Shown: positions 1 through 38,005 of the stretch, in pieces
Layout of the letters: each line of letters begins with the position of its first letter
How positions within the stretch are numbered: the stretch's first letter is position 1
Made by a program: the position numbers and the translations under genes
The notes under the pieces: model-generated
What the model was told of the DNA's origin: nothing
What the model saw: only the letters and a program-made list of their open reading frames with translations
Databases searched by the model: none
Assembly: GCA_949297385.1 (NCBI GenBank)
Contig: CASFSP010000041.1
Span: 1 to 38,005, forward strand
DNA length: 38,005 nucleotides
From: an uncultured Oscillospiraceae bacterium
GTDB taxonomy: Bacteria > Bacillota > Clostridia > Oscillospirales > Ruminococcaceae
Direction: 5' to 3'

Positions 1-768
1 GTCGTACTTCCGCTGCTGCAAAAAGCTGATGAAAATTTCCTCAGCGGCCCTGTATTGTTTATCCAAAGCATTGCAGATATTGTTTTCGGCCGTCTGGACA
101 TAGTGCAGTTCATTTTTTACGCAATGTTTTCAATACCTGTGGCCTGCTATCTTTTCGGTCTGCTTTACGGCTCGGCCAGCAAAGAAAACCTGAGCACCTT
201 CACCGCTGAAAGCGCATCTCAGATACGTCGCAGCCTGCGTCTTGCCCACGGAATATCTTTGAAAATTGCGCTGTACACCGTATGTGCCGTTTACCTGATG
301 TTTATAATGTTGCAGGCAGACTATCTGCTGGGTGTTTTCGCCGGCAGGCTGTACCCCGGAATGACCTACGCCCAGTATGCCCGCAGCGGATTTTTTGAGC
401 TTTGCCAGGTGTGCGCCGTAAACCTTGCACTGCTGACAGCCGCTTTCCTGCTGAGCAAAGAAGACCGGGAAAAAGAAATTGAAAAGCCGTCTTTTCTGCT
501 GTGCCTGCTGTCCCTGGCGTTACTTTCCACCGCCACTGCAAAAATGATAATGTATATCAGCGCTTACGGGCTGACCGAAAAAAGAATAATCAGCACTGTT
601 TTTCTGGTATGGCTGGCCGTTGTATTTGTCATGTGTATAATCAGGCTGAAAAAGCAGTTTAACCTGACAAAAGCGGCGCTGATGACAGGCGCGGCCATGT
701 ACTGCATGCTGTTCTGCCTGGATCTTTATTCAATCAGCCGGAGTTACAACACTATTTTCGGATTCTGA
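1..768 (+). CDS. Polytopic membrane protein, DUF4173/DUF4153-like (3' part)
   Basis: The reading frame is open to the left window edge, so the start is missing; about 255 codons remain. Several hydrophobic segments of membrane-spanning length alternate with short charged loops, including a KEDREKEIEK linker and an RLKKQF loop near the end. A YARSGFFEL segment in the middle resembles the conserved Y-A-R-x-G-F-F-x-L block of DUF4173/DUF4153 membrane proteins, which have no established biochemical role. The frame ends in TGA. The next gene begins 17 bases downstream with its own ribosome binding site, so the two are probably co-transcribed. The family call rests on one motif and the topology; another uncharacterised integral membrane family is possible. 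Confidence 0.6.
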   Translation, partial: VVLPLLQKADENFLSGPVLFIQSIADIVFGRLDIVQFIFYAMFSIPVACYLFGLLYGSASKENLSTFTAESASQIRRSLRLAHGISLKIALYTVCAVYLMFIMLQADYLLGVFAGRLYPGMTYAQYARSGFFELCQVCAVNLALLTAAFLLSKEDREKEIEKPSFLLCLLSLALLSTATAKMIMYISAYGLTEKRIISTVFLVWLAVVFVMCIIRLKKQFNLTKAALMTGAAMYCMLFCLDLYSISRSYNTIFGF

Positions 769-785
769 TATGAAAGGAGAATAGC

Positions 786-1266
786 ATGAAAAAAGCTGTA
801 TTACCGCTGATATTGGCTATCTTATGCCTTGTTTATTTTGTTTTCAGCCGCCGGGAAAATCAGATAAAGCGCCGGATTGGAGTTGACATATCCGGCACAA
901 ACCTGATTTCGGAATATGACACCCACAGCGGCAACGGTGACGGGGTGTCCTGTTCGGTATATGATACAAAGGATACCGGATATAGACAGGCAGATAATCA
1001 AAAGCGGGAAATGGAAATCCCTGCCGGCAGACGATACAGTCCACACACTGCTGTGGGGAATAAGTGATGAAAGCAGTAAAATCGGACCGTATGTTTATGG
1101 CGAGAATGAGCAGCCGCTGGTAAAGTACACAGACAATGGATATTATATTCTTATCGACAGACACAGCGACGCAGGAGATATACTGGAACGAGGCTCCTTC
1201 AATTTTACCGTTGCCGTATACGACGCCGACAGGCAGTTGCTCTACTACTGCAAGCTGGATACTTAA
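786..1266 (+). pseudogene. Frameshifted small exported/anchored conserved hypothetical protein
   Basis: A good ribosome binding site (AAGGAGA, 773-779) precedes an ATG and an N-terminal hydrophobic signal or anchor segment (KKAVLPLILAILCLVYFVF). This frame continues through EYDTHSGNGDGVSC and runs out at 1067. The following frame (+1) carries KWKSLPADDTVHTLLWG, a DRHSD block and SFNFTVAVYDADRQLLYY, ending at 1266. From memory, clostridial hypothetical proteins carry these blocks in this order in one chain (D-T-H-G-G-F-H-G-D-G, then W-x-x-L-P-L, then D-R-H-S, then S-F-N-F-T). One indel between about 960 and 1000 therefore splits a gene of about 160 codons. The function of the family is unknown. 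The lesion could be a sequencing error, but other accessory genes here are also broken. Confidence 0.7.
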
Positions 1267-1283
1267 ACACATCATCAAAGTAA

Positions 1284-1312
1284 TTGACTTTTTATCAGAT
1301 TGATTATAGAAT
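1284..1312 (+). promoter_or_regulatory. Sigma-A-type promoter for the 72-aa gene
   Basis: TTGACT (1284-1289) and TAGAAT (1307-1312) are separated by 17 bases. The predicted start of transcription lies about 20 bases before the ribosome binding site of the gene at 1343, so this small gene has its own promoter. Confidence 0.65.
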
Positions 1313-1342
1313 ATTATCAATAAAAATAAAAAGAGGTCAATT

Positions 1343-1561
1343 ATGAAAGCAAGAATTCCCAAACACAGAGAATTTGTAATATCAATGGAAGAAGATTACG
1401 AAAAGGCAGACGAATGCTGGGCACGGCTTCAGCAGATTGTCAAAGACTATGAAAAAGAAGGCAAAAACATTTTTACCAAAACTTTCATAGAAGACAACGA
1501 AGACAAAGTAAAGGCCTTGCAGGAAGTATACGAATTCACCTATACCATAGAAGAAAAATAA
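1343..1561 (+). CDS. Small acidic hypothetical protein, 72 aa
   Basis: An AGAGGT ribosome binding site precedes the ATG, and a dedicated promoter and a strong terminator flank the gene, which supports real expression. The product is highly charged, rich in Glu, Lys and Asp, and looks mostly helical: a YEKADECWARLQQIVKDYEK helix, then a KVKALQEVYEFTYTIEEK tail. It has no signal peptide, membrane segment or metal-binding cluster. I do not recognise a family. As a monocistronic, soluble small protein it could be a regulator or adaptor, but nothing in the sequence shows a function. Confidence 0.6.
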   Translation: MKARIPKHREFVISMEEDYEKADECWARLQQIVKDYEKEGKNIFTKTFIEDNEDKVKALQEVYEFTYTIEEK

Positions 1562-1564
1562 TCC

Positions 1565-1595
1565 AAAAGCAGGCCTTTGCCTGCTTTTGTTTTTT
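1565..1595 (+). terminator. Intrinsic terminator after the 72-aa gene
   Basis: A perfect 10-bp stem (AAAAGCAGGC paired with GCCTGCTTTT) with a four-base loop is followed by a run of T. It lies between the stop at 1561 and the ribosome binding site of the next gene. Confidence 0.85.
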
Positions 1596-1609
1596 GAAAG
1601 GAGATATTT

Positions 1610-2371
1610 ATGCAGTTGTTTGACAGCCACGCCCACTACGAAGACGCCATGTTTTCCGCCGACAGATACGAAAGGCTGGAACGGATAAAAAACAGTGATG
1701 TAAAATACATTCTGAACTGTTGCAGCGATGTGGAGGTTATGGACACCGTTATTGACATAATAGAAAAATATGATTTTGCCTACGGCAGTATAGGCGTACA
1801 CCCCCACTGGACAGCACAGACACCCGATGACTATCTGGAAAAGGTGGAGAAGCTGGCCGCCCACCCGAAAGTTGCGGCCATCGGTGAAATAGGCCTGGAC
1901 TACTTCTGGGACGAGCCGAAGGATTTACAGAAAAGAATTTTTATACAGCAGCTGGAACTGGCAAAAAGACTGGATATGCCGGTGATAATCCACGACCGCG
2001 ACGCCCACGAAGACACCATCGAGATATTGGAGCAGTACAAACCCCGGGGTATACTTCACCGCTATTCCGGGCCGGTTGATATTCTGCAAAGAGCCTTTGA
2101 TTTCGGCATGTATGTCAGCTTCAACAACGACCTTACATACCCTGCCTGGAACAAGGCTCCGATAGAATGTCTTATGAAAACTCCATGGGACAGATTGTTG
2201 ATAGAAACTGACTGCCCCTATGCCCCGCCTTTTGAAAGAGAAAATGACAGGTGCGAAGCCGCCGATGTGGCCAGGGTAGTAAAGGAAATAGCCCGCCTGC
2301 GCGGTGTCAGCGAAGAGTTTGTGGCAAAGGTTTCCATGGAAAACGCAAAAAAAGTATACCGAATTAAATAA
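1610..2371 (+). CDS. TatD family metal-dependent hydrolase
   Basis: The 253-aa length fits the TatD amidohydrolase-like TIM barrel family, whose members act as DNases or on small substrates with divalent metal. The metal ligands are visible in order: SHAHY (H7, H9), GEIGLDY (E93), VIIHDRDAH (H128), ILHRYSG (H150) and IETDCPY (D201). The SHAHYED start and HRYSG variant place it in the clostridial branch often found as a stand-alone gene. Start is the ATG after AAAGGAGAT (1598-1606). It sits immediately downstream of a terminator, and no clear promoter was seen in the 15-base space, so it may depend on readthrough. Substrate is unknown. Confidence 0.9.
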   Translation: MQLFDSHAHYEDAMFSADRYERLERIKNSDVKYILNCCSDVEVMDTVIDIIEKYDFAYGSIGVHPHWTAQTPDDYLEKVEKLAAHPKVAAIGEIGLDYFWDEPKDLQKRIFIQQLELAKRLDMPVIIHDRDAHEDTIEILEQYKPRGILHRYSGPVDILQRAFDFGMYVSFNNDLTYPAWNKAPIECLMKTPWDRLLIETDCPYAPPFERENDRCEAADVARVVKEIARLRGVSEEFVAKVSMENAKKVYRIK

Positions 2372-2397
2372 AATATACGCCGGCCTTGTAAAATAAA

Positions 2398-2425
2398 TTG
2401 CACCGGCGTTCTTTAATGGTATAAT
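2398..2425 (+). promoter_or_regulatory. Promoter of the flavodoxin-like gene
   Basis: TTGCAC (2398-2403) and TATAAT (2420-2425) are 16 bases apart, and the -10 box carries an extended TG motif (TGGTATAAT). The -35 region overlaps the right arm of a weak inverted repeat (ACGCCGG near 2377, CCGGCGT at 2403-2409) that follows the tatD gene and may act as a weak terminator. Confidence 0.65.
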
Positions 2426-2456
2426 TTAATTAAAATAATGCACGGAGGTAATTTTT

Positions 2457-2939
2457 ATGAAAATTTCCATCATCTATTTTACCGAAAGCGGAAATACCGC
2501 CAAAGCAGCCGAAATCATCAAAGACGGAATGATGAAGGTTGAGGGTACAGAGGTAAAACTGTTCGGCCTGGATGCCATTGACGAAGAGTATGTATCCGCC
2601 AGCGACGCGGTACTTTTCGGCGCACCTACATACTATGCAGGTATAGCTTGACAGCTGGTAAAATTCTTCCATGAAACCAAAATTTCGTTTGCCGGCAAAC
2701 TGGGCGCCGCTTTCTCCACTGCAGGTTACGAACAGGGCGGCAGCGAAGTGGTTCTCAGCGACATAATTTCATTTATGATGTCCAAAGGTATGCTGTGCTA
2801 TTCCGGCGGCACCGCTCTGGGTCAGCCTTTCACCCATCTGGGTGCAAACGGATTCTCTGACAGGATCGAAGACAGGCGCGATGTTTTCGAAGCTTTGGGC
2901 CAGAGGGTAGCTGCAAAGGCAAAAGAACTGTTTGAATAA
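2457..2939 (+). pseudogene. Flavodoxin-like / WrbA-type FMN protein interrupted by in-frame TGA
   Basis: The gene has a strong ribosome binding site (GGAGG) and a single uninterrupted frame of 160 codons except for one TGA at 2649-2651. The N-terminal TESGNT (residues 8-13) is the FMN phosphate-binding loop. VLFGAPTYYAGIA, just before the stop, is the second flavin-binding loop, and QLVKFF, GKLGAAFSTAG and YSGGTALGQPFTHLGAN follow in the same frame. Flavodoxin-like quinone reductases normally have Trp at the position of the TGA (P-T-Y-Y-A-x-x-W-Q). The simplest reading is a TGG to TGA nonsense mutation. TGA is used as an ordinary stop in neighbouring genes, so the whole genome has not reassigned it. 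Readthrough could still give full-length protein. Role: redox, NAD(P)H-dependent quinone or flavin reduction. Confidence 0.8.
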
Positions 2940-2986
2940 TCTTTAATTCTTTCTTCTGCAAAAACTTGCAGAAATTTTCGAAAAAC

Positions 2987-3016
2987 AAAAACCGGCGTAT
3001 AAAACGCCGGTTTTTT
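2987..3016. terminator. Bidirectional terminator between converging units
   Basis: A 12-bp stem (AAAAACCGGCGT / ACGCCGGTTTTT) with loop ATAAA is flanked by A and T runs, so it can end both the flavodoxin-like gene (+) and the amino acid transporter operon (-). A second small hairpin (TTCTGCA / TGCAGAA, 2954-2973) lies just before it. Confidence 0.85.
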
Positions 3017-3024
3017 GTTTTATA

Positions 3025-3750
3025 TCAGTAAAGAACTTTTCCCAAAAATTCTTTTGTCCTGAGGTTCTGCGGATGATTGAACACCTGGTCCGGTGTGCCG
3101 GATTCGGCAATGACTCCGCCTTCCATAAACAGCACCCTGTCTGCCACCTCTTTGGCAAATCCCATTTCATGGGTTACTATAACAGCAGTGATACCATCAT
3201 TCACCAGGTCTTTTATAACCTGCAACACTTCGCCTACCATCTCCGGGTCCAGCGCGCTGGTGGGCTCGTCAAACAGCATCACATCCGGCTCCATGGCCAA
3301 AGCCCTTACTATGGCAAGACGCTGTTTCTGTCCGCCGGAAAGACGGCGGGGATATTCATCCTTTTTGTCCAGCAGGCCAACCCTGTCCAGCAGTTTGCAG
3401 GCCATCTCTTCTGCTTCCTGTTTGGTTTTCTTTTTCAGCAGGACCGGAGCCATGGTTATGTTTTCCAGCACGGTCATGTGCGGGAAAACATTGAAATGCT
3501 GGAACACCATGCCCATTTTCTGGCGGTGTTTGTCCAGGTTGGTTTTCTCTTTGGTGATGTCCACACCTTCAAATATTATGCTGCCCTGTGTGGGTGTTTC
3601 CAGTAGGTTAAGACAGCGCAGGAAGGTGCTCTTGCCGCCGCCGGACGGGCCGATGACAGCCACAACTTCACCTTTTTTGATGTGTTCGTTTACACCTTTC
3701 AGCACTTCCAGATTGCCAAAGGATTTATGTAAATTTTCTACCTTAATCAC
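3025..3750 (-). CDS. glnQ: Polar amino acid ABC transporter ATP-binding protein (GlnQ type)
   Basis: The 241-aa protein is the nucleotide-binding subunit of a polar amino acid importer and drives uptake by ATP hydrolysis at the inner face of the membrane. All motifs are intact: Walker [10 protein letters not shown] (34-42), Q-loop in FQHFNVFP (Q84), signature LSGGQ (137-141), Walker B VMLFDE (157-162) and H-loop THEMGF (H194). The [11 protein letters not shown] and [13 protein letters not shown] segments are typical of the GlnQ/ArtP/HisP branch. Its start overlaps the end of the permease gene by 8 bases, giving translational coupling. It is the last gene of the operon. The exact amino acid cannot be told from the ATPase; the symbol marks the family, not the substrate. 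Confidence 0.93.
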
Positions 3751-4423
3751 TTGTACTCATTCTCCTTTCAATAACCGCAACCAACTTGCTGAGGGTAAAT
3801 GTCAGCACAAAGTAGATTATAGCTATTATGATAAGCGGCTCTATAACCAGATATGTCGCACCGTTTATTGTCTTGTACCGCGTCATGACTTCTTCGCCAA
3901 AGAATGTGGAAGCCAGAGATGTCTCTTTTATCATCATGATAAATTCATTGCACAGTGCAGGCAGTATATTTTTTACAGCCTGAGGTATTATAACCTTGAA
4001 CATTGCCTGACTTTCGCTGAGGCCCAGGCACCTGGCGGCCTCCATCTGACCATGGTCAACTGCTTCAATGCCGGCACGGAATATTTCAGACACATAGGCT
4101 GCACTGTTGCATATCAGTGCCAGGGCTATCTGCCAGAACTTATGCTCTTCAAGAAAAGGAATCTGCTCTGCGACCCAGAAATAGAAAAAATACAGCTGCA
4201 AAAGTATAGGTGTGCCACGGACAAATTCTATATAGGCACTTGCTATAAATGAAATGGGTTTAAATTTGCTTTTTCTCATCAATGCCAGCAAAAGGCCAAA
4301 CACAACACCACCGGCAACAGCAACTGCCGAATATTCCAATGTTACAATTGTACCTTTTACAAACAATGTGCTGTACCTTTGCAGTACTTTTATAACATTC
4401 TCAAAAATTGTTACAAAACTCAC
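3743..4423 (-). CDS. Polar amino acid ABC transporter permease
   Basis: This 226-aa HisM/GlnP-type permease has a long N-terminal hydrophobic segment containing [21 protein letters not shown] and an [14 protein letters not shown] block, which is the family signature of polar amino acid permeases. The cytoplasmic coupling loop [22 protein letters not shown] contacts the ATPase, and the C-terminal EMTSLAS-like segment is present as IKETSLAS. Start is a GTG (4421-4423) with GGAAGGAG upstream. Only one permease gene is present, so a homodimer is expected. It lies between the binding protein gene and the ATPase gene, and an RNA hairpin (4443-4469) separates it from the former. Confidence 0.92.
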
Positions 4424-4442
4424 AATATCTCCTTCCTGCAGA

Positions 4443-4469
4443 CGGCAGGGCCGCTTTCGCGCCCTGCCG
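4443..4469 (-). promoter_or_regulatory. Intercistronic hairpin between binding protein and permease genes
   Basis: A perfect 9-bp GC-rich stem (CGGCAGGGC / GCCCTGCCG) with a nine-base loop lies in the 69-base gap. On the minus strand it is followed by TCTGCAGG rather than a T run, so it is not a typical terminator. Such hairpins commonly protect the upstream mRNA 3' end, raising binding protein levels above membrane components. Confidence 0.6.
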
Positions 4470-4492
4470 GACTGTCAGTTTATTTTTATTTA

Positions 4493-5362
4493 TTATTCTT
4501 CTTCTACATCAATACCCAATGACTTGGCGTATTCCATCGCATCGGCTTTCCACTGGGGGAACAGGCCCTCTGCTGTGGCTTTTTCAATGGCTTCGTTTAT
4601 CTTGGCCATCAGCTCTGTCTGGCCTTTCTGGGCAATTGCTATCGTACCCTCTGACTCGTATTCGAATTCAAAGACAGATATACCTATTTCATCGTAGTTT
4701 TCGCAATATCCGATAGCCGTGTCATATGCGCATACCAGACCGTCCACCTTGCCGGTAGCAACCATCATAATGCCGTCGTTGAGTGATGTGATGTATTCCA
4801 TCTGCACATCAGCGGGCAGCTGTTCAACAGCCAGGTTGTACTGCAATGAACCGTTCTGCACAGCAAGCTTTTTGCCGGAAAAATCTTCGGCTGTCTTATA
4901 ATTTTCTTCTGTGCCGGCGGGAACTATAACGATATGTTCCGGCAGGCCGTCATCAACATCCGGCGCATCCCAGTTGTAATGTACTGAACATTCCATATTC
5001 TCTTCACGGTCGGGCAGTTTAGCATAGCCGTTCAGTGAAAAGTCCACCTTGCCGGTAGCGGCAGCGGCCTGGCATGTCTGGAAATCCAGCTGCTCTATCT
5101 TCAGATCAACACCGATGTAATCGGCTATGTATTTTGCCAGTTCTATATCACAGCCTACAACAGCATCCTGCCCCTCTTTGTTGGGGTCGATAAATTCGTT
5201 GGGGGCAAAGTCAGGGCTTACCGCAACTGTGATATAACCCTTCTGCATAACTTCTTCCAATTTGTTGGCCGCAGCCTGGCTTTCAGAATTGCCTTCTGAC
5301 GAACAGGCAACCATCGACAATGACATCAGTGCTGCCAGTGCAAAAGCAAATAACTTTTTCAT
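4493..5362 (-). CDS. Amino acid ABC transporter substrate-binding lipoprotein
   Basis: The 289-aa protein starts with a lipoprotein signal peptide (MKK, hydrophobic core, lipobox MVAC with C20), so it should be anchored to the outer face of the membrane. The mature part is a family 3 solute-binding protein with the expected two-lobe layout. TVAVSPDFAPNEF is the first strand-loop, VVGCDIELAKYIADYIG the next, then LDFQTCQAAAATGKVDF and KLAVQNGS, and VATGKVDGLVCAYD follows. The C-terminal EKATAEGLFPQWKADAMEYAKSLG segment is a typical closing helix. It heads the operon after a consensus promoter (5420-5448) and has AGGAGA before the ATG. Substrate is unresolved; the LPDRE block holds the Arg likely to bind the amino acid carboxylate. 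Confidence 0.92.
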   Translation of the reverse strand: MKKLFAFALAALMSLSMVACSSEGNSESQAAANKLEEVMQKGYITVAVSPDFAPNEFIDPNKEGQDAVVGCDIELAKYIADYIGVDLKIEQLDFQTCQAAAATGKVDFSLNGYAKLPDREENMECSVHYNWDAPDVDDGLPEHIVIVPAGTEENYKTAEDFSGKKLAVQNGSLQYNLAVEQLPADVQMEYITSLNDGIMMVATGKVDGLVCAYDTAIGYCENYDEIGISVFEFEYESEGTIAIAQKGQTELMAKINEAIEKATAEGLFPQWKADAMEYAKSLGIDVEEE

Positions 5363-5419
5363 AATAAATCTTCTCCTGTGTTTATATATTTTAAATTGTA
5401 CTTTGTTTTGTATGACTGT

Positions 5420-5448
5420 ATTGTACTCTTATTTTTATTCGTTGTCAA
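5420..5448 (-). promoter_or_regulatory. Consensus promoter of the amino acid ABC operon
   Basis: On the minus strand TTGACA (5443-5448) and TACAAT (5420-5425) are exactly 17 bases apart, close to ideal for the housekeeping sigma factor. The leader to the first gene is only about 50 bases, leaving no room for a large riboswitch. Confidence 0.8.
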
Positions 5449-5719
5449 TGTATATTTATAGAAATTAATAAATTTGTAAGATTGCATAATTAGTTTTTCC
5501 ATTACAAATTATTTTTATTGATATTGTCAGTTTTTTTCATCTTTTTTCTTGAATTTCAGCTCATTAATATGCTTTTATTATTAAAAATACTTATTATCAT
5601 AATAAATATACATATGTTTTTTAAAGTTTTCCGCTTTTTATTCATTTTAAAATTTTATTGCCGCCAAATATCATACTAAATTTTATGCAATCGCACATCG
5701 GCTTAATATTCCGTCGTGC
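5449..5719. other. AT-rich non-coding spacer between divergent transporter operons
   Basis: The whole gap (5363-5778) separates two divergently transcribed transporter operons. Outside the two promoters it is very AT-rich with long T and A runs. I saw no coding frame with a ribosome binding site, no tRNA-like fold and no recognisable vitamin riboswitch. Some GC-containing sequence near 5660-5735 (GCCGCC twice) has no assigned role. Confidence 0.6.
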
Positions 5720-5748
5720 TTGTTATATGGCCGCCTTTATGATATATT
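5720..5748 (+). promoter_or_regulatory. Probable promoter of the ECF transporter operon
   Basis: TTGTTA (5720-5725) and TATATT (5743-5748) have a 17-base spacer and lie about 30 bases before the first gene. The boxes are imperfect, so confidence is moderate. Confidence 0.5.
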
Positions 5749-5778
5749 TATCTATTATATACATATATACAGGAAATA

Positions 5779-6654
5779 ATGGTTTTAAACATGTTTGACA
5801 TATACTCTTTACATCCGGCTGTGACCGGTATATATTTTATCGTCGTTATAATTTTTACCGCACTTTTTGTACATCCGGTATTTGTGCTTTTAAACGTTGT
5901 GCTTTCCTTTGCCACATGCCTATGCTGTTGCAAAAAAGAAGTGACGGTCAGCACGCCCTACACCTTGGGCTTCGGTGCTGCCATCACATTGATAAACCCA
6001 CTGCTTAACAGCCGGGGAGATACTGTTCTGTTCACTTTTTTCGGGCGCAATTACACTTTGCAGGCCCTTATATACGGTGCCGTGCTGGCTGGTATCTTTG
6101 TTTGCAGTATAAACTGGTTTACCTGTCTGGGCAAAGTTCTGGACAGTGATAAAATTTTGTTTTTATTCGGCGGGAAATTTCCCTATGTATGCCGGATGCT
6201 TTCAATGGTAATAGGCCTTGTTCCGTTTTTCCAAAGCAAAATGGAAGAAATAAGGCAGGTACAAAGTACCATAAAAAAAGAAAAAAGCAGCTTGAAAAGG
6301 TCTTTGGGTGCACTTAATACAGCTTTCGGATACGCATTTGAACATGCTGTACAGCTGTCATTTGCAATGAAAAACCGCGGCTGGGGCGCCGAAAAGACAA
6401 CCAGGTACCGTACATACCCGTTTAAAGTCCGGGATACCGCTGTATTTCTGTTTTGCTTTATAGGGTCAGCCGGTACGGCAACCCTGGCGTTTTCAGATGC
6501 CTGCGGCGCAGTTTTCACTCCGGTTTTACAGGCGGCGCCAATGAGCCCAAAACTGGCTGCCGGTGCCGTATGCTACACATTTTTTCTTCTTATGCCGGTT
6601 ATTTTAAAAGTATTAAAGGAGATACAATGGCAATTTTTGAAATCAAAAATCTGA
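5779..6654 (+). CDS. ecfT: ECF transporter transmembrane T protein
   Basis: The 291-aa protein is the membrane scaffold of an energy-coupling factor vitamin transporter: it joins the ATPases to the substrate-specific S protein. It has several hydrophobic helices at the N-terminus, a long cytoplasmic helical region (residues about 150-200, including EEIRQVQSTIKKEKSS) and an AMKNRGWG motif. That motif matches the conserved A-x-x-x-R-G coupling motif of EcfT proteins. Two more hydrophobic segments follow. The ATG at 5779 has only a weak AGGAAA upstream; a second ATG four codons later is possible. Its 3' end overlaps the ATPase gene by 28 bases. Confidence 0.85.
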   Translation: MVLNMFDIYSLHPAVTGIYFIVVIIFTALFVHPVFVLLNVVLSFATCLCCCKKEVTVSTPYTLGFGAAITLINPLLNSRGDTVLFTFFGRNYTLQALIYGAVLAGIFVCSINWFTCLGKVLDSDKILFLFGGKFPYVCRMLSMVIGLVPFFQSKMEEIRQVQSTIKKEKSSLKRSLGALNTAFGYAFEHAVQLSFAMKNRGWGAEKTTRYRTYPFKVRDTAVFLFCFIGSAGTATLAFSDACGAVFTPVLQAAPMSPKLAAGAVCYTFFLLMPVILKVLKEIQWQFLKSKI

Positions 6655-8228
6655 CTTTTACATATCCGATGGCAGCAGTTCCTGCATTGAAAAATATAAA
6701 TCTTACCATACAGCCGGGAGATTTCATTCTTATAACCGGCCCGTCCGGAAGCGGCAAAAGTACTCTTTTAAGCCATCTTAAATCGGCGGTCACCCCCCAT
6801 GGTCAAAGACAAGGACAGATTTTTTTTGACGGACAGGAACTGGAAAAAATCCATTTTTCACAGCAAAGCCGGCAGATAGGTTATGTTTTTCAGGATCCGT
6901 CGCGGCAGATTGTAAGCGATAAAGTGTGGCGAGAAATGGCCTTCGGGCCGGAAAACCTGGGAATGGACAGAGACAAAATGGCAAGGCTGATTGCCGAGAG
7001 CGCCAATTTTTTCGGCATTGAAGATTGGTTTGAAAGGGACATATCCACGCTGTCAGGCGGCCAGAAACAACTGCTTAACCTGGCGGCGGTAATGGTATGC
7101 CAGCCCCAGGTACTTATACTGGACGAGCCCACATCCCAGCTGGATCCGGTGGCGGCATCAGAATTTTTAAATGCACTGGCCAGGCTGAACAGCGAAACAG
7201 GCACCACCGTGATAATGACAGAACAGCGCACAGAACAGGTTTTCGCCCTGGCTGACAAGGTGATATTTATGCAAAGCGGACAGATAACCGCACTGTGTGA
7301 TCCCAGTGAAACCGGCCGGGAAAAGTCAATTCCGACAGAATTTCTGCCCACGCCAGCCGCTGTTTTCCGTTTGCTTGAACAGTCAGGCCAGGCGCCTGTA
7401 ACAGTAAAACAAGGCAGAAACTGGCTGAAAGATTATACAGATAAAAACAAATTACCCTCTGCCCGGCTGCCGGAAAAACAGTATTTTGCGCAGCAGTTTG
7501 CTGCAATAGAGGCAAAAAGCCTGTTTTTCAGATATGAAAAAAACGGGAAGGACATCTTATCCGATTGCAGTATCAGAATACCGAAAGGATGTATTTTATC
7601 TGTCATCGGCGGAAACGGAAGCGGAAAAAGCACACTGTTAAAGGTTTTATCCGGCGTGTCAAAGGCCTATTACGGCAAAATAAAGCTTGATGACAACAGC
7701 CGTTGTGCCCTTTTGCCACAGGAAGCCAGTCTGCTGTTTTCCTTTGACAGTGTAATGCAGGAGCTGCAGGATATGACAGGTGATGAAGCTGCAATAGACC
7801 AGGCCGTACGGCTGTGCCACATCGAAAAACTGACTGACCGAAACCCCTACGACCTGTCCGCTGGTCAGAGGCAGCGTACGGCGCTGGCAAAGATAATTCT
7901 GTCCGGCGCTGATATATTACTGCTGGACGAGGTAACAGCCGGAATGGATGGAATTTTCAAAAAGGAACTGGGGGATATATTCCGCCGGCTGACAGCCATG
8001 GGCAAAACCATCGTACTGGTCAGTCATGATATAGAGTTCTGCGCCGAACACAGCGACCTGGTAGCTATGATGTTCAACGGACAGCTGACAAAACGGTACA
8101 GCCCACAAAAATTTTTTTCCGCCAATAATTTTTATACCACGGCTGCCGCAAGAATGACCAGGGGAATTCTTGAAGGCGTTGTAAGCGTAAAGGATGTGAC
8201 AGAACTTTGCAAGAAAAACATGAATTGA
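6627..8228 (+). CDS. Fused double ATPase of an ECF transporter (EcfA-EcfA')
   Basis: The 533-aa protein carries two complete ABC ATPase domains in one chain. Domain 1 (about 1-225) has Walker A GPSGSGKST (38-46), signature LSGGQ (142-146) and Walker B VLILDEPTSQLD. Domain 2 (about 293-510) has Walker A GGNGSGKST (328-336), signature LSAGQ (410-414), Walker B LLLDEVTAGMD and H467. In domain 1 the H-loop reads MTEQR, with Gln200 where His is usual. Start is the ATG at 6627 after AAAGGAGATAC; a longer frame to 6453 would run inside ecfT and is rejected. It overlaps ecfT upstream and the S gene downstream, so the three subunits are translationally coupled. It powers vitamin or micronutrient uptake. 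Confidence 0.88.
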   Translation: MAIFEIKNLTFTYPMAAVPALKNINLTIQPGDFILITGPSGSGKSTLLSHLKSAVTPHGQRQGQIFFDGQELEKIHFSQQSRQIGYVFQDPSRQIVSDKVWREMAFGPENLGMDRDKMARLIAESANFFGIEDWFERDISTLSGGQKQLLNLAAVMVCQPQVLILDEPTSQLDPVAASEFLNALARLNSETGTTVIMTEQRTEQVFALADKVIFMQSGQITALCDPSETGREKSIPTEFLPTPAAVFRLLEQSGQAPVTVKQGRNWLKDYTDKNKLPSARLPEKQYFAQQFAAIEAKSLFFRYEKNGKDILSDCSIRIPKGCILSVIGGNGSGKSTLLKVLSGVSKAYYGKIKLDDNSRCALLPQEASLLFSFDSVMQELQDMTGDEAAIDQAVRLCHIEKLTDRNPYDLSAGQRQRTALAKIILSGADILLLDEVTAGMDGIFKKELGDIFRRLTAMGKTIVLVSHDIEFCAEHSDLVAMMFNGQLTKRYSPQKFFSANNFYTTAAARMTRGILEGVVSVKDVTELCKKNMN

Positions 8229-8902
8229 AAAAACTTCGGCCTATACTGGCAGTGATAACATGCATAGTCCTGACAGTGACCTTTCCAAAGATGCTGGGAA
8301 TACGCGGATATTATGTAACCGCGCTGATTTATGCCGCCATAACGATGGCTGCGCTGCTGTTTTCTTTTGAAAAAGGCCGGCAGGACGCGTTGAAAATTTC
8401 CCTGATAGCTGTTTTGTCTGCCGGAGCTATTGCCGGCAGGATTGTGTTTGCCGCGGTTCCCTTTGTAAAACCGGTGGCGGCACTGGTTATAATATGCGGC
8501 ATATCCCTTGGCGCTTTGCCCGGGTTCGTGTGCGGAAGCTGCGCAATGCTGGTATCCAATTTTATGTTCGGCCAGGGCCCATGGACAATATGGCAGATGC
8601 TGGCTTTCGGGCTACTGGGATATGTTTCAGGTCTGATTTTTTATTCCAGGCCCCGGTGGCAGAAAAAAATCCCGGTAACTGTTTTCGGTTTTGTTTTTTA
8701 TGTATTTTTTGCCGGCCCAATACTGGATTTAAGCGGCCTTTTTATATACACTGCCCCCACCAAAACTGCCCTTGTCGCAACACTGGCGGCAGGATTTCCG
8801 GTAAATCTTACCGGCGGTGTTGCAACTGCATTATTTTTACTGGTGCTGTTCGGCCCCATAACAAAAAAACTGAACAGGATAAAAATAAAATACGGCATAT
8901 AA
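8207..8902 (+). CDS. ECF transporter S component, substrate unknown
   Basis: The product is a roughly 230-aa membrane protein with about six hydrophobic helices and two charged ends, the size and shape of an S (substrate-binding) protein. Segments AGRIVFAAVPFVKP, ISLGALPGFVCGS and FMFGQGPWTIWQMLAFGLLGYVSGL match a subgroup of S proteins with the F-G-Q-G-P-W-T block. It is encoded directly after its T and A partners, so this is a dedicated rather than shared ECF complex. The start used is a TTG at 8207 inside the ATPase gene; a second TTG lies at 8225 and no strong ribosome binding site serves either. Related operons are often linked to cobalamin or other cofactors, but nothing here fixes the substrate. 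Confidence 0.8.
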   Translation: MQEKHELKKLRPILAVITCIVLTVTFPKMLGIRGYYVTALIYAAITMAALLFSFEKGRQDALKISLIAVLSAGAIAGRIVFAAVPFVKPVAALVIICGISLGALPGFVCGSCAMLVSNFMFGQGPWTIWQMLAFGLLGYVSGLIFYSRPRWQKKIPVTVFGFVFYVFFAGPILDLSGLFIYTAPTKTALVATLAAGFPVNLTGGVATALFLLVLFGPITKKLNRIKIKYGI

Positions 8903-8936
8903 AAAATACCGGTTTTCAATAGAAAACCGGTATTTT
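8902..8936. terminator. Bidirectional terminator between ECF operon and carboxypeptidase gene
   Basis: A 15-bp perfect stem (AAAATACCGGTTTTC against its complement, loop AATA) is flanked by A and T runs. It ends both converging transcripts. Confidence 0.87.
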
Positions 8937-8946
8937 TCTTAATTTA

Positions 8947-10644
8947 TCACAAAGTCAGGGTGGCGCAAGCTGTACCCGCTTTAGCACCGCTTACTTTGAT
9001 GCTTACATTTTGTCCTGCTTTGGCCTTCACAACCCAGCTTATCTTTTTGGTAAACGGGTCATGGGCATAGGTGTTGATATTGTCATAGCTGTAGCTGGAA
9101 TTTACACCGGAGAAACCTTCGATGTGGCCCAGGCTGCTCTCTTTTGCGCCCATAACCATCTCACCTTCCAGATCCAGGCTGACTTTCAAGGGCTGATCCA
9201 CTTTGAGTGCCTTTGCCTCGTTGCATACAAAGGTCGGCAGATATCCGATATTGGAAACCTGGGCTGTTACTTTATATACATCCTCGCCAACTTTTTCGCT
9301 GACAAAGCTGTCTATATTCAGCTGAGGCAGGCTTGCGGCCATTCTCAGGCAGAAGTTGGTGTTTTTCTCAACTTCCTGCTCCAGGTAGCCGGGAGGGCAG
9401 TTCTGCCATGTATATTTGAAGTCAAATGAACCTATTTCCACTTTACCCAGCTGAGGGTGTTCAAAAGTTTCCCATTCTTTGATGGGCTTGCCGGATTTCA
9501 GCATTGGAACATTTTTGTCTATCCACTGATAGCACAGATACATCTGCTCTTCCTGCTGAGCCGGGGTTTTGGGTGTAGTACGCGGATATACATCGGGAAC
9601 TCCTGCCCTTATGGCCAGATCCCACAGTTCGGCTGTATAGGTGGGTATGCCCTGAGCCTGGTACATCCAGTCATCAAAAGCGCCGGAAGAATAGTTGACG
9701 GTATCCGTAAGGAATGCGTCAAAAATATTGAAACAACCGTAGCCGGTCTCTTCTGTAGCCATGGCGCCTATCTCGCGGAACATTCTCATATCGCGTGCGT
9801 CAGCGTCTTTTTCATGCTTTGTTCCGGGCGGATAAATGTAGCATCCGCCGCTGGTGTGGTATGTAACGGCACAGCATATGTTAGGGTGAGACAAAACAAA
9901 ATCTGCCACTGCTTTGTTTTCCGGATTGGACAAAGGATATTTGCCTGCGCCCGGCTGTCTTACTTCCGGGAACCATCCCAGGGGATAATTTCTGTTAAAG
10001 TCCAGATTCCACTTGCCTTCTGCCGGCTGGATGTTTACACCGTCAAAATCCACAATGTATCCTTCCGGGTATACATTGTAATACTTTCCGCCGAAATCGG
10101 AAGGGGCACGCTTTGTCATGATGCGCTTGTCTCTGGGAGATTCTTTCCACACACCGTTGGGGCTTTCCACACGCATCAGTCTGATAACTCCGTCACCGTC
10201 CATATCCTTCGGGTGAAGACCCGGTGCCGGTTTTTCAAAAGGATAGGGGCGGTTTACACTGCGCAGTTTTTCGCTGCTGGTAAGGTAGATTTCCGCTCCG
10301 TCCGGTGAAATCCTTGGTATAACATATACCGCTTTTTCGTCCAGAAGTCTGGTAATTTTTTCATCTTTGCCGTATCCTTGCACCAATGTAACAACCAGGT
10401 GAAGTGCCGCCATTGATCCTGTTACTTCGCCGGCGTGGTGGTTGCCGTCAACATAATATGCCGGTTTGGACAGCACATCGCCTGTGGCGCTGTTGGTAAT
10501 CTCGCAGGCCCATACCTGCCTGTTTTCTTCTGTCGTGCATATAGAAGAAACTTTTATCAGATGAGGATAGTCTTTTTGCAGCTGCTGCAAAACTTCTGTC
10601 AGCTCATCATACACATAATAGTGGTCAAAACTGTATGTTTTCAT
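8947..10644 (-). CDS. M14 family zinc carboxypeptidase
   Basis: The 565-aa protein is a metallocarboxypeptidase. Zinc ligands are visible as HAGE (H70, E73) and YHTSGG (H263); the substrate-binding DFNRNYP lies at 215-221, and the catalytic Glu in TYTAELW is E339. A C-terminal domain of about 130 residues (from VSEKVGEDVYKVTAQVSNIGYLP) looks like a beta-sandwich. No signal peptide is seen, so a cytoplasmic role in peptide breakdown is likely unless secretion is non-classical. Start is the ATG at 10644 after AAGGAGGAC. An upstream in-frame ATG-like extension to 10698 would run through the promoter and is rejected. Monocistronic: own promoter and terminator. Substrate specificity is unknown. 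Confidence 0.9.
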   Translation of the reverse strand: MKTYSFDHYYVYDELTEVLQQLQKDYPHLIKVSSICTTEENRQVWACEITNSATGDVLSKPAYYVDGNHHAGEVTGSMAALHLVVTLVQGYGKDEKITRLLDEKAVYVIPRISPDGAEIYLTSSEKLRSVNRPYPFEKPAPGLHPKDMDGDGVIRLMRVESPNGVWKESPRDKRIMTKRAPSDFGGKYYNVYPEGYIVDFDGVNIQPAEGKWNLDFNRNYPLGWFPEVRQPGAGKYPLSNPENKAVADFVLSHPNICCAVTYHTSGGCYIYPPGTKHEKDADARDMRMFREIGAMATEETGYGCFNIFDAFLTDTVNYSSGAFDDWMYQAQGIPTYTAELWDLAIRAGVPDVYPRTTPKTPAQQEEQMYLCYQWIDKNVPMLKSGKPIKEWETFEHPQLGKVEIGSFDFKYTWQNCPPGYLEQEVEKNTNFCLRMAASLPQLNIDSFVSEKVGEDVYKVTAQVSNIGYLPTFVCNEAKALKVDQPLKVSLDLEGEMVMGAKESSLGHIEGFSGVNSSYSYDNINTYAHDPFTKKISWVVKAKAGQNVSIKVSGAKAGTACATLTL

Positions 10645-10669
10645 TTTGTCCTCCTTCGTTTTTTGTATT

Positions 10670-10698
10670 ATTATAAACCTGTAATTGATAAAATTCAA
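10670..10698 (-). promoter_or_regulatory. Promoter of the M14 carboxypeptidase gene
   Basis: TTGAAT (10693-10698) and TATAAT (10670-10675) on the minus strand are 17 bases apart, 26 bases before the start codon. Its position also fixes the gene start at 10644. Confidence 0.75.
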
Positions 10699-10773
10699 TA
10701 GTTTTATAATATTATTACAGCTTTGGTGTATAAAATTTAATAAACTAAAACAATCTGCAGATGTGCATTTTGC

Positions 10774-10810
10774 ACAAAAAAGGATGAGAGGGTTATCCTC
10801 TCATCCTTTT
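10774..10810 (-). terminator. Intrinsic terminator formed partly by the coding end of the Spo0A-like gene
   Basis: A perfect 14-bp stem (10778-10791 with 10797-10810) has the stop codon of the Spo0A-like gene in its five-base loop and a T run after it on the minus strand. The first arm is the last codons of the gene (Lys-Arg-Met-Arg-Gly). Confidence 0.85.
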
Positions 10811-11116
10811 GACTTTTTCATAAACAAGCCTGAGAAACTCTGCAGTTTTCGGTGCTGAAGCTTCTTTGCCGCCAAGAACTTTTTCAAATTTTTGGGGTGC
10901 CACGCTCCATGCACGCACAATTGCAGTGCTGATATTTCTTTCGGCTGAAGACGGACTGATTGAATTTGCATCTGCCAGTTGGTGATATATGGCCTGCGCA
11001 GTCAGGTTTTTGCCTTCGCTGTCAAACATTATGTCCACAGCCTGCACTATTATTTTGTATCCTTTGTAGTTTGTTGTTATATTAAGTGAATTCAAAACTT
11101 CTTCTGTTTCTATCAT
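10793..11116 (-). CDS. Stand-alone Spo0A C-terminal-type DNA-binding domain protein
   Basis: The 107-aa protein resembles the sigma-factor-contacting, DNA-binding domain of the sporulation regulator Spo0A. It has NYKGYKIIVQAVDIM near the start, then LTAQAIYHQLADANSISPSSAERNISTAIVRAW. This corresponds to the Spo0A helix-turn-helix block (Y-K-G-Y, then S-R-V-E-R-A-I-R-H-A-I-x-x-A-W). The receiver domain that normally controls Spo0A by phosphorylation is absent. The ATG at 11116 has GGGAG upstream; a GTG at 11173 lacks one. It follows the HAD gene by 62 bases with no promoter seen, so the two probably form an operon. Whether it regulates sporulation genes is unknown; it might compete at 0A boxes. 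Confidence 0.8.
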   Translation of the reverse strand: MIETEEVLNSLNITTNYKGYKIIVQAVDIMFDSEGKNLTAQAIYHQLADANSISPSSAERNISTAIVRAWSVAPQKFEKVLGGKEASAPKTAEFLRLVYEKVKRMRG

Positions 11117-11178
11117 GTTTCTCCCGATTGTATGTAATACTATGAACTCAATCTGTTTTTCAGGGCTGTGCACCGATG

Positions 11179-11829
11179 TTATTCCGGCAGCAGCTCGTAG
11201 TTCAGCCGGCTGTAATCAGTCACATACTGGTCGGCTATCTCTTGCAGTTTATCGGTGTTTTTTTCTGTTTTGTCGTACATGCCCACCAGGTAAAAACCGG
11301 CCTTTTTGGCAGTGGAGGCAGAGTACAGGGCATCTTCAAAAACTGCCACCTGCCGTGGACTTTGGGCCCCCAGTCTTTGCATACAGTCAAAGAATATGTC
11401 CGGCTGATCCTTCTCCTTGCCAAACCGGCGGCAATGCTGGGTGAAAATGAAGTATTTGTCCAAATCAAGTTTTTTGATAACAGGCTCCATCATATATCTG
11501 TCAGTAGAAGAACATATGCACATTTTAACGCCCATGGATTTCAGCTTTTCCAAAAGCCGGCGCGCGCCGGGCTTAAAATCCACTTTATCGGCGTACCGGC
11601 CCATGACATATTCTATACCCCATGCACGCAACCGGTCCGGGGTTACAGATAAGCCGTACTTTCTGTCAAAAAGTTCGCATATTTTTTCCACCCATTTGAC
11701 ACTGTTTATCTGTTCAATCTCTTCGTCCGGACGGTAGCCCTTTTCCTGCAAAAAAGCCTGGGCAAAGCCGCGCCAGTATCCCATGGAGTCAACTATTGTT
11801 CCGTCAAGATCAAATATTGCAAATTTCAT
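11179..11829 (-). CDS. HAD family hydrolase, beta-phosphoglucomutase-like
   Basis: The 216-aa protein shows the four HAD motifs in order: FDLDGT (D7 nucleophile, D9 acid/base), CICSST (motif II), a Lys in FGKEKDQPDIFF (motif III) and VFEDALYSASTAKKAGFY (motif IV, ED metal ligands). The helical cap lies between residues about 15 and 85, as in the phosphatase/phosphoglucomutase branch. It likely dephosphorylates a small sugar or nucleotide phosphate in the cytoplasm. The ATG has GGAG upstream. It is the first gene of a two-gene unit with the Spo0A-like protein. A short palindrome precedes it (11878-11896). The substrate cannot be deduced from sequence. Confidence 0.87.
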   Translation of the reverse strand: MKFAIFDLDGTIVDSMGYWRGFAQAFLQEKGYRPDEEIEQINSVKWVEKICELFDRKYGLSVTPDRLRAWGIEYVMGRYADKVDFKPGARRLLEKLKSMGVKMCICSSTDRYMMEPVIKKLDLDKYFIFTQHCRRFGKEKDQPDIFFDCMQRLGAQSPRQVAVFEDALYSASTAKKAGFYLVGMYDKTEKNTDKLQEIADQYVTDYSRLNYELLPE

Positions 11830-11877
11830 TTGTACTTCTCCGTTTTTTATTTATTGGCGTTTATATTTTATCACAAG

Positions 11878-11896
11878 CTATTGCCGCGGGCAATAG
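11878..11896. promoter_or_regulatory. Palindrome over the likely -35 region of the HAD gene
   Basis: CTATTGCC and GGCAATAG form perfect 8-bp arms around a GCG centre. On the minus strand TTGCCC within it and TAAAAT 17 bases further on could be the -35 and -10 boxes, so the palindrome may be an operator. No T run follows, so it is not a terminator. Confidence 0.45.
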
Positions 11897-11925
11897 AGAT
11901 TAATTTTTTCTCACATTCAATTTAC

Positions 11926-11957
11926 ATAAAAACAGGCTTCTTTTTACAGAAGCCTGT
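11926..11957 (-). terminator. Terminator after phosphopentomutase gene
   Basis: A 10-bp stem (ACAGGCTTCT / AGAAGCCTGT) is followed on the minus strand by TTTT. It lies just past the stop of deoB. Confidence 0.85.
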
Positions 11958-11965
11958 ATAAAAAT

Positions 11966-13141
11966 TTATTTGAGCTTTGGCAAAAGACTGTCTGCGTCCA
12001 GTTGTGCCTTTACCCCAAGGTAATCCGCTACTGTGGCGCCTATGTGCGCAAAAGATTTTATCGTGCCCAGATTTTTGCCGCCTGATATGCTTTCGCCGTA
12101 CATTATCAGCGGAACACATTCCCTTGAATGGTCTGTTGACGGAGTGCCCGGGTCGCAGCCATGGTCAGCGGTTATTATCAGCAGGTCATCTTTGCGCAAA
12201 AGCGACAGCATTTCAGCCAGCGCCTTGTCAAAATCGGTGGCTGCCTGTGCATAGCCTTCCACATTGTTTCTGTGGCCGTAAACCATATCAAAGTCCACCA
12301 GGTTGATAAAGGCCAGTCCGTTGAAATCTCTCTTGGCAAGGTCGATTGCAACTTTCATACCCTCATCGTTGTTGGCTGTCTTGATTTTTTCGCTGATGCC
12401 TTCGCCGTCAAATATATCATAAATCTTGCCGACACCTATCACATCCAGTCCGGCTTCTTTGATATAGTCCAGAGAGGTTTTCTTCGGCGGTTTCAGTGAA
12501 TAGTCATGACGGTTTTTGGTCCTGGTAAAGCTGCCTTTTCCGCTGCCGATAAACGGACGGGCAATTACCCTGCCCACAGCGTGTTTTCCTGTCAGCATAT
12601 CGCGGGCCATCTGGCAGTATTCATACAGCTGTTCCACAGAAACAACCTCTTCATGGGCCGCCACCTGGAAAACACTGTCAGCGGATGTGTACACAATCAG
12701 GTCGCCGGTTTTCATATGCTCTTCGCCGTAATCGTCAATTACCTGTGTGCCGGAATAGGGTTTGTTGCACAATACTTTTCGTCCGGTCAGCTTTTCATAC
12801 TGCTCTATAACTTCCGGCGGAAAACCGTCAGGATAGACCGGCAGCGGATTTTCACTTTCCACACCGGCTATCTCCCAGTGGCCTATGGTGGTGTCTTTAC
12901 CGTTGGAAGCCTCTATCAGCCTGGCAAAGCTGGCTTTGGGCCGCCGGCAGGACGGAAGATAATCCACACCGTCTATATTGAAAAAGCCCAGTGACGCCAT
13001 GGTGGGCATATCAAATTTTTCGCTTTTGGATATAGACAAAAGGGTGTTGCTGCCCTCGTCGCCGAACTTGTCCGCGTCAGGGGCATTTCCTATGCCAAAA
13101 CTGTCCAATACAATTAAAAATACTCTTTTGCTATCAGACAT
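11966..13141 (-). CDS. deoB: Phosphopentomutase DeoB
   Basis: The 391-aa protein interconverts ribose or deoxyribose 1- and 5-phosphates in nucleoside salvage and breakdown. The alkaline-phosphatase-superfamily metal sites are intact: VLDSFGIGNAPDA at the N-terminus, then TLLSISK (catalytic Thr), and TADHGCDPGTPSTDHSRECVPL near the C-terminus, which supplies Asp and His ligands. Length agrees with the family. The ATG follows AGAGGTAAC. It stands alone between a terminator and a 234-bp region shared with pyruvate kinase, which is transcribed the other way. No other nucleoside catabolism gene is adjacent, although xpt lies 6 kb away. Confidence 0.96.
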   Translation of the reverse strand: MSDSKRVFLIVLDSFGIGNAPDADKFGDEGSNTLLSISKSEKFDMPTMASLGFFNIDGVDYLPSCRRPKASFARLIEASNGKDTTIGHWEIAGVESENPLPVYPDGFPPEVIEQYEKLTGRKVLCNKPYSGTQVIDDYGEEHMKTGDLIVYTSADSVFQVAAHEEVVSVEQLYEYCQMARDMLTGKHAVGRVIARPFIGSGKGSFTRTKNRHDYSLKPPKKTSLDYIKEAGLDVIGVGKIYDIFDGEGISEKIKTANNDEGMKVAIDLAKRDFNGLAFINLVDFDMVYGHRNNVEGYAQAATDFDKALAEMLSLLRKDDLLIITADHGCDPGTPSTDHSRECVPLIMYGESISGGKNLGTIKSFAHIGATVADYLGVKAQLDADSLLPKLK

Positions 13142-13295
13142 GGTGTTACCTCTTTTCTGATTATTATTTATCGTTTTAGATATATAATATATTATATCCT
13201 TTTTTTCCTGTTTTGCATAGTATTAAATTGAGTAAAATAAAATCCGGTTTTTGGCCGAAAAATACATATTTTGTTCAATTTACAACTATTTTCCA

Positions 13296-13324
13296 TTGAG
13301 TAAAAATGCTAATATCATTATAAT
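13296..13324 (+). promoter_or_regulatory. Promoter of pyruvate kinase
   Basis: TTGAGT (13296-13301) and TATAAT (13319-13324) are 17 bases apart. The 11-mer ATTGAGTAAAA that includes the -35 box occurs again at 13227-13237, 68 bases upstream. Confidence 0.75.
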
Positions 13325-13375
13325 TTAATTAAGAAAATACACTGAGCTGTCACTGTACATCCGGAGGAATTTATT

Positions 13376-14821
13376 ATGAGAAAAACAAAGATAGTCTGCA
13401 CTTTGGGACCGTCCACCGACGACCCGAAAGTATTGAAACAGCTGATGCTGGCAGGTATGGATGTAGCCCGTTTCAACTTTTCTCACGGCACGCACCGGGA
13501 GCATCTGGACCGCTTAAAAGCAGTAAAAAGAACCAGAACAGAACTGGGGCTTTATGTAGCCACAATGATGGATACAAAAGGGCCTGAAATAAGAATAGGA
13601 CGATTTAAAGAAAGCCCTGTTTATCTCAAACAGGGGGACAAATTTATTCTGACCACCAAAGATGTGGAAGGTACACAGGATATGGTCAGTGTGCTGTACA
13701 AAAATTTCCCGTCTGATGTCAAAGCTGGCACCAGGGTGCTGTTTGACGACGGACTGGTGGAAATGACGGTGGACAAAGTGGACGGTGATGAGGTTTATCT
13801 TACCGTTATGAACAATGGAAAACTGTCCAACAATAAATCCATAAATCTGCCGGGAGTAAAATCTTCCATGCCTTTTGTCAGCGAAAAAGACAAACAGGAT
13901 ATACTGTTTGCCATAGAAAACGAATTTGACTTTATGGCCTTGTCCTTTACCAGAAGCAAGGAAGATGTGCTGGAAGTAAGGAAGATACTGGAAGAAAACA
14001 ACTGTACTTCCATGCGCCTTATCGCCAAGCTGGAAAACGGCGAAGGCGTTGACAACATCGACGAAATACTGGAAGCAGCCGACGCAGTAATGGTTGCCAG
14101 AGGCGACATGGGCGTTGAGATAGATTTCACCGAAATTCCCAAAATCCAGAAAGATATAATTGACAAATGTTACAGGTCCGGCAAACCGGCAATAACTGCC
14201 ACACAGATGCTGGATTCCATGATAGAAAAACCCCGTCCGACAAGGGCAGAAGTTACCGATGTAGCCAATTCTATCTATGACGGTACCAGTGCCATAATGC
14301 TTTCAGGTGAAACCGCCGCCGGCAAGTATCCGGTGGAAGCGGTAAAAACAATGGCGGCCATAGCCGAAGCAACCGAAAGCAACATAGATTACAACAAGCA
14401 GCTGCGCGAAAGGGATTACGGCGCCGGACTGTCCATCACAGACAGTGTGGCCCACGCCGCCTGCGCCATAGCCATGGATATAAATGCCCAGGCTATCGTG
14501 ACTGTAACACAGTCCGGCTCCACCGCCAGAAACATATCCAAATACCGCCCCGGTCTGCCCATAATCGGATGCACAGACACTGAACAGACCTGCCGTCAGC
14601 TGGCATTGTCCTGGGGCGTTACCCCGGTATTGATGACAACAGTAAGGTCTACAGACGAACTGATAGACCTGTCCATTGCCGCCGCCCAAAGGGAAAAACT
14701 GCTTAAAGAAGGCGACCTGGTAGTAGTAACCGCCGGCGTTCCCGTAGGTGTTTCCGGCTCTACCAACATACTGAAAGCGCAGGTTGTGGGCAAAACCAGC
14801 CTGGGACATTTGAAGCTGTAA
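13376..14821 (+). CDS. pyk: Pyruvate kinase
   Basis: The 481-aa enzyme makes pyruvate and ATP from phosphoenolpyruvate and ADP, the last step of glycolysis. Visible motifs are TKIVCTLGPS and VARFNFSHG at the N-terminus, MMDTKGPEIR, and the active-site signature RLIAKLENGEGVDNIDEI. These are followed by AVMVARGDMGVEI and the Mg/K site, then TATQMLDSM and PTRAEVTDVANSIYDGTSAIMLSGETAAG. It ends after the regulatory C domain (QSGSTARNISKYRP), without the extra PEP-utiliser-like domain found in Bacillus and many clostridial pyruvate kinases. Start is an ATG after GGAGG. Transcribed alone from a good promoter, ended by a strong terminator. Confidence 0.97.
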   Translation: MRKTKIVCTLGPSTDDPKVLKQLMLAGMDVARFNFSHGTHREHLDRLKAVKRTRTELGLYVATMMDTKGPEIRIGRFKESPVYLKQGDKFILTTKDVEGTQDMVSVLYKNFPSDVKAGTRVLFDDGLVEMTVDKVDGDEVYLTVMNNGKLSNNKSINLPGVKSSMPFVSEKDKQDILFAIENEFDFMALSFTRSKEDVLEVRKILEENNCTSMRLIAKLENGEGVDNIDEILEAADAVMVARGDMGVEIDFTEIPKIQKDIIDKCYRSGKPAITATQMLDSMIEKPRPTRAEVTDVANSIYDGTSAIMLSGETAAGKYPVEAVKTMAAIAEATESNIDYNKQLRERDYGAGLSITDSVAHAACAIAMDINAQAIVTVTQSGSTARNISKYRPGLPIIGCTDTEQTCRQLALSWGVTPVLMTTVRSTDELIDLSIAAAQREKLLKEGDLVVVTAGVPVGVSGSTNILKAQVVGKTSLGHLKL

Positions 14822-14845
14822 TACATCACAAGCTTAATATAATGA

Positions 14846-14880
14846 AAAATCCAAAGACAAAATTGTCTTTGGATTTTTTG
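14846..14880. terminator. Bidirectional terminator after pyruvate kinase
   Basis: A 15-bp stem (AAAATCCAAAGACAA and its complement) with a short loop is flanked by A and T runs, and it serves both converging genes. Confidence 0.87.
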
Positions 14881-14888
14881 TTTGCGCG

Positions 14889-15374
14889 CTATTTTTTTAT
14901 AAATCTGGTCATAAAAAATTCCGTGAAAGCCGCCAGATTTTCCTCCTGGGATACATATACATATAATGACTCATCATCCAGCCAGTCATACGCATTTATC
15001 CCTATATAGCCTTTTTTATCCGGATAAATTATAAAGGCATCGGTCGGGTATTTATTCCTGTAAGCTTTCAGTATACTGTCGTGTCGGTAAAAAACTGCAT
15101 CGGAACTGTCCGACAAATCAGGAACAGTAGGTACAACGGCTATAACATTATCTTTTTCGTTCCAACCTACTATAAGATTTCCTATTTTGGTTTTGCTGCC
15201 ATGCACAAAACCGTAGTTGAACCTGCTGACATCTTCGGTATAGCCAAATATTATCTGATAGTCCCGGCCGTTTTCAACCTTCCGGTCAAACAGCTGTCTC
15301 ATTTTCCGGTAGTTTGCCCGGCTTTTTTCCATGTCCACCTGCGGACCTTTGAAAAATTTTCCAAATAATCCCAT
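14889..15374 (-). CDS. Hypothetical protein, 161 aa
   Basis: I do not recognise the family. The protein begins MGLFGKFFKGPQVDMEKSRA, a short amphipathic or lipid-facing-looking start without a true signal peptide. A mixed alpha/beta region follows (YQIIFGYTEDVSRF, KIGNLIVGWNEKDNVIAVVP, DAFIIYPDKKGYIGINAYDWL), then a C-terminal FTEFFMTRFIKK helix. AGGAGG stands six bases before the ATG. It lies 40 bases downstream of the TetR gene on the same strand, and a 5-bp hairpin between them is weak, so it is probably in the TetR operon and under the same palindrome. That suggests it is regulated by, or a cofactor of, the TetR system. Nothing shows its function. Confidence 0.65.
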   Translation of the reverse strand: MGLFGKFFKGPQVDMEKSRANYRKMRQLFDRKVENGRDYQIIFGYTEDVSRFNYGFVHGSKTKIGNLIVGWNEKDNVIAVVPTVPDLSDSSDAVFYRHDSILKAYRNKYPTDAFIIYPDKKGYIGINAYDWLDDESLYVYVSQEENLAAFTEFFMTRFIKK

Positions 15375-15414
15375 ATGATCCTCCTGTTATATATAAATTA
15401 TTTCATCTGCCTTT

Positions 15415-16038
15415 TCAGGCAGTTTTATCCTGTTTTCTGCATCTTTCCAGAAAATCTGTTATGCCTTCCAGCTGTATTTCCGTAGACTTATCCGAATATT
15501 CATCCACAAGCAAAGGTATCGAACCCGGTACGCCTTTTTTTATGACAATTACAGACATCAACAGATTTATAAATATGTTCACCCTGTCGCGCGTCCGCCT
15601 GACACCCAAAATTTCCAGCAGCGAATCAAACAGCTCATACTGTTTTTCCCTGAATAAATCCAAACCTGAATGTGACAGGCGGCTGAATATAATCTGCTGT
15701 TCTTCTATACTCATCACAAATATATTGTTTTTCTCACCGGTACAGCACCATAGAAAGAATTCCATTACTTTTTCTCGCCAGCATTTACCGTTTTTTTCCA
15801 TGAAGTCACGGGCCTTTTTCAGTACTCGGGGCTGCTGCATATACATTGCTTCAACAACCAAATCCTCTTTACAGGAATAAAAAGAGTAAAAAAAGGTGCG
15901 CGATATGCCGGCTCGCTTGTAAATCTGTTCTACCGTTGTGGCGCGCACCCCATGGGCTGCCACCAGCTCCAGTGCAGCTGCCTGCAAGCTTTCTTTTACA
16001 TTCTGCCTGTCCTGCCGTGAATATGCTACTCTGGGCAT
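15415..16038 (-). CDS. TetR/AcrR family transcriptional regulator
   Basis: The 207-aa regulator has a typical TetR N-terminal helix-turn-helix: LQAAALELVAAHGVRATTVEQIYKRAGISRTFFYSFYSCKEDLV (about residues 17-60). The C-terminal ligand-binding domain is helical and poorly conserved, so the inducer is unknown. Start: an AAGGGG ribosome binding site fits the ATG at 16038; a GTG three codons earlier is too close to it. A perfect 16+16-bp palindrome (16053-16088) lies just upstream, overlapping the likely -10 box, the standard arrangement for autorepression. The gene is divergent from the peptidoglycan-binding protein gene, a candidate target, and followed by the unknown 161-aa gene. Cells may use it as a one-component sensor. 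Confidence 0.88.
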   Translation of the reverse strand: MPRVAYSRQDRQNVKESLQAAALELVAAHGVRATTVEQIYKRAGISRTFFYSFYSCKEDLVVEAMYMQQPRVLKKARDFMEKNGKCWREKVMEFFLWCCTGEKNNIFVMSIEEQQIIFSRLSHSGLDLFREKQYELFDSLLEILGVRRTRDRVNIFINLLMSVIVIKKGVPGSIPLLVDEYSDKSTEIQLEGITDFLERCRKQDKTA

Positions 16039-16052
16039 GTATTTCACCCCTT

Positions 16053-16088
16053 AAAATAAATACAAATAAAATTATTTGTATTTATTTT
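16053..16088. promoter_or_regulatory. 36-bp perfect palindromic operator (probable TetR site)
   Basis: The left arm AAAATAAATACAAATA (16053-16068) and right arm TATTTGTATTTATTTT (16073-16088) are exact reverse complements around a four-base centre. No T run completes a terminator in either direction beyond what the arms contain, and it sits over a promoter, so an operator is the best reading. Confidence 0.75.
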
Positions 16089-16112
16089 ATACTATATGTC
16101 TGAATAATTCAA
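16084..16112 (-). promoter_or_regulatory. Promoter of the TetR gene, overlapped by the palindrome
   Basis: TTGAAT (16107-16112) and TAAAAT (16084-16089) on the minus strand have 17-base spacing. The -10 box lies in the right arm of the palindrome, so a bound repressor would block it. Confidence 0.65.
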
Positions 16113-16184
16113 TACATTTGCTCTGAATTTTACACAAAAAAACCTTTTCAGGAATAATATAACTTCACAAGGAGGTTTTTTACT

Positions 16185-17018
16185 ATGAGTCAAAATATAT
16201 CACAAACAAATACAGGCAGTGCCATGGCTTCCTGCCCGGTTTATCCCGGATATGTATTAAAAGTCGGAAGCAGCGGCAGCAATGTTGCCATAATGCAATC
16301 ATATTTAAACGCAATAAAACAGGGCATGTACCCTTCCCTTACGCGCCTGACTGTGGACGGTAAGTATGGAAACGCTACAAAAAACACCGTCATGCAGTAC
16401 CAGGGACTCAGCGGACTGAAAGTGGACGGAATGATAGGTTCCATCACATGGAATTCCATCGTCGCCGACTATGAAAGCCTGCCGGTTCCCGACCCGGACA
16501 AATATCCGGGATATGTGCTGAAAAGCGGCAGCAGCGGACCAAATGTAATAACAATGCAGAACAAACTGAACAAAATTGCCACTCTTTATACAGATATAAA
16601 CGGTCAGGCAGTGGACGGAAAGTACGGACAGAATATGACAAACGCCGTGCGCCGCTTTCAGAAACAGTTTGGGCTGACCGCTGATGGGGAAATTGGCCAG
16701 AACACATGGAACAAAATAATAGCTGTTTACAACGGTGTTGTAAATTCATCACCGCTGAAAGTCAGCACCGCATATACAGGCCAGAACTACGCCAGCGGTT
16801 CACAAGGTGACGAGGTACGCTCTATCCAGAGTTATCTTAACCGGATAAGCAAATTTTACTCTTACGGCTGGGCACCTTTGGCGATAGACGGCGTATTCGG
16901 CCGGTCAACCAAGCAGGTTGTGCGCTTGTTCCAGACAAAATATCAGCTTACTGCTGACGGTGTTGTAGGACGCGATACATGGAGCAAACTGACCAATGGT
17001 TTCAACGAGGTTGTATAA
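16185..17018 (+). CDS. Three-repeat peptidoglycan-binding protein
   Basis: The 277-aa protein consists of three PG_binding_1 repeats. Each has a start like YPGYVLKxGSSGxNVxxMQ, a VDGKYG or IDGVFG block, and a GLxxDGxIGxxTWN end, at about residues 20-93, 107-183 and 196-270. Such domains bind the cell wall. No catalytic hydrolase domain and no signal peptide are present, so it may be cytosolic, spore-associated or exported by another route; this is unusual for a wall-binding protein. A very strong ribosome binding site (AAGGAGG) precedes the ATG. It diverges from the TetR gene across a shared 146-bp region with the palindrome, so TetR control is plausible. Confidence 0.85.
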   Translation: MSQNISQTNTGSAMASCPVYPGYVLKVGSSGSNVAIMQSYLNAIKQGMYPSLTRLTVDGKYGNATKNTVMQYQGLSGLKVDGMIGSITWNSIVADYESLPVPDPDKYPGYVLKSGSSGPNVITMQNKLNKIATLYTDINGQAVDGKYGQNMTNAVRRFQKQFGLTADGEIGQNTWNKIIAVYNGVVNSSPLKVSTAYTGQNYASGSQGDEVRSIQSYLNRISKFYSYGWAPLAIDGVFGRSTKQVVRLFQTKYQLTADGVVGRDTWSKLTNGFNEVV

Positions 17019-17037
17019 ATCACACATAAAAAGAAGA

Positions 17038-17070
17038 AGCGGGCAGCAAACCGGCTGCCCGCTTTGATTT
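17038..17070. terminator. Bidirectional terminator between converging genes
   Basis: A 10-bp stem (AGCGGGCAGC / GCTGCCCGCT) with loop AAACCG lies between the peptidoglycan-binding gene (+) and homoserine dehydrogenase (-). T-rich tracts follow on both strands. Confidence 0.8.
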
Positions 17071-17076
17071 GTTTTG

Positions 17077-18264
17077 TCAGAAAACTTTTAAAACTGATTT
17101 CACGCTGTAACCTGACAGCTTCTTTTCCAGCTCCCGCCCGCAGATATCCTCTGTGAGCAGGGCAGTTTCACTGCCGGAGTATAGAACCTGTGCACCTTCA
17201 AAATCTGCCCGGAGTTTCTCAGCATCCGCCGCAACACGCAGATAGTAACGCATCGGTATCTGCCGCACATCTGCCAGGAAACCTTCCTTCGGTCCATTCC
17301 AGCTTTCATAAGCCGGGCCGCCGGCAGTAACACATTCACATATATCATTTACAACCGCGCTGGCCGTAGGCAGACTGCCGGCACCGCGGCCGTAAAATGC
17401 CATTGTGCCTGCATTGTCCGTTTCCACCTGAACGGCGTTGAAAACATCGTCAGTTGCGCCTATCACTCCTTTGTCAATCACCGCAAAAGGCGCCACAGTA
17501 ACCATCAGCTTTTCACCGGCTTTTCTGGCCACACCCAGCAGCTTCACACAGCCGCCGTGCTCTTTCAGTATGTTCACATCTTCTATCTGTACATTTCTTA
17601 TGCCTTCTACCGCAACATCTTTGGGGTAAATGTGATTTTTGAAGATAATATCTGAAAGAATGCATATTTTACGGCAGGTATCTATACCGTCCACATCAGC
17701 TGACGGGTCCGCTTCGGCATAACCCAGTTCCTGAGCCTGTTTCAATGCCCGGTCAAAGCTCATGCCCTCTTCTATCATTTTGGTAAGGATATAGTTTGTT
17801 GTGCCGTTCAGTATACCGGCTACGCCATATACGCTGTTGGCTTTCAGGCAGCTGCGTACAGCGTGTATCACCGGAACTGCGCCGCCAACTGCAGCTTCAA
17901 ACATAAAATTAACGCCTTTTTCCTTTGCCAGCTCCATAAGCTGCTGTCCGTGCTCTGCCACCAGCTCTTTATTGCTGGTCACCACGCTTTTGCCTTTGTT
18001 CAGCGCCCTTGTCACATAATCCAGAGCCGGGTTTATGCCGCCCATGGCTTCCACCACTATCTGAACATCTTCATCATTTTCTATAACGGAAAAATCATAG
18101 ACAAATTTTTCCTTGTAATCCACATCATAGTCATGGCGTACCAGCACATATTTCAGTGCAATATCCTGCCCGGTTATCCGTTTCAGCTGACCTGCTTTTT
18201 CGCCCAGCACTGCCGCCGTTCCACTGCCTACCACACCATGTCCCAAAAGAGCTATATTGATCAT
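17077..18264 (-). CDS. hom: Homoserine dehydrogenase
   Basis: The 395-aa enzyme reduces aspartate semialdehyde to homoserine with NAD(P)H, on the path to threonine and methionine. Visible parts: nucleotide-binding loop INIALLGHGVVGSGTAAVL, VTSNKELVAEHG, EAAVGGAVPVI, and GILNGTTNYILTKM; then the active-site block AEADPSADVDGIDTCRKI. The C-terminus is shorter than in Bacillus-type enzymes: only about 60 residues follow MRYYLRV, arranged as a compact ACT-like fold without the usual DKPGVLA block. Feedback control by threonine may therefore be altered. The ATG at 18264 follows TTGGAGG; a longer frame would begin in that ribosome binding site. It has a likely own promoter (18292-18320). Confidence 0.94.
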   Translation of the reverse strand: MINIALLGHGVVGSGTAAVLGEKAGQLKRITGQDIALKYVLVRHDYDVDYKEKFVYDFSVIENDEDVQIVVEAMGGINPALDYVTRALNKGKSVVTSNKELVAEHGQQLMELAKEKGVNFMFEAAVGGAVPVIHAVRSCLKANSVYGVAGILNGTTNYILTKMIEEGMSFDRALKQAQELGYAEADPSADVDGIDTCRKICILSDIIFKNHIYPKDVAVEGIRNVQIEDVNILKEHGGCVKLLGVARKAGEKLMVTVAPFAVIDKGVIGATDDVFNAVQVETDNAGTMAFYGRGAGSLPTASAVVNDICECVTAGGPAYESWNGPKEGFLADVRQIPMRYYLRVAADAEKLRADFEGAQVLYSGSETALLTEDICGRELEKKLSGYSVKSVLKVF

Positions 18265-18291
18265 ATAAGCCTCCAACAGTATTTTTTTATA

Positions 18292-18320
18292 ATACTATCA
18301 CAGGCGGAGAATTTTATCAA
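18292..18320 (-). promoter_or_regulatory. Promoter of homoserine dehydrogenase
   Basis: TTGATA (18315-18320) and TAGTAT (18292-18297) on the minus strand are 17 bases apart in the 65-bp gap after the deacetylase gene, so hom can be transcribed independently. Confidence 0.6.
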
Positions 18321-18329
18321 CACCGGCGG

Positions 18330-19169
18330 CTATTTCATGCGGAATATAACCGGTTTGACATCTGCGTCTATGGCAGAAAATGTCCATCCGTCCTCTTTCA
18401 GGTGAGTTATTATCCTGTCCAGTGCCTGTACGGTGGTCTTTTTGTCTATGGAGTCATGCATTATTACCACTGCTCTGCTTTTGCCTTTACAGCCGTTTAT
18501 AACATTATTGTATATGGTGTCAGCACTCAGCTTGCCGGTACCGTCAGAGCTTTCCACATTCCAGTCAAAATACACAAATCCCCTACGGGTCATCTCTGCA
18601 ACAATATCTTTTCTTGTGTTTACATTGTAATTGTTCACACTTCCCCCGGGGAAGCGGAAAACTGCCGGCTGTATTTTGGTATTCTGATAAATAAAATCAT
18701 AGCACCGCTGAAAATCCCACAGGTAAGCATCTACACTTTCATAAATTTCCCTGTATTTATGGCTGGCTGAGTGTACACCAATTGTATGGCCTTTCCGCGC
18801 AGCCATCTCCATATATTCTGTATATTTTTCATTTTTGATTACAAAAAAAGTAGCTTTTACATCGTGCTTTTCCAGTATTTCCAAAATTTCTTCTGTCCTG
18901 GGGCTGGGCCCGTCATCAAATGTAAGGTAAACTGTTTTCACCTCATTTTCCTCCTCCAGACTTTCCCCGGACTGCACCGCCCTGGTGACTTCTTCTATAT
19001 GCGGGGAGTATTGCCGGCAGTACAGCCGCGGGTAATCCAGCTGATATTCCAGCATATTTACAGTGTCCTGAAAGCTTTGCCCGTCTGTTGTATTTTCTTT
19101 GGCGGCAAACATAACGCACACGGCCGCCAGTGCCAGATATACAGCCATAACGGCCATTCTTTTTTTCAC
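18330..19169 (-). CDS. Polysaccharide deacetylase (NodB homology), membrane-anchored
   Basis: The 279-aa protein has a short cytoplasmic KKR start, one hydrophobic segment (AVYLALAAVCVMFA) serving as anchor or signal, and a NodB domain. Catalytic motifs in order: LTFDDGPS (Asp base and Asp metal ligand), HSASHKY (two His metal ligands), RFPGGS, FDWNVESSDG and VVIMHDS (catalytic His). It likely removes acetyl groups from peptidoglycan or another wall polymer outside the membrane, as PdaA-like and PgdA-like enzymes do. The best start is the GTG at 19169, with AGAGGTGAT just upstream; the GTG three codons earlier is part of that site. It precedes hom on the same strand. Confidence 0.9.
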   Translation of the reverse strand: MKKRMAVMAVYLALAAVCVMFAAKENTTDGQSFQDTVNMLEYQLDYPRLYCRQYSPHIEEVTRAVQSGESLEEENEVKTVYLTFDDGPSPRTEEILEILEKHDVKATFFVIKNEKYTEYMEMAARKGHTIGVHSASHKYREIYESVDAYLWDFQRCYDFIYQNTKIQPAVFRFPGGSVNNYNVNTRKDIVAEMTRRGFVYFDWNVESSDGTGKLSADTIYNNVINGCKGKSRAVVIMHDSIDKKTTVQALDRIITHLKEDGWTFSAIDADVKPVIFRMK

Positions 19170-19226
19170 GCCTATCACCTCTTGTTCAATATTATTCCGC
19201 TGTGGGTTTTATTATTCAAAATATCT

Positions 19227-19255
19227 TTGCAAGGGTAAGAAAAATGTTGTATAAT
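19227..19255 (+). promoter_or_regulatory. Promoter of xpt
   Basis: TTGCAA (19227-19232) and TATAAT (19250-19255) are 17 bases apart. The leader is only about 20 bases long, so no purine riboswitch is present, unlike the Bacillus xpt gene. Confidence 0.75.
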
Positions 19256-19283
19256 ATAAAAAAGCATATATTGAGGATAATTT

Positions 19284-19859
19284 ATGGAACTGTTGGAAAA
19301 AAGAATTTTACAGGACGGCACCGTCAAAGAGGGCAATATTTTAAAAGTAGACAGCTTTTTAAATCACCAGCTGGATGTGGAGCTGCTCAACGAGATAGGC
19401 AAAGAATTCAAACGCCTGTTTGCTGACAAAAAGATAACCAAAATACTTACAATTGAAGCTTCCGGCATAGCCATTGCCAGCGTGGCCGCACAGTATTTTG
19501 GCGTGCCGGTGCTGTTTGCCAAAAAAGCCAAAAGCCAGAACCTGGACGGTGAACTTTACACCAGCGTGGTTCATTCATATACATACGGCAAGGATTACAC
19601 CATTACCGTTGCCAAAAAATTTCTTTCACCCCGGGAACATATATTGATAATAGATGATTTTCTGGCTGTGGGCAAAGCTCTTACAGGTCTGCTGGACATT
19701 GCCGCACAGGCCGGCGCCACAGTGGAAGGAATAGGTATCGTTGTGGAAAAAGGATTCCAGGAAGGCGGAAAAAATCTGCGCCGGAAGGGATACAACCTGC
19801 ACAGTCTGGCCATTGTGGACAGCATGGAAAACGGCAAGCTGGTGTTCAGAAAGCAGTGA
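19284..19859 (+). CDS. xpt: Xanthine phosphoribosyltransferase
   Basis: The 191-aa enzyme converts xanthine with PRPP into XMP, a purine salvage step. The length, [29 protein letters not shown] start and [12 protein letters not shown] block are typical of Xpt. The PRPP-binding motif [13 protein letters not shown] is intact, as are the VPVLFAKK and YTITVAKKF segments. GAGGAT precedes the ATG. It has its own promoter and is followed at 48 bases by an SGNH hydrolase gene on the same strand, with no terminator seen between them. Confidence 0.95.
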
Positions 19860-19907
19860 TAAAACCCTCAGGGTTAAATTATTTTATTTTACGCAAGGAG
19901 GCAATTT

Positions 19908-20699
19908 ATGAAGGTATTATTTTTGGGAAACAGCCACACATTTTACAATGATATGCCACAGATTTTTGCTGATATATGCAAGGAAAAAGGCAAAGATGTG
20001 CAGGTGGCAATGCAGGCCCATCCCGGCGTTACATACGGCTGGCATTATTCACAGCTTACAGAGCTGAGATTTGCCCTGATGTGGGGCGGATACGACTACA
20101 TAGTAATGCAGCAGGCTGCCCACTCTCCCTGCCCCAGCAAGGAAGAGACGCTGGCAGACGCAAAGAAAATAATCGATCTGGCCCGCAAATTCAATGTCAC
20201 ACCCATACAGACAATGCCATGGGCAGAAAAAAGAGACCCGGATCATCAGAAAGGCATGTATGACATTTTCAATACACTCAGCAAAGAATACGGTGTAAAG
20301 CTGACCTGCGCCGGAAATGTTTTTGAAGATGTATTCTACAACCATCCGGAAATAAATATGTACTGGCGCGATGGCGAACACGCCTCACCCTACGGCTCAT
20401 ACACCATAGCCATGGCAGCTTATGCGGCCATATTTGGCGAAAGCGTACAGGGTCTGGCACCAAACAGCTACGAGACATATCCGGTAAGCGAAGACGCCTG
20501 GCGGAATATTCAGGAGGCCTTTGCCGCCCTGTCCAAAGACCCCAACAACAAAGAGCTGGCAGAAAAAGCCAAGGCTTTGTACAAAGAAAATGTCCATGCG
20601 GTCACAGACAAAGAGCAGGCCTTCTGCCCTCTGGATCCCCGGAAAGCTGAAACTTTGCAGAAACTGGTGGACAAATACAACGCAGAGATCAACAAATAA
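19908..20699 (+). CDS. SGNH/GDSL-type hydrolase
   Basis: The 263-aa protein opens with VLFLGNSHTFYNDMP, which carries the catalytic Ser of an SGNH-type esterase in an unusual G-N-S-H-T form. WRDGEHASPYGSYTIA near residue 150 holds the D-x-x-H pair completing the triad. GGYDYIVMQQAAHSP in between may hold the oxyanion-hole residue. No signal peptide, so it should act in the cytoplasm, probably as an esterase or deacylase of unknown substrate. A strong ribosome binding site (AAGGAGG) precedes the ATG. A C-terminal helical tail (from about residue 195) is rich in Lys and Glu. It is probably co-transcribed with xpt but shows no functional link to it. Confidence 0.85.
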   Translation: MKVLFLGNSHTFYNDMPQIFADICKEKGKDVQVAMQAHPGVTYGWHYSQLTELRFALMWGGYDYIVMQQAAHSPCPSKEETLADAKKIIDLARKFNVTPIQTMPWAEKRDPDHQKGMYDIFNTLSKEYGVKLTCAGNVFEDVFYNHPEINMYWRDGEHASPYGSYTIAMAAYAAIFGESVQGLAPNSYETYPVSEDAWRNIQEAFAALSKDPNNKELAEKAKALYKENVHAVTDKEQAFCPLDPRKAETLQKLVDKYNAEINK

Positions 20700-20736
20700 A
20701 TTTTTATTTTCAAATAACAATCCCTACAATGAAAAC

Positions 20737-20768
20737 AAAAGCGCAAAGGGTTTCCTTTGCGCTTTTTA
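20737..20768. terminator. Bidirectional terminator
   Basis: A 13-bp stem (AAAAGCGCAAAGG / CCTTTGCGCTTTT) with a four-base loop lies between the SGNH gene (+) and a small membrane protein gene (-). Confidence 0.87.
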
Positions 20769-20963
20769 TTATTCCATCATATCTCTCATATAGCTTTCAC
20801 CGGCTTTGGCTATCTTCCGGCCGGTCTTTTTTACCTTTTTCATGGCTTTTTCTGTCCGGTTTCTGTTTTCACTGACATATACTGCACCGGCTGTAAGGGC
20901 TGCGGCACCTATGGCTGCACCCAGTGCCATATTTTTTATTGAATTCATCATTTTGTTTTCCAA
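20769..20963 (-). CDS. Small basic membrane protein, 64 aa
   Basis: The product has one hydrophobic segment (MALGAAIGAAALTAGAVYV) followed by a strongly basic tail (KAMKKVKKTGRKIAKAG), resembling YtxH-like small proteins. A TTG at 20963 stands eight bases after GGAGG and is the best start; the ATG four codons later is farther from the site. It is divergent from the ECF S protein gene. Function unknown; a membrane-associated scaffold or envelope stress role is only a guess. Confidence 0.65.
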   Translation of the reverse strand: MENKMMNSIKNMALGAAIGAAALTAGAVYVSENRNRTEKAMKKVKKTGRKIAKAGESYMRDMME

Positions 20964-21155
20964 CTGTTTAACCTCCTTTATTGCTGTTATTATTCTGCCG
21001 CTTTTTTTGCCTCTTATACCAAAAAAACATTAAATATTATGAACAAATTATTAACAAAATCTTTGCAACACTGTTCACTTTTAACATAAAATAAATTAAA
21101 AAACTTTGAGACAAATGTATAATATAGACAAATACATACATACGAGGCGATAATT

Positions 21156-21734
21156 ATGAAAAGCAAAAAATTTACGGTAAAAGACATAACCACCATAGCG
21201 CTGATGGCCGCGCTGGTATTTGTAGCCACATACATAAAAATAGACATTCCCACACCTTTGGGCAAGACCATGGTCCACTGCGGAAACGTGATATGTGTTT
21301 TGGCCGGTTTGCTGTTCGGCGGCCTGTACGGCGGTCTTTCCGCTGGCATAGGCAGTGCAATATTTGACCTGACAGACCCTATATTTGCACCGGAATTCTG
21401 GATAACATTTATCATGAAATTTCTTATGGCATATCTGGCCGGCGAAATTGCCCACAGCGGACAGAAAATGACACAAGGCAAAATAGTGGCAGCTTCAGTC
21501 GCCGGCATAGTGGGCTATAAAATCATTTACACTCTTAAAGAGATTATCCTGCACTACTTTATTTTAAAAAGCCCGTGGGAAACCGTTCTGGGCGTAATAG
21601 TTTCCACAAACCTTATCAGCATTATAAGCATGGTGTTGAATATAGTTGCTTCCATTTTGCTGTATAACCTGCTGGCTGCTCCGCTTAAACGCGCAGGAAT
21701 AATCAAAAATTACGCTGAAATATCCAAAAAATAA
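21156..21734 (+). CDS. ECF transporter S component, probable vitamin B6 (pyridoxine) type
   Basis: The 192-aa protein has about six membrane helices and the S-protein block ATYIKIDIPTPLGKTMVHCGN, then VLAGLLFGGLYGGLSAGIGSAIFDLTDP. No T or A gene is beside it, so it should use a shared ECF module, possibly but not necessarily the fused one at 6627. The next gene is a pyridoxal/pyridoxamine kinase, and S proteins beside such kinases have been proposed to take up vitamin B6 precursors (PdxU type). Hydroxymethylpyrimidine is an alternative, since related S proteins serve it. Start is the ATG after GAGG. A terminator and a promoter separate it from the kinase gene, so the pair is a neighbourhood rather than a strict operon. 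Confidence 0.8.
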   Translation: MKSKKFTVKDITTIALMAALVFVATYIKIDIPTPLGKTMVHCGNVICVLAGLLFGGLYGGLSAGIGSAIFDLTDPIFAPEFWITFIMKFLMAYLAGEIAHSGQKMTQGKIVAASVAGIVGYKIIYTLKEIILHYFILKSPWETVLGVIVSTNLISIISMVLNIVASILLYNLLAAPLKRAGIIKNYAEISKK

Positions 21735-21748
21735 ACTTCCATCCTGTG

Positions 21749-21780
21749 ACAGCCGGCCGACGCCGGCTGTCTGTCTGTCT
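21749..21780 (+). terminator. Intrinsic terminator after the S component gene
   Basis: A 9-bp GC-rich stem (ACAGCCGGC / GCCGGCTGT) with a four-base loop is followed by a T-rich CTGTCTGTCTT tail. It directly abuts the next promoter. Confidence 0.7.
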
Positions 21781-21808
21781 TGACTAACTTTTTACTTTAA
21801 GGTATTAT
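21780..21808 (+). promoter_or_regulatory. Promoter of the pyridoxal kinase operon
   Basis: TTGACT (21780-21785) and TATTAT (21803-21808) are 17 bases apart. It would drive the kinase, trmL and degV genes, which are closely spaced. Confidence 0.75.
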
Positions 21809-21883
21809 TATCTAAGTGTAATTTCGTGTATAAATATATCAAACCGAGAAAAATCAACAATATTTTTAAGCAAGAGGTAAATT

Positions 21884-22702
21884 ATGACACCGAAAAAAGC
21901 ATTGTGCATACATGACATGTCCACCGTGGGAAGGTGCAGCCTGGCTGTGATAACACCGGTTATCTCCTCCATGGGAATTCAGGCAGTCAGCCTGCCCACA
22001 GCCGTACTGTCAACCCATTTTGGCGGGTTTGGTCCGGTAGCCATGGAAGATCTGACAGATTTCTGCCGCAGGGCACTGGAACATTACAAAACCATCGGGC
22101 TGTCATTTGACTGTGTTTACAGCGGTTTTTTATCCTCTGTGGAGCAGATGGAGCTGGTGCGTCAGGCTTTTGAAATGGCTGATGGAGGAATAAAACTGTG
22201 CGACCCCGTAATGGCGGACCACGGCAAGCTGTACTCCTCCATAACCGAAGATCTGGTGCAAGGTTTCAAGGGGCTGTGCCGGCACAGCGATATAATAACA
22301 CCCAACCCCACCGAAGCGCTGATATTACTGGGAGAAGATTATACTAAAAATGTTTTTTCCAGGCAGGAAGCCGAGGATATAGCCAGACGCCTGGCCGAAA
22401 AATACTCTGATGTCATAATTACCGGCACAAGGCTGGATGATGGCAGTACCGTATGCGTGGGCTATGAAAAAAAACAGCAACAGACATTTTTTATAGAATT
22501 GAACTACCTGCCGGTTTCATACCCCGGCACCGGAGACCTGTTCGGCGCCTGCCTGGCCGGATATATGATGAATGGTCACAGCTTGCAATCTGCCTGCGAA
22601 AAGTCAGCAAGATTTATTGAAAAATGCGTAGCTTACACTTTTGAGGCAGGCACCCCCACCAAGTACGGGGTTCATTTGGAACCGATGCTCAAATATCTTT
22701 AA
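21884..22702 (+). CDS. pdxY: Pyridoxal/pyridoxamine kinase (PdxY-like)
   Basis: The 272-aa enzyme belongs to the ribokinase superfamily and phosphorylates B6 vitamers with ATP. The N-terminal CIHDMSTVGRCSLAVITPVISSMG and LPTAVLSTHFGGF blocks, then VMADHGKLYSS, NPTEALILLGE and the ATP/anion-hole motif SYPGTGDLFGACLAGYM (with the catalytic Asp) are all present. Length is typical. It begins 75 bases after its promoter, and the vitamin transporter S gene lies just upstream. Together they would import a B6 precursor and trap it by phosphorylation. A ThiD-like hydroxymethylpyrimidine kinase role is less likely, because the PTAVLSTH block fits pyridoxal kinases. The PdxK/PdxY choice is uncertain. 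Confidence 0.85.
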   Translation: MTPKKALCIHDMSTVGRCSLAVITPVISSMGIQAVSLPTAVLSTHFGGFGPVAMEDLTDFCRRALEHYKTIGLSFDCVYSGFLSSVEQMELVRQAFEMADGGIKLCDPVMADHGKLYSSITEDLVQGFKGLCRHSDIITPNPTEALILLGEDYTKNVFSRQEAEDIARRLAEKYSDVIITGTRLDDGSTVCVGYEKKQQQTFFIELNYLPVSYPGTGDLFGACLAGYMMNGHSLQSACEKSARFIEKCVAYTFEAGTPTKYGVHLEPMLKYL

Positions 22703-22722
22703 TTACAGGAAAGCGCAGATTT

Positions 22723-23223
22723 ATGAAAAGTATAAATATAGTTCTTTTTCAGCCCCAGATACCGCAGAACACCGGCAATATTGCCAGGACCTGTGCGGCT
22801 ACCGGTGCTCACCTGCATCTGGTGGGACCGTTGGGTTTTGTGCTGGACGACAAAAAGTTAAAACGCGCAGGGCTTGACTATTGGGACAAACTTAGTGTAA
22901 AATATTACGACAGTATCCGGGAGTTTTACCGGAAAAACCCTGATGGTAAATTTTATTATTTCACCACAAAAGGGCAAAATAAATATACAGATGTGACCTA
23001 CCCCGACAACTGTTATATAGTTTTCGGCCGAGAGGATAGAGGCATAGATGAGGAAATCCTGTTCAAAAACAAGGAAACCTGTCTGCGTATGCCCATGCTG
23101 CCACACCTGCGCAGCCTGAATCTTTCCAACACTGTTGCCATAGCTACCTATGAAATACTGAGGCAGTGGGATTTTGAAGGGTTCGAGGTCAGCGGTCACC
23201 TGACAAAATATGATTGGGAGTAA
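22723..23223 (+). CDS. trmL: tRNA (cytidine/uridine-34 2'-O)-methyltransferase TrmL
   Basis: The 166-aa SPOUT-class methyltransferase adds a ribose methyl group at the wobble base of certain leucine tRNAs using S-adenosylmethionine. The knot motifs are clear: VLFQPQIPQNTGNIARTCAATG at the N-terminus, then YIVFGREDRGI, then LPHLRSLNLSNTVAIATYE at the C-terminus. It starts 20 bases after the kinase gene with only a weak AGGAAAG site, and its end is 6 bases before the DegV gene, so it is inside an operon. Confidence 0.93.
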   Translation: MKSINIVLFQPQIPQNTGNIARTCAATGAHLHLVGPLGFVLDDKKLKRAGLDYWDKLSVKYYDSIREFYRKNPDGKFYYFTTKGQNKYTDVTYPDNCYIVFGREDRGIDEEILFKNKETCLRMPMLPHLRSLNLSNTVAIATYEILRQWDFEGFEVSGHLTKYDWE

Positions 23224-23229
23224 CATAAA

Positions 23230-24084
23230 TTGAGCAATATAAAAATAGTCACCGACTCAGGATGCGACATCCCGTTGAAAACAAAGCTGAAAAATGTGGA
23301 AATTTTAAGCTTTTTTATCAATGTAGACGGTAAAACCTATGAAGAGCGAAAGGATATATCTTTCCGCGAATATTACAAAGTGCTGGAAACATGTGCCAAA
23401 ATTCCTACCACTGCCCATATAACAATGATGCGCTATGGTGAAAAATTTGAATCACTGATGCGACAAGGGGCTACGGATATCATAGTAGTTACCATAAATA
23501 AAGGGGCCAGCGCCACATATGATGCTGCCGTTATGGCAAAGCAGATGTTTATGGAAGAAAACCCGGACTGCAAAGTAAACATCCATATAATAGACAGCGG
23601 ATGCTATTCCATGGCTTACGGATGGCCTATAATGCAGTGCGATAAAATGATAGAAGACGGTGCCGGGGCACAGCAGATTATCAGTTTTCTTAATTCCAAA
23701 TTTGAAAAAGCTGAAATACTCCTTTCAGCCTATACTTTGAGATTTATGAAAAAATCCGGCAGAATTTCGGCCGCTGCTGCTTTTGCCGGCGAGGTTATGG
23801 GGCTGAAACCCGTGATAACCATGAAACACGGAGACACCGAAGTGGTGCAGAAAGTCCGCGGGGACAAGGCGGTTATTCCGGCTATTGTACGGCAGTTCAA
23901 GAAACGCCACGGAGAAGAAAAAAATTATATAATAGGATATACAGACGAAGAATACGGTAAAGAGCTGTATTCAGCCTGTGTAAAGGAAATTGGTTATCCT
24001 CCTGTCCTGTCATTTGAACTGGGCAGCGCGGTAGCAACCAACGCCGGCAACCATTGTGTTGCCATAGCTTACACGGGCCAGTAA
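23230..24084 (+). CDS. DegV family fatty-acid-binding protein
   Basis: The 284-aa protein has the DegV layout: KIVTDSGCDIP near the start, PTTAHITMMRY at the lipid-binding loop, a VVTINKGASATYDAA block, and HIIDSGCYSMAYG with the YTLRFMKKSGRISAAAAFAG segment that contacts bound lipid. DegV proteins bind single fatty acids, acting like FakB in fatty acid kinase systems; FakA is not in this window. Start is the TTG at 23230, with GGGAG nine bases upstream. It is the last gene of the pdxY-trmL-degV unit. Confidence 0.88.
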   Translation: MSNIKIVTDSGCDIPLKTKLKNVEILSFFINVDGKTYEERKDISFREYYKVLETCAKIPTTAHITMMRYGEKFESLMRQGATDIIVVTINKGASATYDAAVMAKQMFMEENPDCKVNIHIIDSGCYSMAYGWPIMQCDKMIEDGAGAQQIISFLNSKFEKAEILLSAYTLRFMKKSGRISAAAAFAGEVMGLKPVITMKHGDTEVVQKVRGDKAVIPAIVRQFKKRHGEEKNYIIGYTDEEYGKELYSACVKEIGYPPVLSFELGSAVATNAGNHCVAIAYTGQ

Positions 24085-24088
24085 CGAT

Positions 24089-24190
24089 CGCGAAAGACTT
24101 CGAGCTTTTCTTTCGCGCGACTCCAAAGCTTTTCAGACTAAAACACATAAAGTACGGTTAGAATTGCTTGCGGTTCTTACCGTACTTTTT
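24089..24190 (+). terminator. Two hairpins after degV; the second is an intrinsic terminator
   Basis: A first 9-bp stem (CGCGAAAGA / TCTTTCGCG, 24089-24117) is followed by a larger stem (AAAGTACGGT at 24149-24158 with ACCGTACTTT at 24179-24188, extended by AGAA/TTCT after one mismatch). The second ends in a T run. The first is not followed by T. Confidence 0.75.
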
Positions 24191-24253
24191 ATTTTGGTAT
24201 AATCGGTTTATCCGGTTTACATAGATTATATTTATAAAAAGAGGTTAATAGAA

Positions 24254-24778
24254 ATGAAAAAATCAAGTATTATTGCCAAACAGGCCATGATTGCGGCCAT
24301 GTACACAGTTGTAGGTCTTGTTCTGGCCCCGATAACTTTCGGTACCGTTCAGGCCAGGGTAAGTGAAGCCCTGACGCTTATGCCAGTATTCGGCATCGCC
24401 AACATCTGGGGCGTAACTATCGGCTGCTTTTTGACAAACCTTATCGGATTTTTCACAGGCGCTAACATCCTGGGCTCACTGGACATAATTTTCGGAACTC
24501 TGGCCACATTCACCGCTGCCCTGGCTTCCTACCGGCTGAGAAACATCCGCTTCAAAGGCTTGCCGATAGCCTCCGCCATACCTCCTATTATTTTCAATGC
24601 TGTTGTTGTGGGCATGGAACTGTGTGTTATGATCAGCGGCGGATTTAATATGCCTGTGTTTATTGCTCAGGCTGTGTCCGTGGGACTGGGACAGACAGTA
24701 AGCTGCCTTGTACTGGGACTGATACTGGTAAAAGTTATACAGTCAAACCCCAGGCTGAAAGAAATTGTTGAAGGATAA
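24254..24778 (+). CDS. queT: QueT family transporter (queuosine precursor ECF S component)
   Basis: The 174-aa membrane protein has about five hydrophobic helices and the QueT hallmarks AMIAAMYTVVGLVLAPITFGTVQARVSEALTLMPVFG and IGCFLTNLIGFFTGAN. QueT proteins are S components of ECF transporters that import precursors of the modified tRNA base queuosine. Many are preceded by a preQ1 riboswitch; I looked in the 169-bp leader and saw no preQ1 class I core sequence. The ATG follows AGAGGT. The gene stands alone and would use a shared ECF module. Family assignment is strong, the exact transported precursor is not shown. Confidence 0.87.
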   Translation: MKKSSIIAKQAMIAAMYTVVGLVLAPITFGTVQARVSEALTLMPVFGIANIWGVTIGCFLTNLIGFFTGANILGSLDIIFGTLATFTAALASYRLRNIRFKGLPIASAIPPIIFNAVVVGMELCVMISGGFNMPVFIAQAVSVGLGQTVSCLVLGLILVKVIQSNPRLKEIVEG

Positions 24779-24893
24779 TATTGTAATTTTATACATTTTT
24801 TCAAAAATTTTTTCATTATAAATTACCATAACAGCTCTTATAAACTGATGATATAATAATAACATACATATCTATATCATTAGGGGGAGTAAA

Positions 24894-27149
24894 ATGAAAA
24901 TAAAAGAACTGATAGCGGCCATGACCGTCGAGGAAAAGGCCGGGCTGTGTTCCGGCATGGACTTCTGGCATACAAAAGCCGTAGACAGACTGGAAATTCC
25001 GTCAATGATGGTAAGCGACGGCCCTCACGGCCTGCGAAAACAGGACGAAAAGCCGACCACCTGGGAGTAAACGAAAGCATCAAAGCTGTATGTTTTCCGG
25101 CTGGCTGTGCCAGTGCATCTTCCTTTGACAGGCAGCTTCTTTTCAATATGGGACGGGCTCTTGGCAATGAATGTCAGGCGGAAGGAGTCGGTGTCATACT
25201 GGGGCCGGCAGTGAACATCAAACGCTCCCCACTGTGCGGCAGAAACTTTGAATACTATTCCGAGGATCCTCTGGTACTTCTGAAATAGCCACAGCTTTTA
25301 TAAATGGCGTGCAAAGCCGGAATGTAGGCACAAGCATAAAACATTTTCTGGCCAACAACCAGGAGCACAGAAGAATGTCATCCTCATCGCAGGTAGACGA
25401 AAGGACACTGCGCGAAATTTATCTTGCTGCATTTGAAGGCGCTATAAAAAAGTCAAAACCATGGACAGTCATGTGTTCTTACAACAAAATAAACGGTATC
25501 TACGCTGCTGAAAACAAAAAATTTCTCAATGGTATACTGAGAGATGAATGGGGATTTGACGGTTTTGTAATGAGCGACTGGGGTGCAGTGAACAACCGCC
25601 CAGCTGACCTTGCCGCCGGTATGGACCTTGAAATGCCGTCCAGCAGCGGTCAGAATGACCGAAGGATAGTAAAAGCTGTAAAAGAAGGACGCCTGTCAGA
25701 AGCTGACCTGGACAAAGCGGTGGAAAATATACTTAATATAGTTTTCCGCCGGAATGAAAACCGCAACAGCTCAGCCGCTTTTGACATGGAGGCCGACCAC
25801 CGGCTGGCAAGAAAAATCGAAGAGGAATGTGCCATATTGCTGAAAAACAACGGTGTTCTGCCGCTGGATGAAAAATCCAATGTGGCATTTATCGGATACT
25901 TTGCCGAAAATCCCAGATACCAGGGTGGCGGATCTTCCCATATAAACTCTTTTATGGTCGAATCTGCTTTGGAGATGTCAAAAGGCTACAATGTAAGCTA
26001 CGCCAAAGGCTACACAACCGACAGTGAAGCTGTGGACAGCCGGCTGATGCGGGAGGCAGTAACCGCCGCCGCACAGGCTGGTACAGCTGTGATTTTTGCC
26101 GGGCTGCCTTATGCTTTCGAGTCAGAAGGCTATGACAGAACTCACATGAGACTGCCCGAATGTCAGAACCAACTGATAAAAGCAGTGTGCGCTGTGAACA
26201 AAAATGTGGTTGTGGTGCTGCACAACGGTTCGCCTGTTGAAATGCCATGGATAGACGATGTGTCAGCAGTGCTGGAAATGTACCTGGGCGGCCAGGCCGT
26301 CGGCGGTGCAACCGTAAACCTGCTTTTCGGAAAAGCAAACCCGTCGGGACACCTTGCCGAAACCTTCCCGCTAAAGCTTGAGGACAACCCGTCCTATCTG
26401 TACTACACCGGAGAAGGTGATGTCACAGAATACCGCGAAGGTGTATTTGTAGGTTACCGCTACTATGACAAAAAGAAAATGCCTGTTCTGTTCCCCTTCG
26501 GACACGGCCTGAGCTATACAGAATTCCGGTATTCCGGCATAAAACTCAGCCGGCAATCAATCACCGAAGATGACCTTCTCACTGTAACAGCTGAAATAAC
26601 CAATACCGGAAAAATGGCCGGTAAAGAAGTGGTACAGCTGTATGTGGGCCAAAGAACAGCGATGTAATAAAGCCTGCAAGGGAACTGAGAGCTTTTGAAA
26701 AGGTATACCTGGAACCCGGACAGACCAAAACTGTCACATTCACACTGGACAAACGCGCCTTTTCCTATTTTGACATGGATATAAATGACTGGTTTGTGGA
26801 AAGCAAGGATTATAAAATCAGCCTGGGTTCTTCCTCCCGTGACCTGCGCCTTTGCGCTGTGGTGGCTGTCAAAGGGCTGAAACGGAAGAAAGCGGTGTAC
26901 ACTGCGGACAGCACATTCGGCGATGTGGCGGCTAACCCTGCCAACAGGCAGATAGTTGAACAGATAATGGCAGCCAGCGCCAATTCCCGTCTTGGCGGCA
27001 GTGATGACACACAGGGCCGGATTACCGGAGAAATGATGGCTGCAATGCTAAGATATATGCCTTTGCGCGGTCTGGCACTTTTCGGATTTGTAGATAGTCT
27101 GGGCACAGTGGACCGGCTGGTGGAAAAACTTAACCGGGCAAACAACTGA
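24894..27149 (+). pseudogene. Glycoside hydrolase family 3 beta-glucosidase with three frameshifts
   Basis: Joined across three -1 frameshifts, the frames give about 752 residues, a normal length for GH3. Pieces: [21 protein letters not shown] to [12 protein letters not shown] (frame breaks near 25048-25051); [16 protein letters not shown] to YYSEDPLV (breaks near 25274-25280); GTSIKHFLANNQEH and the nucleophile block GFDGFVMSDWGAVN, then the GGGSSHIN and GHGLSYTEF segments, to VVQLYVGQ (breaks near 26651-26653); then the fibronectin-like end and an extra C-terminal helical part. Two of the three lesions lie in A runs; each is one missing base. Ribosome binding site AGGGGGAG precedes the ATG. 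An intact enzyme would cleave beta-glucosides. Sequencing error is the alternative reading. Confidence 0.9.
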
Positions 27150-27156
27150 AAATGAT

Positions 27157-27183
27157 AAAAGGCGGATTATTTCCGCCTTTTTT
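27157..27183 (+). terminator. Intrinsic terminator after the GH3 gene
   Basis: A 10-bp stem (AAAAGGCGGA / TCCGCCTTTT) with a five-base loop is followed by more T. Confidence 0.85.
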
Positions 27184-27241
27184 GTTGTTAAAATTTTCTT
27201 TCGGTGATACAATTTTCATTAAATATCCGGAGAGGTATAAT

Positions 27242-27931
27242 ATGGACAAAAATCTGAAATACGCTTTTGTGCGGACTTTGCCGATACTTGTGGGGTTTAT
27301 TTTTATCGGCGCAGCTTTAGGCCTTTTGGCCAATGAAATGGGCTTCGGACTGTTGCAGACAGTGTTTATGAGTGCTGTAATTTATGCCGGGAGCCTACAG
27401 TTTGCCCTGCTGCCGATTATAGGCGGTGCAGGCAGTTTTGCCACAATAATATTGATCAGTCTTTCTGTGTCATCCAGGCAGATGTTTTACGGACTTTCCT
27501 TTATTGAAAGGTTCAGGAAAATGGGCAGGTGTGCGCTGTTCATAATATACACACTGTGTGACGAAACCTATTCTGTTCTGTGTTCCGACCCGCCTGCTGA
27601 TGCTGACAGGGACAAGTTTGACTTTTATGCCGCGGTCCTCAACTACATATAATGGATTGCAGGCGGTGCAATTGGAAATTTATTCGGCCAGCTGATAACA
27701 ATATATACCACCGGTGTAGACTTTGCAATGACCGCACTTTTTATTGTAATATGCACCGAACAATGGATGTCAAAAGCCAACCGACCGCCGGCTGTTGTGG
27801 GAGGCATATGCGCCTGCCTGTGTCTGGCGATTTTAGGCCGGTCTTCGTTTATCCTGCCTGCGCTGATACTGAGTATGGCTGTACTGCTGGCAATCAAAAA
27901 CAAAGTGAAGGAGGCCAGTGCAGATGAATAA
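27242..27931 (+). pseudogene. azlC: AzlC-type branched-chain amino acid exporter subunit with premature TAA
   Basis: The frame runs 229 codons, the usual AzlC length, except for a TAA at 27650-27652 (codon 137). Before it are FVRTLPILVGFIFIGAALGLLANEMG, the AVIYAGSLQFALLPI block and VSSRQMFYGLSF, all AzlC hallmarks. After it the same frame continues WIAGGAIGNLFGQL, DFAMTALFIVICTEQW and ILPALILSMAVLLAIKNK to a TAA at 27931. In AzlC proteins a Tyr or Ser precedes this W-x-x-G, so TAT or TAC to TAA is the simplest change. Ribosome binding site GGAGAGGT precedes the ATG. It overlaps azlD by 8 bases. The partner protein is still intact, but the exporter should be non-functional without readthrough. 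Confidence 0.87.
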
Positions 27932-28259
27932 TCCGACAATATACTTTCTGTGTGCTGTCTTGACAGCCGCCGCATGCAATATTTTTACCAGGGCTTTTCC
28001 GTTTATAATGTTTTCAAAAAGTGAGAAGCTGCCTGATTTTGCCGTGTATCTGGGCAAGTATCTGCCACCATGCGTGATGGCGGTGCTGGTGGTTTATTGC
28101 CTTAAAAGTATCAGCTTTTCCTCTGCGTCCGGATTTGTTCCTCTGCTGGCATCTTCTCTGGCGGTGCTTTTGCTGCACCTGTGGAAGCGCAACAATCTGA
28201 TAAGCATAGCCGGCGGCACCTTACTGTATATGCTGCTGGTGCAGGTGGTGTTTTCCTGA
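27924..28259 (+). CDS. azlD: AzlD-type branched-chain amino acid export subunit
   Basis: The 111-aa protein has about four hydrophobic helices and the AzlD blocks NIFTRAFPFIMF and PPCVMAVLVVYCLKSI, ending LLVQVVF. AzlD is the small partner of AzlC; the pair exports branched-chain amino acids. The ATG follows GGAGG inside the end of azlC, so translation was coupled to its broken partner. Because the stop in azlC comes about 270 bases earlier, translation of azlD now relies on its own ribosome binding site. Confidence 0.9.
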   Translation: MNNPTIYFLCAVLTAAACNIFTRAFPFIMFSKSEKLPDFAVYLGKYLPPCVMAVLVVYCLKSISFSSASGFVPLLASSLAVLLLHLWKRNNLISIAGGTLLYMLLVQVVFS

Positions 28260-28271
28260 AAAGCACAAAAT

Positions 28272-28294
28272 AAAAGCGGCCTGTAGCCGCTTTT
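28272..28294 (+). terminator. Intrinsic terminator after azlD
   Basis: A 9-bp stem (AAAAGCGGC / GCCGCTTTT) with loop CTGTA follows the azlD stop. The T run is short, interrupted by G. Confidence 0.75.
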
Positions 28295-28327
28295 GTTGTC
28301 TGCTAATATTTTATCCGGAATACAAAT

Positions 28328-28349
28328 AAGGGCTGCTTATGCAGCCCTT
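28328..28349 (-). terminator. Hairpin after the 48-aa membrane protein gene
   Basis: AAGGGCTGC and GCAGCCCTT form a perfect 9-bp stem with a four-base loop immediately past the stop of the minus-strand small gene. The minus-strand tail is ATTTGTATT, a weak T tract. Confidence 0.65.
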
Positions 28350-28353
28350 TATA

Positions 28354-28500
28354 TTATTTGTTTTTCTTTGCTTTTGCTTTTCTGACTTCTTCCTGAATAA
28401 GCATAACCACAACAACAGCAAAGCCGATGTAGCCCAACCAGTTGTTATGATTTACAGTTACAGAACCTTCGCAAAGGTTGCACAACAGTGAATAAAACAT
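28354..28500 (-). CDS. 48-aa single-pass membrane microprotein
   Basis: On the minus strand an ATG (28498-28500) stands eight bases after AGAGGT and opens a 48-codon frame. It encodes a short polar start with two Cys residues (LLCNLCEG), a hydrophobic segment GYIGFAVVVVMLI, and a lysine-rich end (EEVRKAKAKKNK). The basic tail suggests the C-terminus faces the cytoplasm. It lies 51 bases downstream of aspS, is followed by a hairpin, and is probably the last gene of the hisS-aspS transcript. I recognise no family. The ribosome binding site, membrane topology and terminator support it as real. Confidence 0.6.
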   Translation of the reverse strand: MFYSLLCNLCEGSVTVNHNNWLGYIGFAVVVVMLIQEEVRKAKAKKNK

Positions 28501-28551
28501 TCCACATTACCTCTTTCTGTAAATACGCAAAATAGATACTTAATAAGTATA

Positions 28552-30333
28552 CTACTTTTTTTCAATCAAGTCAATATACAGCTCATCCAGCTGTTTCTGT
28601 TCTACCACATCCGGACAGCCAGTCATCAGTTCGCTGGCGTTTTGTACTTTCGGGAATGCAATAACATCTCTGATAGAGTCTTTTTTACCCATCAGCATGC
28701 ACAGCCTGTCAAAGCCGTAAGCCATACCACCATGCGGCGGTGCGCCGTATTTGTAAGCTTCGATAAGGAAGCCAAAGCTGTTCTGCATTCTTTCCTCGGT
28801 AAAGCCCAGAACCCTAAACATTTTCTGTTGCAGTTCCGGATTGGAAATTCTGATAGAGCCGCCGCCCAGCTCTACACCGTTCAGCACCATGTCATAGGCT
28901 TTGGCGCGGCAGGCACCGGGATCGGTTTCAACCTTGTCTATATCCTCTTCCTTGGGCATTGTAAAGGGGTGATGTACAGCCACATATCTGTTTTCTTCCT
29001 TGTCAAATTCAAACAGCGGGAAATCTGTAACCCACAGGAAATTGAATGCATCGGGGTCAAACAGGTTGTATTTTTTTGCAACTGCCAGACGCAGTGCGCC
29101 CAAAGCTGCAAACACAACGCTGTTTTCGGCATCCGCAACAGCCAGGATAACATCGTTTGTACCGGCATTTGCTTTCTGCCTGATAGCCTGAATTTCTTCC
29201 TCTGTCAGGAATTTTTCAAAGCTGGATGTAGTTGACTCCTCTGTTATTCTGGTGTAGGCCAAACCTTTGGCACCATAGGTTTTCACCACATCAACCAGTT
29301 TGTCTATCTCTTTGCGGCTCATCTTGTCCGCCAAGTCTTTGGCAACTATGCATCTCACACTGCCGCCGGCGTTGATAGCATTGGTAAATACGGAAAATCC
29401 GCTGTTTTTCACACATTCGGAAATATCACACAGTTTCATTTCAAAACGGGTGTCCGGCTTGTCCACGCCATATTCTTCCATAGCCTGTTTGTATGTCATT
29501 CTTACAAAAGGTGTGGGCACATCCACATTCAAAACTTCTTTAAAGGCGCGTTTGATAAAGCCTTCATTCATTGTCTGGATGTCTATTTCATCCACATAAG
29601 CCATCTCGATATCTATCTGTGTAAATTCCGGCTGACGGTCAGCACGCAGGTCTTCGTCACGGAAACATCTGGCTATCTGCATATATCTGTCATAACCGGA
29701 CAGCATCAGCAGCTGCTTGTACAGCTGAGGGCTTTGGGGCAGGGCAAAAAATCTGCCCGGCTGAACACGGCTGGGAACGATATAGTCGCGGGCGCCTTCC
29801 GGTGTGGATTTTACCAGTATAGGTGTTTCTATTTCCACGAAATCGTTTTCATCAAAATAATCTCTGGCAATTTTGGCCAAACGGTGACGCAGCATAATTC
29901 CTTCGTGTGCGGCACTTCTTCTCAAATCCAGGTAGCGGTATTTCAGTCTCAGCTCATCTTTTACATTTACATCATCCTTTATTTCAAAAGGAGTGGTCTG
30001 AGCCTCTGAAAGTATTTTCAGTTCCTGAACCTTTACTTCGATTTTACCTGTGGCAATGTGCTCATTTACGCTTTCTCTCAGCGCTACTGTACCTTTTGCC
30101 ATAACCACATATTCTGTACGCAGGCTTTTGGCCTTTTCAAAAGTTTCTTTGGGACATTCGTCGTTGAAATTCAGCTGGATTATACCTTTTGTATCTCTCA
30201 GGTCACAAAAGATAACCGCGCCCAGATCCCTGGCTTTGGCTATATATCCGGCCACTACAACCTGCTGGCCGGCCATTGTTTCATCGAGGGCAGCCGAATA
30301 GTGGGTGCGTCTCATATTTCCCATTGTATCCAT
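28552..30333 (-). CDS. aspS: Aspartyl-tRNA synthetase
   Basis: The 593-aa class II synthetase attaches aspartate to its tRNA. N-terminal anticodon-binding OB fold: YSAALDETMAGQQVVVAGYIAKARDLGAVIFCDLRDTKGIIQLNF. Catalytic parts: QSPQLYKQLLMLSGYDRYMQIARCFRDEDLRADRQPEFTQID (motif 2), the bacterial insertion domain (about residues 290-420), and GGMAYGFDRLCMLM (motif 3). Length is that of the bacterial type. AAGAGGT precedes the ATG. hisS ends 22 bases upstream, so they form an operon, a conserved arrangement in Firmicutes. Whether it also charges tRNA-Asn cannot be told. Confidence 0.97.
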   Translation of the reverse strand: MDTMGNMRRTHYSAALDETMAGQQVVVAGYIAKARDLGAVIFCDLRDTKGIIQLNFNDECPKETFEKAKSLRTEYVVMAKGTVALRESVNEHIATGKIEVKVQELKILSEAQTTPFEIKDDVNVKDELRLKYRYLDLRRSAAHEGIMLRHRLAKIARDYFDENDFVEIETPILVKSTPEGARDYIVPSRVQPGRFFALPQSPQLYKQLLMLSGYDRYMQIARCFRDEDLRADRQPEFTQIDIEMAYVDEIDIQTMNEGFIKRAFKEVLNVDVPTPFVRMTYKQAMEEYGVDKPDTRFEMKLCDISECVKNSGFSVFTNAINAGGSVRCIVAKDLADKMSRKEIDKLVDVVKTYGAKGLAYTRITEESTTSSFEKFLTEEEIQAIRQKANAGTNDVILAVADAENSVVFAALGALRLAVAKKYNLFDPDAFNFLWVTDFPLFEFDKEENRYVAVHHPFTMPKEEDIDKVETDPGACRAKAYDMVLNGVELGGGSIRISNPELQQKMFRVLGFTEERMQNSFGFLIEAYKYGAPPHGGMAYGFDRLCMLMGKKDSIRDVIAFPKVQNASELMTGCPDVVEQKQLDELYIDLIEKK

Positions 30334-30355
30334 AATTTATTACCTCTTGCTTTAT

Positions 30356-31615
30356 TTATATCAGTTGATTTCTGACCGGCTGTGACAAATCCAGTGTCAG
30401 CTGTTCTTTGGTCACCATATTTTTGGCCACCGCTTTTTTGCTTTGTATTTCATCATCGCCCAATACCACTGTATAGCGCGCTCCGACTTTGTCAGCATAC
30501 TTCATCTGTGCTTTCAGGCTGCGGTTCATAAGGTCGCTCTGGGCTTTCAGGCCCTCGGCCCTGGCCTTTTCAGCCATGGCAAAAGCAAATATTTTGGCTT
30601 CTTCACCTATGCCGGCAAAGAATATATCAGGGCGGCTGTCTTCTCCCAGGCTTTTGCCCTCTGCCTCCAAAGTGAGCAGCAATCTTTCTATACCCATACC
30701 AAAACCGACAGCAGGGGTGTGATTTCCGCCCAGTTCTTCAAACAGTCCGTCATATCTTCCGCCGCCGCATACGGTACCCTGAGCGCCTATGCCGTCGTAA
30801 ACAAATTCAAAAACTGTCTTTGTATAATAATCCAGACCGCGTACAATCTTGGTATTGATTTCATATTCTATGCCCATTGCCTGCAAAGTTTTCTGCAAGC
30901 CTTCAAAATGCTCTTTGCACTCGTCGCACAGGTTGTCCAGGCCTACCGGTGCATCTTTGGCTATCCGGGCACATTTTTCCTCTTTGCAGTCCAGAATTCT
31001 CAGCGGATTTTTTTCCAGCCTGTTCTTGCAGTCCTCGCACAGCTGGTCTTTATGGCCGGCAAAGTAGGCTTTCAGCTTGTCGTGGTATGCCGGACGGCAG
31101 TTGGGGCAGCCGATAGAGTTGATGTACAATTTTACACTGTCCAGCCCCAGATCTTTCAATATTTTTGCAGCCACCGCAATAACTTCTGCATCAGCGGTAT
31201 AGTCCTGGGCACCGAAAAGCTCTATGCCCAGCTGATGAAATTCTCTAAGGCGTCCGGCCTGAGGTTTCTCGTATCTGAAACAACTGAGGATATAGTATGC
31301 TTTCAGCGGCAGACCTTCGTTGAGGATACCTTTTTCCAGCACTGAACGCACGGTGGAAGCAGTTCCTTCCGGGCGCAGTGTAATGCTCCTTTTACCCTTA
31401 TCTTCAAAGGTATACATCTCTTTGTTGACTATATCTGTTGTATCGCCTACACCTCTTAAAAACAGTTCTGTGTGTTCAAAAGTAGGTGTCCTGATCTCTT
31501 TAAAACCATACTGGTCCACCACTTCGCGCAGCTTTTTTTCCAGCAAAAGCCACTTGTAGCTTTCGTATGGAGAAACATCCTGCGTGCCGCGAGGGCCGCT
31601 TACTTTCTGTGCCAT
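30356..31615 (-). CDS. hisS: Histidyl-tRNA synthetase
   Basis: The 419-aa class II synthetase charges tRNA-His. It has GTQDVSPYESYKWLLLEKKL at the start, LRPEGTASTVRS, the His-specific RGLDYYTKTVFEF, GGGRYDGLFEELGG and PAVGFGMGIERLLLTLE (motif 3), and a C-terminal anticodon-binding domain. A four-Cys cluster (CPNC, CEDC and CKEEKC, CDEC, about residues 190-260) suggests a zinc-binding insertion. The ATG at 31615 follows AGGAGATA; an upstream in-frame start has no ribosome binding site. A promoter (31672-31700) gives a leader of only about 50 bases, too short for the T-box found before many Firmicute hisS genes. Confidence 0.96.
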   Translation of the reverse strand: MAQKVSGPRGTQDVSPYESYKWLLLEKKLREVVDQYGFKEIRTPTFEHTELFLRGVGDTTDIVNKEMYTFEDKGKRSITLRPEGTASTVRSVLEKGILNEGLPLKAYYILSCFRYEKPQAGRLREFHQLGIELFGAQDYTADAEVIAVAAKILKDLGLDSVKLYINSIGCPNCRPAYHDKLKAYFAGHKDQLCEDCKNRLEKNPLRILDCKEEKCARIAKDAPVGLDNLCDECKEHFEGLQKTLQAMGIEYEINTKIVRGLDYYTKTVFEFVYDGIGAQGTVCGGGRYDGLFEELGGNHTPAVGFGMGIERLLLTLEAEGKSLGEDSRPDIFFAGIGEEAKIFAFAMAEKARAEGLKAQSDLMNRSLKAQMKYADKVGARYTVVLGDDEIQSKKAVAKNMVTKEQLTLDLSQPVRNQLI

Positions 31616-31671
31616 AAATATCTCCTGTTCACGCAAAAAATCATTGCGAAAAATGTTTTTTCTATCTAAAT

Positions 31672-31700
31672 ATACTACCACAATATTGATATATCGTCAA
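31672..31700 (-). promoter_or_regulatory. Promoter of hisS-aspS operon
   Basis: TTGACG (31695-31700) and TAGTAT (31672-31677) on the minus strand are 17 bases apart. The terminator of mgsA is just upstream, so the two units are independent. Confidence 0.72.
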
Positions 31701-31765
31701 CCAAAAACGGCCCGTCCCAACCCACTTCCAAAGGCATTATGAGCCATAAAAGCCCGGTTAAAACG

Positions 31766-31797
31766 AAAATCCCAAAGCCGTAAAGCTTTGGGATTTT
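31766..31797 (-). terminator. Terminator after mgsA
   Basis: A 13-bp stem (AAAATCCCAAAGC / GCTTTGGGATTTT) with a six-base loop lies right after the mgsA stop. The minus strand has TTTTCGTTTT after it. Confidence 0.85.
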
Positions 31798-31800
31798 TAC

Positions 31801-32214
31801 TTATCTCATTGCATTTTTGGGGTTCACAATATTGCGCCAGTCCAAATCGCCTCTTTCCAGGCCGTGTATCAAAACTTCGGCCGTGGCAATGTTTGTGGCT
31901 ACCGGAATATTGTTTTCATCGCAAAGGCGCAGAAGATTTCTGTCGCTGGGCTCGCCCTGTTTTGCAGTTATCGGATCGCGGAAAAACAGCAGCATATCAA
32001 TTTCGTTGTATTGCAGTCTTGCGGCTATCTGCTGGTCACCGCCCTGGGAACCGCTGTAAAAACGGTGAACTTTTAATCCGGTGGCCTCGGCAACCATTTT
32101 GCCTGTTACGCCTGTCGCCAGAAGATTGTGCTTTGCCAAAATTCCGCTGTAAGCTATACAAAATTGTACCATCAGCTCTTTCTTTTTATCATGTGCGATC
32201 AGTGCAATGTTCAT
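31801..32214 (-). CDS. mgsA: Methylglyoxal synthase family protein with substituted active site
   Basis: The 137-aa protein has the methylglyoxal synthase fold: [10 protein letters not shown] (H8, D9), [30 protein letters not shown] (D60, the catalytic base) and [17 protein letters not shown]. The family enzyme turns dihydroxyacetone phosphate into methylglyoxal, a phosphate-recycling bypass of lower glycolysis. In the E. coli enzyme His98 and Asp101 sit in a PHDPD block; here the matching segment reads [10 protein letters not shown], with Gly87 and Ser90 at those positions. Activity may be changed or lost. The ATG lies 18 bases from the end of the minD-like gene upstream, so they form a pair with a shared promoter at 33067-33095. 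The alignment is by eye. Confidence 0.85.
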
Positions 32215-32232
32215 TTTAACCTCCGTATCAAA

Positions 32233-32961
32233 TCAAATAATTATCTGTACATCCTGCCCCTGTATCCTTCGGCATATAGCTCTGAAAATCTGTCTTTCCG
32301 GCGAAAGCGGAGCAAGCAGGCTTCCGTTTATTGCGCATTTGGATATTGCTGCCGAAGCCGGTATAACACCCAACAGTCTGGCACACACGCCGTCTATAAT
32401 CCGGTCCAGATCTTCAAAGCCGGAATATTTAAAAGTATCACGGGAAAATTTGTTGATTATCAGTCGTATATCCCTCAGGCCTGCATCATACATTTCATCC
32501 GATACCAGTCTGCCGTCCCTGACGCTTATAACATCGGCTGTTGCCACTATTATTCCCAGTGTGGCAGCTTCGCAGGCAGCATAAAAGGCATTGGCCAGTC
32601 CTGCGGCTGTATCTATCAGTATGTAGTCATAATCTTCATACAGGCTGTCAGTCATCTGTTTGAACCCGGTAAAATCTGTATCCGAGCTTTTGTAAGGCGC
32701 CGCGATAATATGCAGTTTATCAGTGTGAGGGCTGGTGAGAATTGCTTTCTGCGGCTCGCATCTGCCTTTCAGCACATCTGAAATGTCATACACCGCCTGC
32801 CGACCTGTTCCCGATATCACATCAACGCTGCGCAGACCGGCGTCCAGCTCTATCAGCAAAGTTCGATTTCCGTCAAGGGCCAGTTCAGTCGCCATAAAAA
32901 CAGCCACTGTACTTTTGCCCGTCCCGCCTTTGCCGGACGCTATCATCATGACTTTTGCCAT
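32233..32961 (-). CDS. MinD/ParA-like ATPase without membrane-targeting tail
   Basis: The 242-aa protein has a deviant Walker A GKGGTGKST (residues 10-18, with the signature Lys), a switch ELDAGLRSVD and DYILIDTAAGL, all typical of the MinD/ParA/Mrp ATPase group that positions division or other cell structures. It ends ...FRAICRRIQGQDVQIII. Usual MinD proteins continue about 20 residues beyond the matching R-R-I-x-G point with an amphipathic membrane helix; that helix is absent. MinC and MinE are not in the window. GGGAG precedes the ATG. It lies in the rod-shape cluster, which supports a cell-shape or division-site role. Calling it MinD proper is uncertain. Confidence 0.8.
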   Translation of the reverse strand: MAKVMMIASGKGGTGKSTVAVFMATELALDGNRTLLIELDAGLRSVDVISGTGRQAVYDISDVLKGRCEPQKAILTSPHTDKLHIIAAPYKSSDTDFTGFKQMTDSLYEDYDYILIDTAAGLANAFYAACEAATLGIIVATADVISVRDGRLVSDEMYDAGLRDIRLIINKFSRDTFKYSGFEDLDRIIDGVCARLLGVIPASAAISKCAINGSLLAPLSPERQIFRAICRRIQGQDVQIII

Positions 32962-33066
32962 AAAATCTCCCGTTTGTCAGATGTCGCGGCTTTTGCATAT
33001 ACATCAAGGCAAAACACCTTTTACCAATGACAAAACCACAAAAACCGCTATAATTTAACAAATTAA

Positions 33067-33095
33067 ATTATACCACAATTATTTTCAATATACAA
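33067..33095 (-). promoter_or_regulatory. Promoter of the minD-like / mgsA pair
   Basis: TTGTAT (33090-33095) and TATAAT (33067-33072) on the minus strand are 17 bases apart, with an extended TGG before the -10. It lies in the 173-bp gap after mrdA, leaving about a 100-base leader. Confidence 0.72.
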
Positions 33096-33134
33096 TAGAT
33101 TTACTGCGGGCGCAGGCATCCACAAGAAAAGGCC

Positions 33135-35141
33135 TTATGAATTTCCTCTTGACCGCTTGATTTCATAATAGGCATTGAAAACATCCCTCACGCTCTGGGC
33201 CAGGTTATATCCGTTGCCGCCTTTTTCTGTCACAATAGCTATTGCTATTTCAGGGTTGGGCACGGGGCCGTAAGCTATCATTGTGGCATTGTAATAACCT
33301 CCGGGCACCTGTGCAGTACCCGTCTTGCTGGCGATGGTATAAGGCAGATCTTTAAGGTATATTTTCGCATTACCTTCTGTGGAAGCCAGTATCATACCCT
33401 CTTCAACAATGTCATAAAGTTGCTCCATTCCAGGTGTTTCGGACAATATTGTCACGGGGGTTTCATATATCACTTCACTGCCGTCATAAGTGGTTATACT
33501 GTCAACTATATGCGTGGAGTATCTGGTACCTCGGTTGGCCACAGTAGCCGCATAAGTTGCCAGCTGTATTGGAGTAAGTGCAGTATCCAGCTGTCCGATA
33601 GCCAGCTGAATAACGTTACCTGCCTGCCATGTTCCGCCCAGCCGCTCGGTATACCGCGGGCTGGAAAGCACACCCTGGGCCTCGTTTATTTCCATACCTG
33701 TCAGTACCCCCAGGCCCATATTGTGCGCCGATTCATTTATGGCATCTACACCCAGTCTTCGTCCCAAATCGTAGAAGAAGCAGTTGCAGCTGACCTGCAA
33801 GGCCTGCCGCAGATTTATGGTTCCATGGGCTGTGTAGTTTGCACATCCGGGAAGAGAACCGCCCCACTGCTCGCTGGTATAATAATCATACACGCCATGG
33901 CATGTATAGGTAAAATTCTCATCGATAATCCCTGCTTGCAGTGCCGCCACCGCCACATTCACCTTGAAAATGGAGCCAGGGCGGTAAAGCCCCTGCAACG
34001 CGCGGTTAAACAGCGGTGTTGCAGGATCTTCGCTGTATTCCTTGTAGTTGCTGGAATACAGATTGAGGTCATAATTGGGATAGTTGCTGATAGCCAGCAC
34101 ACCGCCGGTTTTGACATCCAGCACCACCATAGTGGCGCCATCACATTCTTTACCCCATCCGGCTTCTCGGCTTTGAAGACTTTTTACCTGGTTTTCCAGA
34201 ATTTCATTTACTTTTTTCTGAAATTCTGCATCTATTGTCAGCTTTACAGTGTCACCAGGGTCCGGCCGTTGGATAACTGTCATATCCGTTATTTCGCCAT
34301 ACATATTTTTCTCTATCTGTACTATGCCGTCCTCGCCTTTCAGATAGCTTTCGTAAGCTTTTTCCAGGCCGGATTTTCCCAAGGTGTCATTCAGGCCGTA
34401 TCCTTGGGATTTAAGCTGTTCGTATTCTTCAGCATAAATAGGGCCTACTGTTCCCAATATATGTGGCAGCAATGTACCGTCTTCATAATATCTTTTGCTG
34501 CCCTCAGTTATTTCTATTCCTGTAAGCCGTCTGAAATTTTCTTCTATAATTATGGCTGTATCAACACTTACATCCTTGGCGATATCAAAAGGATAGGATG
34601 CAGAATAGCCTTCCCTTTCCATCGTATAGCGCAACCCTGCCAATATTCTCTGGTAGTCGCTGCTTACATCCTGCAAAGAATATCTTTCAATAAGCTTTGC
34701 CATCACATCGTCTGCACTGGCATATACCGCAACTTTAACCAGGTCTCTCAGCCTGGATATTTCGCTGTCCTTGCCCTGTACAAACTCATAGGGTGCCGAA
34801 GCGGAAATAGGAAGTATGTCGTTGAGCTCTTCTCCCTGCCGTACAAGTATTTCCGCCGCCTGTACCAGTCTTTCATTCAGCTGCCCGTCCGGCATATATG
34901 CTTTGTTTACCGTTACATCAAACACGGTTTTACCGCCGGCCAGCGGTACACCGTTGACATCTGTTATATCACCGCGGGCAGCCGTAACCGGCTGGTTTAT
35001 CCTGGTGGTGGCATTTGACATGCTGTAATATTTTTCGCCGTCAATCAGCTGGAATTTCACCAATCTTATACTGAAAACAAAAAATACCGCCAAAATTATC
35101 AGTATCAGTACATTTAATCTTGTATCTAAAACCTTTTTCAC
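33135..35141 (-). CDS. mrdA: Penicillin-binding protein 2 (MrdA), elongation transpeptidase
   Basis: The 668-aa class B penicillin-binding protein crosslinks peptidoglycan during cell elongation. One N-terminal membrane anchor (VLILIILAVFFVFSIRLV) is followed by the dimerisation domain (ITDVNGVPLAG, RGDIT) and the transpeptidase domain. Active-site motifs: S390-I-F-K393, S451-C-N453 and K606-T-G608. The GTG start (35139-35141) lies just after GAGGTAACG and two bases past the mreD stop. It is co-transcribed with mreBCD, the standard elongasome arrangement. It would be inhibited by beta-lactams of the PBP2 type. Confidence 0.95.
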   Translation of the reverse strand: MKKVLDTRLNVLILIILAVFFVFSIRLVKFQLIDGEKYYSMSNATTRINQPVTAARGDITDVNGVPLAGGKTVFDVTVNKAYMPDGQLNERLVQAAEILVRQGEELNDILPISASAPYEFVQGKDSEISRLRDLVKVAVYASADDVMAKLIERYSLQDVSSDYQRILAGLRYTMEREGYSASYPFDIAKDVSVDTAIIIEENFRRLTGIEITEGSKRYYEDGTLLPHILGTVGPIYAEEYEQLKSQGYGLNDTLGKSGLEKAYESYLKGEDGIVQIEKNMYGEITDMTVIQRPDPGDTVKLTIDAEFQKKVNEILENQVKSLQSREAGWGKECDGATMVVLDVKTGGVLAISNYPNYDLNLYSSNYKEYSEDPATPLFNRALQGLYRPGSIFKVNVAVAALQAGIIDENFTYTCHGVYDYYTSEQWGGSLPGCANYTAHGTINLRQALQVSCNCFFYDLGRRLGVDAINESAHNMGLGVLTGMEINEAQGVLSSPRYTERLGGTWQAGNVIQLAIGQLDTALTPIQLATYAATVANRGTRYSTHIVDSITTYDGSEVIYETPVTILSETPGMEQLYDIVEEGMILASTEGNAKIYLKDLPYTIASKTGTAQVPGGYYNATMIAYGPVPNPEIAIAIVTEKGGNGYNLAQSVRDVFNAYYEIKRSRGNS

Positions 35142-35143
35142 CG

Positions 35144-35671
35144 TTACCTCGCGTCAAAGCGTTTGAAACGCCGGTTAATGAAATCTATAAAGTAGTAAAA
35201 CGGTATGCTGAAAACCGAACTGTATGCGCCGGTTATCAGGACTCCTGTCAGGAAGTATATGGTTTTTCCTGTAAAATCGCCCATCATAAAGCTGAAAAAC
35301 AAGTCAATAGTCAGCATTATGGCAGTGGCCGCAAATGAAAATATAAAGCAGTTGGTTTTGTTCACTTTCAGGAAAAATTTAGCTGCAACTGCACCGCATG
35401 CACAGGCTGTCATCAGCTGCAATGTGTAAAATCCCACGGCTTTTCCGGCAGATAAATCGGTCAGCAGTCCACAGATGACAAAAACCAAACCTGTCTGCCA
35501 GTTTTCATCCATAAGTGAAAGAGTTATGGCAAAGGCAAACAAAAAAACTGGTTTTATTCCAAAAATCTGCAAAAAGCCTGGCGTTGACTGCAAAATATAC
35601 AGAAAAAATGCCGCCAGCGACAATATGAAATATCTGGCCACCTGTTTCAAGATAATATTTTTTCTTTTCAT
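35144..35671 (-). CDS. mreD: Rod shape-determining protein MreD
   Basis: The 175-aa protein has about five membrane helices and the MreD-typical layout, with a basic start (MKRKNIILKQVARY), an ITLSLMDENWQTGLVFVICGLLTDLSAGKAVGFYTL block and a basic C-terminus (FINRRFKRFDAR). MreD links MreC to the MreB-PBP2 complex in the membrane. The ATG at 35671 has GGAG upstream; a GTG two codons earlier is too near it. Gene order mreC-mreD-mrdA is conserved. Confidence 0.88.
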   Translation of the reverse strand: MKRKNIILKQVARYFILSLAAFFLYILQSTPGFLQIFGIKPVFLFAFAITLSLMDENWQTGLVFVICGLLTDLSAGKAVGFYTLQLMTACACGAVAAKFFLKVNKTNCFIFSFAATAIMLTIDLFFSFMMGDFTGKTIYFLTGVLITGAYSSVFSIPFYYFIDFINRRFKRFDAR

Positions 35672-35689
35672 CCGCACACTCCACAGACG

Positions 35690-36511
35690 TTAAAAATCGG
35701 TTATTACCAAAACAACTTTTACATTGGAGATGTCCGCCGCAGGTTTCAGTGTAGCCTTGGCAGAGCTACCGGAATCGTTTATAACGACTTCCTCAACTGT
35801 ACCTATAACAAGATCCGGCGGGAAGATGCTGCCATATCCTGATGTACCCACCAGGTCGCCTTTTTTCAGTTTGGTTTCTTTCGGCAGATAATCTATGCTG
35901 CACATCTCTCTTTCGGCCAAATCGAAGCTGCCGCTGACAACGCCAACATCTCTTTCTTCTCCGGCTATACATCCTATCTTTACATTAGGGCTGAGCACTG
36001 TGGAAACCTTGGCAAAATTTGGGCCTGTTTCCACCACGACTCCAACCAGACCTTCTGATGATATAACCACATCGTCCACTTCCACTCCGTCGCCTTCGCC
36101 TTTGTCAATAGTAAAGGAGTAGAACATATTTACACCATCTCTGCCTATAACATTTGCTCCCACTGTCTTATATTCAGACCGTTTTTCCTGAGTCTCAAAT
36201 ATTTTTTTGAACTCTTCGTTTTCCATGGCAATTCTGTCATAGTCAAACTGCTTGGACCTCATCAGCGTCAGCTGTTTTTTCAGCTCTTCATTTTCCCGCA
36301 GTATGCTGTCCACATCAAAAGTTTTATCCGTCCAGGCTTCTATCTGATAGCTTATGGCTGATGTCAGCTTCTGAAAAGGGACAGCCGCTGCGCCCAGAAT
36401 TTTCTGCGGCAGACTGGTAAGCTGCCCGGTGGATGCGGCGTAAACCATCATGCCAACCAAAAGCAACATCAGCACCCGAAAGCCCTTGGCAATTTTTGAG
36501 CGAAAATTCAT
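35690..36511 (-). CDS. mreC: Rod shape-determining protein MreC
   Basis: The 273-aa protein has one N-terminal membrane helix (FRVLMLLLVGMMVYAA), a coiled-coil region (about residues 60-110, DSILRENEELKKQLTLMRSKQFDYDRIAMENEEFKK) and a beta-rich extracellular domain (VDDVVISSEGLVGVVVETGPNFAKVSTVLSPNVKIGC). It is the extracellular scaffold of the elongasome, contacting PBP2. The ATG at 36511 follows AAAGGAGT; a longer frame upstream starts before the promoter and is rejected. An extended -10 box and a hairpin stand just upstream, so mreC may be transcribed separately from mreB. Confidence 0.92.
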   Translation of the reverse strand: MNFRSKIAKGFRVLMLLLVGMMVYAASTGQLTSLPQKILGAAAVPFQKLTSAISYQIEAWTDKTFDVDSILRENEELKKQLTLMRSKQFDYDRIAMENEEFKKIFETQEKRSEYKTVGANVIGRDGVNMFYSFTIDKGEGDGVEVDDVVISSEGLVGVVVETGPNFAKVSTVLSPNVKIGCIAGEERDVGVVSGSFDLAEREMCSIDYLPKETKLKKGDLVGTSGYGSIFPPDLVIGTVEEVVINDSGSSAKATLKPAADISNVKVVLVITDF

Positions 36512-36541
36512 CAGAAAATACTCCTTTTTAAAATAATCTGC

Positions 36542-36550
36542 ATTATAGCA
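36542..36550 (-). promoter_or_regulatory. Extended -10 promoter before mreC
   Basis: On the minus strand TGCTATAAT matches the extended -10 consensus (TG-n-TATAAT). Only weak -35 sequence is seen 17 bases upstream. It would give a leader of about 25 bases to the mreC start. Confidence 0.55.
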
Positions 36551-36552
36551 AA

Positions 36553-36579
36553 TTTGCAAGCCCCATAAGGGCTTGCAAA
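36553..36579 (-). terminator. Hairpin between mreB and mreC (partial terminator or processing site)
   Basis: TTTGCAAGCCC and GGGCTTGCAAA form a perfect 11-bp stem with a five-base loop, directly after mreB. On the minus strand it is followed by TTTGC, a short T tract, so it could reduce but not abolish readthrough into mreC. Confidence 0.65.
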
Positions 36580-36591
36580 CCGCGTTGTAAA

Positions 36592-37614
36592 TTAAAAAGT
36601 TTTATTGTTTTCCTGCAAAACATCCCTTAATGTATCCATGTGATCCAGCACATATCCTGTACCGTTGGCCACGCAGTCCAGCGGGTTTTCAGCCACATAT
36701 ACATCAATGCCGGTTTCATTGCTGATAAGCTTGTCCAAGCCTCTCAGCAGAGCGCCGCCGCCAGTCAGTGTAATTCCTCTGTCTATAATATCGGCAGCCA
36801 GTTCCGGAGGGGTTCTTTCCAGTGTTTCCTTTACTGCCTCCACTATTTTTTCCAAGCTTTCACTGAGGGCTTCTCTCACATCTTCAGAGGAGATTTCAGC
36901 ATTTTTGGGCAGGCCGTTTATCAGGTTGCGGCCTTTTACTTCCAGTTTCAGGTCTTCGTCCAGCTTATAAGCAGTACCAACCTCGATTTTAATTCTTTCA
37001 GCAGAACGCTCACCTATCAGCAGATTGAATTTTCTTTTTATATAGTTGATTATAGCCTGGTCAAATTCATCGCCGCCTGTTCTTACACTGCGGGATGCCA
37101 CGATACCGTTAAGGGATATTACAGCAACTTCGCTGGTACCGCCGCCTATATCAACAACCATACTGCCGGTGGCTTCCCGTACAGGCAGTCCTGCACCGAT
37201 AGCAGCAGCCATAGGTTCTTCAATAATCATTACCTGTCCGGCGCCTGCATTTATGCTGGCATCGCGCACAGCTCTTCTTTCAACTTCCGTAACACCGGAA
37301 GGAATGCATATAATAACAGTCGGTTTGAATATAAGGGATGAACCGCAGGCCTTCTTTATAAAAATTCTCAGCATGGCAGCAGTAACATCAAAGTCAGCTA
37401 TAACGCCGTCTTTAAGAGGTCTTACAACCATGATGGATCCGGGGGTTTTGCCTATAACTTCTTTTGCCTCGTCACCTACAAATCTTACTGTGTCATTTTT
37501 TGTGTCCACAGCCACAACGCTGGGTTCGCGCATAATTACGCCTTTGCCTTTCATATATACCAAAGTATTGGCAGTTCCCAGGTCAATGCCTATGCTTTTG
37601 TTCATTCCAAACAT
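36592..37614 (-). CDS. mreB: Rod shape-determining protein MreB
   Basis: The 340-aa protein is the bacterial actin homologue that directs cell wall elongation under the membrane. Actin-fold motifs: IGIDLGTANTLVY (phosphate 1), VVDIGGGTSEVAVISL (phosphate 2), GGGALLRGLDKLI (adenosine), with EEPMAAAIGAGL between. Length fits MreB (about 340) and not the Mbl or MreBH variants specifically. GAGAGG precedes the ATG; a second ATG four codons in is less favoured. It heads the mreB-mreC-mreD-mrdA cluster with a hairpin after it. Confidence 0.95.
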   Translation of the reverse strand: MFGMNKSIGIDLGTANTLVYMKGKGVIMREPSVVAVDTKNDTVRFVGDEAKEVIGKTPGSIMVVRPLKDGVIADFDVTAAMLRIFIKKACGSSLIFKPTVIICIPSGVTEVERRAVRDASINAGAGQVMIIEEPMAAAIGAGLPVREATGSMVVDIGGGTSEVAVISLNGIVASRSVRTGGDEFDQAIINYIKRKFNLLIGERSAERIKIEVGTAYKLDEDLKLEVKGRNLINGLPKNAEISSEDVREALSESLEKIVEAVKETLERTPPELAADIIDRGITLTGGGALLRGLDKLISNETGIDVYVAENPLDCVANGTGYVLDHMDTLRDVLQENNKTF

Positions 37615-37689
37615 ATCAAAATCCTCTCTTCATCTGTAATTATCAATCTATTTAAATATAAAATTTAATATACTTATAATATCTAATAT

Positions 37690-37719
37690 ATTCTATCATA
37701 TACAACGCGCTTTTTGCAA
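37690..37719 (-). promoter_or_regulatory. Candidate promoter of mreB
   Basis: TTGCAA (37714-37719) and TAGAAT (37690-37695) on the minus strand have 18-base spacing, about 75 bases before mreB. A second pair (TTGTAT / TATTAT) overlaps it. Both are imperfect. Confidence 0.45.
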
Positions 37720-37882
37720 TTACTTTTTTGTCATTTTAAGCAAATTTTAACTTTTGTCGTGAGGTTTCAACAGTGAACAAAATAAAGTAAAATGCAGATT
37801 TTTCCGTTTACTGCAAAATACACAATAATATTTACCAAAAGAGATATACAGTATACAAACTGCATAAAAGCGGTAACTATAC
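37720..37882. other. Non-coding spacer between mreB and the outward promoter
   Basis: Within the gene-free stretch 37615-38005 this AT-rich part lies between the mreB promoter region and the rightward promoter. It contains only short inverted repeats (for example AAATGCAG near 37791 and CTGCAAAAT near 37811). I see no gene, tRNA or known riboswitch. Confidence 0.5.
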
Positions 37883-37911
37883 TTGACAAGTCCACTTTAC
37901 AGGAATATAAT
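37883..37911 (+). promoter_or_regulatory. Perfect consensus promoter firing out of the window
   Basis: TTGACA (37883-37888) and TATAAT (37906-37911) match the housekeeping consensus exactly with 17-base spacing. Transcription would begin near 37918 and leave the window to the right. Confidence 0.85.
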
Positions 37912-37945
37912 CAAATTATGAAAATTTAATGAAAAAAAAGTTAAT

Positions 37946-38005
37946 GTGGCTGATGGTTATCTATAAGTTTTGTAGTTATGATTTCGCCACTTTTCATAGT
38001 TGAAA
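37946..38005 (+). ncRNA. Foldable 5' transcript of unknown nature, cut by the window edge
   Basis: Downstream of the consensus promoter GTGGC (37946-37950) can pair with GCCAC (37986-37990), and inner bases (CTATAA / TTGTAG, with G-U pairs) extend the stem. A second hairpin follows at the edge (TTTCA 37992-37996 with TGAAA 38001-38005). No ribosome binding site or open frame is seen in the visible part. It could be a small RNA, a leader, or the start of a mobile element; the rest lies outside. Confidence 0.3.

Follow-up and report, generated by a model that had tools for sequence, protein, structure and literature searches.

What is transcribed from the perfect promoter consensus at the right-hand end of the window, the whole 38,005-nucleotide stretch of Oscillospiraceae DNA analysed here? 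The earlier note had reported an exact TTGACA-17-TATAAT at this place, and the consensus is indeed present at 37883-37911, with the -35 box at 37883-37888, the -10 box at 37906-37911, a spacer of 17 and a score of 12/12 in a sigma-70 test that allows spacers of 16-18. It is also, as claimed, the only exact promoter in the window at spacings of 16-18, and only two of 100 shuffled windows contained one, but the source genome (G000; 1.75 Mb) carries 31 exact TTGACA-17-TATAAT sites as against none for the pattern read backwards, so that approximately 0.7 would be expected per 38 kb and the lack of a second copy in the window means little. The genome of the sister species, G005, holds 38 exact sites, compared with three for the reversed-pattern control.

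The probable gene beyond the contig end

The window comprises the entire contig C41, which ends at base 38005. When 37620-38005 was used to query 61 genomes, the source genome included, the only full-length match besides the self-match, among the matches listed, was in G005 (84% identity, on G005:C42). In this sister species the region runs on without a break from the promoter through a leader of 91.5% identity to AGGAGA and then to an MFS transporter gene. In L040, the G005 counterpart of the locus, the equivalent of the window edge is L040:1715 and the start codon, an ATG preceded by AGGAGA, lies 14 bases beyond it at L040:1729; the ORF (L040:1729-3045) encodes 438 amino acids and matches Pfam MFS_1 (PF07690) with 143.1 bits against a gathering score of 33.4. 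Extension to the right by way of this counterpart leads into an ordinary protein gene just beyond the edge, an outcome that the earlier note had named as counting against its reading. The remainder of the gene is present in the source genome as well, where the first bases of a second contig encode the same protein from residue 4 (G000:C93:2-1306), with 98% identity to the G005 protein and, at the codon level, 63 silent and nine residue-changing differences. Downstream on C93 follow maf and then three further ORFs in the same order as in G005, the small ORF first; the ones after it we take to be U32-like and zapA-like. As C41 and C93 do not overlap, and the spacing of the G005 alignment leaves approximately 21 bases, with the ribosome binding site and start codon, in neither contig, the join rests on synteny, which points to C41 continuing into C93.

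With the start codon shortly after the edge position in G005 and the same gene opening C93, we read the transcript as the MFS mRNA and the 90 bases as its leader. The feature almost certainly belongs to a gene for an MFS-family transporter, as its promoter and untranslated 5' leader; this gene would run rightward, divergently from mreB, with its coding part on another contig (Table 1). Of the 'unidentified transcript' of the earlier note there thus remain a real promoter and a downstream leader, but these belong to the transporter gene; similarly, the statement that no ribosome binding site follows holds within the window, but in G005 AGGAGA stands within a few bases of the edge position. The apparent orphan transcript is thus an edge artefact, produced by a contig break within the 5' leader of an ordinary gene.

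The consensus promoter would be recognized by the housekeeping sigma factor, and transcription would begin approximately seven bases past the -10 box, near 37918, with strong expression of the transcript suggested by the match to consensus. A leader of approximately 100 nt, able to form a stem-loop, would then precede the AGGAGA ribosome binding site, and the translation product would be the 438-amino-acid transporter. The assembly break would fall inside the leader, so that the coding part opens a different contig, C93, and in the source species, as is seen in its sister, the gene would be an extra one, on the opposite strand, between maf and mreB.

Table 1. Features at the right-hand end of the window, with their relation to the sister species G005
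Feature	Position	Strand	Remarks
mreB, divergent neighbour	36592..37614	-	Pfam MreB_Mbl and NCBIfam MreB above cut-offs
Region upstream of mreB, probably carrying the mreB promoter; bounds the extra MFS gene on the left	37615..37750	-	Right limit approximate
Promoter of the MFS transporter gene (sigma-70 type, TTGACA-17-TATAAT)	37883..37911	+	Exact match; 28/29 aligned positions the same in G005
Untranslated leader of the MFS gene, 5' part, truncated by the contig end	37918..38005	+	86/94 positions of 37912-38005 the same in G005, where AGGAGA and ATG follow
24-codon reading frame (MKKKLMWL...)	37929..38003	+	Stop 38001-38003; frameshifted relative to G005; not conserved, probably chance
Stem-loop GTGGC...GCCAC in the leader	37946..37990	+	Predicted fold; outer stem unaltered in G005

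Folding of the leader and competing explanations

Where two hairpins had been proposed, folding of the leader predicted one long stem-loop, in which GTGGC at 37946-37950 pairs with GCCAC at 37986-37990 as the closing stem and which by itself is not significant (MFE -15 kcal/mol, z -1.60, with 11 of 200 shuffles as good). The G005 leader folds with a z of -3.45, so a stem-loop is predicted in both species and the suggestion of a structured leader stands in this loose sense. The two sequences differ in length by one base at 37968, near the terminal loop, and over aligned positions they are identical at 28/29 in the promoter, 86/94 in the leader and 69/104 in the spacer before the promoter. Of nine MFS leaders in the genus, eight are more stably folded than their shuffles, with z values from -1.64 to -3.45, the exception being G003 (z +0.89); in this set the contig end truncates the G000 leader, and the start inferred for G003 splits an inverted repeat; in fixed 60-base windows the values of the congeners are partly weaker (e.g. 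-1.03 for G003 and -1.40 for G011). Control leaders behind exact promoters, based on mechanical ORF calls and including orthologues common to both genomes, gave a mean z of -1.9 in G000 (11 measured of 30 loci, seven of them at -1.6 or below) and of -1.8 in G005 (14 measured of 30 loci, the MFS gene itself included, seven at -1.6 or below). As exact promoters of other genes in these genomes also tend to be followed by leaders that fold, the leader hairpin is not special, and we rejected it as a distinctive feature.

The idea that the stem-loop acts as a regulatory RNA, confined to the genus, that senses a substrate or a condition has a slim chance of being right; it builds on the retention by congeners of a strong promoter and, in eight of nine leaders, of a fold better than that of shuffles ahead of the ribosome binding site, despite diverged leader sequence. 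By analogy, the stem-loop might have an mRNA-protecting role: 5' stem-loop leaders that stabilize mRNA are known for ompA, papA and Bacillus subtilis aprE, according to titles in the reference list of PMC3997798. The MFS leader resembles these in having a predicted stem-loop upstream of a ribosome binding site and differs from them in that its stabilizing role is hypothetical and that leaders behind perfect promoters in this genome tend to fold anyway.

A separate small RNA or an element of known riboswitch type could likewise make use of a foldable leader, and at three of the 20 other exact-promoter loci searched with Rfam a tRNA gene does lie directly downstream; other exact promoters precede protein ORFs. 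Against this, no Rfam family reached its gathering score in either the window or L040, the five matches of permissive searches were all to eukaryotic families and far under their cut-offs, and no tRNA or rRNA follows the promoter in L040. In addition, the G005 leader leads directly into a ribosome binding site and start codon, the terminator scan listed none in the window's leader, and the leader, used as a DNA query against 16 genomes of the genus, had a long match only in G000 and G005, with pieces of 20-40 bases in five others. With nothing credible from Rfam on the window or its G005 counterpart, we set this explanation aside as very improbable. The earlier note had also named an element end, and neither that nor a small RNA found support. 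Contig ends frequently coincide with repeats, and this site does carry an additional gene, that of the MFS transporter, as would suit a mobile element that halted the assembly; the last 306 bases of C41, however, match only themselves in their own genome, and the G005 interval from mreB to maf holds, overlapping frames apart, no long ORF besides the MFS gene. As the edge sequence matches nothing else in its own genome, a repeat or element end was rejected, its probability being practically negligible.

There is also a reading frame, so the claim that none follows the promoter was inexact: 24 codons start at 37929. That it encodes a small membrane or leader peptide controlling or accompanying the transporter might be argued from G005, where the frame has 43 codons and a hydrophobic stretch (MKKMLMWLMFIYMVVGMILPLFIVERR...) and overlaps the MFS start. 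The one-base length difference, however, shifts the frame in G000 to a stop at 24 codons, and all three substitutions before the indel change the residue, compared with 63 silent and nine changing differences in the MFS gene; for these two reasons the frame is most likely noncoding. In addition, no ribosome binding site was seen by eye before it, NCBIfam gave no match to it, and its best Pfam match was ResB (E 0.011), whose 15 bits fall short of the cut-off, 24.6. The frameshift and the pattern of substitutions, in a comparison of two species, led us to reject a conserved leader peptide, and we give the peptide reading very little chance.

The mreB-maf neighbourhood and the distribution of the transporter gene

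The ORFs that follow mreB in the window are presumably mreC, mreD and minD. Among 14 further congeners, with G006 omitted as a contig end truncates its mreB, maf adjoins mreB in 13 of 13; the matched parts of the two genes are 121-192 bases apart, and none of these loci has an MFS match. The earlier note was thus right that this promoter and transcript are not a usual neighbour of mreB, and, since maf and mreB adjoin in all 13, the MFS gene is an extra one between them. In G005 the MFS gene stands on the opposite strand between maf and mreB and is followed by a terminator-type hairpin and T-run, as judged by eye. The region upstream of mreB (37615-37760) is identical to that of G005 at 135 of 148 aligned positions, and pieces of it were matched in G001, G015, G009 and G011, all of which have no MFS gene here. 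A maf-(radC-)mreBCD gene order is described for Firmicutes in PMC6827917, and the genus resembles it in the adjacency of maf and mreB in those 13 congeners and, in the window, in the mreC-, mreD- and minD-like ORFs after mreB, whereas in G005, and by inference in G000, the opposite-strand MFS gene separates maf from mreB. A literature search for maf, radC and mreB as an operon or ordered gene group found no paper. The extra gene may uncouple maf from mreB, and the mildly notable point of the locus is the placing of a genus-variable transporter gene, with a consensus promoter, between these two genes.

A copy of the MFS gene is present in nine of 16 genomes of the genus, and in the seven besides G000 and G005 it is not on the same contig as mreB. 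The copy of G008 (L062, L063; G008:C29:6998-8271) matches in two overlapping pieces and may accordingly be frameshifted. All eight copies with readable upstream DNA, G005 included, have a promoter-like site before them that agrees with the consensus at 9-12 of 12 positions, six of them at 11 or 12; sites with nine matches often arise by chance (20 kb contained 73, where 37 were expected), and the weaker congener promoters are therefore poor evidence. A wider-family scan of genome contigs found 27 loci, among them G005 and seven other congeners, mostly from Oscillospiraceae (10) and Solobacterium (10) and many from ruminant gut samples. In 12 of the 27, with start codons picked mechanically and little upstream DNA at some loci, there was no promoter-like site of at least nine matches 20-200 bases upstream, and the leader hairpin is not general across these 27 loci.

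Identity to the G005 protein is 64-70% for the Solobacterium copies and for L073 and L074, and 52-60% for the six congener copies compared; in a tree the G000/G005 pair is separate from the copies of the other congeners, with no resolution at the base of the group. A recent horizontal gain of the gene is possible on this evidence. With its 438 amino acids, its MFS_1 match and its place as a single gene with its own promoter, the G005 gene is like other MFS transporter genes (PF07690); it differs in having no close solved relative, the best profile match being GlcP at 36.5 bits, and none of the 25 NCBIfam models listed reaches its cut-off for the protein.

Other loci with exact promoters

At L114 (G000:C78:11915-11943 and downstream) and L153 (G005:C25:107532-107560), an exact promoter is followed by a similar downstream stretch with an inverted repeat (GGTTAGCGTATGCTAACC). 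Neither has an ORF with a ribosome binding site within 250 nt, and L114 has no Rfam match; the pair is a better small-RNA candidate than the transcript of 37883-38005. At L103/L104 (G000:C25:14396-14432), where no ORF with a ribosome binding site was found within 250 nt in G000, two exact TTGACA-17-TATAAT promoters overlap with an offset of eight bases, an arrangement kept at G005:C53:79727-79763. A further exact promoter, at L119 (G000:C103:9657-9685), precedes a long open ORF, which by eye we take to resemble Cas9, and a tRNA gene match lies at L119:1395-1467.
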